From the NCBI GenBank assembly GCA_900100475.1, contig FMTU01000001.1, positions 124,001-188,000 on the forward strand: a DNA stretch of 64,000 nucleotides, given 5' to 3'. Shown piece by piece: positions 1-64,000 of the stretch. The position numbers and the translations under genes were made by a program. The first letter of the stretch is position 1; each line of letters starts with the position of its first letter. The stretch is from Sphingobium faniae (GTDB lineage: Bacteria > Pseudomonadota > Alphaproteobacteria > Sphingomonadales > Sphingomonadaceae). The notes beneath the pieces were generated by a model, which saw nothing but the letters and a program-made list of their open reading frames with translations, made no database searches and was not told the origin of the DNA.

Positions 1-1
1 C

Positions 2-949
2 GCCATCCTGCGCAGCGACAATATCGTGAAGATCCCTTCAAACGATCCGTTCACCGCAACGGCTGTCGCGCTGACGATGATAGATATGGCGCCGGAACAT
101 CCGATCACGCGGCATATGTCCGTGGCTTACTGGAAGGGAGGCGACGCCCGGGTCGAGAGCGAACTCTACAAGCCCGCCAATATCGAAAAGATCGTGGCGT
201 GGGGCGGTGCTGCTTCGATGGGCGCCATCAGAAAATATCTCGTGCCGGGCATCGACTTGGTCGCATTGGATCCAAAGCTGAGCATTTCGATCATCGGCAA
301 GGACGCGTTCGCGACAGCCGAGAAGACCGCTGAAGCGGCGTCCCGGCTGGCCATGGATATCGGCGCATTCAATCAGTCCGGTTGCGTCAGTTCCCGGACT
401 GTATTCGTCGAATCCGGAACAGGCGAGGATGGCATCACCAGGCTGAATGATTTTGGGAAAGCCGTGTTCGACAATATGCAGGCACTGCCTGCTCACCTGA
501 GCGGCCACCACCCCGCCTTCGATCCTGTCCTGCGCGAAGAGCTTGACGGTATTCGCTTCAGCGATGCGTTCAGGCTGATAGGTGGCAAAGGATCCGAGGG
601 GGCTATCATCGTATCCCAGGAAGACGAGCAGGTCGACTTCTCGGACAGGCTTTCCTGCCGCGTCGCCAATCTTGTTCCGCTTGATGACGTTCAGAATGTC
701 GCCCGTTGGGTGACCCTCGATACGCAGACGGTGGGAGTATATCCCGATCACCTGAAGAAGATGCTTCGCGACGATCTGTCGCTCCGCGGGGTTCAGCGTT
801 TCACGTCGCTGGGTTGTGCGGTCTTCGCCGGCATGGCCAATCCTCATGATTCACTCGAACTTACACGCCGCATGGCGCGCTGGATCATCGACGAAAAGTT
901 CGATGAGGATGTTATCGACCATGGAGCCGGCATGTGTATCGCCGGCTAA
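2..949 (+). CDS. LuxC-like acyl-CoA reductase, C-terminal part
   Basis: The open frame runs from the first bases of the window, so the gene is cut at its 5' end; the GTG at 26 is internal to the LuxC-type motif reading AILRSDNIVKIPSNDPFT and is not the true start. LuxC-family enzymes reduce fatty acyl-CoA or acyl-protein to the aldehyde with NADPH through an aldehyde-dehydrogenase fold. The expected nucleophilic cysteine is in FNQSGCVSS (codon at 383-385). An SnoaL-like gene follows after 24 bases and an FAD oxidoreductase after that, suggesting one small operon. The substrate cannot be told. It lacks the other lux genes in view, so bioluminescence is not implied. Confidence 0.8.
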   Translation, partial: AILRSDNIVKIPSNDPFTATAVALTMIDMAPEHPITRHMSVAYWKGGDARVESELYKPANIEKIVAWGGAASMGAIRKYLVPGIDLVALDPKLSISIIGKDAFATAEKTAEAASRLAMDIGAFNQSGCVSSRTVFVESGTGEDGITRLNDFGKAVFDNMQALPAHLSGHHPAFDPVLREELDGIRFSDAFRLIGGKGSEGAIIVSQEDEQVDFSDRLSCRVANLVPLDDVQNVARWVTLDTQTVGVYPDHLKKMLRDDLSLRGVQRFTSLGCAVFAGMANPHDSLELTRRMARWIIDEKFDEDVIDHGAGMCIAG

Positions 950-973
950 ACCGCGCAACGACGGGAGAACGTC

Positions 974-1453
974 ATGGATGACCTGCAGCGCCTCATTGCG
1001 ATAGAAGACATTCGCCGACTGAAGGCGCGTTACATCCGTTGCATGGACACGCGTGATTGGGACGGGATGCTGGAGATATGGATGCCGGACGGCGTGCTGG
1101 ATCTCCGTCTGGGCGGCAGCAAAGACGAGGAAGCGGCCGCCCTCAATCCCGATCGTTTTTCCGAAGAAGGACTGGTCCATGGAAGCGAGGCGATCGTCGA
1201 GTTCATGTCCAGCATTGCGTGCGAGGGTTTTCAGTCGGCGCATTTTGGACACATGCCCGAAATCGACATTCTTTCAGAAAGCGAGGCCACAGCGATCTGG
1301 TCGCTCGAAGACTTTTGCTGGTGGGACGGCGGCAGACCGTACCGCACGCTCCACGGCTTTGGCCATTGGCACGATCGCTACGTGAAGAGCGACGGGGTTT
1401 GGAAGATCTCCAGGGTCCATATTTCCCGAATTCGAGTGAACACAACTAGCTGA
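974..1453 (+). CDS. SnoaL-like / NTF2-fold domain protein
   Basis: A 159-residue protein with the usual length and opening of the SnoaL_4/NTF2-like group: an N-terminal helix (IEDIRRLKARYIRCMD) followed by alternating strands, with tryptophan-rich strands near residues 100-120 and a final strand reading WKISRVHISRI. Members are cone-shaped hydratases, isomerases or cyclases of small aromatic or polyketide substrates, or enzymes of unknown use. A ribosome-binding-like GGGAGAACG lies 6-14 bases before the ATG. Position between an acyl-CoA reductase and an FAD oxidoreductase suggests a role in modifying the same metabolite; this is inference. Confidence 0.72.
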   Translation: MDDLQRLIAIEDIRRLKARYIRCMDTRDWDGMLEIWMPDGVLDLRLGGSKDEEAAALNPDRFSEEGLVHGSEAIVEFMSSIACEGFQSAHFGHMPEIDILSESEATAIWSLEDFCWWDGGRPYRTLHGFGHWHDRYVKSDGVWKISRVHISRIRVNTTS

Positions 1454-1516
1454 GTTCCAATACCCACTGCTGACGTGCCGACAGGCGATATCTGCAAGAT
1501 CTTATCTGGATGCAAG

Positions 1517-2851
1517 ATGAAAACCAAACACGCACTTGTCGTGGGCGCTGGCTTATCCGGCCTGGCCGCGGCGTACCATCTCAAGAAAAACGGCTGGCAG
1601 GTGACGGTCCTTGAAAAATCCAGTCACATTGGCGGGCGGGTCATGACGAAACACCGCGACGGGTTTGTCATCGACGTAGGCCCCGACGCCATTACGACTG
1701 CATATACGGAATATCTTCGCATTGCCGAAGAGTTGGGAATGTCCCCGCACATCGTCAAATCGAGTCCGGTGATAGGTTTCGTCCGCGACGGCTGCATCCA
1801 TGATGTTGATACCAGTTCGCTCATGAAAGCGGCCGTTTCGCCTTTCATATCATATGCGTCAAAACTTCGCTTCGCTGCGGGCATGTGGCGAATGCGGAAA
1901 GACATCAATAAGACTGATATGTTCAATCTGGTCGATCAGGCGCAGCATGACCGGCCCGACGTCAACGCACATGACGAAGCTTGCCATTATTTCGGACGGG
2001 AGCTGGCAGACTATCTGATCGATCCGCTCGTACGCCTTGTCGTCGGCACCAGTTCGGACCGCGCATCCCTATTGTCTGTGCGCGGGGTGCTGTCGACATG
2101 GTCTCATCCCATCATCAATATCGCTGGCGGTCTTGCCGCCCTGCCGGACCGGCTGTCGCAGGGGATCGATGTGACGCTCGGCGTGGAGGTTACCGAGATC
2201 GAGCGCAGGAACGGAAGTGTCGGCGCCACGTGGCGCGCTGCCGACGGCACTCTGAATAACGGGGAATTCGAAGGCGTCGTGATTTCAGCCCAGATCGACG
2301 CGGCCGCGAAGATGTCCAAAGATATCGCAGATTTGCTCGGCGATGATGAGCAGGCAATCGGCGCGCTGGCGCTCATGACCATTTCGATGGCATTCGAAAA
2401 ACCTACTAAATCGAATGCTTATGCTATCCAGCTCCCATCAGTGGAGCATCCTGACGAATTACTCATGTTTTTTGAGCATAACAAGGCCCCGGATCGGGCG
2501 CCGAGCGGAAAGAGTCTGATAACATATTACATCGACGACAGAACGGCGCGAGATCATTTTCGCCTGACGGACAACGAGGTCATTCACAGAGCCAAGGACT
2601 TGATCTACAGGCTGGCTCCTGAACTGGAGGGGGCGTTCCTGTTCGCGCAGATCGAGCGGTGGGAGCGTGCCGGAAGTCTGGCGATGCCCGGCTATTACCG
2701 CATCGTGCAGAAGATAACGAACCGATTGGATCAACTGAAGAGCATATATCTTGCCGGCGATTTTTACTCTGCTGGCTCCATGGAAACTGCCTTGAGAACG
2801 GGGAGGCTCGCAGCGAGCAAACTCATATCGGATCGAATGGCGGGGACGTAG
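1517..2851 (+). CDS. FAD-dependent oxidoreductase (protoporphyrinogen oxidase/amine oxidase type)
   Basis: The protein opens with a Rossmann FAD-binding motif (VVGAGLSGLAAAYHLKK) followed by the second flavin motif around HIGGRV and DVGPDAI, typical of the NAD(P)-binding_8/amino-oxidase group. The C-terminus has the closing FAD motif IYLAGDFYSAGSMETAL. About 444 residues. I chose the ATG at 1517 because the glycine motif begins within ten residues of it; an in-frame GTG at 1475 would add 14 residues that look unlike the family. Related proteins include HemY-like oxidases, carotenoid desaturases and amine oxidases; the exact substrate is unknown. Confidence 0.75.
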   Translation: MKTKHALVVGAGLSGLAAAYHLKKNGWQVTVLEKSSHIGGRVMTKHRDGFVIDVGPDAITTAYTEYLRIAEELGMSPHIVKSSPVIGFVRDGCIHDVDTSSLMKAAVSPFISYASKLRFAAGMWRMRKDINKTDMFNLVDQAQHDRPDVNAHDEACHYFGRELADYLIDPLVRLVVGTSSDRASLLSVRGVLSTWSHPIINIAGGLAALPDRLSQGIDVTLGVEVTEIERRNGSVGATWRAADGTLNNGEFEGVVISAQIDAAAKMSKDIADLLGDDEQAIGALALMTISMAFEKPTKSNAYAIQLPSVEHPDELLMFFEHNKAPDRAPSGKSLITYYIDDRTARDHFRLTDNEVIHRAKDLIYRLAPELEGAFLFAQIERWERAGSLAMPGYYRIVQKITNRLDQLKSIYLAGDFYSAGSMETALRTGRLAASKLISDRMAGT

Positions 2852-2918
2852 AGAGGTCACCAGCGCCGAAACTTCAAAAATGCGTCTTTCTTCTGTCCAG
2901 ACCCTACATGTTACCATC

Positions 2919-3115
2919 GCACTGGGCATCCAGGCCATCGAGCATCATCGCAAGCGGCGCACGTCTTCTCTATGGTTGAGTTGGTCAATGCCCTCGAACA
3001 CGAAAAGGCCTAGAGTAAGGTGAGCCAGAGCGCCAATCGGCTTGCCTACTCCGACCTCATGATCCTGGACGAGTTCGGCTATCTGCCGTTCAGCGCATCA
3101 GGCAGGTCACTTCTC
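2919..3115 (+). pseudogene. IS21-family istB ATPase relic
   Basis: Three short pieces of an IstB helper ATPase can be read in order but in different frames: ALGIQAIEHHRKRR from 2919, then VELVNALEHEKA ending in a stop at 3011-3013, then LAYSDLMILDEFGYLPFSASG (Walker B region) from about 3044 to 3108. The Walker A region, the C-terminus and the IstA transposase are absent, and the match stops abruptly near 3115. It is the remnant of an IS21-type element destroyed by deletion and frameshift. Confidence 0.8.
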
Positions 3116-3549
3116 ACACAGAAATCAACAATAATTTGTCAAAAAAATACCATTATCTCAGTAATTAGCGGCAATATGCGACAACTTCGATGTTGTGGCG
3201 ATCTATACGGCAGATAGCGACTGGATGCTGGCTTAGCATTATCCGTTGGATCAAAAGCGATCTATCATGATCGGCTGGACAAAGGTCGTCGATGTGGATG
3301 GCATCATTCAAATCGGGGTAGCTTCATTGCCTCCATCATGTTTAAGATAACCTGCGTGATTTAGGACTTCTTTATTGTCATAGTCAGGCCTCCGACTCCC
3401 AATCATGAGGGATAATTACCCAACCATGTGGCTTGAGTACCCCAAGGCCTTTTTCCTTGCCGTGGATGATCTTGTGGATCGATCCTGTGCGTGCTTGGCA
3501 TAGGGATCCCACCCATCCCTGCACCAGTCGGCCGCCGCCAAATCTTGTT
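3116..3549. other. Stretch with no recognisable gene
   Basis: No convincing coding frame on either strand. The first half is poorer in G+C than its surroundings. It separates an istB relic from a broken exchanger gene and is probably decayed or imported DNA. Short frames on the minus strand near 3400-3570 continue the exchanger remnant but resemble nothing I know. Confidence 0.4.
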
Positions 3550-3960
3550 GCAAGAGTCGGTGACAAGCCCGGCGATCATCATGAGGGCGATCACGCATAG
3601 TGCGGCCATCATCATGGTCGATGGCTGCGCGACGATCGACGTCACTGCCTTGCGGCCGACCAGTGCATCCGCGATCGCCAGCAGCAGGACGTTGATTGCG
3701 ATGGACCCCAGCAGGTTGTTGACCGCCAGGCTGGGATTGCCGCTGCCGTGGCGACGTTGGCGAGTTCAGGAAGCGATGTGATCCCGCACGCCGACGACAA
3801 CGACAAAGATCAGGACATTGGCCCATATCGGATAGTCGGCGGCATTCGCGAGCGACATTGCCAGAGCACTTCCCGGAAAAGTGGGAACCGGTTTTCCGAT
3901 AAGGAAGTGCGGCAAGACAAGGACCATAAGGACGCTTCCTGCTGCGCTGACATCGGGAAA
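3550..3960 (-). pseudogene. Sodium/calcium exchanger family remnant
   Basis: Reading the minus strand from 3960 gives a membrane segment around ALAMSLANAADYPIWANV followed by LIFVVVVGV and then a stop. After a frame change come ELANVATAAAI and AVNNLLGSIAINVLLLAIAD, and finally VTSIVAQPSTMMMAALCVIA. These are recognisable pieces of a Na+/Ca2+ antiporter-family protein (CaCA), including the conserved LPE-L and NNLLGS-N region. The segment between the two halves is deleted, the start is cut by the IS481 element, and a palindromic repeat sits inside the first half. It cannot make a working transporter. Confidence 0.68.
3866..3910. repeat. Palindromic repeat element (REP-like hairpin)
   Basis: A two-tier perfect inverted repeat: GCACTTCC (3866-3873) pairs with GGAAGTGC (3903-3910), and CGGAAAA (3874-3880) pairs with TTTTCCG (3892-3898), around an 11-base loop. 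The loop-side motif GGAAAAGTGGGAACCGG is of a kind that recurs between genes in many alphaproteobacterial genomes. Here it lies inside the decaying exchanger gene, where it is translatable in frame (as part of GKPVPTFPGSA). Confidence 0.65.
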
Positions 3961-3963
3961 CGC

Positions 3964-4986
3964 CCTAGGTGTTCAGTCCCGGCATTTGGTGGATCGGATT
4001 GAGGATGAATCGATCTGGCTCTGAAGTCCAGACCTTGGCGATGTATTCGTAGGGTGTGAGGCCGCTGAGGGTCTTGAGCCTGCGGCCGAAGTTGTAGGCG
4101 GCGATGAAGTCGGCGAGGTGGGTCCTAAGCTGCTCGTGGCTGTCGTAGTGGAAGCGTTTGATGGTGGCGTCCTTGATGGTGCGGTTCATCCGCTCGACCT
4201 GCCCATTGGTCCAAGGGTAGTTCGGCTTGGTGAGGCGATGCTCGATGTCGTTTGCTTCGCAGATCATGTCGAAGCGCATCTGGCGCGAGAAGGCAGTGTT
4301 CTGGTTGCGCGGCTGGTCGGCGAACTGGATGCCGTTGTCGGTTAGGATGGTGTGGATCTTGTAGGGCACCGCTTCTAGCAGGTGTTCGAGGAACTCCCAG
4401 GCCGTTCGTCTGTCGGCTTTCTCGACGAGCTGGGTGACGGCGAACTTGCTGGTGCGGTCGATGGCGACGAACAGGTAGAGCTTGCCTTCGGCGGTTTGCA
4501 CCCCGGCGATATCCATGTGGAAGAAGCCGATCGGATATCGCCTGAAGCGCTGGCGCTTGGGCTTGTCACCTTCGACATCGGGTAGGCGTGAGATGCCGTG
4601 CCGCTGGAGGCAACGATGCAGTGCTGATCGCGTCAAGTGCGGGATAGACGGTTGGAGCGCGTAGAGGCAATCGTCCAGCGGCAGCAGCGTGTGTCGCCGA
4701 AATGCGACGACCATCGCCTCCTCCGCCTCGGTCAGGGTTGTTGAATGAGGGGCCTTCGGCCCGGTCTTCAAATCCTCCACCGTCGTCCGCTTACGCCACT
4801 TCGCCACCGTCTTGGGGTTGATCCCAAGCTCCCGGCTCAGCGTCGCGAGCGAAGCCTGCGATCGCTGTATTGCTGCTCGGACGGCGTGCGTGGTCGTGGC
4901 GCTCCCGTGACGTACCTGCCCCATAATGCTTCCTTCCATTCCAACGAAAGGATCGCACCATCAAACCGTGGGATCAAACACCTAAC
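3964..4986 (-). mobile_element. IS481-family insertion sequence
   Basis: The element carries one transposase gene and has imperfect terminal inverted repeats: TGTTCAGTCCC from 3970 on the left, and the complement of GGGATCAAACA ending at 4980 on the right (TGTTTGATCCC). The left flank CCTAGG (3964-3969) fits the NCTAGN six-base target known for IS481-type elements; the right flank is CCTAAC (4981-4986), so the target duplication is imperfect, from mutation or recombination. It is inserted in the start of the exchanger remnant and looks structurally complete. Confidence 0.75.
3965..4924 (-). CDS. IS481-family transposase
   Basis: A DDE transposase of about 319 residues. The N-terminus is a helix-turn-helix region (LATLSRELGINPKTVAKWRK). 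The rve-type catalytic core shows the first Asp in FFHMDIAGVQ, the second in LTDNGIQF and the Glu in NGQVERMNRTIKD. The ATG at 4924 is preceded by GGAAGGAAG and is preferred over the one at 4939. The stop codon TAG lies inside the terminal target sequence. All catalytic residues are present, so it may be active. Confidence 0.9.
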   Translation of the reverse strand: MGQVRHGSATTTHAVRAAIQRSQASLATLSRELGINPKTVAKWRKRTTVEDLKTGPKAPHSTTLTEAEEAMVVAFRRHTLLPLDDCLYALQPSIPHLTRSALHRCLQRHGISRLPDVEGDKPKRQRFRRYPIGFFHMDIAGVQTAEGKLYLFVAIDRTSKFAVTQLVEKADRRTAWEFLEHLLEAVPYKIHTILTDNGIQFADQPRNQNTAFSRQMRFDMICEANDIEHRLTKPNYPWTNGQVERMNRTIKDATIKRFHYDSHEQLRTHLADFIAAYNFGRRLKTLSGLTPYEYIAKVWTSEPDRFILNPIHQMPGLNT

Positions 4987-5051
4987 GAACGGTATCGAAT
5001 AACCCACGTTCCAGCGATGAATTTCCCCGGTTCTGGACCATCCCCGCCGGA

Positions 5052-5441
5052 TCAAGGGCTCAGCAGCTTCACCTCGGGCAGAGCGATCATCTGGCCACGG
5101 GTCATGCTGGTCGACAAGTCGGTGTCGTCGCCGCGCGGTACAGTCGAAAGGCCGGCAATCGGAACATGGACGAAGCGATCGGGATTGCTGTCCTCGATTT
5201 CGTTCAGGAGACGGTCGACTTTGCCATCGGCTCCGCGAACGATTTGGACGACATCACCGCGTTCCACGCCGCTCGCGCCGCGAAGGTCCGCATCGAGCAG
5301 TTGCGCTTCCGACAGGCCAAGCGCTGCATCCGCCGGCCCCGCCGCAACTGCACTCGCCTCGGCGTCACGCTCGACCTTGTCTCCTGCGGCATCCCGCGCA
5401 TTGTTGCAGGCGGCAAGCAGGGCCGTTGAACCCGCGATCAC
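5052..5441 (-). CDS. Small lipoprotein-like protein, start probably lost
   Basis: The product has a lipoprotein-type leader (LVIAGSTALLAACNN, lipobox LAAC), a linker rich in Ala and charged residues, then a segment around LGLSEAQLLDADLRGASG and GDVVQIVRGADGKVD resembling a PRC-barrel-like periplasmic protein of sphingomonads. The only available start is a GTG at 5441 in the middle of the signal peptide; the expected Met-Lys-Lys start is missing and the frame is closed by a TGA just upstream. The gene therefore seems truncated at a rearrangement junction next to the TonB-receptor relic. Confidence 0.5.
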   Translation of the reverse strand: MIAGSTALLAACNNARDAAGDKVERDAEASAVAAGPADAALGLSEAQLLDADLRGASGVERGDVVQIVRGADGKVDRLLNEIEDSNPDRFVHVPIAGLSTVPRGDDTDLSTSMTRGQMIALPEVKLLSP

Positions 5442-5459
5442 GAGTAGCAGATATCAAGA

Positions 5460-6408
5460 AGAAGGGGCGTTGGGTGGAAAATCGTGTGGGACCGATCGCC
5501 TAAAGGCAAGCCTCGTCGTCGCCGGTCTCGATCCCATCATCGCCCAGCCCGATGGCACGATCACGCCGGTCTCGCTTATCGCGCGCACGCGCTACACCGG
5601 GCTGTTCCTGTCCGACACGCTGTCACTCGCGCGGGCTGCGCGCGGAGATCGGCCTGCGCTACAATATCGCCCGTCTCATGCTCGACGATCGGCTGGGCGG
5701 CGACCTTGACGGCCGTCACCGCTTCACGCGATTCAATCCGGGGATCGAAATCGACTATGCCCTACGCAGCACGTCAAACTGCGGGCAGGCTATGCCGAGA
5801 GCAACCGGACGCCGACACTCGCCGAGCTTGCCTGCGCCAGCCCGCAAGCCCCATGCAGCCTCACCAACTTCTTCGTCGGCGATCCGCCGCTGCGGCAGGT
5901 GGTGGCCAGAACATGGTCGACGGGCGTTTCGGGAGCGGTGGAGCGGGACTGGACGGTGCGCTGGTCCATCTCCGCCTGGCGCGCGGACAATCGCGCCGAC
6001 AATCCCGCCGCGATCGACGGCATGATCCCGGTCACGCCGGGGGATCGGCTGCCCGGTATTCCTCGCCACCGGGGCCTGCTCTCCGACGATTATGTGGCCG
6101 GCGGATTCACGATAGGCGGGAATATTCAGGCGCAGTCCGGCCAGCGTCTGTTCGGCGGTGAGGGTAATCAACAGCCGCCCACTCATAGCTTCGCAATCTT
6201 CAATCTGCGCGGCAGCGTGCGCATTACCGGGCCGTTGACGCTGTTCGGGCGGGCCAGCAACATCCTTAACTGCCATTATGCAACATTCGGCACATTCAGC
6301 GAGACCGGCAGCGTCGATCTTATCAAAGCCCCCGGCGCCTCCAATCCCCGCAGCCTGGGACCGGGCACCCCGCGCCGGATTCTCGTTGGTCTCAGAACAC
6401 AAGTTTGA
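5460..6408 (+). pseudogene. TonB-dependent receptor remnant (C-terminal barrel)
   Basis: C-terminal beta-barrel strands of a TonB-dependent receptor are readable across several frames: RYTGLFLSDTLSL near 5590, GLRAEIGLRYNIARLMLDD around 5640-5690, RFTRFNPGIEIDYA, then AGYAESNRTPTLAELACA and, from about 5900 in frame, strands such as DWTVRWSISAWRADN and NIQAQSGQRLFGG to a closing RRILVGLRTQV. The plug and TonB box are absent and at least three frame changes occur. It is a dead gene. Confidence 0.75.
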
Positions 6409-6559
6409 CAGGCGTTGACGCTTTTACGCGCCACTATCGATCGCTTTTGCATCCTGCGCTTTCTTCACGCCGAACCGGCGTCGGACGCTTCAGCCCCGCT
6501 TCCGCATGAGCGACAGCAGACGTAAGGCCGATCTTATCCGGACTCTTCTCTTTTCAAAC

Positions 6560-7174
6560 CCTGTATCACTGCTGCGACGGACCATATCGCTGAACTCGAT
6601 GCGCGGCCGAGCGGCTCTATGCCGCCGCTGGGCTCGCCCCCCGCCCTGTCGGGGGGATGAAGCGCGTCACCTCGCACGGATCGGACTCGCCAACTATTTC
6701 GCGGGCGCGCTGATTCTCCCCTATGGGGATTTCCGGCCCACGGCGGAGGCGCAGCAGTTCTCCAAGCGCCAGTCCGCCACCGACTTCCACTTCTAACGCG
6801 TCGGCGGATCATGCCCGCTGTGGAATGTCTACGAGGCGTTCGCGCAGCCTGGCCGGGTGCTGACCCAGCTCGCCCGGATGCCGGACGGCCGCATCTATCT
6901 GTGGATCGCGCGCACGGTCGGGCGCGGCAATGCCGGCTACGGCGTTCCGGGCAAGACGTTCGCCAGCGGCCTTGGCTGCGATGTCCGTCATGCTGCCCGG
7001 CTGCTCTACGCCAAGGGGCTGGACCTCACCGACCCTGGCACCGCGACACCGATCGGCGCGGGTTGCAAGGTCTGCGAGCGTCCGGCCTGCCCGCAGCGCG
7101 CCTTTCCACCCATCGACCGAAGCCTCGCGGTCCACGAGAATCGGAACAGTCTGACACCCTATCCGGTCGCTTGA
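6560..7174 (+). pseudogene. ScfR/RamB-type XRE regulator remnant
   Basis: Two pieces belong to the short-chain-fatty-acid regulator family (HTH plus IrrE/ImmA-like and C-terminal zinc-ribbon-like domains). One reads HLARIGLANYFAGALILPYG (6670-6730). The second, from about 6815, reads CPLWNVYEAFAQPGRVLTQ, then GLGCDVRHAARLLYAKGLDL and finally GCKVCERPACPQRAFPP. The HTH domain is missing and the middle is deleted and out of frame. Intact homologues control propionate, methylcitrate or acetate metabolism. Confidence 0.68.
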
Positions 7175-7176
7175 GC

Positions 7177-7196
7177 GGAACACTGGAAAGTGTTCC
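7177..7196. other. Perfect hairpin after the regulator remnant
   Basis: GGAACACT (7177-7184) and AGTGTTCC (7189-7196) enclose a GGAA loop, directly after the TGA of the regulator remnant. No T-run follows on either strand, so it is a weak terminator candidate or a binding site. Confidence 0.35.
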
Positions 7197-7250
7197 ACCC
7201 GCGCGCCCTGTCTTGTCGATTGATTGCGGCCGCGCCGTATATCGCTCTTG

Positions 7251-8009
7251 TCACCGTTGGCGAGACGTCACTGCTTTCCTGATGACGTCATGGGCGAAGG
7301 CGCCAAAGATCAGCGCGATGGCCATCCACAGAACGAATTGCATGCCCAGCGACGCTACCCGGAAATCCCACAGCGACGTCGCCGGGAAACCGGGCGGAAC
7401 CTCGTTCACTGCCGGCAACAGCAACTGTCCGATGCCGACCACGACGGCGAAGGCCGCAAATCCCGCCAGAAGCGCGTTGAATGCCCCCAGCCGGACGACA
7501 AGCGAGCCTCGCACCCTGATCGCGATCATGCAGCCGGCGACCGACAGCACGATCATCGCGAAATAGGCAACCGTGCGCAGCGCCACGGTTTCATGCTGCC
7601 CCACGGCGGGCGGCGTGGGAGGATATTTGATCGCCGGGATAAGAGCGACGACAAGGAAGGCGAGAATGCCCAGCATAAGCGCGAGCGTGCGCGGCCCGAT
7701 CATGGCGAGCCGGCCATAGCCGGCGGCGAAGATGAGCGAGAATATCCCGCCGACCGCGGCGCCATAGAGCAGCGTGGCGGTGAGCAACCCCCAGCCCTTC
7801 TGGGTTTCCCGGCTGACGAGTTCGGGTTCTTCGCCCGCATGTTCGGATGCCGATGCCTGATGGCCGCCCATCGCATGTTCGGCCTGTGTCGCCTCGAAAG
7901 CGATGGCAACGTCCACCTGCGGTTCGGCGAACTGGCGCGCGAACAGCGTGGCGAGCAAGGCCGCGAGAATGCCGGCCAGCATTCCCCGCCAGAGCAGGTC
8001 CCTGGTCAT
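7251..8009 (-). CDS. cbtA: CbtA family cobalt transporter
   Basis: A 252-residue membrane protein with five to six hydrophobic segments, starting with the typical CbtA opening (LLWRGMLAGILAALLATLFAR) and containing the family signature area GAAVGGIFSLIFA. CbtA, together with CbtB, is predicted to import cobalt and is commonly under cobalamin riboswitch control. A His/Glu-rich loop (residues about 44-62) between the first two segments could bind metal. It follows cbtB by nine bases, so the two are co-transcribed from the riboswitch upstream of cbtB. Confidence 0.9.
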   Translation of the reverse strand: MTRDLLWRGMLAGILAALLATLFARQFAEPQVDVAIAFEATQAEHAMGGHQASASEHAGEEPELVSRETQKGWGLLTATLLYGAAVGGIFSLIFAAGYGRLAMIGPRTLALMLGILAFLVVALIPAIKYPPTPPAVGQHETVALRTVAYFAMIVLSVAGCMIAIRVRGSLVVRLGAFNALLAGFAAFAVVVGIGQLLLPAVNEVPPGFPATSLWDFRVASLGMQFVLWMAIALIFGAFAHDVIRKAVTSRQR

Positions 8010-8018
8010 CGGCCGGCC

Positions 8019-8249
8019 TTAATGACAGGGGAAGCCGAGGAGGTGACGTCCGTCATGGACGAATTCATGCACATACATGCCGTCGAACAGCGACACCGCG
8101 CCCTGCTCGGTGCTCACGAAATACAGGAACAGGATGGCGATCAGGATTCCCAGGACCGCCCAGGGAACGATATCACCGACGGGGATCGCATTCGCGCCGC
8201 CAATGGGAATGAAACGATCGTCAAGGATTGAAGCGGCACTGGCCATCAT
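8019..8249 (-). CDS. cbtB: CbtB family cobalt transporter subunit
   Basis: A 76-residue protein with one transmembrane segment (PWAVLGILIAILFLYFV) and a C-terminal histidine-rich motif (HEFVHDGRHLLGFPCH) that is the hallmark of CbtB and probably binds cobalt. First gene of the cbtBA pair, downstream of a cobalamin riboswitch. Length is normal for the family. Confidence 0.92.
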   Translation of the reverse strand: MMASAASILDDRFIPIGGANAIPVGDIVPWAVLGILIAILFLYFVSTEQGAVSLFDGMYVHEFVHDGRHLLGFPCH

Positions 8250-8274
8250 AACAACTCCGTTCGGGATTGCGCGT

Positions 8275-8405
8275 CCCGTGGTGGCAATGGAACCGGGAAA
8301 AGGTCTGACTCTCGACAGCAGGGCATGCTTGCCGATAACAGTGGCGCGACCGTGCCGGAATCACACCGGCTTCTTTCCCCTGGTTAGTTCGCCCTGATTA
8401 GGAGC
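8275..8405 (-). promoter_or_regulatory. Cobalamin riboswitch upstream of cbtBA
   Basis: On the minus strand the leader reads, in order, GGGGAAAGAAGCCGGTGTG, GATTCCGGCACGGTCGC, the B12-box core GCCACTGT (complement of 8338-8345) and GAGTCAGACC (complement of 8302-8311). These are the standard conserved parts of the AdoCbl aptamer. The leader ends about 30-50 bases before the cbtB start, so B12 would repress cobalt uptake. Confidence 0.9.
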
Positions 8406-8426
8406 GAACAGGCCGCGGCGTCAACC

Positions 8427-9005
8427 TTGTGGAGAACGCGCCTGACCACCCGGCTGATCCTTCTCAACGCGGGCGGCACCGCATCGGCCCGCATCGGGGC
8501 ATTTGCCGCGGCCGACGAAGGCCTTGACGAAGGCGGGTGGCGGAAGGCCAAAAGCAGGGCCGTCCCTGCCCCGCTGCCCGACCGGACGGTTTGCAGTCCC
8601 CTCCGCTGCGCCCGCGAAACCGCGGCGGCGCTGGGTCTCGATCCGGACGAGGAACCGGCGCTTGCCGACAGCGATCATGGACGGTGGGCCGGCCGGCCGC
8701 TGACCGACATCGAGCGCGAGGAGCCGCAACTCCTGGCCCGCTGGCTTGCCGATCCGGGTGGCGGCGCGCCAGACGGCGAGACGCTTGGGCAGGTCATGCA
8801 GCGGACAGGTCCATGGCTCGACCGCGAAATGAGCGCCGGTGGAACCGTGCTGGCGATCACTCATGCCGCCGTCATGCGGGCGGTACTGGCCTGCACGCTG
8901 CACATCCCCGCGCGATCGACGTTCAGCATCGATATCGCACCGCTTTCATTCATGCTCCTGTCGTTCAACCGGACGTGGCGCCTTCAGGAACTCAGGCCGC
9001 TTTAG
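8427..9005 (+). CDS. Histidine-phosphatase-fold protein lacking the RHG motif
   Basis: The 192-residue product follows the phosphoglycerate-mutase-like layout: an N-terminal strand (TRLILLNAGGTAS), CSPLRCARETA, DHGRWAGRPLTDIE, and the C-terminal LAITHAAVMRA. In active members the first motif is RHG; here it is NAG (residues 14-16 from the TTG start), so the phospho-accepting histidine is missing. The position next to cbtBA and btuB fits a CobC/alpha-ribazole-phosphatase-related origin. The start is uncertain: TTG at 8427 is the first in-frame option and no ATG exists. It is divergent from cbtB. Confidence 0.72.
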   Translation: MWRTRLTTRLILLNAGGTASARIGAFAAADEGLDEGGWRKAKSRAVPAPLPDRTVCSPLRCARETAAALGLDPDEEPALADSDHGRWAGRPLTDIEREEPQLLARWLADPGGGAPDGETLGQVMQRTGPWLDREMSAGGTVLAITHAAVMRAVLACTLHIPARSTFSIDIAPLSFMLLSFNRTWRLQELRPL

Positions 9006-9099
9006 GGTCCTGCCCCTTGGCGCTTCCCCCCTTGCCAAGCCCCGCATCACCGTCTATCGGCCCGCACGTTCGGTCGGTGCCATTGGTTCCGATCGGGCA

Positions 9100-9345
9100 T
9101 GATCGCGCCGGTGCCTCGAAAGAGGCTTAAAATGGGAACGCGGTGCGGACGATCTCCGGCTGGTCCGGTGTCGTCCTAATCCGCGGCTGTCCCTGCAACT
9201 GTAAGCGGCGAGCGCGATGCACATGCGCGGCGAGGGCAAAGCGTCCCGCGCCGCCAGTCACTGGGCCGGACGCTAAATCATGCGAGGCCTGGGAAGGCCG
9301 TGCATCAAGCTATGACCCGCGAGCCAGGAGACCTGCCTGCGTCTG
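9100..9345 (+). promoter_or_regulatory. Cobalamin riboswitch upstream of btuB
   Basis: A textbook AdoCbl riboswitch: GGTGCC near 9110, TTAAAATGGGAACGCGGTGC (9127-9146), GCGGCTGTCCCTGCAACTGT (9182-9201), a peripheral stem, then the B12 box CGCCAGTCACTGGGCC (about 9253), GGGAAGGCC (9292), and GAGCCAGGAGACCTGCC (9320-9336). The distance to the btuB ATG is about 190 bases, with room for an expression platform. Confidence 0.96.
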
Positions 9346-9534
9346 GTCGCTCTTGCTTTGGTCCAGGGGATGGCCGGGGCACGGTGTTTTCCGTCTGAGC
9401 GACGAACGAGCGGTGGGAGCCGCACGGAGACGCATGGCGGTCGCCCTCGGGGCGCCCGGCTGCCGCGCGTTCCGGCCGTTCGCGTAAGCGGTACGCTCCT
9501 GCCTGACGTCGCGCGGCGCCGACAGGGGAACACA

Positions 9535-11541
9535 ATGCAACAGAAATTCGTATCGCAAGCTGCGCTGGCCGTGGCTCTTTCATTCACGTGGACATCGCAC
9601 GCATGGGCCGATGAAGCTGGCAAAACCATCATCGTCACGGGCAACAGCCTCGAAGAGACGCTCCCGCAGGAACTGGCAACCTACGGCCATGACATCGCCA
9701 TCCTCGATGAAAAGCGGATCAAGGACATCGCCCCGCTGGACATGGCGCGCGCGCTCGAACTCGTGCCGGGGCTTTACATCCGCTCGCAGAACGGCCCGTT
9801 CAGCTATGTGGACATCGCGCTGCAAGGCTCGCGCACCCAGGACGTGCTGTGGACCATGGACGGCATCCGCCTCAACAACCGGCTATACGGCACAACGTCG
9901 CCCAACGACACCCTGCCCGCCAGCATGATCGAGCGGATCGAGGTACTCAAGGGCGGCGAGAGCCTGTTCTACGGCACGCAGGCCGCAGCCGGCATGATCA
10001 ACGTCGTGACGCGCGGCTTCACCGACGATCTCAACGGGCAGATCAACGGCAGCGTCGACAATCGTGCGAGCACAAGCGTCGACGGCTATGTTCGCGGCTC
10101 GCTGGGCGGCGGGCATCGCTTCGTGGCCTATGCCTCGCACAACCAGGCGGAGGGCTATAACCCTTTCAGCGTCTCGCAGCCGAGCCTGACCCACAAGAAA
10201 TACGGCTATGACATGTGGTCGGCGGGCCTCAAATATCAGTATGAACTGGCGCCCGACCTCACGCTCAACGCGCAGTGGCAGCACACCGAGGCGAAGATCG
10301 ACAATCTCGCCCCGTCGCGCGTCAACAAAAGCCGCAACGACCGCAACGAGGAGATCGGCAGCGTCCGCCTGGACTATACGGCCGACGACGGCGTCCAGTT
10401 CTTCCTCAAGGGATATTTCCATGACTGGAAGACGGCCTACGTCCAGATCCTGAATCCGATTCCGGCCGGGCCGCCGATCACCGTGTTCCCGCCCGGCACT
10501 TTCTGGGGCTATCGCGACTGGGGCGGCAGCGCCGTGGTCAAGCTGCACCTGCACCGCGGTCTCGAATATCTGGTGGGCTATGATTACCAGAACTTCAACG
10601 GCCGCGACGACGTGCTGCTGATCGCACCGACCAGCGAGCAGGTGCATGCCGGCATCTTTCAGGTCCGCACCACGGATGAGATCTCGGAAAAAGGGCGTAT
10701 CGCCGCCGGTCTGCGATACAACAAGGGCGACGGCACGAAGAAGACGATCTGGAACGTCAGCGGGCGCTATACCTTCAGCGACGCGCTGTTCGTCGAGGCG
10801 AACGGCGGCACGGCCTTCGTCTTTCCCGACGCCTCTGCGCTCTACGGCAACGATCCGTGCTGCGAGACCGGCAATCCCAATCTCAAGCCCGAGGAAAGCC
10901 TCAACCTCAATGCCGCGGTCGGCGGCAAGATCGGCCTTGGCGCGGGAAGCCTGCGCTGGAAGGCAACCTACTTCAACCGCCGGATCACCGACCTGATCGA
11001 CTATGATTATGACAACCCGGCCTTTCCGGGCGGCACCTACAAAAATGTGGAAGACAAGGTGAAGTCCGAAGGCGCCGAGCTTGAGGTCGGGGCATCGTGG
11101 GACAACGGCTGGAGCGCGCTGGCCAGCTATACTTACGCGCGCGTGCGCAACTCAGGCAGTTCGACGCAGCGCGACCGCAATCCCAAGCAGTTCGCAAAGG
11201 GGGGGCTTGCCTACGCCCCGGACGATCAGCGGTTCGGCGGCAACATCACGGTGAGCTGGGTGGGCGATGTGTTCGCGCGGGCGCCGGGCGGCTTCCCACG
11301 GCGGAACTACGGGAACTATGCGCTCGTCGACGCAGGCGTGTTTCTCTACGTCGATGGCGAGGCCCGACGGAACAGGTTCGCGATCAACGTCGAAAATATC
11401 TTCGACAAGGATTATGCGACGCGCGGCTACCGATCCGGCGTCACCGACGCCGGGGTTCTCGACGGCACCAGCAGCCGGTTCGAGTTCTACAATCGCGGCG
11501 TACCGCGCACGCTGCGCGTAAGCTATGGCCTGACGTTCTAG
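9535..11541 (+). CDS. btuB: TonB-dependent vitamin B12 receptor BtuB-like
   Basis: A 668-residue outer-membrane receptor: signal peptide ending near SHAWA, a TonB box-like IIVTGNS, a plug domain (ARALELVPGLYIRSQ, LWTMDGIRLNN, ERIEVLKGGESLFYGTQAA), and a beta-barrel ending with the aromatic SYGLTF. The ATG at 9535 follows AGGGGAA and begins the signal peptide; upstream extension in the same frame runs into the riboswitch. Regulation by the preceding riboswitch supports B12 or another corrinoid as ligand. A PepSY protein gene starts 11 bases downstream. Confidence 0.9.
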   Translation: MQQKFVSQAALAVALSFTWTSHAWADEAGKTIIVTGNSLEETLPQELATYGHDIAILDEKRIKDIAPLDMARALELVPGLYIRSQNGPFSYVDIALQGSRTQDVLWTMDGIRLNNRLYGTTSPNDTLPASMIERIEVLKGGESLFYGTQAAAGMINVVTRGFTDDLNGQINGSVDNRASTSVDGYVRGSLGGGHRFVAYASHNQAEGYNPFSVSQPSLTHKKYGYDMWSAGLKYQYELAPDLTLNAQWQHTEAKIDNLAPSRVNKSRNDRNEEIGSVRLDYTADDGVQFFLKGYFHDWKTAYVQILNPIPAGPPITVFPPGTFWGYRDWGGSAVVKLHLHRGLEYLVGYDYQNFNGRDDVLLIAPTSEQVHAGIFQVRTTDEISEKGRIAAGLRYNKGDGTKKTIWNVSGRYTFSDALFVEANGGTAFVFPDASALYGNDPCCETGNPNLKPEESLNLNAAVGGKIGLGAGSLRWKATYFNRRITDLIDYDYDNPAFPGGTYKNVEDKVKSEGAELEVGASWDNGWSALASYTYARVRNSGSSTQRDRNPKQFAKGGLAYAPDDQRFGGNITVSWVGDVFARAPGGFPRRNYGNYALVDAGVFLYVDGEARRNRFAINVENIFDKDYATRGYRSGVTDAGVLDGTSSRFEFYNRGVPRTLRVSYGLTF

Positions 11542-11552
11542 CGAGGGACAGC

Positions 11553-14105
11553 ATGTCAGGCCCGATCCTCTTCATCCACCGGTGGCTGGGAGTTCTGGTC
11601 GGCCTCATCATGACGATCTGGTGCCTGTCCGGCTTCGTCATGATGTATGTCGATTACCCCCGGCTCCTGCCGGCCGAACAGCTCAGCGGCCTTGAGCCGC
11701 TGGTGCTGCCCGCGCCCGGCGTGCTGGAGAGGATCGACATTCCGGCGGACACCGCCCTGTCGGCCGCGAGGATCGAGATGCTGGACGGACGCCCGGTCCT
11801 GCGGCTGCGCCCCGCGCTCGACCCGTCGCGTCCGATCGAGCAGACGCGGGCGTTGCCCCAGGCATATGATCTCCAGACCGGCAAGCCGCTCACGCCGGTC
11901 TCCGCGAGCCAGGCGTTGTCGATCGGCGAGCGCTTCGCGCGCGGGTTCGGGATCGCTGGAAAGGCGACCTCCGCCGTCCCGACCGGGATGGATCAATGGA
12001 CCGTGCAGACCTTCCGCGGCCATCAGCCGCTCTACCGCGTCGAATTTGACGATCCCGCAGGATCGACCGTCTATGTCGCGGGCAACAGCGGCAAGATCGT
12101 CCAGCAGACGACCCGGTTCGAACGCTTCTGGGGATGGCTCGGCGCGGTGCCGCACTGGCTCTATCCCACGATGCTCCGGCAGGACGGCGCGCTGTGGAGC
12201 CAGGTCATCGTGTGGAGTTCGCTTCTCGGCTGCTTCCTGACCGCCACCGGGCTGTGGGTGGGCATCGGCCGGCTGCGCCGCCGGCGAGACGGTTCACTGG
12301 GCTCTCCCTATCGTGGCCTGTGGTGGTGGCACCATATCTTTGGTCTGTTCTTCGGCATCCTGACCCTCACCTGGGTTGCGAGCGGCCTCTTTTCGATGAA
12401 TCCCTGGGGGTTCCTCGGCAGCATGGCGGGCTTCGCCGAGGCCCAAAGGCTCGAAGGGAAGTCCACCTGGGGCCACGTCCGCAACGCGATGAGCGCGGTT
12501 GGCGATCTGCCCGAAGGGACGGCGCGCCTGCAATCGGCTCCGCTTGGCGGGCAGTCCTTCGTCGTCGCCGTCAACCGGGACGGCGATGCGGCCCGCTTCG
12601 GCGCCGATGGGCGTCGCGCGCCGCTCGACCGGGCGGCGCTCGCAGCGGCGTTGCGCGACGGACCGCCGATCGCCTCGCTGGCCCTGCTGAGGTCCGAGGA
12701 CAGCTATTACTACACGCACAAGTTCCCCATGAGCCTGCCGGTATGGCGCGCCATTCTTGCGGACGAAGAGCAGACGCGACTTTATATGGATCCGCAGACC
12801 GGAAGCCTGATCCGTGCGTTCGATCGCGACGGTCGCAATTTCCGCTGGTTGCAGAACGGGCTTCACAGCCTTGACCTGCCCTTCATGCGGCGCCGGCCCG
12901 TCTGGGACCTGATCGTCCTGCCGCTGCTGGCGGCGGTGACGCTCGTCTGCGCGACCGGCACATGGATGGGGTTCAGGAAGGCATCGCGGGATGTCGGTTC
13001 CGCGCGGCGGCGCTGGCGGCGCAAAATCCGGCCCGACGGCATCGAGGCGGCCGATCCCTATGTCGGCGAATATGATTTCGGCACACTTATCGCCAATCCG
13101 GAAGCCAGGATCGAAGTGCTGCGCGGGCTGCAGTCCTCGCTCTATGGTTCGGATGCGATCGGCGGCGTCATTCATTATATCACCCTTATCGGCGCCGAAG
13201 CGCCCGGCCTGTCGGTTCGCGCGGAAGGCGGTTCTCTGGGCACCTATAGCGGAAGCGCACGCGCCGCTGGCGTTGCAGGCGCGCTCGATTACGCGGTGTC
13301 GGCTTCCTATTATCATACCGATGGCCGGCCGATTTCGGAGTTCGGCACGCGCGACGTCGGGTCGGACAGCCTGGGCCTCAACGCGAAGTTGATCTGGTCA
13401 CCAACGGAAAGCTTCAAGCTGACCGGAGTGGCACGGTACAGCCACACTGACGCCGACCTTGGCGACTTCGGGTTGGACCCGGTCGATTCTCCGCCCGCAC
13501 CCGACCCGACGCCGGGTGACGACGTCCTGTTGCTGGCACTCGACGCTCCGGGAACCTATTACAAGAACAAGGCTTTTTATGGCTTCGTTCGCGCTGAGTT
13601 CGCGGCGCTCGATGGCCGCTGGACCAACGCGCTTTCGGGCCAGATCGCCGACACCAGACGTCGAGGCTTCACCCCGGCAGGCCTCGATTATGGTAACAAT
13701 GGCCGCCGTCTCAAAGGGTCGTTCGAATCGAGCCTGCGTTTCGGCAGCGAGACGGTCATCCACCGCCTCACAGCCGCGGTCGACATGGAGCGTGAGGAGT
13801 TTCAGAACAAGACGCCGGGGACCGGCTCGCCTTACGATGCATTCGACCGCAAGCGCCATACCGACAACATCGGCATCGTCGGACTGATGGCGCCCCATGT
13901 CGTCCGTCCGCTGGTGGCGCATCGGCCGGGCCGGGTTCTGGGGCCCGCCATGCTCGCGGGCGCGATCCTGGTCACGCTCGCCGACATCGCCACGCGCGCG
14001 CTGGTGTTCGGCGGCGCGCCGCTCAATGTCGGCGTGTTCACCAGCCTGATCGGCACGCCCTTCTTCCTCTGGCTGGTCCTGCATATCCGGAGGCGATCGC
14101 CATGA
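11553..14105 (+). CDS. Chimeric frame: PepSY-TM protein + TonB-receptor piece + BtuC tail
   Basis: A single uninterrupted frame of about 850 codons holds three unrelated parts. Residues 1-490 are a PepSY-associated membrane protein (FIHRWLGVLVGLIMTIWCLS at the start; WWHHIFGLFFGILTLTWVASG in the middle; a last membrane segment then RRRWRRKI), probably complete. Residues about 492-773 are TonB-receptor plug and barrel (RIEVLRGLQSSLYGSDAIGG). Residues 774-850 are the C-terminal end of a FecCD/BtuC permease (GLMAPHVVRPL to FFLWLVLHIRRRS). The original order was presumably PepSY gene, then btuC, then the ATPase. A stable product with this topology is implausible; only the PepSY part may function. 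Confidence 0.75.
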   Translation: MSGPILFIHRWLGVLVGLIMTIWCLSGFVMMYVDYPRLLPAEQLSGLEPLVLPAPGVLERIDIPADTALSAARIEMLDGRPVLRLRPALDPSRPIEQTRALPQAYDLQTGKPLTPVSASQALSIGERFARGFGIAGKATSAVPTGMDQWTVQTFRGHQPLYRVEFDDPAGSTVYVAGNSGKIVQQTTRFERFWGWLGAVPHWLYPTMLRQDGALWSQVIVWSSLLGCFLTATGLWVGIGRLRRRRDGSLGSPYRGLWWWHHIFGLFFGILTLTWVASGLFSMNPWGFLGSMAGFAEAQRLEGKSTWGHVRNAMSAVGDLPEGTARLQSAPLGGQSFVVAVNRDGDAARFGADGRRAPLDRAALAAALRDGPPIASLALLRSEDSYYYTHKFPMSLPVWRAILADEEQTRLYMDPQTGSLIRAFDRDGRNFRWLQNGLHSLDLPFMRRRPVWDLIVLPLLAAVTLVCATGTWMGFRKASRDVGSARRRWRRKIRPDGIEAADPYVGEYDFGTLIANPEARIEVLRGLQSSLYGSDAIGGVIHYITLIGAEAPGLSVRAEGGSLGTYSGSARAAGVAGALDYAVSASYYHTDGRPISEFGTRDVGSDSLGLNAKLIWSPTESFKLTGVARYSHTDADLGDFGLDPVDSPPAPDPTPGDDVLLLALDAPGTYYKNKAFYGFVRAEFAALDGRWTNALSGQIADTRRRGFTPAGLDYGNNGRRLKGSFESSLRFGSETVIHRLTAAVDMEREEFQNKTPGTGSPYDAFDRKRHTDNIGIVGLMAPHVVRPLVAHRPGRVLGPAMLAGAILVTLADIATRALVFGGAPLNVGVFTSLIGTPFFLWLVLHIRRRSP
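13025..13873 (+). pseudogene. Internal fragment of a TonB-dependent receptor
   Basis: The fragment starts mid-plug (DGIEAADPYVGEYDFGTL, then the highly conserved ARIEVLRG and SSLYGSDAIGG) and ends in the barrel at AFDRKRHTDNIGI. Signal peptide, TonB box, first half of the plug and most of the barrel are missing. It is in frame with the PepSY gene upstream and the btuC remnant downstream. It differs clearly from the intact btuB at 9535, so it is not a simple internal duplication of that gene. Confidence 0.8.
13872..14105 (+). pseudogene. btuC-like permease, C-terminal fragment only
   Basis: About 78 residues with the conserved FecCD motif GIVGLMAPHVVRPLV, a membrane segment (GPAMLAGAILVTLADIATRA), the motif LNVGVFTSLIGTPFFLWL, and a basic end. 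Intact BtuC has about 320-340 residues and ten membrane segments, of which only the last two remain. The stop overlaps the ATPase start (ATGA), the normal arrangement for btuC-btuD. The junction GIVG (13872-13883) is plausible in both the receptor and the permease. Confidence 0.82.
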
Positions 14106-14878
14106 GCGCGCTCACGCTGGACGGGATCACCATGGATCGCGGCGGACGCCGCGTCCTCGACGATATCGGCCTTTCCTTCGCGGCGGGGCGGATGACGGCG
14201 GTGATCGGCGCCAACGGCGCGGGCAAGAGCACCCTGCTCGCGATCGCGGCGGGGCTGCTGACGCCGGGCGCGGGATCGGTGCGGTTGGGCGAACGGCGCC
14301 TGACGGCGATCGGCCGGCGCGAACGCGCCCGCCGCCGGGCTTATCTGCCGCAACGGGCCGGCGTTGAATGGCCGATCAGTGTCGAACGGGTCGTCGCGCT
14401 CGACCTGACGCCAACCCTGCCGGCCTTCGGCGACCTGCCATCGACGATGCGTCCGGCGATCGACGACGCGCTCGCGGCCTGTGACCTGCTCGGCCTGCGC
14501 CACCGTCCCGCCACCAGCCTTTCAGGCGGCGAACTCGCCCGGACGATGCTGGCGCGCGCGATCGTCGCCGATCCGGAACTGCTGATCGTGGACGAGCCCA
14601 CCGCCGGACTGGACCCGCGCCATGCCCTCGACGCCATGCGCCGCCTGCGCGCGCGGGCCGATGCCGGCTGCACGGTCATCATGGCGATCCACGATCTCGA
14701 CCTTGCGCTGGGCCATGCCGACGATCTGATCGCGCTCAAGGCCGGCAGGCTCCTTGCCGCCGGCCTCGTCAGCCAGACCGCGACCGAGGCGTTGCTGGCC
14801 GCGCTTTACGACTTGCCCGTTCGCCTGACCCGCGATGCTGACGGCATCGCCGTGCGCTTTCTTGCCCCAGAGGAATGA
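14102..14878 (+). CDS. btuD: ABC transporter ATP-binding protein (BtuD/FecE type)
   Basis: A 258-residue ATPase with Walker A GANGAGKS (residues 36-43), a Q-loop PQRAG, the signature LSGGE (140-144), Walker B LLIVDEP and a switch histidine in IMAIHDLDLA. The family energises import of corrinoids, haem or siderophores. It overlaps the permease fragment by four bases. With the permease broken, it has no partner in this window. Assignment to B12 rests on the locus. Confidence 0.82.
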   Translation: MSALTLDGITMDRGGRRVLDDIGLSFAAGRMTAVIGANGAGKSTLLAIAAGLLTPGAGSVRLGERRLTAIGRRERARRRAYLPQRAGVEWPISVERVVALDLTPTLPAFGDLPSTMRPAIDDALAACDLLGLRHRPATSLSGGELARTMLARAIVADPELLIVDEPTAGLDPRHALDAMRRLRARADAGCTVIMAIHDLDLALGHADDLIALKAGRLLAAGLVSQTATEALLAALYDLPVRLTRDADGIAVRFLAPEE

Positions 14879-15876
14879 CCATGCAATCCCTCCCTTTCTC
14901 CCTGCTCGCCGATCTTGCCGCCGATCCCGCCAATGGCTGGAGCATCGGCACGTTCGGCGTGGCCGGTGAATTCATGCGCGATACCGACGAGCCCGCCACG
15001 ATTCACCGCGATGACGAACGGATCGAGATCGTCACTCCGCGCGGCGCCATGCGGTTCGCGCCAGTTGACGACATGCACACCGTCGCCTGGGACAGCCTGT
15101 CCGCCGATGGCGAAAGCTGGGGTCACGGCATGGCGATCTGCATGGCCGTGCCCGCAACCCCGCATCGCGCCATCCACGCGCTGGGCGTTGACGCGCAAGC
15201 CCTGCGCCCGGACGATCGCACGCATCGCCTGTTTGGGCTCGGCGGCGGCCATGGCGCGGTCGACATGGCGCTGCGGACCGACGATGCCGATCTGATCGCG
15301 GCGATGGACCGCTCCGTTGGAACAGCCTTCCTCGGCCATGACGAGATCATGCGTCATGTGCTGCGCGCGCAGCCGCACCGCGTCCTGCTGTCCCCGATCG
15401 GCCGGATCGAAATCTTCCAGCCCGTTCCGCCGCCCGACGGCAAGTCGCCGGAAGGACCGCATACGCACTTGCTGGCAAAGCTGGTGAAAAAGGATCGCCC
15501 CCACTCCTCGAACGTCTCTATCCCGGAGGGCTGTCAATCTATCCTCAACATCCACCCGCGCTCACCCTGGCGGACGCTGCTGGGCGAACGGCATCCCCAT
15601 CGCCCCGACATCGACACGGCCTTCATGCCGCTGCTGGAAAAATACGGCCTCGCCGAAAACCGCGCGGTCGATGCGCAGTTGCGCGCCGCGATATCGCGCG
15701 GCGCCAGCCCGGAATTTGTCGCGTGGCCCGATGCGCGGTGCGGACGGACCAAGGCCCGGATCGTGCTGCGCCGTATGGCCGCTGCGGGCGACGAACGGGT
15801 CGCGCCCTGGCGCGCCCTGTTCAATCGCACAACCCCCGAAAACATCGGCGAGACCGAAGAAGGAGAAGAAGCGTGA
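14875..15876 (+). CDS. Uncharacterised protein in the cobalamin operon
   Basis: A soluble 333-residue protein with no signal peptide or membrane segment and no motif I can name with confidence. It contains a run of conserved-looking acid and glycine residues (HRLFGLGGGHGAVDMALR), a histidine/proline-rich part (PEGPHTHLLAKLVKKDRPH) and NIHPRSPW. The start overlaps the ATPase stop (ATGA) and its stop overlaps the cobW start (GTGA), so it is tightly translated with them. The location between an uptake ATPase and cobW suggests a job in corrinoid or cobalt handling, for instance as a metal-binding accessory protein; this is inference. Confidence 0.6.
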   Translation: MTMQSLPFSLLADLAADPANGWSIGTFGVAGEFMRDTDEPATIHRDDERIEIVTPRGAMRFAPVDDMHTVAWDSLSADGESWGHGMAICMAVPATPHRAIHALGVDAQALRPDDRTHRLFGLGGGHGAVDMALRTDDADLIAAMDRSVGTAFLGHDEIMRHVLRAQPHRVLLSPIGRIEIFQPVPPPDGKSPEGPHTHLLAKLVKKDRPHSSNVSIPEGCQSILNIHPRSPWRTLLGERHPHRPDIDTAFMPLLEKYGLAENRAVDAQLRAAISRGASPEFVAWPDARCGRTKARIVLRRMAAAGDERVAPWRALFNRTTPENIGETEEGEEA

Positions 15877-16919
15877 GCCCAGTCGTCACCAAAGTCCCCA
15901 CCACTGTCATCACCGGCTTTCTGGGCGCGGGCAAGACCACGCTCATCCGCCATCTGCTCCAGAATGCGAAGGGCAAGCGCCTCGCCCTCGTCATCAACGA
16001 ATTCGGCGATGTCGGCGTCGATGGCGAACTCGTGCGCGGCTGCAATGACGAGGCCTGCCCCGAGGACGACATCGTCGAACTGGCCAATGGCTGCATCTGC
16101 TGCACCGTCGCCGACGATTTCCTGCCGACGATGCAGAAGCTGCTAGACCGGCCCAATCCGCCCGATCACATCATCATCGAGACTTCGGGGCTGGCGCTTC
16201 CCAAGCCGCTGGTGAAAGCCTTCCAGTGGCCCGACATCCGCACCCGCGCGACCGTCGATGGTGTCGTCGCACTGATCGATGCCGACGCGGTTGCGGCCGG
16301 ACGCTTCGCCACCGACCTCGACGCATTGGCGGCAGCGCGCGCGGCGGACCCTACGCTCGATCATGACAGCCCGCTGGAGGAACTGTTTGAGGAACAGTTG
16401 GCCTGTTCCGACATGGTGGTGCTCAACAAGACCGATCTGGTCGATGCCGCCACGCTCGCGAAAGTCGAAGCTCTGGTCGAGGCCAAGACGCGGCCCGGCG
16501 TCAAGATCGTGCGGGCCGATCATGGTGCCGTCGATATTGCGGCGTTTCTAGGCATCACCGCAGCGGCCGAGGACGATCTCGATAGCCGCAAGTCGCACAT
16601 CGACGATGGCGAAGAGCATGATCACGACGACTTCGACAGCTTCGTCGCCCAGGGCGGCGAGGTCGCCGATCTCGATGCCCTGCTCGCGGCGATGTCGGCG
16701 CTGATCGCCGAGCACGACGTGCTGCGGATCAAGGGTATGGTCGCGCTCGCCGGCAAGCCGGCGCGGCTCGTCGTACAGGCGGTCGGGCCGCGTATCCAGC
16801 ACCATTTCGACCGGGGATGGCTACCGGCCGAGATCCGCCGCACCCAGCTCGTCGTGATCGGCCAGAGCGGTCTCGACCGTCCGGCGATCGAAGGCGGGTT
16901 AAAGGCCGTGATCGGCTGA
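15873..16919 (+). CDS. cobW: CobW-type GTPase metallochaperone
   Basis: A 348-residue G3E GTPase with a P-loop in TGFLGAGKTT, the metal-binding CxCC motif in NGCICCTV (Cys74, 76, 77), the switch/Walker B IETSGLALP, and the guanine motif NKTD. An acidic, histidine-containing linker (EEHDHDDFDSF) leads to the CobW_C domain. CobW is thought to deliver Co2+ to the aerobic cobaltochelatase. The GTG at 15873 follows AGGAGAAGAA and overlaps the preceding stop. cobN begins two bases after it ends. Confidence 0.93.
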   Translation: MSPVVTKVPTTVITGFLGAGKTTLIRHLLQNAKGKRLALVINEFGDVGVDGELVRGCNDEACPEDDIVELANGCICCTVADDFLPTMQKLLDRPNPPDHIIIETSGLALPKPLVKAFQWPDIRTRATVDGVVALIDADAVAAGRFATDLDALAAARAADPTLDHDSPLEELFEEQLACSDMVVLNKTDLVDAATLAKVEALVEAKTRPGVKIVRADHGAVDIAAFLGITAAAEDDLDSRKSHIDDGEEHDHDDFDSFVAQGGEVADLDALLAAMSALIAEHDVLRIKGMVALAGKPARLVVQAVGPRIQHHFDRGWLPAEIRRTQLVVIGQSGLDRPAIEGGLKAVIG

Positions 16920-16920
16920 C

Positions 16921-19900
16921 ATGCATCTGCTTTCGGCAACACCGGGGACGGTTTCCAACGGCGACGAGGCAATCGACCTCGATCAGTCGCCGGGGGATAT
17001 CGTCGTCCTGACTGTGGCCGACAGCGAACTCGCGTGTTTCTCGCGGGCGGCTGGCGAACTGGGTCTTGACGGGCCGAGCGTCCGCCTCGCCAATCTATTG
17101 CAGCTCAGGCACCCCTATTCGGTCGATCTCTATGTCGAGAAGGTCATAGCGAAAGCCAAATTCGTCTGCGTCATCCTGCTCGGCGGCAAAAGCTACTGGC
17201 CCTATGGGGTCGAGGAGATCGCGCAAATCGCGCGCGAGAAAGGCATAGCATTCGCCGCCATAGCCGATGGACGGGAGGACGATCCTTCGCTCGCTGCGGC
17301 ATCGACCCTGCCGCCCGAAACCTGTGAGCGCCTGCGCAGCTACTTGCGGCAGGGCGGGGTCGCCAACGCGCTGGGCTTCCTGCGCACCGCCGCACGGCTG
17401 ATCGGCAAGGACGCCGGCACGCCCGACGATCCGGTGCCGGTGGCGGACGCCGGGCTCTATCTGCCCGGCGCCGCGCGACCGACGCTCACCGATCTGCGCG
17501 CGACCTGGGCCGAGGGACAACCCACCGCGCTCTTCGTCTTCTACCGCGCGCTGATGGTCGCCGGGACGCTCGATGCCGTCGACGCGATGGTGGCGGGGCT
17601 TGCGGCGCAGGGCCTCAATGTCGCCGCGGTGCACGTTCGCGCGCTGCGCGAGCCTTTCGCCCGCGACTGGCTGCGGGGAACGCTGGGCGAGATCATGCCG
17701 GACGTGATCGTCAATGCGACCTCGTTCGCGGCGTCCTCGACGGGGGACGACCGCCTCCCCTCGGTACTGGAAGCCGCCGATTGCCCGATCCTTCAGGCCA
17801 TTTTCGCCGGCGTCGATGAAGCCGGTTGGCGCGAAAGCCCGCGCGGCCTTGGCCCTCGCGATCTCGCGATGAATGTCGCGCTCCCCGAGGTCGACGGCCG
17901 TCTGTTCAGTCGAGCCATCGCCTTCAAGACGACAGAGTACTTCGACCCGGTGACCGAATGCGGCATCATCGTTCCCAAAGTGGTGCCCGACCGGATTGCC
18001 TTCGTCGCAAGGCTTGCCGCCAATTGGGCACGGTTGCGGCGGACCTGTCCCGCCGACCGCCGCATCGCCCTTGTGCTCGCCAACTATCCGAACCGTGATG
18101 GACGGATCGGCAACGGCGTCGGCCTCGACACGCCCGAAAGCGCGACAGCGATCGTCGGCGCTTTACGCCAGGCTGGCTATGCGACGGGTGACGCCCCCGA
18201 AGACGGCGCGGCCCTGATGCGGCTGATGACGGGCGGCGTAACCAACGACCTGTCATCGTTGGACCGTCCCGGCGAAATCGCGCTGCCGCTGACGATCTAT
18301 CGTCAGGCGTTCGCGTCGGTGCCCGAAGCCGCGCGGCACGCCATGATCGCACGGTGGGGAGAGCCTGAAGCCGACCCCTTCGTGCAAGGCGAAGCGTTCC
18401 GCCTTCCCGTTCACCGCTTCGGCAATCTCATCATCGCGGTGCAGCCCGCGCGCGGCTACAATATCGACCCCAAGGAAACCTACCACGATCCGGCCCTGCC
18501 GCCGCCGCACGCCTATCTCGCCTTCCATGTCTGGCTGGAACGCGAATTCGGCGTGCAGGCCGTGGTCCATGTCGGTAAGCACGGCAATCTCGAATGGTTG
18601 CCCGGCAAGGCGGTCTCGCTGTCGGCGGATTGCTTCCCGGAAATCTGCGCCGGGCCGGTGCCGCAACTCTACCCCTTCATCGTCAACGATCCGGGCGAAG
18701 GCACGCAGGCGAAGCGGCGGATCGGCGCGGCGATCATCGACCATCTCACCCCGCCTCTCACCCGCGCGGAAAGCTATGGCCCGCTGAAGGCGCTCGAAGC
18801 GCTGGTCGACGAATACTATCTTGCTGCCGGCATGGACCCGCGCCGGCTGGAGAAGCTGCGCCGCGACATCCTCGATCTCGCGCGCGGTCAGGGACTGGAT
18901 CAGGATGCCGGCGCGATAGGCGACGGTGACGACGCGCTGGCAGCGATCGACAATTATTTGTGCGAACTGAAGGAAATGCAGATCCGCGACGGACTGCATA
19001 TTTTTACCCGCTCGCCCAAGGGCCGGGTCCGGCGCGATCTGCTGGTGGCGCTCTCCCGGACGCCACGAGGTTACGATCATTCGGGCCAGGCATCGCTGCT
19101 GCGCGCGCTGGCGGACGACCTGGACCTGAAATTCGATCCCCTCGATTGCAAGATGGGCGATCCCTGGACCGGCCCGCGACCCGCCATTCTCACGGCGGTG
19201 ACGAAAGACCTTTGGCGCAACCACGGCGACACCATCGAACGCCTTGAGATTCTGGCCGCCGATCTGGTCGAAGCCCGAATCCTTGAAGGGGTGGGAGCAA
19301 GAAGCGCCGCCGTCCTGCGGGCGGTGAACTCCGATCTCGCCGCGCGCGTCGATGCCTGCGGCCCGGCCGAGACAGACGCCCTTCTCGCCGGTCTCGATGG
19401 CCGGTTCATCATGCCGGGGCCATCGGGCGCGCCGACGCGGGGACGGCCCGACGTGCTGCCGACGGGGCGCAACTTCTATTCGGTCGACACGCGATCGGTG
19501 CCGACCGCCGTCGCCTGGGATCTGGGCTACCGCTCCGCGCAATTGCTCGTGCAGGACTATCTCCAGCGCGAGGGCGAATATCCCAAGGCGATGGCGCTGT
19601 CGGCGTGGGGCACGGCCAACATGCGGACAGGCGGCGACGATATCGCGCAGGCGCTCGCCTTGATGGGCGTGAAGCCAAGATGGGAATGGACATCGGGCCG
19701 GGTGATCGGCTTCGAGATGATGACGCTGGCAGAACTTGGCCGGCCACGCGTCGACGTGACCTTTCGCGTCTCGGGTTTCTTCCGGGACGCCTTTCCAGAG
19801 CAGATCGACCTTATCGATTCCGCGGCGCGCGCGGTGATGGCGCTTGAGGAAGACGACGAGGACAATCCGGCAGCCGCGCGTCACCGCACCGAGACGGCCG

Positions 19901-20646
19901 CCCTCATCGCGGATGGAGCAGATACCGGAGCCGCTGCCCGGCGCGCCGGTGCACGCGTGTTCGGCTCCAAACCGGGGGCTTATGGCGCAGGATTGCAGGC
20001 GATGATCGATGAACGCCTGTGGCACAGACGAGCCGATCTTGCCGATGTCTATCTCGACTGGGGCAGCTACGCCTATGGCGCGGGCGTCGAAGGCGAGGCC
20101 GAGCGCGCGCTTTTCGCCGCCCGGCTGACCACGATCGATGCCGTCGTGCAGAACCAGGACAACCGCGAGCACGACCTGCTCGACAGCGACGACTATTACC
20201 AGTTCGAAGGCGGGATCGCCGCGGCCGTGGAGCACCTCAAGGGCCGCAAGCCGCACAGCTATCATAACGATCACAGCCGTCCCGAACGCCCCATGGTCCG
20301 CACGCTCGAAGACGAGATCGGCCGGGTCGTCCGCGCGCGGGTGACGAACCCCAAATGGATCGCAGGGGTCATGCGCCACGGCTACAAGGGCGCGTTCGAA
20401 ATCGCCGCCAGCGTCGACTATCTGTTCGCCTTTGCCGCGACGACTCACGCCGTCCGCGACCACCATTTCGACGCCGTTTACGCCGCCTTCATGGAAGATG
20501 AAGCGGTCCGCGCCTTCATGGCCGAGGCCAATCCCGCCGCCTTGCGCGAAACCGCTGCGCGGCTCGCCGAAGCGCTGGAGCGCGACCTCTGGAAACCCCG
20601 ATCCAACAGCGCGGGCACCCTGCTCGCCGAACTTGCCGGAGCATGA
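16921..20646 (+). CDS. cobN: Cobaltochelatase subunit CobN
   Basis: A 1241-residue protein, normal size for CobN, the large substrate-binding subunit of the aerobic ATP-dependent cobaltochelatase that inserts Co2+ into hydrogenobyrinate a,c-diamide. Typical landmarks are visible: GRIGNGVGLDTPESA near residue 395, VVHVGKHGNLEWLPGKA near 550, GEGTQAKRR near 595, and the C-terminal FGSKPGAYGAGLQAMID and NREHDLLDSDDYYQFEGG. The partner subunits CobS and CobT are not in this window and would have to lie elsewhere. Confidence 0.96.
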   Translation: MHLLSATPGTVSNGDEAIDLDQSPGDIVVLTVADSELACFSRAAGELGLDGPSVRLANLLQLRHPYSVDLYVEKVIAKAKFVCVILLGGKSYWPYGVEEIAQIAREKGIAFAAIADGREDDPSLAAASTLPPETCERLRSYLRQGGVANALGFLRTAARLIGKDAGTPDDPVPVADAGLYLPGAARPTLTDLRATWAEGQPTALFVFYRALMVAGTLDAVDAMVAGLAAQGLNVAAVHVRALREPFARDWLRGTLGEIMPDVIVNATSFAASSTGDDRLPSVLEAADCPILQAIFAGVDEAGWRESPRGLGPRDLAMNVALPEVDGRLFSRAIAFKTTEYFDPVTECGIIVPKVVPDRIAFVARLAANWARLRRTCPADRRIALVLANYPNRDGRIGNGVGLDTPESATAIVGALRQAGYATGDAPEDGAALMRLMTGGVTNDLSSLDRPGEIALPLTIYRQAFASVPEAARHAMIARWGEPEADPFVQGEAFRLPVHRFGNLIIAVQPARGYNIDPKETYHDPALPPPHAYLAFHVWLEREFGVQAVVHVGKHGNLEWLPGKAVSLSADCFPEICAGPVPQLYPFIVNDPGEGTQAKRRIGAAIIDHLTPPLTRAESYGPLKALEALVDEYYLAAGMDPRRLEKLRRDILDLARGQGLDQDAGAIGDGDDALAAIDNYLCELKEMQIRDGLHIFTRSPKGRVRRDLLVALSRTPRGYDHSGQASLLRALADDLDLKFDPLDCKMGDPWTGPRPAILTAVTKDLWRNHGDTIERLEILAADLVEARILEGVGARSAAVLRAVNSDLAARVDACGPAETDALLAGLDGRFIMPGPSGAPTRGRPDVLPTGRNFYSVDTRSVPTAVAWDLGYRSAQLLVQDYLQREGEYPKAMALSAWGTANMRTGGDDIAQALALMGVKPRWEWTSGRVIGFEMMTLAELGRPRVDVTFRVSGFFRDAFPEQIDLIDSAARAVMALEEDDEDNPAAARHRTETAALIADGADTGAAARRAGARVFGSKPGAYGAGLQAMIDERLWHRRADLADVYLDWGSYAYGAGVEGEAERALFAARLTTIDAVVQNQDNREHDLLDSDDYYQFEGGIAAAVEHLKGRKPHSYHNDHSRPERPMVRTLEDEIGRVVRARVTNPKWIAGVMRHGYKGAFEIAASVDYLFAFAATTHAVRDHHFDAVYAAFMEDEAVRAFMAEANPAALRETAARLAEALERDLWKPRSNSAGTLLAELAGA

Positions 20647-21257
20647 CAATGGCTGAACGCACCGAAGAACAGCACGCTGAGAAGATGAAGAAGAAGCAGG
20701 CGGCGCACGACAGGATCGTCACGGCCAAGACGGTCGAGAAAGGTCTCATCATCGTCCATACCGGCAAAGGCAAGGGCAAGACCACCGCTGCGCTCGGCAT
20801 GGTGGTGCGGATGATCGGGCATGGCCGCAAGGTGGGCGTCGTCCAGTTCGTGAAGGGTGCGATGACCACCGGCGAGAAGACCGTGTTCGACCGCTTTTCC
20901 GATCTCGTCGAATTCAAGCCGATGGGCGAAGGTTTCACCTGGGACACGCAGGACCGCGCCCGCGATATCGCGACCGCACGCGCGGCGTGGGACGAAGTCA
21001 AGCGCATGATCGCCGATCCATCCTATGAAATGGTCCTCGCCGACGAACTGAATATCGTCCTGCGTTACGATTACCTGCCGCTTGACGAGGTGTTGGAGGT
21101 GCTGGGCGCCAAACCGGAAATGACGCACATCGTCGTCACCGGCCGCAACGCGCCGCAAGCGCTGATCGCTGCCGCCGATCTCGTTACCGAGATGACGCTG
21201 GTCAAGCATCCGTTCCGCGAACAAGGCGTGAAAGCGCAGGCGGGAATCGAGTTCTAG
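20643..21257 (+). CDS. cobO: Cob(I)alamin adenosyltransferase CobO/BtuR
   Basis: A 204-residue CobA/CobO/BtuR-type adenosyltransferase that transfers adenosyl from ATP to the Co(I) corrinoid. The P-loop HTGKGKGKTTAA is at residues 39-50; ADELNIVLRYDYL and VVTGRNAPQ follow as in the family. It begins in an ATGA overlap with cobN. The product ends at the normal family terminus (QAGIEF), and its TAG stop lies within the six-base IS481-type target TCTAGG, so the insertion did not shorten the protein. Confidence 0.95.
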   Translation: MTMAERTEEQHAEKMKKKQAAHDRIVTAKTVEKGLIIVHTGKGKGKTTAALGMVVRMIGHGRKVGVVQFVKGAMTTGEKTVFDRFSDLVEFKPMGEGFTWDTQDRARDIATARAAWDEVKRMIADPSYEMVLADELNIVLRYDYLPLDEVLEVLGAKPEMTHIVVTGRNAPQALIAAADLVTEMTLVKHPFREQGVKAQAGIEF

Positions 21258-21308
21258 GTGTTTAGCCCCGGGATTTGATGGTGATTTCGTGGCGTGGAGC
21301 CAAAGGCC
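21253..21308 (+). mobile_element. Terminal end of a lost IS481-family element
   Basis: TCTAGG (21253-21258) matches the NCTAGN target, and the following TGTTTAGCCCCGGGATTTG (21259-21277) closely resembles the right terminal repeat of the IS481 copy at 4980 (TGTTTGATCCCACGG..). About 45 bases of the element remain before the sequence changes to an IS256-type transposase relic. Confidence 0.6.
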
Positions 21309-21535
21309 ATGTCCGCAGGGCATAACGATCGCAAGGCGCTCGGAACGGCCCTGAAGGCCATCTGCCGCGCCGTCGATGCCGCAGCCGCCGAAGAAGCGCT
21401 GACAGCTTTCGAAGCCGGTTCTGGGGGCAGCGTTATCCTGCCATCGACCAGAGCTGGCGCCGGGCATGGCCCGAGGTCATCCCATTTTTTGCCTTCCCCG
21501 GCGAAGTCCGGCGGATCGTCTACATTTTAAGGGAC
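21309..21535 (+). pseudogene. IS256-family (Mutator-type) transposase relic
   Basis: The segment translates to DRKALGTALKAICRAVD, AAAAEEALTAFEAG and then, after a frame change, QRYPAIDQSWRRAWPEVIP and FFAFPGEVRRIVY. These are consecutive parts of the C-terminal half of IS256-family transposases. N-terminal catalytic parts and the end are missing. Confidence 0.8.
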
Positions 21536-21547
21536 TGGAAAGGGGAG

Positions 21548-21572
21548 AGGCGCGGACGTGCGCCTTTCCTTC
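21548..21572. terminator. Possible terminator hairpin between cobO debris and fnr
   Basis: AGGCGC (21548-21553) and GCGCCT (21560-21565) flank GGACGT, followed on the plus strand by TTCCTTC. The stem is short and the T-run is poor. It lies between the cobalamin operon debris and the convergent fnr gene, where a terminator would be expected. Confidence 0.3.
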
Positions 21573-21586
21573 AGGCTGAAACCCGC

Positions 21587-22348
21587 TCAGCTTGCTGCCG
21601 TCATGTCCTCCAGCTTGTCGGCGTCGAGAATGCGCACGCCGCGCCGTCCCGCCAGCGCAATGACGCCATGCCGCTTGAGATCGCTCATCTGCCGGGACAC
21701 CGTCTCGATGGTCAGGCCCAGAATATCGGCGATCTGCTGGCGGGACAGAGGCAATTCGATCACCCCTTCGTCATTCGTCGGCAACCGCCGCGCCATGTCG
21801 AGGAGAAAAGTCGCCACCTTTTCGCGCGCGCTTTTACGGCCGAGCAGCAGCATCCACGCCCTTGTCCGGTCCAGATCGTCGAGCGTGCGCTGAAGCAGGC
21901 GATGTTCGAGCCGCGAATGGCTGCGCGCGAAATTGTCGAAGGCGGCGCGGGGATAGAGGCAGAGCCGCGCATCGGTCAGCGCCGTGACGCTGTGCGGCGT
22001 CCGCGCGCCGAAGGGGCGGCCGACGAAGTCCGAGGCATAGACCACGCCCACAATCTGCTCGCGCCCGTCGCCGCTATGGGTGGACAGTTTCAACGTGCCT
22101 TCGATGACGCTGGCGACCAGCGTTGAACTGTCGCCTTCCCACATGACGGTCTGCCCGGCCTGAAGCTGCACACGGCGTCCGATACGGCTCAGCGCCGTAC
22201 ACTCTTCCCCATCCAGATCGGCGCAGATTGCGTGATCGCGCACATGGCAATGATCGCAGCCATGGACGCCGCATTCGCGCGCGGGCATGGCCGTGATGGG
22301 AGCGCCGTCATCCTGCGCCTTTTGCACCAGATCAAAATCGAATGTCAT
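21587..22348 (-). CDS. fnr: FNR/FixK-type oxygen-responsive regulator
   Basis: A 253-residue Crp/Fnr regulator. The N-terminal cysteines include C31-x2-C34-x7-C42 (CDHCHVRDHAIC), the spacing seen in alphaproteobacterial FnrL/FnrN proteins, and an internal Cys130 (DARLCLYP) can be the fourth [4Fe-4S] ligand. The cNMP-like beta-roll lies in the middle and the C-terminal HTH reads LSRQQIADILGLTIETVSRQ, with the E--SR recognition residues of FNR. It is third in a fixL-fixJ-fnr order on the minus strand and probably activates the divergent cco genes in low oxygen. No own FNR box is evident upstream. Confidence 0.88.
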   Translation of the reverse strand: MTFDFDLVQKAQDDGAPITAMPARECGVHGCDHCHVRDHAICADLDGEECTALSRIGRRVQLQAGQTVMWEGDSSTLVASVIEGTLKLSTHSGDGREQIVGVVYASDFVGRPFGARTPHSVTALTDARLCLYPRAAFDNFARSHSRLEHRLLQRTLDDLDRTRAWMLLLGRKSAREKVATFLLDMARRLPTNDEGVIELPLSRQQIADILGLTIETVSRQMSDLKRHGVIALAGRRGVRILDADKLEDMTAAS

Positions 22349-22417
22349 GACCCGTGCATGGCGCGCGCGCCGCCGCGGACCTATCCGTAATGATCCCTAT
22401 CCGGCGTCGGGCGCGCG

Positions 22418-23029
22418 CTACTCCAGTCCCGCCTGAAAAGCGATGCGGAGCGCTTCGGCCAGGCTTTTCACGTCCAGTTTCTGCATCAGGTTGGCGCGGT
22501 GGATTTCCACGGTGCGCGGGCTGATGCCCAGATCAAAGGCGATGGTCTTGTTCGGCAGCCCTTCGACCAGCCCGTTCAACACGTCGCGTTCCCGGTCGGT
22601 CAACGCATTGAGGCGCGACCGGGCCTCCTGCGCGCGGGCGTTGGCGCCGCGTTCCGCGACGGATTGCTGCCGCGCCGATTCGATGCAGCGGATCAGCACC
22701 GCCTTTTCAAAGGGCTTTTCGATGAAATCGCCCGCGCCCGCCTTCATCGCCTGCACCGCCATGTCGATATCGCCATGGCCGGTCATGATGACGACCGGCA
22801 GCATGATCCCCCGCCCGCGCAGTTCGGCCTGCACTTCCAGCCCGTCCATGTCGGGCATCCGCACGTCCAGCAGCACGCAGCCGGGGACGAGCGCATCGGC
22901 CTCCTTCAGGAAGGACAAGGCTCCATCGAACATCCGCACGGCATAGCCGCTGGTCTTGAGCATGAAGGACAGCGACCGGCGGATCGCTTCGTCATCGTCC
23001 ACGATATAGATGGGATAGAGTTCGCTCAT
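22418..23029 (-). CDS. fixJ: FixJ-type response regulator
   Basis: A 203-residue two-domain regulator: a receiver domain with the acidic pocket (VDDDEA), phospho-acceptor Asp55 (VLLDVRMPDMDG), the switch residue in MTGHGD and KPFEK, and a C-terminal LuxR-type HTH (LTDRERDVLNGLVEGLPNK, then RTVEIHRANLMQKL). The ATG at 23029 lies 14 bases after the fixL stop; a longer frame into fixL is not needed. FixJ-P activates fixK/fnr-type genes under microaerobic conditions, and an fnr-type gene is immediately downstream here. Confidence 0.92.
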   Translation of the reverse strand: MSELYPIYIVDDDEAIRRSLSFMLKTSGYAVRMFDGALSFLKEADALVPGCVLLDVRMPDMDGLEVQAELRGRGIMLPVVIMTGHGDIDMAVQAMKAGAGDFIEKPFEKAVLIRCIESARQQSVAERGANARAQEARSRLNALTDRERDVLNGLVEGLPNKTIAFDLGISPRTVEIHRANLMQKLDVKSLAEALRIAFQAGLE

Positions 23030-23043
23030 CCTGTTTCGTCCGT

Positions 23044-24216
23044 TCAGTCCGCGCTGTCCAATGTGAAGTGAAAGGCCGTCCCGCCCCATGGGGAAGGCAT
23101 GGCCCATATTCGTCCGCCATGCCCTTCGACAATGGTCTGGCTGATCGAAAGGCCGACGCCCATGCCCGACGCCTTGCTGGTGGTGAAGGGCGTGAAGAGC
23201 GTGCGCGACATGTTCGGTTCCAGCCCCGGCCCGCTGTCCGCGATCACCACCTCGACGCGGCCGTCCGCCGCCGGGGCGGCCGTCAGGCGCAGGATGCGGA
23301 CGGGGGAATCATCCATCGCCTCCACCGCATTCTTGGTGAGGTTGATGATGACCTGCTGCATCTGCACCCGGTTGACGAAAACCTTGTCCACGTCCTTGTC
23401 GACGCTGATGTCCATGTCGATGCCGCGGCTGTCCATGCCGATGAAGGCCAGCGCCGCCCCTTCGGCCAGCAGGCCGCGCAGCGGTTCAGGCTGGCGCATG
23501 GTTTCGCCGCGCCTGATGAATTCGCGCAGCGACCGGATGATCTCGCCCGCGCGCAACGCCTGCGCCGCGCTTTCAGCCATCGCCTCGCGCAGCATCTCGC
23601 GGTCCACCGGCCCCTCTCCATCCAGCAGGTCGCGCCCGGCTTCCAGATAATTGGCGATGGCGGTTAGCGGCTGGTTGAGTTCATGAGCCAGCGCGGAGGC
23701 CAGCGTGCCCATCGCCGTGACGCGTGAGGCATGGGCCAGCTCCGCCTGCAAATCCGCCACCCGCCGCTCGGTCTTCTGGCGTTCGGTAAGGTCGCGGATG
23801 AAGCCGGTGAACAACCGCTGCCGTTCGTCACGGACTTCGCCCACCGACAATTCGATGGGAAAGGTCGATCCGTCCCGCCGCCTTGCGGTGGTCAGGCGGC
23901 CGACGCCGATGATGCGCTTTTCGCCGGTCTGCACATAATGGTCGATATAGCCATCATGCCTTTCCCGGTCGGGGGAAGGCATGAGCATGGAGATATTCTC
24001 GCCCAGCACGTCGCTTTCGGCATATTGGAACATGCGCTGGGCCGCCGCGCTGAACGATATGATGCGCCCGGCCATGTCGATCACGATCAGGGCATCGGGC
24101 ACCGTCGCCAGGATCGACCCCAGCAACGCCTGCTCCAGACTGTGATCGCGCGCGATCAAGCCTTCGGTTTCCTCGTCCGTAACGCCCATCATGCCCTCAT
24201 GCCGTTTCCTGCCCAT
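23044..24216 (-). CDS. fixL: FixL-type haem-PAS oxygen-sensor histidine kinase
   Basis: The PAS domain keeps the FixL haem signature: the proximal histidine in RHDGYID (His87 from the chosen start) and the distal arginine 20 residues later (Arg107, in GVGRL), corresponding to His200 and Arg220 of the Bradyrhizobium protein. A coiled linker leads to a HisKA domain with the phospho-acceptor in ALAHELNQPL (His178) and an HATPase domain (NLTKNAVEA; ADSGPGL; GMGVGLSI). No membrane segments, so it is cytoplasmic. The start is uncertain between ATG 24216 and the ATG pair at 24192/24189. fixJ follows at once. Confidence 0.92.
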   Translation of the reverse strand: MGRKRHEGMMGVTDEETEGLIARDHSLEQALLGSILATVPDALIVIDMAGRIISFSAAAQRMFQYAESDVLGENISMLMPSPDRERHDGYIDHYVQTGEKRIIGVGRLTTARRRDGSTFPIELSVGEVRDERQRLFTGFIRDLTERQKTERRVADLQAELAHASRVTAMGTLASALAHELNQPLTAIANYLEAGRDLLDGEGPVDREMLREAMAESAAQALRAGEIIRSLREFIRRGETMRQPEPLRGLLAEGAALAFIGMDSRGIDMDISVDKDVDKVFVNRVQMQQVIINLTKNAVEAMDDSPVRILRLTAAPAADGRVEVVIADSGPGLEPNMSRTLFTPFTTSKASGMGVGLSISQTIVEGHGGRIWAMPSPWGGTAFHFTLDSAD

Positions 24217-24328
24217 GCCAGCAAGACCGGCAAATGCCCTTCCCTGCCCTATGATCTCGCGCCAGGGAAGGAGCCATCCGGGATAGTCCTTATAGTCTTT
24301 CCCGTGGCGGAATCCGATGGAGGAGGGG

Positions 24329-24691
24329 ATGACCTGGACCACGATACGCCTCGAACTGGCCCGCACGCCTGCTTTCCCCAAGGGGTCCGCCGCGCGCAGC
24401 TATGTGTTGCGCCTGCCGCTGACGAGGGATGGCACGGTGGACGAAAAGGAATATCGCAGTCACCCCGAACTCGCGACCGTGCGGCGCTTCTGGCCCAATG
24501 AACCGGACAGGCATGGCTGCCTGCTGCCGACCGCGGAAGGTTGGGCGCTGTCCTATGAGCCGGGAGAGGAGGATGACGAACGCTTCTTCCGCCTCGACAC
24601 GCATCCGATCCTGCCGGGCAGCTATCTGACGCTGACCGAGGCGGATGGCGAGCAGCTTCCCTTCATGGTGAAGGCCCTCGCCGCGATGTGA
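24329..24691 (+). CDS. Conserved hypothetical protein beside fixL/ccoN
   Basis: A 120-residue soluble protein without signal or membrane segment. It contains charged stretches ([19 protein letters not shown]) and [18 protein letters not shown], and looks like a small beta-rich protein. The ATG at 24329 is preceded by GGAGGAGGGG, a strong ribosome-binding site, and is preferred over the ATG at 24317. It lies between divergent fixL and the cco operon, so a respiration-linked role is possible. I do not recognise a function. Confidence 0.6.
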
Positions 24692-24845
24692 AGGGCGCCG
24701 ACCGTCCGTTTGCCGCCTTGTTCTGGGGTGGGACAAATTGCCTAAGTGTTATCCCGTAAAGACCCCGCGATCATGCTTTGACAGAGGGATTGCGGCAAGG
24801 GGGCGGCGCCTTTACCAAAGGGCGTCGCAGGGCCTTTTACGGGGA

Positions 24846-26516
24846 ATGACCATGGAAAGACTGGTTTTCAGGACGGGCGGCTGGTTTGCACTCGCGCTCG
24901 CGGCGCTGGTCGCCGCGTTGCTGGCGGTGGACACCGGCTTTGCCGTCCATATGGGCATCGTCTGCATCACCGCATTGCTGCTGGCCATGTTCACGATGCG
25001 CAATGCCGATTATGCAGGAATCGCGCGCGGGTTGCTCAAAATGCCCGCCGATCAGGGGAAATATGACGACGACCCTATCCGCTGGGGCATACTCGCGACC
25101 ATATTCTGGGGCATAATCGGTTTCCTTGCGGGGTTGTTCATCGCCCTGCAACTGGCCTTTCCGGCGCTCAACCTCGGTACGGAATTCACCACCTTCGGGC
25201 GGCTGCGGCCACTTCATACGTCCGCTGTCATCTTCGCCTTCGGCGGCAACGTGCTGATCGCGACGAGCTATTATGTGGTGCAGCGCACCTGCCGCGCGCG
25301 GCTCGCTTTCCCGACGCTCGCGCGGTTCGTGTTCTGGGGCTATCAGATGTTCATCGTGCTGGCGGCGACCGGCTATGTGATGGGCGTCACCGACAGCCGC
25401 GAATATGCCGAGCCGGAATGGTATGTGGACCTCTGGCTCACCATCATCTGGATCGCCTATTTCGTGGTGTTCGTCGGCACCCTGCTGAAGCGGAACGAGC
25501 CGCATATCTATGTGGCCAACTGGTTCTACCTCAGCTTCATCATCACCATCGCGATGCTGCACATCGTCAACAATCTGGCGATCCCGGTGAGCTTCTTCGG
25601 ATCGCGGAGCTATTCGGCCTTCGCGGGGGTGCAGGACGCGCTGACGCAATGGTGGTATGGCCATAACGCCGTCGCCTTCTTCCTGACCACGCCTTTCCTG
25701 GCGATGATGTATTATTTCGTGCCCAAGCAGGCCGAACGGCCGGTCTACAGCTATCGCCTGTCGATCATCCACTTCTGGTCGCTGATCTTCCTCTATATCT
25801 GGGCGGGTCCGCACCACCTGCACTATACCGCGCTGCCCGACTGGGCGCAGACGCTGGGCATGGTCTTTTCGGTGGTCCTGTGGATGCCGAGCTGGGGCGG
25901 CATGATCAACGGCCTGATGACGCTGAACGGCGCATGGGACAAGGTCCGCACCGATCCGATCATCCGCATGATGGTGCTGGCGCTCGCTTTCTACGGCATG
26001 GCGACCTTCGAAGGGCCGATGCTGTCGATCAAGGCGGTCAACTCCTTGAGCCACTATACCGAATGGACCGTCGGCCACGTCCATGCCGGCGCGCTGGGCT
26101 GGAACGGCATGATCAGTTTCGCGGCCATCTACTTCCTGGTGCCCCGCCTTTGGGGGCGCGAGCGGCTCTATTCGCTCCGCATGGTCAACTGGCACTTCTG
26201 GCTCGCGACGCTGGGCATCGTCCTGTACGCCGCGTCCATGTGGGTGGCGGGCATCATGCAGGGCCTGATGTGGCGCGAATATGGCGCGGACGGCTATCTT
26301 GTCTACGCCTTCTCCGAAGTCGTCTCGGCGATGTTCCCTTATTATGTCATGCGGTCGCTGGGCGGCGCGCTCTTCCTCGCGGGGGCCGTGGTGATGGTGT
26401 GGAACGTCTGGCAGACGATCGCCGGACGGCAGCGGGAAGAACGGCCCATGTCCACCGCCCGCCATGACGTCGCCAAAGACCGGCCCATCGTGGCCGCTCC
26501 GCAGCCCGCCGAATAA
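24846..26516 (+). CDS. ccoN: cbb3-type cytochrome c oxidase subunit I
   Basis: A 556-residue haem-copper oxidase with twelve or so membrane segments. Haem and CuB histidines are in [36 protein letters not shown] and [17 protein letters not shown]. The catalytic subunit of the high-affinity terminal oxidase used in low oxygen. The ATG at 24846 follows ACGGGGA; ATG 24852 is a near-equal alternative. First gene of ccoNOQP. The 150-base region upstream holds no recognisable canonical FNR box (TTGAT-N4-ATCAA). Confidence 0.97.
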
Positions 26517-26528
26517 GGAACAGCAATC

Positions 26529-27263
26529 ATGGCGACCAAATTCTTCGACCATAAGAAGATCGAACGCAATGTCACGCTGCTGGCGGCGCTGTCCCTGGTG
26601 GTGGTGGCGATCGGCGGCATCGTGGAGATCGCGCCCCTCTTCTGGATCGACAACACGATCGAGAAGGTGGAGGGGATGCGCCCCTACACGCCGCTGGAAC
26701 AGGCGGGGCGCAACATCTATGTCCGCGAGGGCTGCTATAACTGCCATAGCCAGATGATCCGTCCCTTCCGGGACGAGACGGAACGCTACGGCCATTACAG
26801 CCTTGCAGCGGAAAGCATGTACGACCACCCGTTCCAATGGGGGTCGAAGCGCACCGGGCCGGATCTGGCGCGCGTGGGCGGCCGCTATTCCGACGAATGG
26901 CATGTCCAACACATGATCGACCCGCGCGCGGTGGTGCCGGAATCGATCATGCCGCCTTATGCCTTCCTCGCCCGGCGGGACCTGAAGCAAGGCGACATGT
27001 CCAGGGACCTGACGGCGCTGAGCCGCGTCGGCGTCCCCTATACGAAGGAGGACATCGCCAAGGCCAATGACGACCTCAAAGCACAGGCCGATCCCAATGC
27101 CGACACCGCCGACCTGCTCAAGCGCTATCCCAAGGCGCAGGTCCGTGACTTCGACGGCGACCCGAACCGGCTCACCGAAATGGACGCGCTGGTCGCCTAT
27201 CTTCAGATGCTGGGTACGCTCGTCGACGTGGAATCCGCCAAGCCGCAAGAGGTTCAGCGATGA
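26529..27263 (+). CDS. ccoO: cbb3 oxidase monohaem cytochrome c subunit
   Basis: A 244-residue subunit with one N-terminal membrane anchor ([19 protein letters not shown]) and one haem c motif CYNCH (Cys69-Cys72-His73) in the periplasm; the axial methionine probably lies in [10 protein letters not shown]. It relays electrons from CcoP to CcoN. Starts 12 bases after ccoN and ends in an ATGA overlap with ccoQ. Confidence 0.97.
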
Positions 27264-27433
27264 GCTACAATGAATTGCGGCATTGGGCCGATAGCTGGGG
27301 GCTGGTCTGCATGGCGGTCGTCTACCTCATCCTGGTGGGCTGGGTTTTCCTGCCCAAGGGAAGGGAGCGCAGCGACAAGGCCGCCCGCATGATCTTCGAC
27401 GAGGACGAGAATACGGAGGCCGACAATGGCTGA
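27260..27433 (+). CDS. ccoQ: cbb3 oxidase small subunit CcoQ
   Basis: A 57-residue protein with one membrane segment ([17 protein letters not shown]) followed by a basic then acidic tail ([12 protein letters not shown]). CcoQ stabilises the cbb3 complex. The start overlaps the ccoO stop by four bases and its end overlaps ccoP by eight, so translation is coupled. Confidence 0.92.
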
Positions 27434-28340
27434 CGACAACAAGCCGAAGATAGACGCCGCCACCGGCACCGAGATCAAGCACCATGAATGGGACGGCATT
27501 CAGGAACTGGATACGCCCCTGCCGCGCTGGTGGCTGTGGTCCCTTTACGCGACCATCGTTTTCGCGATCGGCTATACCATCGCCTATCCCGCCTGGCCGC
27601 TGATCGACGACGCCACGCAGGGGGTGCTGGGCTGGTCGAGTCGCGGCGCGCTGGAAAAGGAACTGGCCGCCCGCGAGGCGCAGGTGGCGCCGATCCGCAA
27701 GGCCATCGCGCAGACCCCGATCCAGGACTTGCCCGCGCATCCGCAATTGATGCAGGCCGCGATCGAGGGCGGTCGCTCCGCTTTCCGCGTGCATTGCGTG
27801 CAGTGTCACGGATCGGGCGCGGCAGGCTCCAAGGGCTATCCGAACCTGAACGACGACGACTGGCTGTGGGGCGGCGACCTGATGGCGATCGAAAAGACGA
27901 TCACCGACGGCGTCCGCAATCCCGACCATGACGACACGCGCCAGTCGCTGATGCCCGCCTTCGGCAAGGATCAGTTACTGCAAGCCGCGCAGGTGGACGA
28001 TGTCGTCGCCTATGTCCGCACCATCAGCCATCAGGACAGGGCCAATGCGGCCTCGCAGCGCGGCGCGGCTATCTTCGCCGATAATTGCGCTATCTGCCAC
28101 GGCCCGGACGGCAAGGGCAGCCGCGAACTGGGCGCGCCCGATCTGACGGACGCGATCTGGCTGTTTGGCGGAGACACGGGCAGCATCCACGACACCGTCT
28201 GGAACAGCCGCCATGGCGTCATGCCCCGTTGGGACGACAAGCTGGACAAGACGACGATCCGCATGCTGGCGATCTATGTGCACAGCCTGGGCGGCGGCGA
28301 AGCCACCCCCGCCGTCGCGCAGGCGCAAGCGGGGCAGTGA
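27426..28340 (+). CDS. ccoP: cbb3 oxidase dihaem cytochrome c subunit
   Basis: A 304-residue subunit: cytoplasmic N-terminus with KHHEWDGIQELDTPLPRWW as in CcoP, one membrane segment, then two cytochrome c domains with CVQCH (Cys124-His128) and CAICH (Cys221-His225), and methionine ligands probably in LMPAFG and VMPRWD. It takes electrons from the bc1 complex or soluble cytochrome c. Confidence 0.97.
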   Translation: MADDNKPKIDAATGTEIKHHEWDGIQELDTPLPRWWLWSLYATIVFAIGYTIAYPAWPLIDDATQGVLGWSSRGALEKELAAREAQVAPIRKAIAQTPIQDLPAHPQLMQAAIEGGRSAFRVHCVQCHGSGAAGSKGYPNLNDDDWLWGGDLMAIEKTITDGVRNPDHDDTRQSLMPAFGKDQLLQAAQVDDVVAYVRTISHQDRANAASQRGAAIFADNCAICHGPDGKGSRELGAPDLTDAIWLFGGDTGSIHDTVWNSRHGVMPRWDDKLDKTTIRMLAIYVHSLGGGEATPAVAQAQAGQ

Positions 28341-28368
28341 CATGACGGCCTCCCCATTCTCCGATGAT

Positions 28369-28400
28369 CGTTCGACAGGGCTTCACGCCTTCGTCGAACG
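28369..28400. repeat. Inverted repeat between ccoP and ccoG
   Basis: CGTTCGAC (28369-28376) and GTCGAACG (28393-28400) form a perfect 8-bp stem with a 16-base loop. It resembles dispersed palindromes seen between genes in sphingomonad genomes. A 29-codon frame from 28342 runs through it but looks non-coding. It could act as a processing or stability element separating ccoNOQP from ccoGHIS. Confidence 0.5.
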
Positions 28401-28424
28401 TCCTGCGGTCGGGGAAACCTCATC

Positions 28425-29861
28425 ATGTTGATACCAGGCATCTCCAGCCCGCTCTACGAAAAGCGCAAGGGCGTCTATCCCAAGGCGGTGGACGGCTTCT
28501 TCCGCCGCTTCAAATGGGCGATCATGGCGGTGACGCTGGCGATCTATTGGATCACGCCCTGGATTCGATGGGATCGCGGCCCCTATGCACCCGATCAGGC
28601 GGTGTTGATCGACCTCGCCAACCGCCGCTTCTACATGTTCGACATCGAAATCTGGCCGCATGAATTTTATTATGTGGCGGGCCTGCTCATCATGGCGGGG
28701 ATCGGGCTGTTCCTCGTCACCTCGGCGGTCGGGCGCGCATGGTGCGGCTATGCCTGTCCACAGACAGTGTGGACCGACCTGTTCCAGCATATCGAACGCT
28801 TCATCGACGGCGACCGCAACGCGCAGATCCGCCTCGCCAATGCGCCATGGGGACCGGCCAAGCTGGCCCGGCGGCTCACCAAATGGTCGGTCTGGCTGCT
28901 CATCGCCTTCATGACCGGCGGCGCGTGGATATTCTATTTCGCCGACGCTCCGACGCTCCAGCATCAATTCTGGACCGGCGTGGCCGCGCCCGTCGCCTAT
29001 TTCACCGTGGCGCTGTTGACCGCGACGACCTTTCTGCTGGGCGGTTTCCTGCGCGAACAGGTGTGCATCTATATGTGCCCCTGGCCGCGCATCCAGGCAG
29101 CGATGCTGGACGAAAAATCGTTGACCGTCACCTATAAGCACTGGCGGGGGGAAAAGCGCGGCAGCCTCAAGAAAGCGGAAGCGCAACCGGGCGAGTTCGG
29201 CGACTGCATCGACTGCAACCAGTGCGTCGCCGTGTGCCCGACCGGCATCGACATCCGCGAAGGATCGCAGGTCGGCTGCATCACCTGCGCGCTCTGCATC
29301 GACGCCTGCGACAAGGTGATGGAGCAGGTGGGCCGACCGCGCGGCCTGATCGACTATTGCACCGAAGAGGATGCGGAGGCCGAACAGAAAGGCGCCGCGC
29401 CGCGCCCCGTGCTGCGGACGCTGCTACGTCCCCGGACCATCGCCTATTTCATGGCGTGGTCGGCCGTCGGCGTCGCCATGCTCTTTGCCCTGGGCGCCCG
29501 CACCCGTGTCGACATCAGCGCGCAGCAGGATCGCAACCCGATCTTCGTGCGGCTGTCGGACGGCACGATCCGTAACGCCTATACGGTGAAAATCCGCAAT
29601 ATGGAGGCGCGGCCCCGCCCGATGGAGATCAGCGTCGATGGACTGCCCGGCGCGCAGCTCTGGACGGACGCCACCGCCCGCGAGCAGGCCGGTCGGACGC
29701 TGTCCACCACCGTTCCCGCCGACAGCGTCGCCAGGCTGCGCGTTTTCGTGGCCATGCCGGGCGAGGGAGATACCCGGCAGGATTTCCACTTCGCGGTCCG
29801 CGCGCTCGACAAGGAAGGCGGCGACAACCGGGAGCCCGCCCGTTTCGAAAGGCCCGAATGA
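28425..29861 (+). CDS. ccoG: cbb3 oxidase assembly ferredoxin-type protein CcoG
   Basis: A 478-residue FixG/CcoG/RdxA protein with five membrane segments, a CxxxCP motif in WCGYACPQTVW, and two 4Fe-4S clusters (CIDCNQCVAVCPTGID and CITCALCIDACDKVM), followed by an immunoglobulin-like periplasmic C-terminal domain. It reduces Cu(II) for CuB-site assembly. The ATG at 28425 is 84 bases after ccoP; LYEKRKGVYP near the start is typical. Confidence 0.95.
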   Translation: MLIPGISSPLYEKRKGVYPKAVDGFFRRFKWAIMAVTLAIYWITPWIRWDRGPYAPDQAVLIDLANRRFYMFDIEIWPHEFYYVAGLLIMAGIGLFLVTSAVGRAWCGYACPQTVWTDLFQHIERFIDGDRNAQIRLANAPWGPAKLARRLTKWSVWLLIAFMTGGAWIFYFADAPTLQHQFWTGVAAPVAYFTVALLTATTFLLGGFLREQVCIYMCPWPRIQAAMLDEKSLTVTYKHWRGEKRGSLKKAEAQPGEFGDCIDCNQCVAVCPTGIDIREGSQVGCITCALCIDACDKVMEQVGRPRGLIDYCTEEDAEAEQKGAAPRPVLRTLLRPRTIAYFMAWSAVGVAMLFALGARTRVDISAQQDRNPIFVRLSDGTIRNAYTVKIRNMEARPRPMEISVDGLPGAQLWTDATAREQAGRTLSTTVPADSVARLRVFVAMPGEGDTRQDFHFAVRALDKEGGDNREPARFERPE

Positions 29862-30334
29862 TGCGTGACAGATCCTCTCCTTCCCGCTTCACCGGCTGGC
29901 ATATGGCGGCCATCCTCATCGCCTTTTTCGGCGTGGTGATCGCGGTCAACATGCTGATGGCGACGCTGGCCGTCCGTTCCTTTGGCGGCACCGTCGTGGA
30001 CAACAGCTATGTGGCGAGCCAGAAGTTTAACGGCTGGCTGGAACAGGCGCGGGAACAGGACCGGCTTGGCTGGCGGGACGATGTGGCGTTGACCCAGGGG
30101 CGGGAAATCCGCATCGCCCTGTCCGACGCCGCCCAGGCGCCGATACAGGGCGCGACGATCAGCGCCACCGCGCAGCATCCGCTCGGCCGCGCGGCGGACA
30201 TGGCCCTCACATTTCATGAGGGCGCGGACGGAGCCTATCTGAGCGACCAGACCCTGCCCGCCGGCCGCTGGCACGTGCGGTTCGCCATTCGCCATGGCGA
30301 CGGGAAGCACCATCTGCTGAGGGAAATCGACTGA
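29858..30334 (+). CDS. ccoH: cbb3 oxidase assembly protein CcoH/FixH
   Basis: A 158-residue protein with an N-terminal membrane anchor (FTGWHMAAILIAFFGVVIAV) and a periplasmic domain containing the FixH hallmark VVDNSYVASQKFNGWLE. It starts in an ATGA-type overlap with ccoG and ends at the ccoI start (TGATGG). FixH-family proteins assist maturation of the oxidase with CcoI. Confidence 0.93.
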   Translation: MMRDRSSPSRFTGWHMAAILIAFFGVVIAVNMLMATLAVRSFGGTVVDNSYVASQKFNGWLEQAREQDRLGWRDDVALTQGREIRIALSDAAQAPIQGATISATAQHPLGRAADMALTFHEGADGAYLSDQTLPAGRWHVRFAIRHGDGKHHLLREID

Positions 30335-32460
30335 TGGCGGCGCGACCGATCGAGATCGGGCAGGACGACATAGGCGAAAGCCTGTTCGCCGTCCCCGGCA
30401 TCCACTGCGCGGGCTGCATCTCCAAGATCGAGAACGGCCTCGCCAACAGTCCCGGCATCCTTTCCGCGCGCGTGAACATGGCGGCCAAACGGGTCGCCAT
30501 CCGCCACGATCCCACGATGACGCCGCCCGACCTCAAGGCCCGGATCGTCGCGCTGGGCTTCGAGGCGGAGCCGCTGGCCGATCCGGGCGTCGATCTGTCC
30601 GCTGCCGAAAACAGGACGCTGGTCCGGGCGCTGGCCGTCGCCGGATTTTCGTCCATGAACATCATGCTGCTGTCGGTATCGGTATGGTCCGGCGCGGACG
30701 GCGCGACGCGGGAGATGTTCCACTGGCTCTCCGCGCTCATCGCCCTGCCGACGGTCGCCTATTCCGGGCAGCCCTTTTTCCGTTCGGCTTGGGCGGCGCT
30801 GCGGCATGGACGCACCAATATGGACGTGCCGATCAGCATCGGCATATTGCTCACCACGATCATGAGCCTCTATGAGACGGCGACGAACGGACCACATGCA
30901 TGGTTCGACGGCGCGGTCATGCTGATGTTCTTCCTGCTGGCGGGGCGCTGCCTCGACAGCATGATGCGCGGGCGGGCGCGGGCGGGCGTCGCCGCCCTGC
31001 TCAAGCAAACCGCGCCGGGCGCGCTGGTGCTGGAAGCGGACGGGCAAAGCCGCTGGACCGCCTCCACCGCCCTGCGGCCGGGCATGAAGATGCTCGCGGC
31101 TGCGGGCGAGCGGCTGGCGGCGGACGGCCGCGTCGTCGAAGGGGAAAGCGGACTTGATATCGCATTCCTGACGGGCGAGAGCGCGCCGGTGCGCGTCCGC
31201 CGTGGCGATATGGTGCAGGCGGGCGCGCTGAACGTCGAAGCCCCGCTCACCATAGAAGTGACCGCCGCCGGCCCCGACACGATCATCGCCGACATCGCCC
31301 GCCTGATGGAAGAAGCGAGTCAGGGCAAGTCGCGCTATGTTCGTCTCGCCGACCGCGCCGCGCGCTATTATGCGCCCGCCGTTCATTCGCTGGCGGCGCT
31401 GTCCTTCGCCGGATGGATGATCGCGGGGGCGGGCGTGCATCACTCTCTGCTGATCGCGGTGGCGGTGCTGCTGATCACCTGCCCCTGTGCGCTGGGACTG
31501 GCGGTTCCGGCGGCGCAGATCGTCGCTTGCGGCGCGTTGATGCGGCGCGGTGTGCTGGTGAAGGACGGGTCTGCGCTCGAACGTCTGGCGGAAGTGAGCG
31601 AAGCCGTGTTCGACAAGACCGGGACGCTGACGCTGGGGCGTCCGATCCCCACCAATCTGTCGAGCCTCGCCGCCGAAGATCGCGCCATCATCCTCGGCCT
31701 TGCCCGCGCCAGCCGCCACCCGCTCAGCATCGCGCTGCGAATGGCGCTGGAGGCGGAGGGCGTCGCCCCTGTCCCGCTCGGCCAACTGCGCGAAGTGGCG
31801 GGCGAAGGGATGTCCGGCGATCTGGATGGCGAAACCGTGTCGCTGGGCAGGCCACGCAGCCTCATCAACCTGTTCGGCCTCGCCACCGAATATCGGCGGG
31901 ACGGCCATAGCCTGTTGCTGCATTTCACCGATGAACTTCGCCCCGACGCATCCGAAACCCTGCAATCCCTGCGCGACATGGGCCTCAAGACACTGATCGC
32001 CAGCGGCGACCGGCCCGAGGCGCTGGAGGACATCGCCCGGCAGACCGGCACCACGGCCATCGGCGCGCTTCGCCCCGCTGACAAGCTCGCGCTGATCGAA
32101 CGCCTGAAGGATCAGGGCGAACGCGTCCTGATGGTGGGCGACGGCCTGAACGACGGCCCGGCGCTGGCTGCCGGTCACGCCAGCATGGCTCCCGCCTCCG
32201 CCAGCGACGCCAGCCAGTTGACGGCCGACGCCGTGTTCCTGGGGGACCGTCTGGCGCCCGTCGCCGTCGCGGTACGGGCGGCGCGGCGGACCGTGCGCGT
32301 CGTGAAGCAGAATTTCACGATCGCCATCTGCTATAATGTGCTGGCGGTGCCGCTGGCCATTGCGGGCAAGGTGACGCCGCTGGTCGCCGCCGTCGCCATG
32401 TCGCTGTCCTCGCTGGTCGTCATCACGAACGCGTTGCGCCTGCGGAGGGCCGCGAAATGA
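30334..32460 (+). CDS. ccoI: Copper-exporting P1B-type ATPase CcoI/FixI
   Basis: A 708-residue P-type ATPase. N-terminal heavy-metal domain with GIHCAGC (Cys25, Cys28), eight membrane segments, the TGES phosphatase loop, the membrane Cys-Pro-Cys (383-385, in TCPCALGLAVP), the phosphorylation motif DKTGT (Asp427), an HP motif (SRHPLSIAL), and GDGLNDGPAL. It moves Cu(I) across the membrane for insertion in the cbb3 oxidase. Overlaps ccoH and ccoS. Confidence 0.96.
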   Translation: MAARPIEIGQDDIGESLFAVPGIHCAGCISKIENGLANSPGILSARVNMAAKRVAIRHDPTMTPPDLKARIVALGFEAEPLADPGVDLSAAENRTLVRALAVAGFSSMNIMLLSVSVWSGADGATREMFHWLSALIALPTVAYSGQPFFRSAWAALRHGRTNMDVPISIGILLTTIMSLYETATNGPHAWFDGAVMLMFFLLAGRCLDSMMRGRARAGVAALLKQTAPGALVLEADGQSRWTASTALRPGMKMLAAAGERLAADGRVVEGESGLDIAFLTGESAPVRVRRGDMVQAGALNVEAPLTIEVTAAGPDTIIADIARLMEEASQGKSRYVRLADRAARYYAPAVHSLAALSFAGWMIAGAGVHHSLLIAVAVLLITCPCALGLAVPAAQIVACGALMRRGVLVKDGSALERLAEVSEAVFDKTGTLTLGRPIPTNLSSLAAEDRAIILGLARASRHPLSIALRMALEAEGVAPVPLGQLREVAGEGMSGDLDGETVSLGRPRSLINLFGLATEYRRDGHSLLLHFTDELRPDASETLQSLRDMGLKTLIASGDRPEALEDIARQTGTTAIGALRPADKLALIERLKDQGERVLMVGDGLNDGPALAAGHASMAPASASDASQLTADAVFLGDRLAPVAVAVRAARRTVRVVKQNFTIAICYNVLAVPLAIAGKVTPLVAAVAMSLSSLVVITNALRLRRAAK

Positions 32461-32609
32461 CGGGGCTGTCGCTCCTCATCCCGCTCGCCCTGTGCATGGG
32501 CTTGCTCGGCCTTGGCGCCTTTTTCTGGGCGCTGCGATCCGGGCAATTCGACGACACCGATGGGGCAGGCATGCGTATCCTCATTGATGACGAGGACGAT
32601 CAAGGGTAA
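32457..32609 (+). CDS. ccoS: cbb3 oxidase maturation protein CcoS
   Basis: A 50-residue protein with one N-terminal membrane segment and the family motif ALRSGQFDDTDGAGMRIL, ending in an acidic tail. CcoS is required for cofactor insertion into cbb3 oxidase. It overlaps the ccoI stop by four bases, and the convergent mobA stop lies three bases after its own. Confidence 0.95.
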   Translation: MTGLSLLIPLALCMGLLGLGAFFWALRSGQFDDTDGAGMRILIDDEDDQG

Positions 32610-32612
32610 GCG

Positions 32613-33164
32613 CTATGAGCGCTCTTTTGGCGGTTGCGTCAGCCGCTCCAGATCGCCGACATCATTGATATTCGGAATGTCCAGCCCGATCCCTATCGGC
32701 TGAGCGCCAATGCGCCGCGACCAGCCCTGAATGGAACGGTCGTCCGTCCGCCGCAAATGCTCGTCCAGTTCGCCCGCCAGCGCGCTGGGCCAAAGCCCGA
32801 TCACCGGACAGGTCGCCGCATAGGCCGCGCGCGTTTGCGTGCAAAGTTCCACCAACAAGGCGCGCGGCACTTCCGGCGTATCGCAGGGCAGCGACAGCAC
32901 ATGCGCGAAACCCCGTTCCGCTGCAGTCGCCATCGCGCCGGCAATGCCCCCCAGCGGTCCCAGCCCGTCATGCGGCCGGTCCTCCACGCTGCGATGGACG
33001 GGATGCGGCCGTCCGGAAATCACGATATTATCGACCAGGCCTTCCAGACTGCCCACAGACCAGTCGAGCAGGGTCCGCCCCCGATACAGCGCCTTCGCCT
33101 TGTCGGTCCCGAACCGGCTGGACGATCCACCCGCCAGAACGACGCCCAATATCCCGCCCGTCAT
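32613..33164 (-). CDS. mobA: Molybdenum cofactor guanylyltransferase MobA
   Basis: A nucleotidyltransferase of about 183 residues with the signature LAGGSSSRFGTDKA, then GPLGGIAGAM and LSLPCDTPEVP (metal-binding Asp), and NINDVGDLE near the end. MobA transfers GMP to molybdopterin to form the guanine dinucleotide cofactor. The ATG at 33164 begins right before the motif; ATG 33194 would add ten residues. Convergent with ccoS, and divergent from a ModE-like regulator. Confidence 0.9.
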   Translation of the reverse strand: MTGGILGVVLAGGSSSRFGTDKAKALYRGRTLLDWSVGSLEGLVDNIVISGRPHPVHRSVEDRPHDGLGPLGGIAGAMATAAERGFAHVLSLPCDTPEVPRALLVELCTQTRAAYAATCPVIGLWPSALAGELDEHLRRTDDRSIQGWSRRIGAQPIGIGLDIPNINDVGDLERLTQPPKERS

Positions 33165-33253
33165 GCCACCCGGCGCCTTCCTCTGTCTCCCCATGGGGTT
33201 TAGGAAAGCATGACAGCTTAACGCAAGCCGGAAAAGGATGATAAGGGAGGAAC

Positions 33254-33634
33254 ATGCGCGCCGATGTCCTCAAGCTCAAGCTCCAGATTTTCTGCGGCGA
33301 CGAAATCGCCATGGGTCCGGGGAAAGCCGACCTGCTGGAGGCCATCGACGCATATGGTTCGATTTCCGCCGCCGGACGGTCCATGGGCATGAGCTATCGC
33401 CGGACATGGCTTCTGGTCGATGCGATGAACCGCTGCTGGCACGACCGGCTGGTGGAAACGGTCGCAGGCGGGGGAAAGCAGCGCGGGGCGAAGCTGACGG
33501 CCGCGGGGCGGCAAATATTGAGCGATTACCGCGCTATCGAAAAAGCCGCCATTTCAGCAACGACGGGTGAAGATTTCAGACATCTCAAGAACCTGTTGAG
33601 GGACGCGCCGATGCCGTCCCGACAAGCCTCATAA
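33254..33634 (+). CDS. ModE-type LysR-like HTH regulator (DNA-binding domain only)
   Basis: A 126-residue protein matching the N-terminal winged-helix part of ModE: GPGKADLLEAIDAYGSIS, AAGRSMGMSYRRTWLLVDAMN and GGGKQRGAKLTAAG. Full ModE has additional molybdate-binding Mop domains, which are absent, so molybdate sensing (if any) is indirect. It follows AGGGAGGAACATG. mobA is upstream on the other strand and a ModE-like palindrome lies 140 bases downstream before a TonB receptor gene, so this may be its regulator. Confidence 0.85.
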   Translation: MRADVLKLKLQIFCGDEIAMGPGKADLLEAIDAYGSISAAGRSMGMSYRRTWLLVDAMNRCWHDRLVETVAGGGKQRGAKLTAAGRQILSDYRAIEKAAISATTGEDFRHLKNLLRDAPMPSRQAS

Positions 33635-33775
33635 TTGACGCCTGCGCGCCGAAAAGCGTGCCGTCTACCGACAGGGTCCGCATCGTAGAAGAGGCGGCGG
33701 CCCGGTTCGGCCTTCGCCATGTCATGACGCTATCGGTCGGCACGAGATGCCAGGAAACTTTTCTCCCTCCAACAA

Positions 33776-33799
33776 CACTATATATGGATGAATATAGTG
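33776..33799. promoter_or_regulatory. ModE-like palindromic operator
   Basis: CACTATAT (33776-33783) and ATATAGTG (33792-33799) are exact inverted repeats separated by eight bases. ModE operators are A/T-rich palindromes with TATAT and ATATA arms (for example CGTTATAT-N6-ATATAACG). It sits 28 bases before the ATG of the TonB receptor and overlaps the spurious upstream ATG at 33788. Binding is inferred. Confidence 0.55.
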
Positions 33800-33826
33800 A
33801 GTCGAACGACCAAAAAAGGGGATTTC

Positions 33827-35907
33827 ATGCGCATCTTGTTTGCCGCCGCCTTGCTGGCGGGCATTGCTCTTGTGCCAGTGGCGCAGGCCCAGACGACGGA
33901 CGGAACGCCTGCCGCCGACCCATCGGGTCGTTTTTCGCTGGGCCAGATCATCGTGACCGCTCCCCGTCCGGGCGGCGCGGGCATCGACGCCCAGACACTG
34001 TCCTCGGACGCCATCTACACTTTCAACCGCACCGCGCTGGATGATGCGGTCAACCTGATGCCCGGCGTGGCGGCAGGCAATAGCGGCGGAACGCGCAACG
34101 AGCGCCTCGTCTTCGTGCGCGGATTCGACCGGTTTCAGGTGCCGCTGTCGATCGACGGCATCCGCGTCTATCTGCCCGCCGACAACCGCCTCGATTATGG
34201 CCGCTTCCTGACCGCCGACATCGCGGAGATTCAGGTGGCGAAGGGCTATGCCTCCGTCCTCGACGGGCCGGGAGCCATGGGCGGCGCGATCAACCTCGTC
34301 ACGCGCAAGCCGGCGAAGGCACTCGACATCGACGTGCGCGGTACGATCAATCTGGACAATGACGCCGATTATGCAGGCTATTCGACCTCCGCCATGGCGG
34401 GCACGAGGCAGGACCGCTGGTATGCGCAGGCCAGCTATGCGCGCAGTTTCACCGATCATTGGGACTTGCCCAACGACTTCCGCGCGACCGTTCCCGCGCT
34501 GGAGGACGGCGGCGCGCGTGACTTTTCCTCCACCCGCGACTGGCGCGTGAATGCGAAGATCGGCTTCACGCCGAACGACACCGACGAATATGCGATCAGC
34601 TACACCCGGCAGGAAGGCGCGAAGGAAGCGCCCCTGCACGTCAGCGACACGGTATCGACGCCGCGCTTCTGGACATGGCCGTCATGGGACATGGAAAGCG
34701 TCTATTTCCTCTCGACCACGGCGCTGGGCGACCGGGCGACGCTCAAGACCCGCGCCTATCATAACAGTTTCGATTCCATCCTGCGGTCCTTCAACGACCG
34801 CGATCTGGACACGCAAAGCCGTCCCTATGCCTTTGACAGCCCCTATCGGGATCGCGCGTGGGGCGGTTCGGCCCAGCTCGATTTCCGGGCGTCGGACACC
34901 AACACGCTGCGGATCGCTTTCCATTACCGCCACGACAGGCATGTGGAAGCGCAGACCAGCTTTTCCACGACCAGCGTCCCTGGCACGGAGCCGGAACAGA
35001 CGCAGACGGAAAATGTCTTTTCCATCGCGCTGGAAAACGAACTGAAGCTGACGCCCGACGTCACCTTCACGCTGGGTGGCAGCTTCGACTGGCGCGATCT
35101 CAAGCGGGCGGAGGAATATGGTTCGCCGCTGGGCACGTCGGGCACGTCCGCCACGCTCTACAATTATCCGCGACGGGACGCCGATACATGGAACCTGCAA
35201 GGCCGCCTCGACTGGCAGGCCAGCGCTTCAATCAGGCCATTCCCAATCCCGGCCTGAAAGCGGAACGCGCGACCAACGCGGAAATCGGCGGAACATGGCT
35301 GAGCGGCGCTCTCAAGCTGGAAGGCGCGCTTTTCTATAGCTGGATCGACAATGCGATCATCCAATCCGTGCCGATCCTGGCCTATCCCTGCACCGCATCG
35401 ACCGCCCCGCCCGCCGTTCCCGCCCCCGGCTGCGCCCAACGTTTCATGAACCAGAGCCAGAATGTCGGCAAAGGCCATTATTATGGCGGGGAATTCTCTG
35501 TGTCGGCGACGCTGACGCCGGGGCTGGACGCCGGTTTCAACTATACGTTGACCAGACGGCGGCTGCATTATGCCGGGCAGGGCGCGTTCGAGTTGACGGG
35601 CGTGCCGACGCACAAGGGCTTCGTCTGGCTCGACTGGTCGCCCGTCGAGCGGCTGCATATCGTGCCCGGCGTCGATCTGGCGTCGAAACGCTGGGCGCTG
35701 TTCACCGCCACGCCCGCCAGCGATCCGGTGCGCTATTACCGGACCGGTTCCTATGTGAACGCCGGCCTGCGGATCGACTATGCGCTGACGGACAAGATCG
35801 ACATCGGCATCGGCGGGCGCAATCTGTTCGACGATGATTACATGCTGACGGATGGCTACCCCGAACCGGGCCGCACGCTCTTTGCCAGCATTCGCGTGAA
35901 ATACTGA
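33827..35907 (+). pseudogene. TonB-dependent receptor with internal deletion and frameshift
   Basis: From ATG 33827 (after AAGGGGAT) the frame encodes a signal peptide (LFAAALLAGIALVPVAQAQ), a TonB box-like QIIVTAPRP, a plug (NLMPGVAAGNSGGTRNERL, EIQVAKGYASVLDGPGAMGG), and barrel strands up to about 35225. There DWQAS runs into RFNQAIPNPGLKAERATN, which is in another frame, and the first frame stops at 35257. The rest of the barrel continues to a normal end (RTLFASIRVKY, 35907). In relatives roughly 25 residues lie between these two points, so a short deletion removed them and shifted the frame. Ligand unknown; a ModE-like box suggests a link to molybdenum. Confidence 0.85.
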
Positions 35908-36642
35908 CCCATGCTCAGGCGCGGACGGCGATGTCCGCGCCTGAAACAATGACCTTTCCCCTCGCGAGTCCCTGCCCTTCCTGCCGCACCGGATGGAAAG
36001 AGGCGGAAAGATGAGTGCGGCTTTGTTGCGCCTTTCGAACAATTTGATGCATGGAAAAGATGGAGATGGTTTCGTTTTCCTCCAACTCAGGCTATCCTGA
36101 CCTTCAGGCCTGATCTTCAGGGCTTCATCGGGTTGCGAGGATGAAAGATGGTCGAACTTTTCCCTCCTCCCTTTGACGAAAGCCCCAAAGCCCCGACAAC
36201 ACGCCACCGACCGCAGCATGACCGCGCCACCTCTGCCGCGGATGAAAATCGGGGCGCACGGCTTTCCGCCATGGAAAGGCTGGACGGGTATGTTTCGCTA
36301 TTTTCGCGTTGGGCTGGCCCTGCGGTGCTTGGCGCGGCCCTGATTTTGATCGGTTGGCTGTTCCTGCGCTAATCTCCGCGCTAGCATACGGAAATCGAAT
36401 AATAAAATTCCACGTCGCAGCAGCGCGCGGCAAACCCGCATCTGTTTCATCTTCAACGGATCGTCGGAAAACCGCGTCCGCATGTCCCTAGCCGATTGTC
36501 AGGACAAGGCATTTATGTCCTGCTGCTTTGCAACATAAGTCAAAGTCAAAGATCGCCGGAGGGGAGTGTCCTGATGGCGCCCGCCGGACGCGCCTCGCAT
36601 GGCTGACGGTTTTCGATGTCCTGACGCAGAAAAGGGTTGCAG
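35908..36642. other. Gene-poor gap containing one small gene
   Basis: Between the broken receptor and the sugar transferase gene there is one convincing small frame (36148-36372). The parts 35908-36147 and 36373-36642 show no coding frame, no clear terminator with a T-run and no repeat that I can identify. Promoter sequences for the polysaccharide locus probably lie in 36373-36630. Confidence 0.5.
36148..36372 (+). CDS. Small single-span membrane protein A
   Basis: A 74-residue product: a polar proline-rich N-terminal half and a C-terminal membrane segment (SLFSRWAGPAVLGAALILIG) ending WLFLR. GAGGA precedes the ATG by six bases. The last part resembles the small protein encoded at 38179 (SRWAG followed by a hydrophobic GALIL-type segment), on the other side of the sugar transferase gene. 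Function unknown. Confidence 0.5.
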   Translation: MVELFPPPFDESPKAPTTRHRPQHDRATSAADENRGARLSAMERLDGYVSLFSRWAGPAVLGAALILIGWLFLR

Positions 36643-38034
36643 ATGTCTAAGATTGATCTGGCGATCGAGGGAGTCCCCGGTCGCCAGCCTGCCGCCACCG
36701 CCGTCCGTCAAAATACCAGGCTGTGGCTCTGCCTGCTCCTTCTGCTTGCCGATATGGCGGCGCTGGGCGCCGGTTTCGCCATCGGCATGGGCACGGCCGC
36801 GATCCCCGTGCTATCGGCCGGGTTGTGGCAGCCCCTGTTCGGCGGCATGATCGTCTATGGCTTCGTCGCCTTCCACAATCAGGCTTATAACCCCCGTTGC
36901 CTGACCGATGCGACGGCATCCTGTCGCAGCGCAGCATTGGCGCTGGCGGGCACCTTGTTGATTTTCCTGCTCGTCCTCTTTTCGCTGAAGGCGACATCGG
37001 AGCTTTCGCGCCTTGGAATCGCGACGGGCCTGTTGTGCAGCGGCAGCCTGCTGCTGGTCCAGCGCCTGCTCATCACACGGGCCGTGCAGCGGCATGTCGG
37101 CCATGATCTGTTCGCGCAGCTTCTCATCATCGACGAAGGCTTCATTCCCGAAGATGTGAGCGGCATGGTGATCCTGGACGCGCCGGCCATCGGGCTGAAG
37201 GCGGATCTGGACGATCCCTATATGCTGCACCGTCTGGGCATGGTGCTGCGGGATTTCGACCGGGTCGTGATCTCCTGCCCCGCCGACCGCAAGGCCGACT
37301 GGGCGCAGATGTTGAAGGGCGCGAATATATTAGGTGAGATCGTGGTGCCCGAACTGGCGCCCATGGCTCCGCTGGCGGTGCAGAATTGCCGGGGCGTCGC
37401 CACGCTGGTGGTAGCGCGGGGACCGCTCAACCTCGCCAACCGGGCCAAGAAGCGGCTGCTGGACATCGCGCTTACCGTGCCGGTGCTGATCGCGCTGATG
37501 CCGCTGATGATCGTCGTCGCCATCGCCATCAAGATCGATTCGCCTGGGCCGGTCTTCTTCCGGCAGGAACGGATCGGCCGGGGCAACCGCCTGTTCCACA
37601 TCCTCAAGTTCCGCAGCATGAAGATGGAGCGATGCGATGCGGCCGGCGCGGCGTCCACGCAGCGGGACGACGATCGCATCACGCGGATCGGACGCTTCAT
37701 CCGCAGCACCAGCATCGACGAACTGCCCCAGCTCATCAACGTGCTGCTGGGAGAAATGAGCCTCGTCGGGCCGCGCCCCCATGCGCTTGGCTCCACGGCG
37801 GAGCAGCAGCTTTTCTGGCAGGTCGACCGGCAATATTGGCACCGCCACGCGCTGAAACCCGGGATCACCGGCCTCGCGCAGGTGCGCGGTTTCCGGGGCG
37901 CGACGGAAACGCGGCGCGACATATTGAACCGCGTGGAAGCCGACCTTGAATATCTGCACGGCTGGAGCCTGACGCGCGACATCGCCATCCTGATCGGCAC
38001 GGCGAACGTCCTGATCCACCGCAACGCCTATTAA
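36643..38034 (+). CDS. Undecaprenyl-phosphate sugar-1-phosphate transferase (initiating enzyme)
   Basis: A 463-residue polyprenyl glycosylphosphotransferase of the GumD/PssY/SpsB type. Four or five N-terminal membrane segments, a central Rossmann-like domain (VVISCPADRKADWAQ), one further membrane helix (LLDIALTVPVLIALMPLMI), then the catalytic domain with KIDSPGPVFFRQERIG, LKFRSMKM, STSIDELPQLINVL and GPRPHAL. It places the first sugar phosphate (commonly glucose) on the lipid carrier and so starts assembly of the repeat unit. The ATG at 36643 follows AAAGGG. Confidence 0.92.
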   Translation: MSKIDLAIEGVPGRQPAATAVRQNTRLWLCLLLLLADMAALGAGFAIGMGTAAIPVLSAGLWQPLFGGMIVYGFVAFHNQAYNPRCLTDATASCRSAALALAGTLLIFLLVLFSLKATSELSRLGIATGLLCSGSLLLVQRLLITRAVQRHVGHDLFAQLLIIDEGFIPEDVSGMVILDAPAIGLKADLDDPYMLHRLGMVLRDFDRVVISCPADRKADWAQMLKGANILGEIVVPELAPMAPLAVQNCRGVATLVVARGPLNLANRAKKRLLDIALTVPVLIALMPLMIVVAIAIKIDSPGPVFFRQERIGRGNRLFHILKFRSMKMERCDAAGAASTQRDDDRITRIGRFIRSTSIDELPQLINVLLGEMSLVGPRPHALGSTAEQQLFWQVDRQYWHRHALKPGITGLAQVRGFRGATETRRDILNRVEADLEYLHGWSLTRDIAILIGTANVLIHRNAY

Positions 38035-38178
38035 GCGGGGATCGGGAAACTGCCCCTCTCATCCCGCGCTCCCCGTCCTTTTGCGGTGAGCCGAGCGTGA
38101 CCCTCCCCGACGCTAACCTTTTGTAAACCAAAAACGGGAATAGCCTCATGCGACAAATCCGTCGCAAGGGGTGACAGC

Positions 38179-38370
38179 GTGATCGACAAAAGCGCGCAGC
38201 TTGAAACCGTCAAATCGCTCAAAGGGGCCGATTTCGGCTCCGTGGGACGTGCGGCGACGGCTCTGTCCTTCGCTGAAAAAGCGGAACGGTCCGTGCAATG
38301 GCTGTCCCGCTGGGCCGGCGTCGCGGCCTTCGCCATGGCCCTTGGCGCGCTGATCCTTGCCCTGATCTGA
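38179..38370 (+). CDS. Small single-span membrane protein B
   Basis: A 63-residue product starting with GTG after AAGGGGTGA. An N-terminal amphipathic part (LETVKSLKGADFGSV) and a C-terminal membrane segment (SRWAGVAAFAMALGALILAL). The end resembles the protein encoded at 36148. It may be an accessory subunit of the polysaccharide assembly machinery; no family recognised. Confidence 0.5.
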   Translation: MIDKSAQLETVKSLKGADFGSVGRAATALSFAEKAERSVQWLSRWAGVAAFAMALGALILALI

Positions 38371-38550
38371 AGGTCCGCCCTTCTTTCCTTGCTGTCAGAT
38401 GAACGGAAAAGCGCCGGTTTGCAGGGCCTGCGCCGCGCATGAAACGAGCCGTTGCTTTGATGCGACCAGCCGCATCCGACCCTATATATTTTCCCTGAAA
38501 TGGGACTAGCATGCCCCCTCGTTGCTGCAATGCAATAAGGGTCATATCAT

Positions 38551-39792
38551 TTGAGAACAGCCAACCACCTGCATTTGCAGGAGCGCCTTTGTGCGCCCGC
38601 AATAGATAAACATCCCTGGCAGCGAACCGTCACGGCGGCGGCGCTGGGCAGCGCGATGATGCTGTCCGCTGCGGCAAACGCCCAGGACTATGGCAACAGC
38701 GCGACCAAACCGGACAAGCTGGGGCTTCAGATCGAAACCGGCCTCGACCTGCTGTATGACGACAACGTCTTCCGGGTCGACGACCGGGTCGAAAAGCCCA
38801 GCGACGACATCATCGTCACGCCATCCCTGCAACTGACCTACGCCCATCCCGTCGGCCGTCACGATGTGCTGTTGCGCGCCAAGGCGGGATATGACTGGTT
38901 CCTGTCGCACAATGAACGCAGCAAAGTGCGGCTGGATGGCGAGGCGCGGGCGAATATCCGTTTCGGCGCGACCTGCGTGCTGACGCCCAGCGCGCAATAT
39001 CGCCAGCAGCGCGCCGATTATGGCGACATCAACCAGAATACCGAAAATCTCCAGCGTTTCACGACGCTGGCCGCCGATCTTTCCTGCGAGCGTCCCGGCT
39101 TCTTCCCCGTCGCGGGTTACGAACATGCGATGACGCGCAACGACGACAGGTTCGACTATGCCGACCAGACGAGCGACAGCTTCCGGGTGGGCGTGGGCTA
39201 TAACAAGCCCAGTCTGGGCACGATCACCGCTTATTATGAGCACATCTCAAGCGACCGCGACAATCTGGGCATCACCAACCGTATCAACGCCTATGCGCTG
39301 CGGTTCCAGCGGTCGGTGTCGCCGCTGACCCAGATCGACGCGCAGATCGCATGGCTGGACGTGAAAAGCGATTCCGATGTCGTGGGCGATTATGATGGCC
39401 TGGGATGGGACGTGAAGCTGACCGGCGCGTTCGTGCCGCGCCTGAAACTGGCGGTTTCCACCAAGCGCGACATCGTGAACGACAGCCTGATCGCCAGCGG
39501 CTTCGCGATCCGGTCCAATTACCGGGTGGAAGGCTATTATGCGCTGAGCGAACTGACCTCCATCGGTCTTTATGCCGATTGGGAGCGGCGCAAATTCCGG
39601 CAGGACGCCGCGCTGCGCCCGTTCAACATCGCCGCCGACAAGAACCGCCGTTTCGGCGCAGCGGTGAAGCGCAAACTGACCGATCGGGCCGATTTGGCGC
39701 TCGACGCGCAGCATTATCGGCGACGCACCGACAGCAGTTCGTCCAATTACAGCGGCACGCAGGTGACGCTGTCCACCCTTCTGCGATTCTAG
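38551..39792 (+). CDS. Outer-membrane beta-barrel protein of the polysaccharide locus
   Basis: A 413-residue protein with a signal peptide (TVTAAALGSAMMLSAAANA) and alternating aromatic beta strands typical of the BBP2_2/EpsL-like barrel group: LQIETGLDLLYDDNVFRVDD, YAHPVGRHDVLLRAKAGYDW, ending in SGTQVTLSTLLRF with a terminal Phe. Such barrels stand beside polysaccharide export genes and may help secretion across the outer membrane. The start is TTG at 38551; the first in-frame ATG lies inside the signal peptide. Confidence 0.82.
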   Translation: MRTANHLHLQERLCAPAIDKHPWQRTVTAAALGSAMMLSAAANAQDYGNSATKPDKLGLQIETGLDLLYDDNVFRVDDRVEKPSDDIIVTPSLQLTYAHPVGRHDVLLRAKAGYDWFLSHNERSKVRLDGEARANIRFGATCVLTPSAQYRQQRADYGDINQNTENLQRFTTLAADLSCERPGFFPVAGYEHAMTRNDDRFDYADQTSDSFRVGVGYNKPSLGTITAYYEHISSDRDNLGITNRINAYALRFQRSVSPLTQIDAQIAWLDVKSDSDVVGDYDGLGWDVKLTGAFVPRLKLAVSTKRDIVNDSLIASGFAIRSNYRVEGYYALSELTSIGLYADWERRKFRQDAALRPFNIAADKNRRFGAAVKRKLTDRADLALDAQHYRRRTDSSSSNYSGTQVTLSTLLRF

Positions 39793-39794
39793 AC

Positions 39795-40643
39795 ATGAAC
39801 ATGGGAGCGATAGCTGTGAGAACAGGAAAACTCCTCCGGTCCTTGTCCCTCCTGCTGACGGCGGCGACGCCAGTCACGCTGGCGGCCCAGACCGGACCCG
39901 CCGCCCCCGCCGCTGCCCCGGCGGCGGTCGCGGCCCCTTCCGCAACCGCCAATGCCGGATATCGGCTGGGCGCGGACGATGAGGTGAAGATCTCGATCTT
40001 CGGCCAGCCCGATCTTTCCACCACCAGCCGGGTCAAGGCGGACGGTTCGCTGACGCTCGCCCTGATCGGGCCGATCCCGGCGCAGGGCAAGACGACCGCC
40101 GAACTGGGGCAGGCCATCGCGTCTGCCTATGCCAGCGGCGGATATCTCAACAATCCGTCGGTCAGCGTGGAAGTCAGCCAATATGTGAGCCGCTTCGTCA
40201 CGGTGCTGGGCAATGTGCCACAGGCGGGCAACTATCCGCTGGACCGCAACTACTCCGTCGCGTCCATGCTGGCGAAGGCGGGCGGATCGACCACGGCGGG
40301 CGCGAATGCGGTGATCCTGACCCCGGCGGACGGCAGCGGGCCGGTCCGCATCTCGCTCGCCGACATGAGCGCGGGCGCAGGCCGCGCGCTGCAACCGGGC
40401 GACATCCTGTTCGTGCCGCCCGCCGAGAAGGTCTATGTCTACGGACAGGTGCAGGAACCGGGCGCCTTCGCCTATGCGCCGGGGCAGACCTTCCGGCAGG
40501 CGCTGGCATTGGCGGGCGGGCCGACGCTGGCCGGTTCGACCAGGCGCATCAAGGTCAAGCGCGACGGCAAGGAGGTCGAGGCCAATCTCGACGATCCGAT
40601 CAAGCCCGAAGACGTCCTCATCATCAGGGAGAAGCTGTTTTGA
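39795..40643 (+). CDS. Wza-type polysaccharide export protein
   Basis: A 282-residue protein with a signal sequence and an Ala/Pro-rich linker, the Poly_export domain (YRLGADDEVKISIFGQPDLS, VKADGSLTLALIGPIPAQGKT) and SLBB domains (RFVTVLGNVPQAGNYPLD; VYVYGQVQEPGAFAYAPGQT). It lacks a visible lipobox and is shorter than E. coli Wza, like the GelD/SpsD group. It forms the periplasmic or outer-membrane exit channel. ATG 39804 is an alternative start. The next gene overlaps by four bases. Confidence 0.9.
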   Translation: MNMGAIAVRTGKLLRSLSLLLTAATPVTLAAQTGPAAPAAAPAAVAAPSATANAGYRLGADDEVKISIFGQPDLSTTSRVKADGSLTLALIGPIPAQGKTTAELGQAIASAYASGGYLNNPSVSVEVSQYVSRFVTVLGNVPQAGNYPLDRNYSVASMLAKAGGSTTAGANAVILTPADGSGPVRISLADMSAGAGRALQPGDILFVPPAEKVYVYGQVQEPGAFAYAPGQTFRQALALAGGPTLAGSTRRIKVKRDGKEVEANLDDPIKPEDVLIIREKLF

Positions 40644-42082
40644 CGGCCATCGACCATGATTTCGTGCAGCCGCCGCGCTCCGAAGGCGGGACGCTCGACT
40701 GGCTGCGAACCTTGCCGCGCAAGCTGGCGGGCGTGGACAAAAGCGACGAGCGGACCATTCCCGCGTCCCCGCCGATCGACGCCACGCCGCTGCTGCTGGA
40801 GGAACTGGCGCCGCCCAGCTTCAGCCGCTCTGCCGGAAGCGACCCTGAAACGGATGGCGCCCGTCCGCTTTCCATGGGGGCGATGGCGCAACCGCTCAAA
40901 CCGATCAGCCTGCGCCGGGATTCCATCTATGCCGCCTTCAACACGGCCATGCCGGTGACGGACCGCCACGGCCTGACCGGGCGCAATGCGGAACTGGAGA
41001 AGTTGGTCGAATCCATCGTCGTCCAGCGCAAGCACGCCGTCATCTTCGGCACGCGCGGGTCAGGCAAGACCTCGCTTGCCCGCGTGTTCGGCGATCTGGC
41101 GGACGAAGCGGGCTGCGTCGCGCTTTATGGATCGGCCAATGGCGAGACGGATTTCGAAACGCTGTTCCGTCCCTTCCTGGCCGAATTGCCGATGAGCGCG
41201 GCGGGCAAGGAAAAGGCCAGGGCGCTGCTGTCCGGTTCCTTCGACGTGCCGCGCCTCGCCAGCCTGCTGGTGGAGGATGTGCGGCAACGCTCCATCCTCA
41301 TCATCGACGAATATGACCGGGTCCATTCCGAAGCCCCGCGACAGGATGTGGCGGCGCTGATGAAGCTGCTGACCGATCTTCATTCCCCGGTGCAACTGGT
41401 GCTGGTGGGGATCGCCAGCGACATCGACGGGCTGATCGCGGCGCATCCGTCGCTGCGGCGGCATATCGCGCCCCAGCGGGTCAACCCCATCCCGACGCCT
41501 GAACTGGCCCGGCTGCTGCTGAGCTGTTCGGATCGGGCGAGCCTTTCCATCGACCTTGAGGCGCTCGACATGCTGGCAAATGCGGCGATGGGATCGCCCT
41601 ATCATGCGCGGCTGTTCGGGATGCAGGCGGCGCTGATCCCTGAAGCGGCGGGGCGCACCCGCATCACGCCCGCCGATGTGGAGGCGGGATTGATCGCCGC
41701 GCTGGAGGGCTGGACCGATATGAGCGCCATCACGCACGGCCATCTCGCCCGCGCGCTGCGCGATGCGCCGCATAACCGCCGCATGATCGCGCTGGCGGCG
41801 GTGGTGGCGTCGCAAAGCTATGCGATCTCGCAGGACCTGCTGGTGCAGGCGGGGGCCGAACTGTTCGGGCCTTCCGACCGGCTTCATGGCGAAGCGGCCG
41901 ATGCGCTGGCCCGGCTCGCCCCCGCCCTGGCGCCGACATCGGGCGGGCAATCCTGGATGTTCGAAGATACGCTCGCGCCGCAATTCCTGCTGCTGATGGC
42001 GAAGCAGCCCGCGCCCAGCACGATCGCGCCCAACCGCACCGAAGAAATGCGCGCCATGCTGAAAGGAGTGGACGGGCTATGA
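40640..42082 (+). CDS. ExeA/ORC-like AAA ATPase of the polysaccharide locus
   Basis: A 480-residue protein: about 100 disordered N-terminal residues, an AAA module with Walker A GTRGSGKTS (137-145) and Walker B ILIIDEYDRV (about 219-228), then a winged-helix-like C-terminal half. No membrane segment. Similar ATPases accompany PEP-CTERM/exosortase polysaccharide loci. It starts with TTG overlapping the Wza stop (TTGA) and overlaps the Wzz gene, so it is made together with the export proteins. Its role, perhaps regulating or powering assembly, is inferred. Confidence 0.75.
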   Translation: MTAIDHDFVQPPRSEGGTLDWLRTLPRKLAGVDKSDERTIPASPPIDATPLLLEELAPPSFSRSAGSDPETDGARPLSMGAMAQPLKPISLRRDSIYAAFNTAMPVTDRHGLTGRNAELEKLVESIVVQRKHAVIFGTRGSGKTSLARVFGDLADEAGCVALYGSANGETDFETLFRPFLAELPMSAAGKEKARALLSGSFDVPRLASLLVEDVRQRSILIIDEYDRVHSEAPRQDVAALMKLLTDLHSPVQLVLVGIASDIDGLIAAHPSLRRHIAPQRVNPIPTPELARLLLSCSDRASLSIDLEALDMLANAAMGSPYHARLFGMQAALIPEAAGRTRITPADVEAGLIAALEGWTDMSAITHGHLARALRDAPHNRRMIALAAVVASQSYAISQDLLVQAGAELFGPSDRLHGEAADALARLAPALAPTSGGQSWMFEDTLAPQFLLLMAKQPAPSTIAPNRTEEMRAMLKGVDGL

Positions 42083-43434
42083 TCCTCAACCCCATCGACC
42101 TGCTGAGCGCGCTCAAGGCGCGCTGGCGCTCGGCCGCTCTTGTGGGCGGAATCCTGTTCCTGTTGATCGCCATCGCGGCGTTCATGCAACCCCGGCAATA
42201 TATGGCGACATCCTCGCTGATGCTGGACCTGTCGCAGACCGATCCGACCGAGGACGGCAATAATCAGGTGCGCGTCGACACCGAAAGCATCATCGGGACG
42301 CAGACCGACATCATCCGTAGCGCGAAGGTCATCAACGCCGTCGCGAAGGAAGCGGGTTTCGTCGACGCCCTGCCCACCGACCTCCCCGCCAATCAGCGGT
42401 TGCAGGCGGCGGCGGCGCGGGTGCGCGCGGGCCTCGTCATCACGACCGGGCGGCAGAGCAATGTGATGCAGATCCAGTTCCTCGATCCCGATCCCGAAAT
42501 CGCGGCGAAGGTCGCCAACCTGACCTCGAAAATCTACATGCGCGAGCAGGTGGAGTTGCGGGCGTCCCCCGCGCGCGGGTCGGCCAAATGGTTCAACGAG
42601 CAGACCGCCGACGTGCGCCGCCGCTATGAGGAGGCGCAGAAGCGGCTGTCGGACTTCCAGCGCGCCCATGACATCATCGGCATCAACCGCATGGACCTTG
42701 AGGCCGAAAAGCTCAAGAACATGTCCTATCAGTTGACCCAGGCGCAGGCGGAAGCCGCCGCCGCCCACTCCAAGACGGGCGCGGGATCGGTGTCCGACAT
42801 CGAAGGGTCGCTGATCGTCCAGAACCTGCAGGAACAGGTCGCGACACAATCGGGCCGCGTGTCTGAACTGGCCAAGACGCTGGGTCCCAACCATCCCTCC
42901 ATGGTGGCCGCCAACGCCCAGCTTCGCGAATTGCAATCCAAGCTCGCGGCCGCGCGGGGCAGCCAGTCGGCGGCGGTCAACGCCAACAGCGTGGCGGCGG
43001 GACGGCGCGAAGGCACATTGCGCTCCAGCATGTCGGCGCAGGAGGACAGGATGATCCGCATGTCCGACGTGCAGGATCAGTTGATGGTGCTCCAGCGCGA
43101 CGTGGATGCGGCGCGGCAGACCTATGACACGGTGCGTCAGCGGTTCAACGAAGCGGAACTCAAGAGCCAGATTTCGCAGCCCAACGCCAGCCTGCTGGAT
43201 GAGGCGACCGTGCCGCTGCTCCCGGCCAAGCCCAATATCCCGCTCTGGCTGGTCGGCGGCATGGCGCTGGGTCTGGTCGGCGGGATCGCCTTCGTGATCC
43301 TGGGCGAAATCGTGACGCCGCGCGTCCGCTCCGCCTCCGGCGTGGCGCGGGCCACCGATGTCGACGTCATCATCGAACTGAACCCGGTCCAGACGCGCGC
43401 GCTCTGGTTCCACAAACAGCAGGAGGCGGCATGA
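42079..43434 (+). CDS. Wzz/GumC-type polysaccharide co-polymerase
   Basis: A 451-residue protein with two membrane segments, near residues 18-38 (AALVGGILFLLIAIAAFM) and near 390-412 (WLVGGMALGLVGGIAFVIL), around a long periplasmic coiled-coil region (ADVRRRYEEAQKRLSDFQRA). The Wzz domain begins with RQYMATSSLMLDL. The motif before the second membrane segment is PLLPAKPNIPLW. No kinase domain is attached; a kinase-like protein is encoded next. It controls chain length together with the polymerase. Confidence 0.9.
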   Translation: MILNPIDLLSALKARWRSAALVGGILFLLIAIAAFMQPRQYMATSSLMLDLSQTDPTEDGNNQVRVDTESIIGTQTDIIRSAKVINAVAKEAGFVDALPTDLPANQRLQAAAARVRAGLVITTGRQSNVMQIQFLDPDPEIAAKVANLTSKIYMREQVELRASPARGSAKWFNEQTADVRRRYEEAQKRLSDFQRAHDIIGINRMDLEAEKLKNMSYQLTQAQAEAAAAHSKTGAGSVSDIEGSLIVQNLQEQVATQSGRVSELAKTLGPNHPSMVAANAQLRELQSKLAAARGSQSAAVNANSVAAGRREGTLRSSMSAQEDRMIRMSDVQDQLMVLQRDVDAARQTYDTVRQRFNEAELKSQISQPNASLLDEATVPLLPAKPNIPLWLVGGMALGLVGGIAFVILGEIVTPRVRSASGVARATDVDVIIELNPVQTRALWFHKQQEAA

Positions 43435-44336
43435 GACTGCGTTCCACGGCCAATGTTCATCCCGGCCTGACTGCGGGGACTTCCGCGGGCCTCAAACCCC
43501 GCGCCCGCGAAGCACAGGAGCCGGTAAGGCTGGCGGTGCAGCACGGCCTGCTGACCGAAGCGGAAGCCGCGCGGACCGACGCCCATGCCCGCGCGTCGGA
43601 CCTCAGCTTCGGGGAAGCGGCGGTCGATCTTGGCCTGTTCGACGCGGACATGGTGGGCCTGCTGGATGCGATGGGCGGCGGCTTTCCGTTGCTGCGGACG
43701 GGGGACGAGCGGATCGACCCGCTGGTCGTGACCGCCTTCGACCCCGCCGATCCCTATGCGGCGAAGGTGCGGGCGATCCGCGCCAAGATGCGCGCCACGG
43801 CGAGCGGCAATGATTCCACCACGCCGCGCATGGCGATCCTGTCCATCGAAACGGGCGATGAAGCGGCGATCCTCGCCGCCAATCTGGCGGTGGTGATGGC
43901 GCAGATGGACGGCCCGACCATGGCGGTCGATGTCGACATGGGCAATCCCTCGCTCGACCGGCTGTTTCGCATTGCGAACAGGTCGGGGCTGGCAGAACAA
44001 CTGATGGGCAGCGCCGCGCTGCTCCCCGCCGCGCAGACGGCGCTTGAAGGGCTTTGGCTGATGACGGCGGGGCGACCTTCGGGCAGCGCCAAGGGGTTGC
44101 TGACGCGCGGGCCGCTGGCGGAAACGGCGGACGGCTGGGGTCTGGGCGAGATGGGGATGCTGTTCTACCTTGCCGAACGGCGGGGCGATCAGACGCCCTT
44201 CGGCTCGATCCTCGCGGGCTTCGACGCGGTGACGCTGGTCGTGCGGCGCGGCGGCACCGCGATCACCGACATGCGCCGCGTGATCGACGATCTGGACCGG
44301 CACAAGGTGCCCATCGCCGGAACGGTGATTGCATGA
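43431..44336 (+). CDS. Degenerate BY-kinase/ParA-like protein without P-loop
   Basis: A 301-residue protein. Residues about 30-75 resemble an MshEN-type helical domain (AVQHGLLTEAEAARTD, FGEAAVDLGLFDADMV). From residue 95 it follows the BY-kinase/MinD fold: YAAKVRAIRAKM, MAILSIETGDEAAILAANLA, MAVDVDMGNPSLDRLF, GLAEQLMG. The position of Walker A (normally GEGKST) reads GDEAAI, so the ATP-binding lysine is missing, and there is no C-terminal tyrosine cluster. It overlaps the Wzz gene (ATGA), where an active kinase is usual. It is probably a non-catalytic partner of the co-polymerase. Confidence 0.72.
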   Translation: MRLRSTANVHPGLTAGTSAGLKPRAREAQEPVRLAVQHGLLTEAEAARTDAHARASDLSFGEAAVDLGLFDADMVGLLDAMGGGFPLLRTGDERIDPLVVTAFDPADPYAAKVRAIRAKMRATASGNDSTTPRMAILSIETGDEAAILAANLAVVMAQMDGPTMAVDVDMGNPSLDRLFRIANRSGLAEQLMGSAALLPAAQTALEGLWLMTAGRPSGSAKGLLTRGPLAETADGWGLGEMGMLFYLAERRGDQTPFGSILAGFDAVTLVVRRGGTAITDMRRVIDDLDRHKVPIAGTVIA

Positions 44337-45142
44337 GCGCGGAACAAGCCCTTCCCCGCCCGCAGCCAGCACGGCCCGGCAGCAACGATCATGGCGGCGT
44401 CGCCCGTGTCGGCGGCGTGCCGGTATCAACGCTGTCGCTTCAGGCGCTGATCCGGCGGATGCTGGAGGAAGCGCCGTTGCGGCGGTCATTAGGCGAGCGG
44501 GCATTGCTGGTCTTCGACTGCAATGGGCAGGGCCTGTCCATGAACGCGAACGATCCCGCCTTTCGCGCGGACCTCGCCCAGGCGGACCTGATCCATGCGG
44601 ACGGGCAGATCATCGTCGCTGCGTCCCGCTGGGTCGGCGGACCGGCGATCGCCGACCGTTCCAGCACGACGGACATGTTCATCGACAGCCTGAAGAGCGC
44701 GGCAGCGTCGGGCGTCCGCTATTATCTGCTGGGCGGCGATGAGCGGGTGAACGCGGAATGCGCCCGCCGGATCGGTGAGATGGCGCCGGGACTGAAACTG
44801 GCGGGCCGCCGCAACGGCTTCTGGACGCCGCAGGAGGAGGACGCGGTGATCGACGCGATCAACGCTGTCGCTCCCGATGTCCTCTGGGTCGGCACCGGCA
44901 AGCCGCGCGAACAGGCCTTTTGCGTCCGTAACCGCGACCGGATCAAGGCCGGGTGGATCGTCACCTGCGGCGGCCTCTATAATTATGTGACCGGCGATTA
45001 TCCGCGCGCGCCGATGTGGATGCAGAAGGCGGGCCTCGAATGGCTGCACCGCATGGCGACGCGGCCCAAGCAGCTTGCCTGGCGCTACCTCACCACCAAT
45101 CCCCATGCGCTCTGGCTGATCTGGAAGCATCGCCATGGCTGA
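44333..45142 (+). CDS. WecG/TagA/CpsF-family glycosyltransferase
   Basis: A 269-residue GT26 enzyme with ADLIHADGQIIVAASRWVG, YYLLGGDERVNAECARRI, VLWVGTGKPREQAF and GLYNYVTGDYPRAPMWMQ, all typical. These enzymes add the second sugar (ManNAcA, ManNAc or a glucose-type sugar) to the lipid-linked first sugar on the cytoplasmic face. The ATG at 44333 overlaps the preceding stop. Confidence 0.9.
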   Translation: MSAEQALPRPQPARPGSNDHGGVARVGGVPVSTLSLQALIRRMLEEAPLRRSLGERALLVFDCNGQGLSMNANDPAFRADLAQADLIHADGQIIVAASRWVGGPAIADRSSTTDMFIDSLKSAAASGVRYYLLGGDERVNAECARRIGEMAPGLKLAGRRNGFWTPQEEDAVIDAINAVAPDVLWVGTGKPREQAFCVRNRDRIKAGWIVTCGGLYNYVTGDYPRAPMWMQKAGLEWLHRMATRPKQLAWRYLTTNPHALWLIWKHRHG

Positions 45143-46430
45143 GGCCCGGACGGCTGAAGAACTCCCCGCGACGGGCGGACGCATCCAGAAGATCAGCGGC
45201 GTCTTCGGGCGCTTCGGCCTTGCCAGCCTGTCCTCGGCGGTCGTGTCGGTCAGCCATCTGCTTGTCCAGCTTTTCTCGATCCATCATCTGGGCGCCAGCG
45301 GCATCGGCGTCCTCGCCTTCCTGCTGGTCATCATCCAGTTCGGCTACAGCCTGTCCAACGCGCTCGTTTCCACCCCCTATACCATCGCCGTCAATCAGGA
45401 GGAGGAAGTCGCCGCGGGGGCGCATGACTTCTTCTTCCCCGTCAACCTGCTGCTGTGCCTCAGCCAGGGCCTTATCTGCGCGATCATTGCGTGGGCGATG
45501 GCGTCCCCGACCGCCGCTCTGCTGTTCGGGATCGCCGGGACGCTGTCGCTGGTGCGCTGGTTCGGGCGGTCCAACGCCTATGCCCATCATGCCCCGATGC
45601 GGGCGGCGAAGTCGGACTTCGCCTATGCCGCCACCATTCTGACCGGCCTGCTGGTCGCATCGCGGACCGGAGCCGATCTGGCCGGGATCGGCGCGATCAT
45701 CGCGCTGGCGGGGCTGGTCGGGATGCTGTGTTTCGGCACCGCCTATCTGCGCCGCCATGTCGCCATGAAGCCCCTTCGCGCGCTGCGCCACTATCGCGCC
45801 GTCTGGAAGGAACAATCCGCCTGGACGCTGGTGGGCGTATTGTCGACCGAAGCCACCTCCAACGCGCACAGCTATGCCGTGACGCTGCTGGCCGGGCCTG
45901 CCGCCTTCGCGCCGATCGCGGTGGGAATGCTGTTCTTCCGCCCGGTCAATGTCTGCATCACCGCCCTCACCCAGTTGGAGCGCCCCCGCATGACCCGCGC
46001 CGTGGCGCGGGGCGATGGACGGGCCGCGATCCAGTCGGAACGCCTCTTCATGGGCGCGCTGGCGATGCTGTGGCTCGCGACCTGCGTGCTGGCGGCGATC
46101 GTGCTTTACGGCTTTCCAGGGCTGATCCTGAAACCAACGCTGGACCATGGCCTCGTCGCGACGGCGGTGATGCTGTGCGCCCTGCTCTCGCTGGTCCAGT
46201 GCATCCAGACGCCGATGAGCGTGCTGACCCAGGCGCGCAAGGCGTTCCGCCCGCTCGCCGCGCAAAGCATGCGGAGCTGCGTCGTCGGCATCGCCGCCGT
46301 GACCGCGCTGACGCTGACGGTCGCGCCGGTCTTTTCCATCGCGGGCGTGGTCCTGTCGCAGCTTGTCATGATGCTGGGCATCTGGAACCTCGACCGGCGC
46401 TGGCGGCGCCAACAACGGGCGGAGGGCTGA
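45135..46430 (+). CDS. Wzx-like polysaccharide flippase
   Basis: A 431-residue integral membrane protein with about twelve hydrophobic segments, of the polysaccharide transporter/MATE-like group (FGLASLSSAVVSVSHLLVQL at the first helix). It would flip the lipid-linked repeat unit to the periplasm. The start overlaps the preceding gene by eight bases and the polymerase gene follows after three. Confidence 0.82.
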   Translation: MAEARTAEELPATGGRIQKISGVFGRFGLASLSSAVVSVSHLLVQLFSIHHLGASGIGVLAFLLVIIQFGYSLSNALVSTPYTIAVNQEEEVAAGAHDFFFPVNLLLCLSQGLICAIIAWAMASPTAALLFGIAGTLSLVRWFGRSNAYAHHAPMRAAKSDFAYAATILTGLLVASRTGADLAGIGAIIALAGLVGMLCFGTAYLRRHVAMKPLRALRHYRAVWKEQSAWTLVGVLSTEATSNAHSYAVTLLAGPAAFAPIAVGMLFFRPVNVCITALTQLERPRMTRAVARGDGRAAIQSERLFMGALAMLWLATCVLAAIVLYGFPGLILKPTLDHGLVATAVMLCALLSLVQCIQTPMSVLTQARKAFRPLAAQSMRSCVVGIAAVTALTLTVAPVFSIAGVVLSQLVMMLGIWNLDRRWRRQQRAEG

Positions 46431-46433
46431 CCC

Positions 46434-47807
46434 ATGGCATCCCTCGCATGGCGGCGCAGCGCGCCTCTGGAGGCCAGGCCCTCCGAACCGCGCGAATCTG
46501 GGCGCCTCGTCCTGACCGCGCAGATATTCTACTTCGTCTTCCTGATGATGGTCTTCATCGGCCAGCGCCCCTTCGCGGAGCGCACGCAGGAGGAACTGGT
46601 CGAACTGGCGGCGAACAATGACGGAGGCGACCTGTTCAAGCAGGCGCTGTTCATCGGCTTCGCCCTGCTGCTGACAGGCGTGCAGATCGTACGGAAGCAT
46701 CCGCCGCGCTACCGTTTCAGCTACTGGCCGGTGGTCATCATGCTGCTCTGGTTCCTCGTCACCTGCACATGGGGGGCGGACCCGTTCATTTCGTTCAAGC
46801 GCGTGATGCAGCAGGTGATCGTGATCTACATCACCTTTTGCACGCTTTCCATGATCGGGCCGGAACGCCTGATGCAATCGCTGCGGGCGGCGCTGATCCT
46901 GTCGCTCATCATCTGCTGGGTATCGCTGCCCATCATCCCGGCGGCGGTGCATCCGCCCAGCGAGAACGACAAGGCGCTGATCGGCGCATGGCGCGGATTT
47001 TTCTTCCACAAGAATATCGCGGGCGCGGTGATGGCGCTGTGCTTCATGGTGACGGTCAATGCGTGGATCGACACGAAGAAGTGGATCTATGCGCTGTGGT
47101 CGGTCATGGCCTTCGTCTTCGTGGTGGGGACAAAGAGCAAGACCTCGCTCGCCCTGTCCTTCGCGATCCTGATGGTGTGCGCCATTTATCGGGCGCTCAG
47201 CGATTCGACGCAAAAGCGGGCGGTCCTGCTGTTGCTGCTGGCGCTGGGCATGGTGGGCGTGCTGTGGCTCTATGTCGCCTATCAGCCGGTCGTGGAACGC
47301 CTGTTCGCCGATCCCACATCCTTCACCGGCCGCGTGTCGATCTGGCATGTGCCGCTCGCCTATCTGGATGATCATCCGTTTCTGGGGGCAGGCTTTGGCG
47401 GTTTCTGGCAGGTGGGGGACGTATCGCCGGCGCGGAATTACATGAATCAGGCGTTTCAGCTCCGCACCGCCCATTCGCATAACGGCTATCTGGAAATCTG
47501 GGTGACGACCGGGCCGCTGGGCCTTGTCATGCTGCTGCTGTCGTTCGTCGCGCTGCCCGCCTGGTGGTTCCTGACCGGCACGACGCGGGAAAATCAGAAG
47601 CTGATGGTGCCCGCCTTCGCGATCTGGGTGTTCGTGCTATACCAGAACCTGCTGGAAACGTCCTTTTTCGACAAGGACCGGCAGGTCTGGGTGATCTTCC
47701 TCGCCGCCATCGCCACCGCGCACGCGACCTACAAGGCGCGGCCGCAATCGGTGTGGCGGCGGCGCTTCCTCCAAAACCCGAAATCGCAGGAGCCTGCTTT
47801 TGGCTAA
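46434..47807 (+). CDS. Wzy-like polymerase (O-antigen ligase family)
   Basis: A 457-residue protein with about ten to eleven membrane segments and a large periplasmic loop. The Wzy_C region includes FHKNIAGAVMALCF, SKTSLALSFAILM, FTGRVSIW and the HSHNGYLEIWVTTGPLG motif with the conserved His. It polymerises repeat units. The C-terminal cytoplasmic tail is short and basic. Confidence 0.88.
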   Translation: MASLAWRRSAPLEARPSEPRESGRLVLTAQIFYFVFLMMVFIGQRPFAERTQEELVELAANNDGGDLFKQALFIGFALLLTGVQIVRKHPPRYRFSYWPVVIMLLWFLVTCTWGADPFISFKRVMQQVIVIYITFCTLSMIGPERLMQSLRAALILSLIICWVSLPIIPAAVHPPSENDKALIGAWRGFFFHKNIAGAVMALCFMVTVNAWIDTKKWIYALWSVMAFVFVVGTKSKTSLALSFAILMVCAIYRALSDSTQKRAVLLLLLALGMVGVLWLYVAYQPVVERLFADPTSFTGRVSIWHVPLAYLDDHPFLGAGFGGFWQVGDVSPARNYMNQAFQLRTAHSHNGYLEIWVTTGPLGLVMLLLSFVALPAWWFLTGTTRENQKLMVPAFAIWVFVLYQNLLETSFFDKDRQVWVIFLAAIATAHATYKARPQSVWRRRFLQNPKSQEPAFG

Positions 47808-48729
47808 GGTCATCATCTGCATCGCCACCTGCGCCCGCCCACAAGGGCTGACGCGAACGCTGGAGTCCCTCGCGGCGCTGGACACGCGGCATGAGGTCGA
47901 ACTGCTGGTGGGCGACAACGACGCCGAGCGGCGCGAGGGGCTGATCGCCATCAAGCGGATCGCCAACGCCGGCTATCGCTGGCCGATCATGGGAATGTCC
48001 GTAGCCCGCCGGGGCATCCCGCATGTCCGCAACGCGCTGGCGCAAGCGGCTCTGGCGCGCGAGGGCGTCACCCATGTCGCGATGCTGGACGATGACGAGG
48101 CGGCCTCCCCCCGCTGGATCGACGCGCTGGTCGAAGCGGCGGAAAAATGGCGGGCCGATGTGGTGGGCGGCGCGGTGCTGCGGGAAATGGACAGCGAAGT
48201 CGATCCCTGGGCGGCGCGCCATCCCCTGCTCCAACCCAAGAGTCGGGGCCGGTCCGGGCCGGTCGAGCTGGTCGACAGCACCGCCAATGTGCTGATCGCC
48301 GCGCGGGCGCTCCGGGCCATGGGACCGTGCCCCTTCGATGAGCGCATGGCGCTGACCGGCGGATCGGACAAGCAGCTTTTCACCGCGATGAAGCGGGCGG
48401 GCCATCGCTTCGCATGGTCGGAGAAAGCCGTCGTCACCGAACTGATCCCGGCGAGCCGGGTCACGGCGAAATGGCTGCTGATGCGCGGCTATCGCGTCGG
48501 CATGACCGACATGATCGTGGCCCGGACCCAGCATGGCCCCTTGCGCGCCGCCGCGACCGAAGCGCCGAGGATCGTCGGCGGCTTCATCATGGGCGGCCTC
48601 GGCGCGGTGACGACGCTGGATCGGGGCAAGCGGGTCGAGCGCCTGGGCAGGCTCTATCGCGCCGCCGGAAAGATCGCGGGCCTCACCGGCATCCATTATG
48701 AAGAATATCGGAAGGTGCACGGCGCATGA
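47800..48729 (+). CDS. GT2 glycosyltransferase (pair 1, first copy)
   Basis: A 309-residue GT-A enzyme opening with KVIICIATCARPQGLTRTLE; the nucleotide/metal site is in MLDDDEAASPRW; acceptor-side residues are in GGSDKQLFTAMKRAG. It begins with a TTG preceded by GCAGGA and overlaps the polymerase stop by eight bases. It resembles the protein encoded at 52829 in its opening (PTFRRPERL) and its xDDDE motif, so these two form a paralogous pair. Confidence 0.85.
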   Translation: MAKVIICIATCARPQGLTRTLESLAALDTRHEVELLVGDNDAERREGLIAIKRIANAGYRWPIMGMSVARRGIPHVRNALAQAALAREGVTHVAMLDDDEAASPRWIDALVEAAEKWRADVVGGAVLREMDSEVDPWAARHPLLQPKSRGRSGPVELVDSTANVLIAARALRAMGPCPFDERMALTGGSDKQLFTAMKRAGHRFAWSEKAVVTELIPASRVTAKWLLMRGYRVGMTDMIVARTQHGPLRAAATEAPRIVGGFIMGGLGAVTTLDRGKRVERLGRLYRAAGKIAGLTGIHYEEYRKVHGA

Positions 48730-49661
48730 CCACGCCCTTTTTCTCTGTCGTCGTCCCCCTCTACAACCGCGCCGATCAGGTGAGCGATACGATCCGGTCC
48801 GTGCTGACGCAGGACTGGACGGATTATGAGATCGTCGTGATCGACGATGGGTCGCGCGACAATCCCCGACCCGTGATCGACGCCATCGGTGATCCCCGCA
48901 TCCGCTATATCCGGCAGGACAATGCAGGCGGCGGCGCGGCGCGCAATGCGGGCATCAAGGCCGCGCAGGGCCGCTATATCGCCTTTCTCGATTCCGACGA
49001 TCTGTTCCTGCCGGGGAAGCTTTCCATCATGGCGGCGGCGTTGAAGGACGATGACGGCCTGACGGTACTCTATTCGCGGATGAAGGTGGACCGGGGCGTC
49101 GACCGATACTGGATCAGGCCCGACCGGGGCATCCGCGAGGGTGAGGATGTCGGCGAATATCTGTTCTGCGCCAACCAGTTCATGCAGACCTCCACCATGG
49201 TGGTGTCCACGCCGCTGGCGCAAAAGGTGCTGTTCGACCCGACGCTGAAGAAAGGGCAGGATCTGGATTTCTGCGTCCGGCTTCAGGGCGGAGGGGCGCG
49301 ATTCCGCATGATCGAGCAGCCGCTCACCATCTGGCTCGATGCGACGGAGGCGGGGCGGACATCCTATGTGAAGGGTTATGAGACGTCGCTCGACTGGCTG
49401 GACCGGTGCGGGCACATGCTGACCGGGCGGGCGCGGCGGGGTTATCGGGCGACGGTGCTGGCCTATCACATGGCGCCGGTGCGGCCGGTGGCGGCGATCC
49501 GCGACCTGATCGTGGGATGCGTCGCGGGCGGGGTGCCGCCGAAGATCATCGCGCGGCAGATATTGCGATCCTATCTGCCCAAGCCTATCTATCGGTCGCT
49601 AGTCAACAGCTTCGTCCTTCGCTTCGGCAAGGCGGAGCCCAGTCACGGCTTCAAGTCGTGA
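48726..49661 (+). CDS. GT2 glycosyltransferase (pair 2, first copy)
   Basis: A 311-residue family 2 glycosyltransferase: FFSVVVPLYNRADQVSDTIR, VVIDDGSRD, GGGAARNAGIKAAQGRYI, FLDSDDLFLPGKL, and QDLDFCVRLQ. Cytoplasmic, probably membrane-associated. Overlaps its neighbour on both sides (ATGA and TGATG). Very similar in layout to the next gene, suggesting tandem duplication. Confidence 0.88.
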   Translation: MTTPFFSVVVPLYNRADQVSDTIRSVLTQDWTDYEIVVIDDGSRDNPRPVIDAIGDPRIRYIRQDNAGGGAARNAGIKAAQGRYIAFLDSDDLFLPGKLSIMAAALKDDDGLTVLYSRMKVDRGVDRYWIRPDRGIREGEDVGEYLFCANQFMQTSTMVVSTPLAQKVLFDPTLKKGQDLDFCVRLQGGGARFRMIEQPLTIWLDATEAGRTSYVKGYETSLDWLDRCGHMLTGRARRGYRATVLAYHMAPVRPVAAIRDLIVGCVAGGVPPKIIARQILRSYLPKPIYRSLVNSFVLRFGKAEPSHGFKS

Positions 49662-50626
49662 TGAGCGATTGGCAATCCCCCCAATCCTTACAGGCTGCGG
49701 CCGCGCGCCCGCTCTTCTCCGTCGTGATCCCGACCTATCAGCGCGCCGACGCCATCGTCGGCGCGGTCATGTCCGCGCTGGAACAGACCATCGCCATGGT
49801 CGAGGTGATCGTCGTCGTCGATGGATCGACCGACGACACGCAGGCGGCTCTGGCGGCGGTCAGCGACCCGCGCCTGCGCGTCATCGTGCAGGATAATCAG
49901 GGCGCTGCGGCGGCGCGGAACCGGGGGATAGACGAGGCGCGCGGGCGCTATATCGCCTTCCTCGACTGCGACGACCGTTTCCTGCCCTATCATCTGGCCG
50001 ACCTGCTGCCGCTGGTGCAGCAGGATGATAATGTCGTGGCCTATGGGCAGGTGCTGGCCGACCGGGGCGGCGGGCGCAATTTCCTTAAACCCCCGCGCGC
50101 CATCGCCGATGGCGAGACGATCGACGGCTATCTGATGTGCGACCGGGGCTTCATCCAGACCAGCAGCATGGCGCTGAGCCGCGCGCTGGCTGAGAAGGTG
50201 CGCTATCGGGAGGATGTGCGTTTCGGCGACGACACCGATTTCGCGGTGCGCCTGTCGCTCGCCGGAGCGCGCTTCCTGATGACGGAGCGGCCCGGAACGA
50301 TCTGGGCCGACAGCAAGACCGACCAGCGCCTGTCCCATGTGCGCGGCAATGTGGGCAGCCTCATGTGGCTGCGCGACCTGCGCCCGCATATCTCGCCCCG
50401 CGCCTTTTCCGCCTATATGGGTTGGCACGCGGCGAAAAGCATCTGGCCGACCAGCCGTTCGCGGGCGATGCGCTATTATCTGGAGGCGTTGTGCCGGGGC
50501 GCTTTCGGCCCACGCCTCGCCGCCACGGTGCTGATGCAGATCGTGTTGCCCGATCCGGTCTATCGCCGCCTGTCCGACCGCTGGATCGACCTCACCCATA
50601 TGGCCGCGGGAAGACCCCGGCTGTGA
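49661..50626 (+). CDS. GT2 glycosyltransferase (pair 2, second copy)
   Basis: A 321-residue family 2 glycosyltransferase: LFSVVIPTYQRADAIVGAVM, VVVDGSTDD, GAAAARNRGIDEARGRYI, FLDCDDRFLPYHL and DDTDFAVRLSLAG. The ATG at 49661 shares its A with the preceding stop. Strong likeness to the previous protein over the whole catalytic domain, and also in the C-terminal part (DPVYRRLSDRW beside KPIYRSLVNSF). Confidence 0.88.
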   Translation: MSDWQSPQSLQAAAARPLFSVVIPTYQRADAIVGAVMSALEQTIAMVEVIVVVDGSTDDTQAALAAVSDPRLRVIVQDNQGAAAARNRGIDEARGRYIAFLDCDDRFLPYHLADLLPLVQQDDNVVAYGQVLADRGGGRNFLKPPRAIADGETIDGYLMCDRGFIQTSSMALSRALAEKVRYREDVRFGDDTDFAVRLSLAGARFLMTERPGTIWADSKTDQRLSHVRGNVGSLMWLRDLRPHISPRAFSAYMGWHAAKSIWPTSRSRAMRYYLEALCRGAFGPRLAATVLMQIVLPDPVYRRLSDRWIDLTHMAAGRPRL

Positions 50627-51747
50627 GGCGGCGGGATTTCGTCATGAGCGCGCTGGCGCTGGGAGTCCTTCCCTCCGCTCCCGCGCGCGCGGCGATCCCG
50701 CCCTCCCCCGGCCTTGCGGCGCTGGCGCGGCGGACGGGGCGCTATTTCGGTTGCGCGGTGAAATCGCGGCAATTGCGCGAAGACCCGGACTTCACCGCCG
50801 CCGTGGCGCGCGAATGCGATATCGTCGTGCAGGAATATGAGCTGAAGCGCCGCACCACCGAACGCAAGCAGGGCCGCTATGATTTCAGCGGCACCGACCA
50901 GATCGAATCCTTCGCCCGCAAGCATGGCATAGCCGGGCGCGGGCATCCGCTGGTCTGGTACGCGGCCAATCCCGACTGGCTGGAACCGGCTTTGATGGCC
51001 GGCAAACCGAAACAGCGCGAAAAGCTCATGACGGACTATATCCGCGTGGCGATGCGCCGCTATGCCGGGTGGATCACCGAATGGGACGTGGTGAACGAGG
51101 CGATCGAGCCGAATGACGGACGCCCCGACGGGATGCGCGCCGACAATATGTGGCTGCGCGCCATGGGCGAGGGCTATATCGACAACGCCTTCCATACCGC
51201 GCGGGAGGTAGCCCCCAAGGCGTCGCTGTTCCTGACCGATTTCGGGCTGGAGCATGATTCGGTCCGCTGCGAACGGCGGCGCACGGCGTTCCTCAAGCTG
51301 CTCGACCGGCTGATGGCGCGGGGCGTGCCGATAGATGCGGTGGGCATACAGGGACATCTCAAACCCTATAAGGAGGGGTTCAGCCAGAAGATCTTCGCCG
51401 ATTTCCTCGACCGGATCACCGGCTATGGCCTCGACATTTCGATCTGCGAGTTCGATCTGGCGGATCGCGGCGGGCCGCCCGATCCCGACAAGCGCGACCG
51501 GGAAGTCGCGGCCTTCGCAAAGGCGTTCCTCGACGTGGCGCTGGATAATCCGGCGACGCGAGGCCTGGTGTGCTGGGGCTTGTCGGACCGCTATTCCTGG
51601 CTGTCCAACTATCCCGAATATAAATGGCCTGACGGGCAATTGTCGCGGGGCCTTCCCCTGGACGCGGCGGGCAAGCGCAAGCCGCTCTGGAGCGCCATCG
51701 CCGCCGCCTTCGAAGCCGCGCCGCAAATGCGCGAGCGCAGGGCATGA
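50623..51747 (+). CDS. GH10 glycoside hydrolase with Tat-type signal
   Basis: A 374-residue family 10 glycosidase. The GTG at 50623 gives an N-terminus MRRRDFVMSALALGVLPS, a twin-arginine-type leader ending at ARA. The acid/base Glu is in WDVVNEAIEP, the nucleophile Glu in ISICEFDLADR; GHPLVWYAANPDWL and VGIQGHLKPY are also GH10 motifs. GH10 enzymes cut beta-1,4-xylan or related glucans. Placed in a polysaccharide operon between a glycosyltransferase and an acyltransferase (overlapping both), it more likely trims or releases the exopolysaccharide than digests plant xylan; that is inference. Confidence 0.88.
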   Translation: MRRRDFVMSALALGVLPSAPARAAIPPSPGLAALARRTGRYFGCAVKSRQLREDPDFTAAVARECDIVVQEYELKRRTTERKQGRYDFSGTDQIESFARKHGIAGRGHPLVWYAANPDWLEPALMAGKPKQREKLMTDYIRVAMRRYAGWITEWDVVNEAIEPNDGRPDGMRADNMWLRAMGEGYIDNAFHTAREVAPKASLFLTDFGLEHDSVRCERRRTAFLKLLDRLMARGVPIDAVGIQGHLKPYKEGFSQKIFADFLDRITGYGLDISICEFDLADRGGPPDPDKRDREVAAFAKAFLDVALDNPATRGLVCWGLSDRYSWLSNYPEYKWPDGQLSRGLPLDAAGKRKPLWSAIAAAFEAAPQMRERRA

Positions 51748-52832
51748 GGGTCGCCTCCCTGACGGGCCTGCGCGGGATCGCGGCAGTGGCGGTGCTGCTT
51801 TACCATATCCCGCAGCAGGCGGTTTTCGCAGGCTTTGCCATGCCGCTCTTTTCGCGCGCCTATCTGGCGGTGGACCTGTTCTTCATCCTGTCCGGCTTCG
51901 TGATTTCGGTCGGCTATTATGAGAAGGTCGCCCGGCAATGGAGCCTGCCCGCTTATGGCGATTTCCTCGTCAACCGGGCGGCGCGGGTGTGGCCGCTGCA
52001 TCTGGTGGTGACCTTGGTGTGCATCGCCCGCATCCTCGTCAACATATCGGGGAGCCAGAGCATCCCCCTCACCCCCGCCAATATCCTCAGCAACCTGCTG
52101 ATGGTGCAAAGCTGGGGATGGGGCACCGAACCGATCGCGGGCAATAGCTGGTCGGTCAGCACGGAAATGGCGGCCTATCTGCTCTATCCGCTGGTGGCGG
52201 CGGTGGCCTTTTCGCGATGGGTCTGGGTGCAGGGGCTGGCGGCGGTGGCGCTGCTGTGGCTGGTGTCGCGGTCGGGCCTCGGCGCGAGCGGACCGATGGA
52301 TGTGCTGGCGTCCGATAGCGTGCTCACCTTGCTGCGATGCCTGGGCGGATTTGCGCTGGGGGTGATCGCCTATCGCTGCGCCCAGATGCGTTGGGCGCGA
52401 GCGTTGTTCGACAGGCCGGGTGCGTTCCTTGTCGTGTGCGCGGTTCTGGCGCTGGCGCTGTGGCTGCCGGAGAAGCAGGATTTGCTGGCGGTCTGCATCA
52501 TGCCCGCGCTGGTGCTGTGCTGCTATTATGACGGGGCGGTCGCGCGCGGACTGCTCGCCAATCCGCTGAGCTTTCATCTGGGGCTGATCAGCTATTCCAT
52601 CTATCTGTGGCATCCGCTGGTGCGCGACATCGGCGCGCGGGCGCTGAGCGTGGCGCAGCGGCACGGCGTGACGGGGATGGACGCGCTGTTCCTGATCGGC
52701 ACGGTGGCGGCGACATGGCTGCTGTGCTGGGCGAGCTATCATCTGATCGAGGTGCGCGGGCATCGGGCGATCAAATGGCTCTATGACGGCCACCGCGCCC
52801 GCGCCAAGGCCATTGGAGCCGCCGCCTGGTGA
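51744..52832 (+). CDS. Acyltransferase 3 family membrane protein
   Basis: A 362-residue protein with about ten membrane segments, beginning with the family motif LTGLRGIAAVAVLLYHI (catalytic His) and followed by YLAVDLFFILSGFVIS and RVWPLHLVV. Such proteins O-acetylate or O-succinylate sugars, so the polymer is probably acylated. Overlaps the GH10 gene and the next glycosyltransferase gene by four bases each. Confidence 0.9.
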   Translation: MRVASLTGLRGIAAVAVLLYHIPQQAVFAGFAMPLFSRAYLAVDLFFILSGFVISVGYYEKVARQWSLPAYGDFLVNRAARVWPLHLVVTLVCIARILVNISGSQSIPLTPANILSNLLMVQSWGWGTEPIAGNSWSVSTEMAAYLLYPLVAAVAFSRWVWVQGLAAVALLWLVSRSGLGASGPMDVLASDSVLTLLRCLGGFALGVIAYRCAQMRWARALFDRPGAFLVVCAVLALALWLPEKQDLLAVCIMPALVLCCYYDGAVARGLLANPLSFHLGLISYSIYLWHPLVRDIGARALSVAQRHGVTGMDALFLIGTVAATWLLCWASYHLIEVRGHRAIKWLYDGHRARAKAIGAAAW

Positions 52833-53764
52833 TCTCTCCTCCGAGCGCGCCGGTGTGGATCGCGGTGCCCACTTTCCGCAGGCCGGAGCGGTTGCGTTAT
52901 CTGCTCGAACGCATGGCCGAAGTGGTGCATCGCGACGATGTGGCGCTGCTGGTCGCGGAAAATGATGTGAAGGGTCAAGAAGGCGCGGCGGTCGCGCAGG
53001 CGATGGCGGCGGACGGCTATCCCCTGCCCCTGCATGTGCTGATCGTGGAGCGGCCGGGATTATGCGCCGTCCGCAACGCGATTGCGGCGGCGGCCATGGC
53101 CGATCCGGCGATGCGGATGCTGGCGCTGATCGACGATGATGAATGGCCGCAGCCGGGATGGCTCGACGCGCTGCTCGCCTGTCAGGCGGAAACGGGCGCG
53201 GAAGCGGTCGGCGGACCGGTCGATCCGCATTTCGCCGCGCCGCCGCCCCGCTGGGTGGAGGAAACGCTGGTGTTTCGCGCGGAGGAACGGACCGAAGGCA
53301 TGACCAGCATGCTCTGGGCCAGCAACAACCTGCTCCTCACCCGCAAGGCGCTGGAGCGGGTCGCGCCGCCATGGTTCGACATGCGCTTCAACCGTAGCGG
53401 CGGGGAGGATCTGGATTTCCTGATGCGCCTCCGCGCGGCGGGCGCGACATTCGGCTGGTCTCCACGGGCGCGGGTCAGCGAATGGGTGCCGCCGGAACGA
53501 GTGCGCCTGTCATGGGTGCTGCGGCGCATGGAACGCATCGGCTGCACGGAAACGCTGGCGCGGCGCAAGCAGAGGCCGGGATTCGGCGGCGGACTGGCGC
53601 TGTTCGCGCGATCCGTGGCGCTGCTCGGCCTGCGGACGGCGGGGCTGGCGGGGATGCTGCTGCCCGGCGCGCGGCGGGTCGATATTGCGGGGCAATGGGT
53701 GAAGTGCTGGGGCCGCCTTCATGCTTTTGCGGGCGGCTCCCAGACACTTTATGGGTCGGATTGA
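52829..53764 (+). CDS. GT2 glycosyltransferase (pair 1, second copy)
   Basis: A 311-residue GT-A enzyme: PVWIAVPTFRRPERLRYLL, VERPGLCAVRNAIAAAAM, ALIDDDEWPQPGW, WASNNLLLTRKAL, GGEDLDFLMRLRAAG. A GTG start overlaps the acyltransferase stop. Related to the protein encoded at 47800. It is the last gene of the operon; the convergent ugd gene ends three bases after its stop. Confidence 0.87.
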   Translation: MISPPSAPVWIAVPTFRRPERLRYLLERMAEVVHRDDVALLVAENDVKGQEGAAVAQAMAADGYPLPLHVLIVERPGLCAVRNAIAAAAMADPAMRMLALIDDDEWPQPGWLDALLACQAETGAEAVGGPVDPHFAAPPPRWVEETLVFRAEERTEGMTSMLWASNNLLLTRKALERVAPPWFDMRFNRSGGEDLDFLMRLRAAGATFGWSPRARVSEWVPPERVRLSWVLRRMERIGCTETLARRKQRPGFGGGLALFARSVALLGLRTAGLAGMLLPGARRVDIAGQWVKCWGRLHAFAGGSQTLYGSD

Positions 53765-53767
53765 GTT

Positions 53768-55111
53768 TTACTCCGCCGCTTCTACCAGCGGCTCGGCGAG
53801 TGGAGGCGCGCCCCGGCCGACGCTGGCATAGACGAAGCCCGCCGCTTCCGCATCGTCCGGGCGGTAGATGTTCCGCAAGTCGACGAGCGCATCGCCCACC
53901 ATCACCCCGCGCAACCGCTTGAGGTCGAGCGCGCGCAGGGCGTCCCATTCGGTGACGAGGACGACCGCCGCTGCCCCTTCCGCCGCGACATAGGGGCCGG
54001 TGGCGAACTCCACCTCCTTCAGCATGGCGCTGGCCGCTTCCATGCCTTCGGGGTCGTAGGCGCGGATCTGCGCGCCCGCGTCCTGCAACGCCTGAATGAT
54101 CGAGAGCGATGGCGCGTCGCGCATGTCGTCGGTATTGGGTTTGAAGGTCAGGCCCAGCACCGCGACGGTCTTGCCCCGCACGGAACCGTTGCAAAGCGCG
54201 ATCACCTTGCGCGCCATGGCCCGCTTGCGGCTTTCGTTGATGGCGACGGTGGTTTCGATGAGGCGCACGGGCGCGCCCGCATCCTCCGCCGTCTTGACCA
54301 GCGCCAGCGTGTCCTTGGGGAAGCAGGAACCGCCATAGCCCGGTCCGGCGTGAAGGAATTTCGACCCGATCCGGTTGTCGAGGCCGATGCCCCGCGCCAC
54401 CTGCTGCACGTCCGCGCCGACCTGTTCGCACAGTTCCGCGATTTCGTTGATGTAGGTGATCTTCATCGCCAGAAAGGCGTTGGCGGCATATTTGATCAGT
54501 TCGCTGGTGCGGCGGCCGGTGAAGACCATCGGCGACTGGTTGAGGTAGAGCGGGCGATAGACTTCCTCCATCACCGGGCGGGCGCGTTCGTCCTCTATGC
54601 CGACGACGATGCGGTCGGGGCGCTTGAAATCCTGGATGGCCGCGCCTTCGCGCAGGAATTCGGGGTTGGAGGCGACGGCGAACTCGGCCTGCGGGTTGGT
54701 TTCGCGGATGATGCGCTCCACCTCGTCGCCGGTGCCGACCGGGACGGTGGATTTGGTGACGATGACGGTAAAGCCCTTGAGCGATCCCGCGATCTCCCGC
54801 GCCGCGTCATAGACATAGCTCAGGTCCGCATGACCGTCGCCCCGGCGCGCGGGCGTTCCCACGGCGATGAAGACGACATCGGCCTGCGCGACCGAACCCG
54901 CCAGATCGGTGGTGAAGGTCAGCCGGCTCGCATCCACATTGCGCGCGATCAGTTCCTTGAGGCCCGGTTCATAGATCGGGACGCCCCCTTCGCGCAGCAT
55001 CGCGATCTTGCGCTCGTCCTTGTCCACGCAGATGATTTCGTGGCCGAAATCCGCCAGACATGCCCCTGACACCAATCCCACATAGCCTGATCCGGTCATC
55101 ACGATCCGCAT
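53768..55111 (-). CDS. ugd: UDP-glucose 6-dehydrogenase
   Basis: A 447-residue enzyme: NAD-binding GSGYVGLVSGACLADFGHE, EVARSVAQ-like region VAQADVVFIAVGTP, catalytic cysteine in GPGYGGSCFPKDTLAL, and the C-terminal domain with VLGLTFKPNTDDMRD. It oxidises UDP-glucose to UDP-glucuronate with two NAD+. Being convergent with the polysaccharide operon, it is a separate transcription unit but likely supplies glucuronic acid to it. Confidence 0.95.
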   Translation of the reverse strand: MRIVMTGSGYVGLVSGACLADFGHEIICVDKDERKIAMLREGGVPIYEPGLKELIARNVDASRLTFTTDLAGSVAQADVVFIAVGTPARRGDGHADLSYVYDAAREIAGSLKGFTVIVTKSTVPVGTGDEVERIIRETNPQAEFAVASNPEFLREGAAIQDFKRPDRIVVGIEDERARPVMEEVYRPLYLNQSPMVFTGRRTSELIKYAANAFLAMKITYINEIAELCEQVGADVQQVARGIGLDNRIGSKFLHAGPGYGGSCFPKDTLALVKTAEDAGAPVRLIETTVAINESRKRAMARKVIALCNGSVRGKTVAVLGLTFKPNTDDMRDAPSLSIIQALQDAGAQIRAYDPEGMEAASAMLKEVEFATGPYVAAEGAAAVVLVTEWDALRALDLKRLRGVMVGDALVDLRNIYRPDDAEAAGFVYASVGRGAPPLAEPLVEAAE

Positions 55112-55371
55112 GACAGTTTCTCCTTCGTCCTGATGTTTCGCGTATCCCCTGGCGTTTTCACAGGGCGCACAAAGCCACCCCCGAAAAGCATCGGGATAAC
55201 CCTCAACCTATTCTTTCGAGACAATCCGTTCGCCGTCCCGCCCAAGGGGCAAGGACAGGATCAGCCGTTGACGCATCGCAACATAGCGTCGGCCCCCGCC
55301 TCCGCGCAACGCAGCCCGCCACGTATCGGCGCACGGGGACGCCATTTCGTCGCCTCAATCAATTTTATGGA

Positions 55372-56133
55372 TCAGATTCCGCCCGCTATGGCAGGCCAGC
55401 CACCCGTGTCCAGCGCGGCGATCAGGTTCGCGACGCAGCGGTCCAGCGATCCCGCATCGGTCGAGCGGACCACGAAATTGGCGCCCGTGCGTCCTTCGCG
55501 GAAGAAGGGATAGCTGCCGATCTGGCATCCTTCATGGCGGCGTTCGGCATCGGCCAGCAGGTCCGCGATCTCGCTTTCCGCGACCCAGCAGCCCACGGTG
55601 GCGGACAGCAGCGGCAGGCCGCCCTCCAACGTACCGGTCAGGCTCTCCAGCATCCCGGCGGTGATATAGGGCACGCCCGCCATGATGAAGATATTGCCGT
55701 GCCGGATGCCCGGCGCCCCCGACATTCGGTTTTCGATGAGGCGCGATCCAGCCGGAACCCGCGCCATGCGAAGGCGCGCTTCGGTCAGGCCGCCGCGAGC
55801 CTCATAATAGCCTTCCAGCATCGCCCGCGCCTGCGCGTTGATTTCCACCTCCACGCCCAGCGCGCCCGCGATCGCATCGACGGTGATGTCGTCATGCGTC
55901 GGCCCGATGCCGCCGGTCGTGAACAGATAGTCGTTACGCGCGCGCAGGGCGTTCACCGCCTCGGCGATCGCCGCGCTGTCATCCGCGACGACCCGCACTT
56001 CCTTCAGGCGGATGCCCTGCACATTGAGCCAGGTGGCGATCTGCGCGACATTCTTGTCCGCCGTCCGGCCGGAAAGGATTTCATCGCCAATGACGACCAG
56101 CGCCGCGGTCCAGATGCGTTGGGGATCAGCCAT
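55372..56133 (-). CDS. MoCF/CinA-type molybdopterin-binding domain protein
   Basis: A protein of about 253 residues with the MoCF fold: TAALVVIGDEILSGRTADKN, the signature TTGGIGPTHDDITVDAI and IFIMAGVPYI. It corresponds to the N-terminal part of CinA-type proteins; the C-terminal amidohydrolase domain is absent. Activity on nucleotides such as FAD or ADP-ribose is known for CinA relatives. The start ATG 56133 is preferred to 56145. No partner genes nearby; map is divergent. Confidence 0.85.
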   Translation of the reverse strand: MADPQRIWTAALVVIGDEILSGRTADKNVAQIATWLNVQGIRLKEVRVVADDSAAIAEAVNALRARNDYLFTTGGIGPTHDDITVDAIAGALGVEVEINAQARAMLEGYYEARGGLTEARLRMARVPAGSRLIENRMSGAPGIRHGNIFIMAGVPYITAGMLESLTGTLEGGLPLLSATVGCWVAESEIADLLADAERRHEGCQIGSYPFFREGRTGANFVVRSTDAGSLDRCVANLIAALDTGGWPAIAGGI

Positions 56134-56237
56134 GACCACGGCCATAGCCTGCGCTTGGCGCGCTGCCTAGAGGCCCATCCCGGCGACCGCTTCGCCACCC
56201 CTCGCATTATCGCGCGCATCGCCCTATAATCGCGGAT

Positions 56238-57622
<1,385 letters not shown>

Positions 57623-57703
57623 TTTCATCGCATTCCCGCCTTCCATTCAGGGGGTCGGCGGGCATCGGTATCAACGATATTGACGAAAGAAGGGCAAGTT
57701 CAC

Positions 57704-59116
57704 ATGGCCAACACGCCTAAAGACATCCTCAAGATGATCGAGGAAAAAGAGATCGAGTGGGTCGATCTGCGCTTCACCGATCCCAAGGGCAAATGGCAGC
57801 ATCTGACCATGGTTTCGACCGTGCTGGGCGAGGATGAACTGAACGAGGGCCTGATGTTCGACGGTTCGTCGATCGAAGGCTGGAAGGCGATCAACGAATC
57901 GGACATGATCCTCAAGCCCGACCTGGACGCCGTCTATGTCGATCCGTTCAGCGCGACGCCGATGCTGATCCTCTTCTGCGACATCATGGAACCTGACACG
58001 GGCGAGCTTTATGCCCGCGACCCCCGCTCGACCGCCAAGCGCGCCGAAGCCTTCGTCAAGTCGGCCGGTTTCGGCGACACCGTCTATGTCGGCCCGGAAG
58101 CCGAATTTTTCATGTTCGACGATGTCCGCTTCAACTCGGACTATAATGAATCCTTCTACAAGATCGACGATATCGAACTGCCGACCAACACCGGCCGCGA
58201 ATATGAAGGCGGCAACCTCGCCCATCGTCCGCGCGCCAAGGGCGGCTACTTCCCCGTCGCCCCGGTCGATCCGGCCACCGACATCCGCGCCGAGATGGTC
58301 ACCACCATGCTCGAAATGGGCCTGCCCTGCGACAAGCATCATCATGAAGTCGCCGCCGCGCAGCATGAACTGGGCATGATGTTCGGCACGCTCGTCCAGA
58401 CCGCCGACCGGATGCAGATCTACAAATATGTCGTGCAAATGGTCGCGCAGGCCTATGGCAAGACCGCGACCTTCATGCCCAAGCCGATCGCGCAGGACAA
58501 TGGTTCGGGGATGCACACCCACATGTCGATCTGGGACGGCGGCAAGCCGCTGTTCGCGGGCGAAGGCTATGCCGGCCTGTCGGAAATGTGCCTCTATTTC
58601 ATCGGCGGCGTCATCAAGCACGCCAAGGCGCTGAACGCCTTCACCAACCCGACCACCAACAGCTACAAGCGGCTGGTGCCGGGCTTTGAAGCGCCGGTGC
58701 TGCTGGCCTATTCGGCGCGCAACCGTTCGGCCTCCTGCCGCATCCCCTATGGCGCGGGCGCCAAGGCGAAGCGCGTCGAGTTCCGCTTCCCCGACGCGAT
58801 GGCCAACCCCTATCTCTGCTACGCCGCGCTGCTGATGGCCGGTCTCGACGGCATCGAGAACAAGATTCATCCAGGCAGCGCGATGGACAAGAATCTCTAC
58901 GACCTGCCGCCCGAGGAACTGAGCCAGGTGCCGACGGTCTGCGCCTCGCTGCGGGAAGCATTGAACGCGCTGGCCGATAACCACGATTTCCTGCTGAAGG
59001 GCGACGTGTTCACCAAGGATCAGATCGAAGCCTATCTGGAACTCAAATGGCCGGAAGTCTATCGCTGGGAAATGGCGCCCTCGCCGGTCGAATTCGACAT
59101 GTATTACAGCCTCTGA
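57704..59116 (+). CDS. glnA: Glutamine synthetase type I
   Basis: A 470-residue GS-I beta enzyme. Landmarks: [19 protein letters not shown], the glutamate and metal ligands in [42 protein letters not shown], and the adenylylation Tyr in [12 protein letters not shown]. It makes glutamine from glutamate, ammonia and ATP, controlled by PII via adenylylation. The ATG at 57704 is in the usual family position; an in-frame TTG at 57680 is rejected. Confidence 0.97.
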
Positions 59117-59131
59117 TCACGGCTTTATCGC

Positions 59132-59173
59132 AAAAAAAGAACCCGGCTGCGAAAGCGGCCGGGTTCTTTTTTT
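59132..59173. terminator. Strong bidirectional terminator between glnA and purB
   Basis: A-run (59132-59138), stem GAACCCGGC paired with GCCGGGTTC around a short loop, then a seven-base T-run (59167-59173). It works on both strands, suiting the convergent glnA and purB. Confidence 0.92.
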
Positions 59174-59211
59174 GAATGGGGGCAGAAGCGAAGCGCCCCG
59201 GCCCGCCGATC

Positions 59212-60528
59212 TCAGGCTTCCCCGAACACCCGCTGGAAGATCGTATCGACCTGACGGAAATGATATCCCAGATCGAACTTCTCCTCGATCTGTTTCGCGG
59301 TCAGCGCGGCGGACACCTCGGGATCGGCCTTCAGCAATTCCATCAGCGAAAGCTGCCCGTCCGATTCCCACACCTTCATCGCGTTGCGCTGGACGTAACG
59401 ATAGCTGTCCTCGCGGCTCACCCCCGCCTGCGTCAGCGCCAGCAGCACCCGCTGCGAGTGAACCAGCCCACCCATCTTGTCGAGATTCTTCATCATCCGC
59501 TCAGGGTAAACGAGCAGCTTGTCGATCACGCCCGTCAGCCGCCCCAGCGCGAAATCCAGCGTGATGGTCGCATCCGGTCCGATATAGCGTTCGACCGACG
59601 AATGACTGATGTCCCGCTCATGCCACAGCGCGACATTCTCCATCGCGGGCATCGCATAGCTGCGGACCATGCGGGCAAGGCCGGTCAGATTCTCGGTCAG
59701 CACCGGATTGCGCTTGTGCGGCATGGCGCTGCTGCCCTTCTGGCCGGGCGAGAAATATTCCTCCGCCTCCAGCACTTCGGTCCGCTGGAGGTGGCGCACT
59801 TCCACCGCCAGCCGTTCGATGGACGAAGCGATGACGCCCAGCGTCGCGAAGAACATCGCATGGCGGTCACGCGGAATGACCTGGGTGGAGACGGGTTCAA
59901 TGGCGAGGCCCAGCTTCGCCGCGACATGCTCTTCCACGCGCGGGTCGATATTGGCGAAGGTGCCGACCGCGCCCGAAACGGCGCAGGTCGCGACTTCCGC
60001 CCGCGCCGCGATCAGCCGCGCCTTGCAGCGGGAGAACTCCGCATAGGCTTCCGCCATCTTGAGGCCGAAAGTGACCGGCTCGGCATGGATGCCATGGCTG
60101 CGGCCGATGGTCGGCGTCAGCTTGTGCTCGAACGCGCGGCGCCGGATGACCTCCAGCAGCTTGTCGAGATCCTCGATCAGAATGTCCGCCGCCCGGCTCA
60201 ACTGCACCGCAAGACAGGTGTCCAGCACGTCGCTCGACGTCATGCCCTGATGCATGAAGCGCGCTTCGTCGCCCACCTGTTCCGCGACCCAGGTGAGGAA
60301 GGCGATGACGTCATGCTTGGTCACCGCCTCGATCGCGTCGATCGCCGGCACGTCGATGGCCGGGTTGGTCGCCCACCAGTCCCACAGCGCCTTGGCCGCC
60401 GATTGGGGCACCACGCCGAGGTCGCCCAGCGCCTCGGTCGCGTGCGCTTCGATCTCGAACCAGATGCGGAAGCGGGCCTCCGGTTCCCAGAGGGCGGTCA
60501 TTTGCGGGCGGGCGTAGCGGGGGACCAT
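59212..60528 (-). CDS. purB: Adenylosuccinate lyase
   Basis: A 438-residue fumarase/aspartase-superfamily enzyme: opening [14 protein letters not shown] typical of Pur[29 protein letters not shown] (catalytic His) and the signature [16 protein letters not shown]. It acts twice in purine synthesis, on SAICAR and adenylosuccinate. The start ATG 60528 gives the family N-terminus. Confidence 0.96.
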
Positions 60529-60801
60529 GGCGAATCCTGCATGAAGATGGAAGTGATCCCGCGCGCCTAGCAGCGTCCCTTTCCAAGAGCAAATCACCAG
60601 AGCGCGTCCCGCAATCCGCATCCATTCATCCCGATTACAATGGAAATCGGAGCCGAAACGACCTTTTTGCAAAGATCAATGGAAGATCATGAACAACCGT
60701 TCAGGAACCATGTCGAGTATTGGGATATTATACCCGTCAAAGATCAGGGCGATCTTATGTGAACAATTTTACCCAAGAGAATGATTATTCTGGAGACTCC
60801 C

Positions 60802-61209
60802 ATGTTGCGTACGATGATTTTCACGACCGCTCTTGCCATTGCCGTGCCCGCCATCGCGCAGGACGCCGCCATGCCCCAACAGCCGGCTCCGGGAGCCACG
60901 CCCGCCCAGCCCGGCGCGGCGGCGCAGCCGGAAGCGGCCCAGCCCTCCAGCCAGGCGACCACGGTCGCCTCCATCGTGGAGAGCGAGTTCCCCGCCTATG
61001 ACACCAACAAGGACCAGCAGCTCGACAAGGCGGAATTTTCCAAATGGATGGTCGCGCTCAAGGATCAGGAGATGAAGGCGACCGGCAAGACGCTGGCGCC
61101 CGCTGAAGTGACGGCCTGGGCCGAAGGCGCTTTCGCTACGGCTGACGCCGACAAGAGCGGAAATGTCAGCAAGCCCGAACTCATCGCTTTCCTGGGCGGC
61201 GCTGGCTGA
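60802..61209 (+). CDS. Secreted EF-hand protein
   Basis: A 135-residue exported protein. Signal peptide (MIFTTALAIAVPAIAQ), a Pro/Ala/Gln-rich linker to about residue 55, and two EF-hand loops: YDTNKDQQLDKAEF and ADADKSGNVSKPEL, each with the Asp/Asn and Glu ligands for Ca2+. GGAGA lies 8 bases before the ATG at 60802, preferred to the ATG at 60781. Role unknown; a periplasmic calcium-binding protein. No operon partner. Confidence 0.8.
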   Translation: MLRTMIFTTALAIAVPAIAQDAAMPQQPAPGATPAQPGAAAQPEAAQPSSQATTVASIVESEFPAYDTNKDQQLDKAEFSKWMVALKDQEMKATGKTLAPAEVTAWAEGAFATADADKSGNVSKPELIAFLGGAG

Positions 61210-61243
61210 TCACGCCATAACCCAACCCTGAAGGGTCGCATCG

Positions 61244-61279
61244 AGGCGGCGTGAGCGAAAAGCCACGCCGCCTTTTTTT
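61244..61279 (+). terminator. Rho-independent terminator after the EF-hand gene
   Basis: AGGCGGCGTG (61244-61253) pairs with CACGCCGCCT (61264-61273) and is followed by seven T residues. Confidence 0.92.
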
Positions 61280-61374
61280 CACCTTGCCGACGCCGGACAG
61301 AATCGAATCCCCACCCCACAGGGGGAGGGTTGCACAGATTTTGGGGCTGCGCGGAGAGGATGCAACTTCAAAAT

Positions 61375-61398
61375 GGCGTGGACTGTCGCGTCCACGCC
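61375..61398 (-). terminator. Hairpin downstream of a small minus-strand gene
   Basis: GGCGTGGAC (61375-61383) and GTCCACGCC (61390-61398) form a 9-bp stem with a six-base loop. On the minus strand it is followed by ATTTTG, making a weak terminator for the gene ending at 61433. Confidence 0.5.
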
Positions 61399-61432
61399 TC
61401 ATCCCACTCCGCCCAAATCCGCGAGAAAAAGC

Positions 61433-61630
61433 TCAGGGCCGCTTCTTGTTCGCGTAAAGCAGGGCCGCCACGAGCGCGGCAGAACCGATGCCCACGGCCG
61501 TCCCCATCCACACGCCCTTGCCACCCTTGCGCGAGGCAGCGTCTGCGGCGGCAGCAGAATTGGTCGATGCGCCCGTTTCCTCAACGGCTCGGGGTGCGAC
61601 TTCGGGCGAATTGTCTTCAGGCTTGCTCAT
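61433..61630 (-). CDS. Small membrane protein, unknown function
   Basis: A 65-residue product with a polar N-terminal half and a C-terminal membrane segment ([19 protein letters not shown]) ending in NKKRP. A hairpin lies 35 bases after its stop, supporting a real gene. No family recognised; similar small proteins appear to be common in sphingomonads. Confidence 0.6.
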   Translation of the reverse strand: MSKPEDNSPEVAPRAVEETGASTNSAAAADAASRKGGKGVWMGTAVGIGSAALVAALLYANKKRP

Positions 61631-61836
61631 GATGCCCTATGCTAGGCAACAAAGCCCTTGGAGAAAAGAGGTCAAAATGCCCCACATGGGGGCGATACCG
61701 CGATAATTTTTCGTCCTTCACGCCAACGCATGATCATACCTCTTTCGCAACGATGCCGCTTACCCGGACGAGACGCTTCCGCCATCCGTCAAAATCGCCT
61801 AAGCTATCTGCCGGATCAGCAGCCAAAGGACCGCCG

Positions 61837-62220
61837 ATGCAATTTCTACGCACCGCCTTCTGGGTCGTCATCGCCGTCACCCTCGCCTTTTTCTGCATGG
61901 CGAATTATGTGCCGGTCACTGTCCGGCTGTGGGGCGATCTGGTGATGGAAACCAAGCTGCCGGTGCTGCTGATCGGCGCGTTCCTGCTGGGCGCGGGACC
62001 GTTCTGGATCATGGCGCGGGCGACGCGCTGGCGCATGAAGCGCAGGCTGGACAGCACAGAGCGCGCGCTGGCCGCCGTCACCGCAGCCGCCGCGCCTTCC
62101 ACGCCTCCGCCCGTCGTGGCGACGTCCGTCGTGACGACGCCTCCCCTGCCCGCGCCGCAGGATGACGAAGCGCCCCTGCCCGCAACGCCTTCCCCCTTTC
62201 ATACAACAGGAACAGCATGA
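61837..62220 (+). CDS. LapA-domain (DUF1049) membrane protein
   Basis: A 127-residue protein with two membrane segments (AFWVVIAVTLAFFCMANY and LPVLLIGAFLLGAGPFWI), the LapA/YciS layout, followed by a basic stretch, a short helix and a Pro/Ala/Thr-rich tail. In enterobacteria the relative LapA works with LapB in lipopolysaccharide control. Start ATG 61837 after AAAGGA. It overlaps pyrF by four bases, a conserved pairing. Confidence 0.8.
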   Translation: MQFLRTAFWVVIAVTLAFFCMANYVPVTVRLWGDLVMETKLPVLLIGAFLLGAGPFWIMARATRWRMKRRLDSTERALAAVTAAAAPSTPPPVVATSVVTTPPLPAPQDDEAPLPATPSPFHTTGTA

Positions 62221-62891
62221 GCAGCCCCCTCTACGTCGCCATTGACACGCCCGACCTTGAAAAGGCGCAGGGATTGGCGCGGCAGGTGCGTCATCATGTC
62301 GGCGGGTTGAAGCTGGGGCTGGAATTTTTCTGCGCTCATGGCCACCATGGCGTGCGGGAAATGATGAAGTTCGACCTGCCGATCTTCCTCGACCTCAAGC
62401 TGCACGACATTCCCAACACCGTGGCCAAGGCCATGCAGGCGCTGCATGTGCTGGAACCCGCAGTGCTGACCGTCCATGCGGCGGGCGGCCGCGCCATGCT
62501 GGAGGATGCGAAGGCCGCGGCGGGCGCGAACACGAAGGTGGTCGCCGTCACCGTGCTGACCAGCCTCGACGATGGCGACCTGCTCGACATCGGGGTCGGC
62601 GGCAGGGCGGAGGACCAGGTGGCCCGCCTCGCCGATCTGGCGCGCAGCGCGGGGCTGGACGGCATTGTCTGTTCGGGGGCCGAAGTGGGCCTTGCCAAGC
62701 AGATGTGGCCCGAAGGCTTCTTCGTCGTGCCCGGCGTCCGCCCGGCCGGCGGCGCGATGGGCGATCAGAAACGCGCCGTCACGCCTCGCGAGGCGCTGGA
62801 TCGCGGCGCATCCATCCTCGTCGTGGGCCGCCCGATCAGCCTCGCTGAAAATCCGGACATGGCCGCGCGGGAAATCGAAGCGACGCTATAG
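62217..62891 (+). CDS. pyrF: Orotidine 5'-phosphate decarboxylase
   Basis: A 224-residue TIM-barrel enzyme that converts OMP to UMP. Catalytic tetrad in FLDLKLHDIPNT (Asp-Lys-Asp); phosphate-binding VPGVRPAGG and VVGRPIS. ATGA overlap with the preceding gene. Confidence 0.96.
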   Translation: MSSPLYVAIDTPDLEKAQGLARQVRHHVGGLKLGLEFFCAHGHHGVREMMKFDLPIFLDLKLHDIPNTVAKAMQALHVLEPAVLTVHAAGGRAMLEDAKAAAGANTKVVAVTVLTSLDDGDLLDIGVGGRAEDQVARLADLARSAGLDGIVCSGAEVGLAKQMWPEGFFVVPGVRPAGGAMGDQKRAVTPREALDRGASILVVGRPISLAENPDMAAREIEATL

Positions 62892-62909
62892 AGCCAGTCC
62901 ATCTGGATA

Positions 62910-62945
62910 GGCGGGGGCAGCCGCATCACGACCGCCCCCGCCTTT
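62910..62945. terminator. Terminator between pyrF and a convergent gene
   Basis: GGCGGGGGC (62910-62918) pairs with GCCCCCGCC (62934-62942) around a 15-base loop and is followed by TTTCTCC on the plus strand. It sits between convergent pyrF and the porin-like gene. Confidence 0.75.
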
Positions 62946-62950
62946 CTCCA

Positions 62951-63604
62951 TCAGAAGCGATAGCCGACGCTGGCGACCACCTGATGCCGGTCGGTATCGA
63001 CGTCGAAATTGCGGCTGGTCGCGCCATCCTCGAAGCGAATCCGGCCCTTATTATATTTGGAATAGCGATATTCCATCTTGGCGAAGCTGTTCGTGGTGAG
63101 GGCGCGCTCCACGCCCGCGCCGATGCGCCAGCCGTCCAGCTTGAACGCGGTGTCGGTCGTCTGATTGGTGTCGCCCGCCAGCACCTTCAGCTTGGCATTG
63201 GTATAGCCGCCCTTCACATAGACCAGCGTCGCCGGGTCCGCGAGGATGCCCGCGCGCGCGCCGATATAGAGGTCGCGGCCCTGTTTCACCCGGCCGAAAC
63301 CGAAATCGTCGGTGAAATCATGGCGGCTGCTCTTGGCGGTGGAGTTGGTGAACTCGCCTTCCACGCCGACCACCGCGCTGCCCAGATTCACGTCATAGCC
63401 CGCGCCGACGCCGTAGAGCAGGCCGTCGATCGACTGGTCGTCGCGGCCATTGTCATTATCAATATCGCTGCCCGCGCCGACATGGTCATAGCCCAGAATG
63501 GCTTCCACGCGCGGCCCCGTAAAGGTCGGGGCAACATCCTGCGCAAGCGCCGGGGCGGAAATCGCGCCACCGGCCAGAAGGGTTGCGACCATTATCTTTC
63601 GCAT
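62951..63604 (-). CDS. Outer-membrane beta-barrel protein (OmpA/opacity type)
   Basis: A 217-residue protein with a signal peptide ending at ALAQ, then an eight-strand barrel pattern: GPRVEAILGYDHVGAGSD, LYGVGAGYDVNLGSAVVGVE, ARAGILADPATLVYVKGGYT, AKMEYRYSKYNKG and a terminal VVASVGYRF. Related to the beta-barrel 13 / Omp25-type surface proteins of alphaproteobacteria. Start at ATG 63604; upstream in-frame ATGs lie outside the gene. Confidence 0.88.
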   Translation of the reverse strand: MRKIMVATLLAGGAISAPALAQDVAPTFTGPRVEAILGYDHVGAGSDIDNDNGRDDQSIDGLLYGVGAGYDVNLGSAVVGVEGEFTNSTAKSSRHDFTDDFGFGRVKQGRDLYIGARAGILADPATLVYVKGGYTNAKLKVLAGDTNQTTDTAFKLDGWRIGAGVERALTTNSFAKMEYRYSKYNKGRIRFEDGATSRNFDVDTDRHQVVASVGYRF

Positions 63605-63798
63605 AAAAATAGCTCCGTCTTCCTGTTCTTTCATCCCCTGCAAGGGGGAAGACGGTGAAAGCCGGGTGAAGCCATTGGTTGCATGAACCCAGGATAAACA
63701 AGGACTTATGTTGCCGAAATGCCACATTTGGAGGCGGCTCGCCGCACAGCCGTGCGCCAATCGAGACGAAGCGCGGATCTGACTCACTCCTGCGCCGC

Positions 63799-64000
63799 TC
63801 AATAATCCTTCGAAACGCGCACGTTCGCGCTTTCCCGGCCCAGCGTCGAAATCGCCCCCAGCAACGACAGCCAGCGCGTGACCTGATATTCGATCCGCGT
63901 CGCCGAATAGCCCTGCCCGTCGGTGATCAGCTCCACATAGGTCTTGCGCGTCAGATATTTCCCCGCCGCGATGGACGTGCCCTGCCCCTGCGTCGGATCG
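63799..64000 (-). CDS. tamB: TamB-type translocation/assembly protein, C-terminal end
   Basis: The minus strand gives an open frame entering from the right edge and ending with ISTLGRESANVRVSKDY. Just before are SIAAGKYLTRKTYVELITD and EYQVTRWLSLLGA, matching the conserved C-terminus of TamB (DUF490) in sphingomonads. TamB helps insertion of outer-membrane proteins and lipid transport. Only about 66 residues are in view. Confidence 0.75.
   Translation of the reverse strand, partial: DPTQGQGTSIAAGKYLTRKTYVELITDGQGYSATRIEYQVTRWLSLLGAISTLGRESANVRVSKDY

Follow-up and report, generated by a model that had tools for sequence, protein, structure and literature searches.

Riboswitch-controlled operons of the order receptor-btuF-btuC-btuD, in some cases continued by cobW-cobN, serve vitamin B12 uptake in sphingomonads, and a region of the order riboswitch-btuB-hoxN-cobW-cobN-cobO-btuF has been described for Sphingomonas haloaromaticamans (PMC6970198). 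The window, by which we mean the whole 64,000-nucleotide stretch of Sphingobium faniae DNA that was analyzed, has the gene order, the riboswitch class, and the ATGA/GTGA border between btuC and btuD in common with the sphingomonad operons, but it lacks the start of the TonB-dependent receptor of that operon (TBDR2), the riboswitch of this receptor, the receptor end, btuF, and most of btuC, while what is left is fused to the gene of a PepSY membrane protein. This PepSY gene belongs to a second arrangement, a pair with another receptor (TBDR1) under a cobalamin riboswitch. The same pair and riboswitch are found in the window and in relatives, but in the six relatives for which the PepSY end was read the gene terminates in a stop codon of its own, whereas the PepSY of the window is fused. 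Fusion pseudogenes that arise from in-frame deletion between neighboring genes are a general class, which the window resembles in that its remnants follow the native order, one junction probably has short homology, no fused relatives were found, and the lost parts are absent; it differs in that it has two junctions that each keep the frame, involves three families, and has not yet acquired a stop codon. We read the fused frame as the relic of a B12 uptake operon decayed by deletions and not as a new kind of protein, with a probability of about 0.8. Both the parts and the process are of known kinds. The features are collected in Table 1.

Table 1. Features of the fused frame and its surroundings, in positions of the window
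Feature	Position	Strand	Evidence
Cobalamin riboswitch before operon	9092..9354	+	Rfam RF00174, 89 bits vs cut-off 31.5
TBDR1, intact TonB-dependent receptor	9535..11541	+	Pfam plug and barrel; 53-71% to receptors before the PepSY gene in relatives
PepSY part of fused frame	11553..13034	+	PF03929 above cut-off; 58-68% to nine other genus places
TBDR2 remnant, second half of plug and start of barrel	13035..13883	+	66% to L064 receptor; 53-73% to 15 other genus places
Second junction, fits both parents ((V/I)G.VG)	13869..13883	+	Overlap of receptor and BtuC homologies
btuC, last quarter	13869..14105	+	FecCD profile 240-310/311; 71-82% to BtuC of L062-L064
btuD, ATPase gene, intact	14102..14878	+	PF00005; 69-73% to three genus orthologues; ATGA overlap with fused frame
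DUF6925 gene	14875..15876	+	PF21973, E 1.4e-95; ATGA overlap with btuD
cobW	15873..16919	+	PF02492 and PF07683; GTGA overlap with DUF6925 gene
cobN	16921..20646	+	PF02514; one base after cobW

The fused frame is a single open frame on the forward strand, from the ATG at 11553 to the TGA at 14105, with 850 codons and zero internal stops, and it holds a PepSY protein, a TonB-receptor piece, and a BtuC tail in this order. Pfam places PepSY_TM at residues 8-303 (E 6.7e-9), the TonB Plug at residues 493-539 (profile positions 61-107 of 107, E 1.4e-5), and FecCD at residues 772-843 (E 4.8e-15), the latter covering only positions 240-310 of the 311 of the profile, so that a complete permease domain is absent. 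Among the matches listed, the top relatives match the three parts with E values of 1.9e-205 (PepSY), 3.5e-120 (receptor), and 5.6e-20 (BtuC), which excludes chance; the matching relatives are titled Sphingomonas, Sphingobium, Niveispirillum, and Azospirillum. Two hydrophobic helices remain in the BtuC tail, which corresponds to residues 253-323 in an alignment with the 326-residue BtuC chain 1l7v_A. The initial annotation, which described a frame of about 850 codons through three families, with a receptor piece beginning in mid-plug, the last two helices of a FecCD/BtuC permease, both junctions in frame, and no nonsense codon, is thus borne out on its anatomy. It had also taken the PepSY protein to be complete. 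The PepSY homology spans residues 1 to 472-480 of the fused frame, being conserved to about 12993 with a variable tail beyond, and the PepSY_TM match and the full length against relatives are both present. In six relatives the protein ends 16-36 residues past a conserved WMG, compared to 21 residues before the junction in the window, which suggests a protein that is complete or nearly so, from which a few tail residues may have been lost.

The fused architecture occurs at none of the 15 other receptor places and none of the 9 other PepSY places in the 94 genus genomes, none of which has a frame longer than 774 aa, nor at any of 35 relative TBDR2 loci. The open frames measure 661-774 aa at these receptor places and 518-674 aa at these PepSY places, against 1006 in the window. 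A conserved gene fusion is accordingly ruled out for the genus places and TBDR2 loci examined, and the earlier view of the frame as an accidental rearrangement is upheld.

The native surroundings of the receptor piece can be read from the 35 TBDR2 loci, which come from 15 other genus genomes (6 + 9) and from 20 of the 31 other matching genomes of a family draw; the other 11 genomes of that draw include G064, which was already among the first six. In all 35 the receptor can be aligned as far as residue 633 or beyond, out of 640. It is followed by btuF, btuC, and btuD on the same strand in 11 (L062, L063, L064, L086, L087, L089, L092, L093, L096, L100, and L104), BtuF lies on the opposite strand in 12 (BtuC 48-54%, BtuD 39-45%), and btuF, btuC, and btuD were not found in the examined stretch of the remaining 12. 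In all 11 btuFCD loci a riboswitch precedes TBDR2 and the btuC-btuD border is ATGA or GTGA, although in L089 the aligned start differs, with an ATGA present. The DUF6925 gene comes next in 6 of these 11 (in part in L062), and cobW-cobN is found in 4 (L086, L089, L092, and L096). The order runs on through DUF6925-cobW-cobN as in the window in L089, L092, and L096, where cobW is 76-82% identical; L086 has a more distant cobW (57%) and cobN (39%) with a riboswitch of their own before them. As a separate observation, the DUF6925 match at L062 9000-9617 ends at residue 207 of 330 and is perhaps another decaying gene in the operon.

The pieces in the window are closest to those of such operons at their downstream end, the BtuC tail at 71-82% and BtuD at 69-73%. 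A BtuD orthologue at this level of identity (69-73%) is present in 3 of the 93 other genus genomes (G064, G078, and G098, corresponding to loci L062, L063, and L064), the next best being 44% or less, and in these three TBDR2, btuF, and btuC lie upstream of the ATPase gene. The TBDR2 piece itself is 73% identical to the receptor of L040, which has no btuFCD in its stretch, and 68-71% to those of L062-L064, where btuFCD is next (71% for L062). Its homology corresponds to residues 106-373 of the 640 of the L064 receptor, and a signal peptide, a full plug, and a full barrel are absent. The complete order receptor-btuF-btuC-btuD is not found in the window: the remaining pieces stand in native order, btuF is absent, and the receptor and btuC are fragmentary, hence the locus is a remnant and not a working member of the operon class.

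At the second junction the BtuC homology starts before the receptor homology ends, and 15 bases fit both parents, in agreement with the previous placing of the junction in a GIVG common to the two. Because the receptor is the upstream neighbor of btuF-btuC-btuD in 11 of the 35 loci, this junction would most simply be an internal deletion of one operon, with btuF as the intervening gene. The earlier proposal that receptor DNA had replaced btuC is for the same reason not retained, as the receptor would be native at this place, with its own end, btuF, and three quarters of btuC deleted; the loss of the first three quarters of btuC and of a gene between, proposed together with it, is retained, only the btuC tail being left. 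The reading thus shifts from an imported receptor segment to the in-place decay of a B12 uptake operon. A search for the junction motif worked in 5 of the 11 btuFCD loci (the other 6, where the motif was not found, were dropped) and gives a deletion span of 2368-2485 bases. In those five relatives the two 15-base stretches share 9-12 bases, with a longest identical run of at most 7, and of 300 same-phase stretches around btuC, 18, 4, 3, 4, and 1 equal or beat the junction, the site itself included. Since this sharing was counted in relatives, the exact homology of the true parents may differ. Recombination at short homology, as suggested before, is plausible at this second junction.

The origin of the first junction is less certain. 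The TBDR2 riboswitch and about 105 codons are missing there, and a riboswitch-receptor-PepSY module lies in front. PepSY was found beside TBDR2 in none of 36 other TBDR2 genomes and none of the 93 other genus genomes (the two sets overlap). It is present at E <1e-50 in 4 of the 36, each time on another contig, and the genus genome G049 has both PepSY and TBDR2, 1.7 Mb apart. Three loci, L035-L037, had been considered as PepSY-then-TBDR2 candidates and were rejected, because their receptor match proved to be TBDR1, which lies on the upstream side of PepSY. A parent state with PepSY next to an intact TBDR2 we infer from the window.

In the decay reading, an operon TBDR2-btuF-btuC-btuD-DUF6925-cobW-cobN with its own riboswitch would have been placed downstream of another module under a riboswitch, TBDR1-PepSY. 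A rearrangement would then have fused the last PepSY codons to TBDR2 in mid-plug, at the cost of the TBDR2 riboswitch, the signal peptide, and the first ~105 codons. In a second event, a deletion of ~2.4-2.5 kb probably at short homology, the remainder of TBDR2, the whole of btuF, and three quarters of btuC would have been lost, and neither join would have broken the frame. The product would be a PepSY protein with ~355 useless C-terminal residues, in which the four hydrophobic PepSY helices would place the receptor piece on what is presumably the cytoplasmic side, and the BtuFC transporter of the window locus would be lost. The fused frame ends in the ATGA of btuD, and an in-frame join would keep ribosomes reaching cobW-cobN, whereas out-of-frame joins would probably be polar. 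The order of the two events, the expression of the frame, and such a selective filter we infer from this arrangement. The ATGA overlap of btuD with the permease stop, noted previously, is real, while the accompanying idea that translation continues into btuD has to be abandoned: btuD is in a different frame from the fused frame, therefore translation would re-start there rather than read through.

The constraint on the pieces was assessed by a three-way comparison of the window, a sister (L062, L063, or L064), and outgroups, counting window-only changes by codon position. With L062 as the sister, the TBDR2 piece has an excess of changes at codon positions 1 + 2 with all seven outgroups, at p <0.02 in six of them (with outgroup L064, 60 vs 27 changes, p 0.0005), and no significant excess at position 3 (lowest p 0.13). 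Under the same sister, p <0.05 at positions 1 + 2 is reached in 0 of 7 comparisons for btuD, 0 of 5 for DUF6925, and 0 of 7 for the 78 codons of the BtuC tail. L063 and L064 were set aside as outgroups of each other, being close relatives; btuD too has an excess in that pairing. So treated, L064 as the sister gives p <0.005 with 4 of 6 outgroups for the TBDR2 piece, and L063 gives a weak result, p <0.05 with 1 of 6. For DUF6925, one comparison gives an excess (L064 as the sister and L096 as the outgroup, positions 1 + 2, p 0.021). The outgroups are not independent of each other. Terminal branches of the window and L062 are 0.33 and 0.06 for the receptor, 0.15 and 0.06 for the BtuC tail, and 0.22 and 0.26 for BtuD. 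When changes are counted only where the other sequences do not vary, the receptor piece of the window is the highest of 7 (11.3%, next 9.4%) and of 12 (7.5%, next 5.1%) and the second of 22 (5.5% vs 6.8%), a count that is weak when taken alone. Together these comparisons suggest relaxed constraint on the TBDR2 piece. Receptor exchange could contribute to the rate excess, because the receptor tree does not group the window with L062.

That the frame is nevertheless open can be weighed against chance. By chance, one pair of joins in nine would keep the frame at both, so the outcome is not rare in itself. Neutral evolution was simulated under assumed rates of mutation and of indels; the odds that neither a stop nor a frameshift arises are 0.22-0.38 at 0.02 changes per site and 0.01-0.06 at 0.06. 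By this model an open frame would be nothing unusual in a young fusion and more notable in an old one. These odds bear on a possible addition to the decay reading that does not exclude it, namely that the openness of the frame, and not its sequence, is under selection, the dead gene being kept as a translated spacer through which ribosomes reach btuD-DUF6925-cobW-cobN. The three consecutive gene overlaps would fit such a role, since btuD, DUF6925, and cobW begin inside the preceding stops and the open frame may have been retained for this, as would the excess at positions 1 + 2 without any stop and the low odds for an old fusion. Against it, the extra changes may be older than the fusion, in which case the open frame needs no selection, and a young deletion explains the open frame equally. 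We consider this addition rather unlikely. The locus nonetheless offers a testable case of whether translational coupling decides which operon deletions survive, and it illustrates how such decay can stay hidden, as the frame looks like a single long PepSY protein.

A less probable alternative is that the operon is intact in the strain and that sequence was dropped at two places during assembly. The assembly is a draft of 93 contigs, and the species is represented by one genome in the sample, which leaves some room for an error of this kind. The shared stretch, on the other hand, is 15 bases long with at most 7 in a row identical in five relatives, while the word lengths used in assembly are usually far above 7-15 bases; the locus lies inside a 574 kb contig; and the lost parts are on no contig of a genome listed as 100% complete. 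For the lost receptor, BtuF, and BtuC parts, the genome has no other copy at orthologue-like identity. The L064 receptor as the query recovers the window remnant at 70% over query residues 144-414 and other receptors at 35% or less, so that the parent receptor, for which a genome search had been proposed, is not found elsewhere. The BtuF query has one genome match, at 30%. FecCD occurs twice in the genome (E <0.001), complete at C57:285098-286030 and as the tail of the fused frame. A transfer of the receptor piece from another locus of the genome was also considered and rejected; there is no second copy, and in relatives the receptor is often the neighbor of btuFCD.

The proposed search for another BtuC and BtuF finds both, intact, in a paralogous locus at C57:284-289 kb, ~150 kb away, where receptor, BtuF, BtuC, and BtuD are all open and accompanied by a riboswitch. 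Because of this locus, which could do the work, loss of the BtuFC transporter of the window would be tolerable. Separately, the receptor at C67:721-2724 of G000 lies just after the strongest cobalamin riboswitch match of the genome and has one in-frame TGA in the aligned stretch.

The last alternative, a working three-part fusion in which PepSY carries a BtuC tail that still docks BtuD, may draw on the open btuD without excess of change against L062, but it is absent from every relative examined, keeps two of the ten helices of whole BtuC, and contains a receptor piece with half the plug and a portion of the barrel, whose constraint looks relaxed, which makes it very improbable; most likely the frame does not work as a fused protein.

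The module in front of the decayed operon recurs in relatives. The riboswitch of the window is the only one there at cut-off and precedes TBDR1, whose start codon was set from a signal-peptide-like start; CbtA and histidine phosphatase genes lie farther upstream. A weak match of 24 bits, below the cut-off, was also observed at 8279-8433 (-), on the strand of the CbtA gene. PepSY is present at E <1e-90 in 9 of the 93 other genus genomes, with TBDR1 before it in 7 of these and another receptor in L046 and L110. The TBDR1-PepSY pair is found in all seven named loci L033-L039. A riboswitch scan of the PepSY loci, excluding L048, L049, L107, and L108, places a riboswitch directly before TBDR1 in L033-L039 and L047 and before the other receptor in L046 and L110, with none at cut-off in L109. 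A PDB search with PepSY found none, and of the 147 records from a plasmid search none reaches 80% coverage of the query.

A TonB receptor paired with a PepSY membrane protein under a cobalamin riboswitch is thus a recurrent arrangement, present in sphingomonads and at two loci with the titles Niveispirillum and Azospirillum, and PepSY may be an unrecognized component of B12 uptake. A search of the open-license literature combining PepSY, cobalamin, TonB-dependent, and riboswitch found nothing, and one on PepSY and cobalamin gave no such receptor-PepSY pair by title; the window brings this recurrent pair to attention. The modules are also combined in other ways. At L109 1922-6440 a DUF6925 gene stands before TBDR1-PepSY, a different mixture of the same modules. 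At L106 5486-13828, probably on the same contig as L034, cobW and cobN directly follow TBDR1-PepSY, as if the TBDR2-btuFCD-DUF6925 block were absent, which is perhaps the end state of the decay that is half done in the window.
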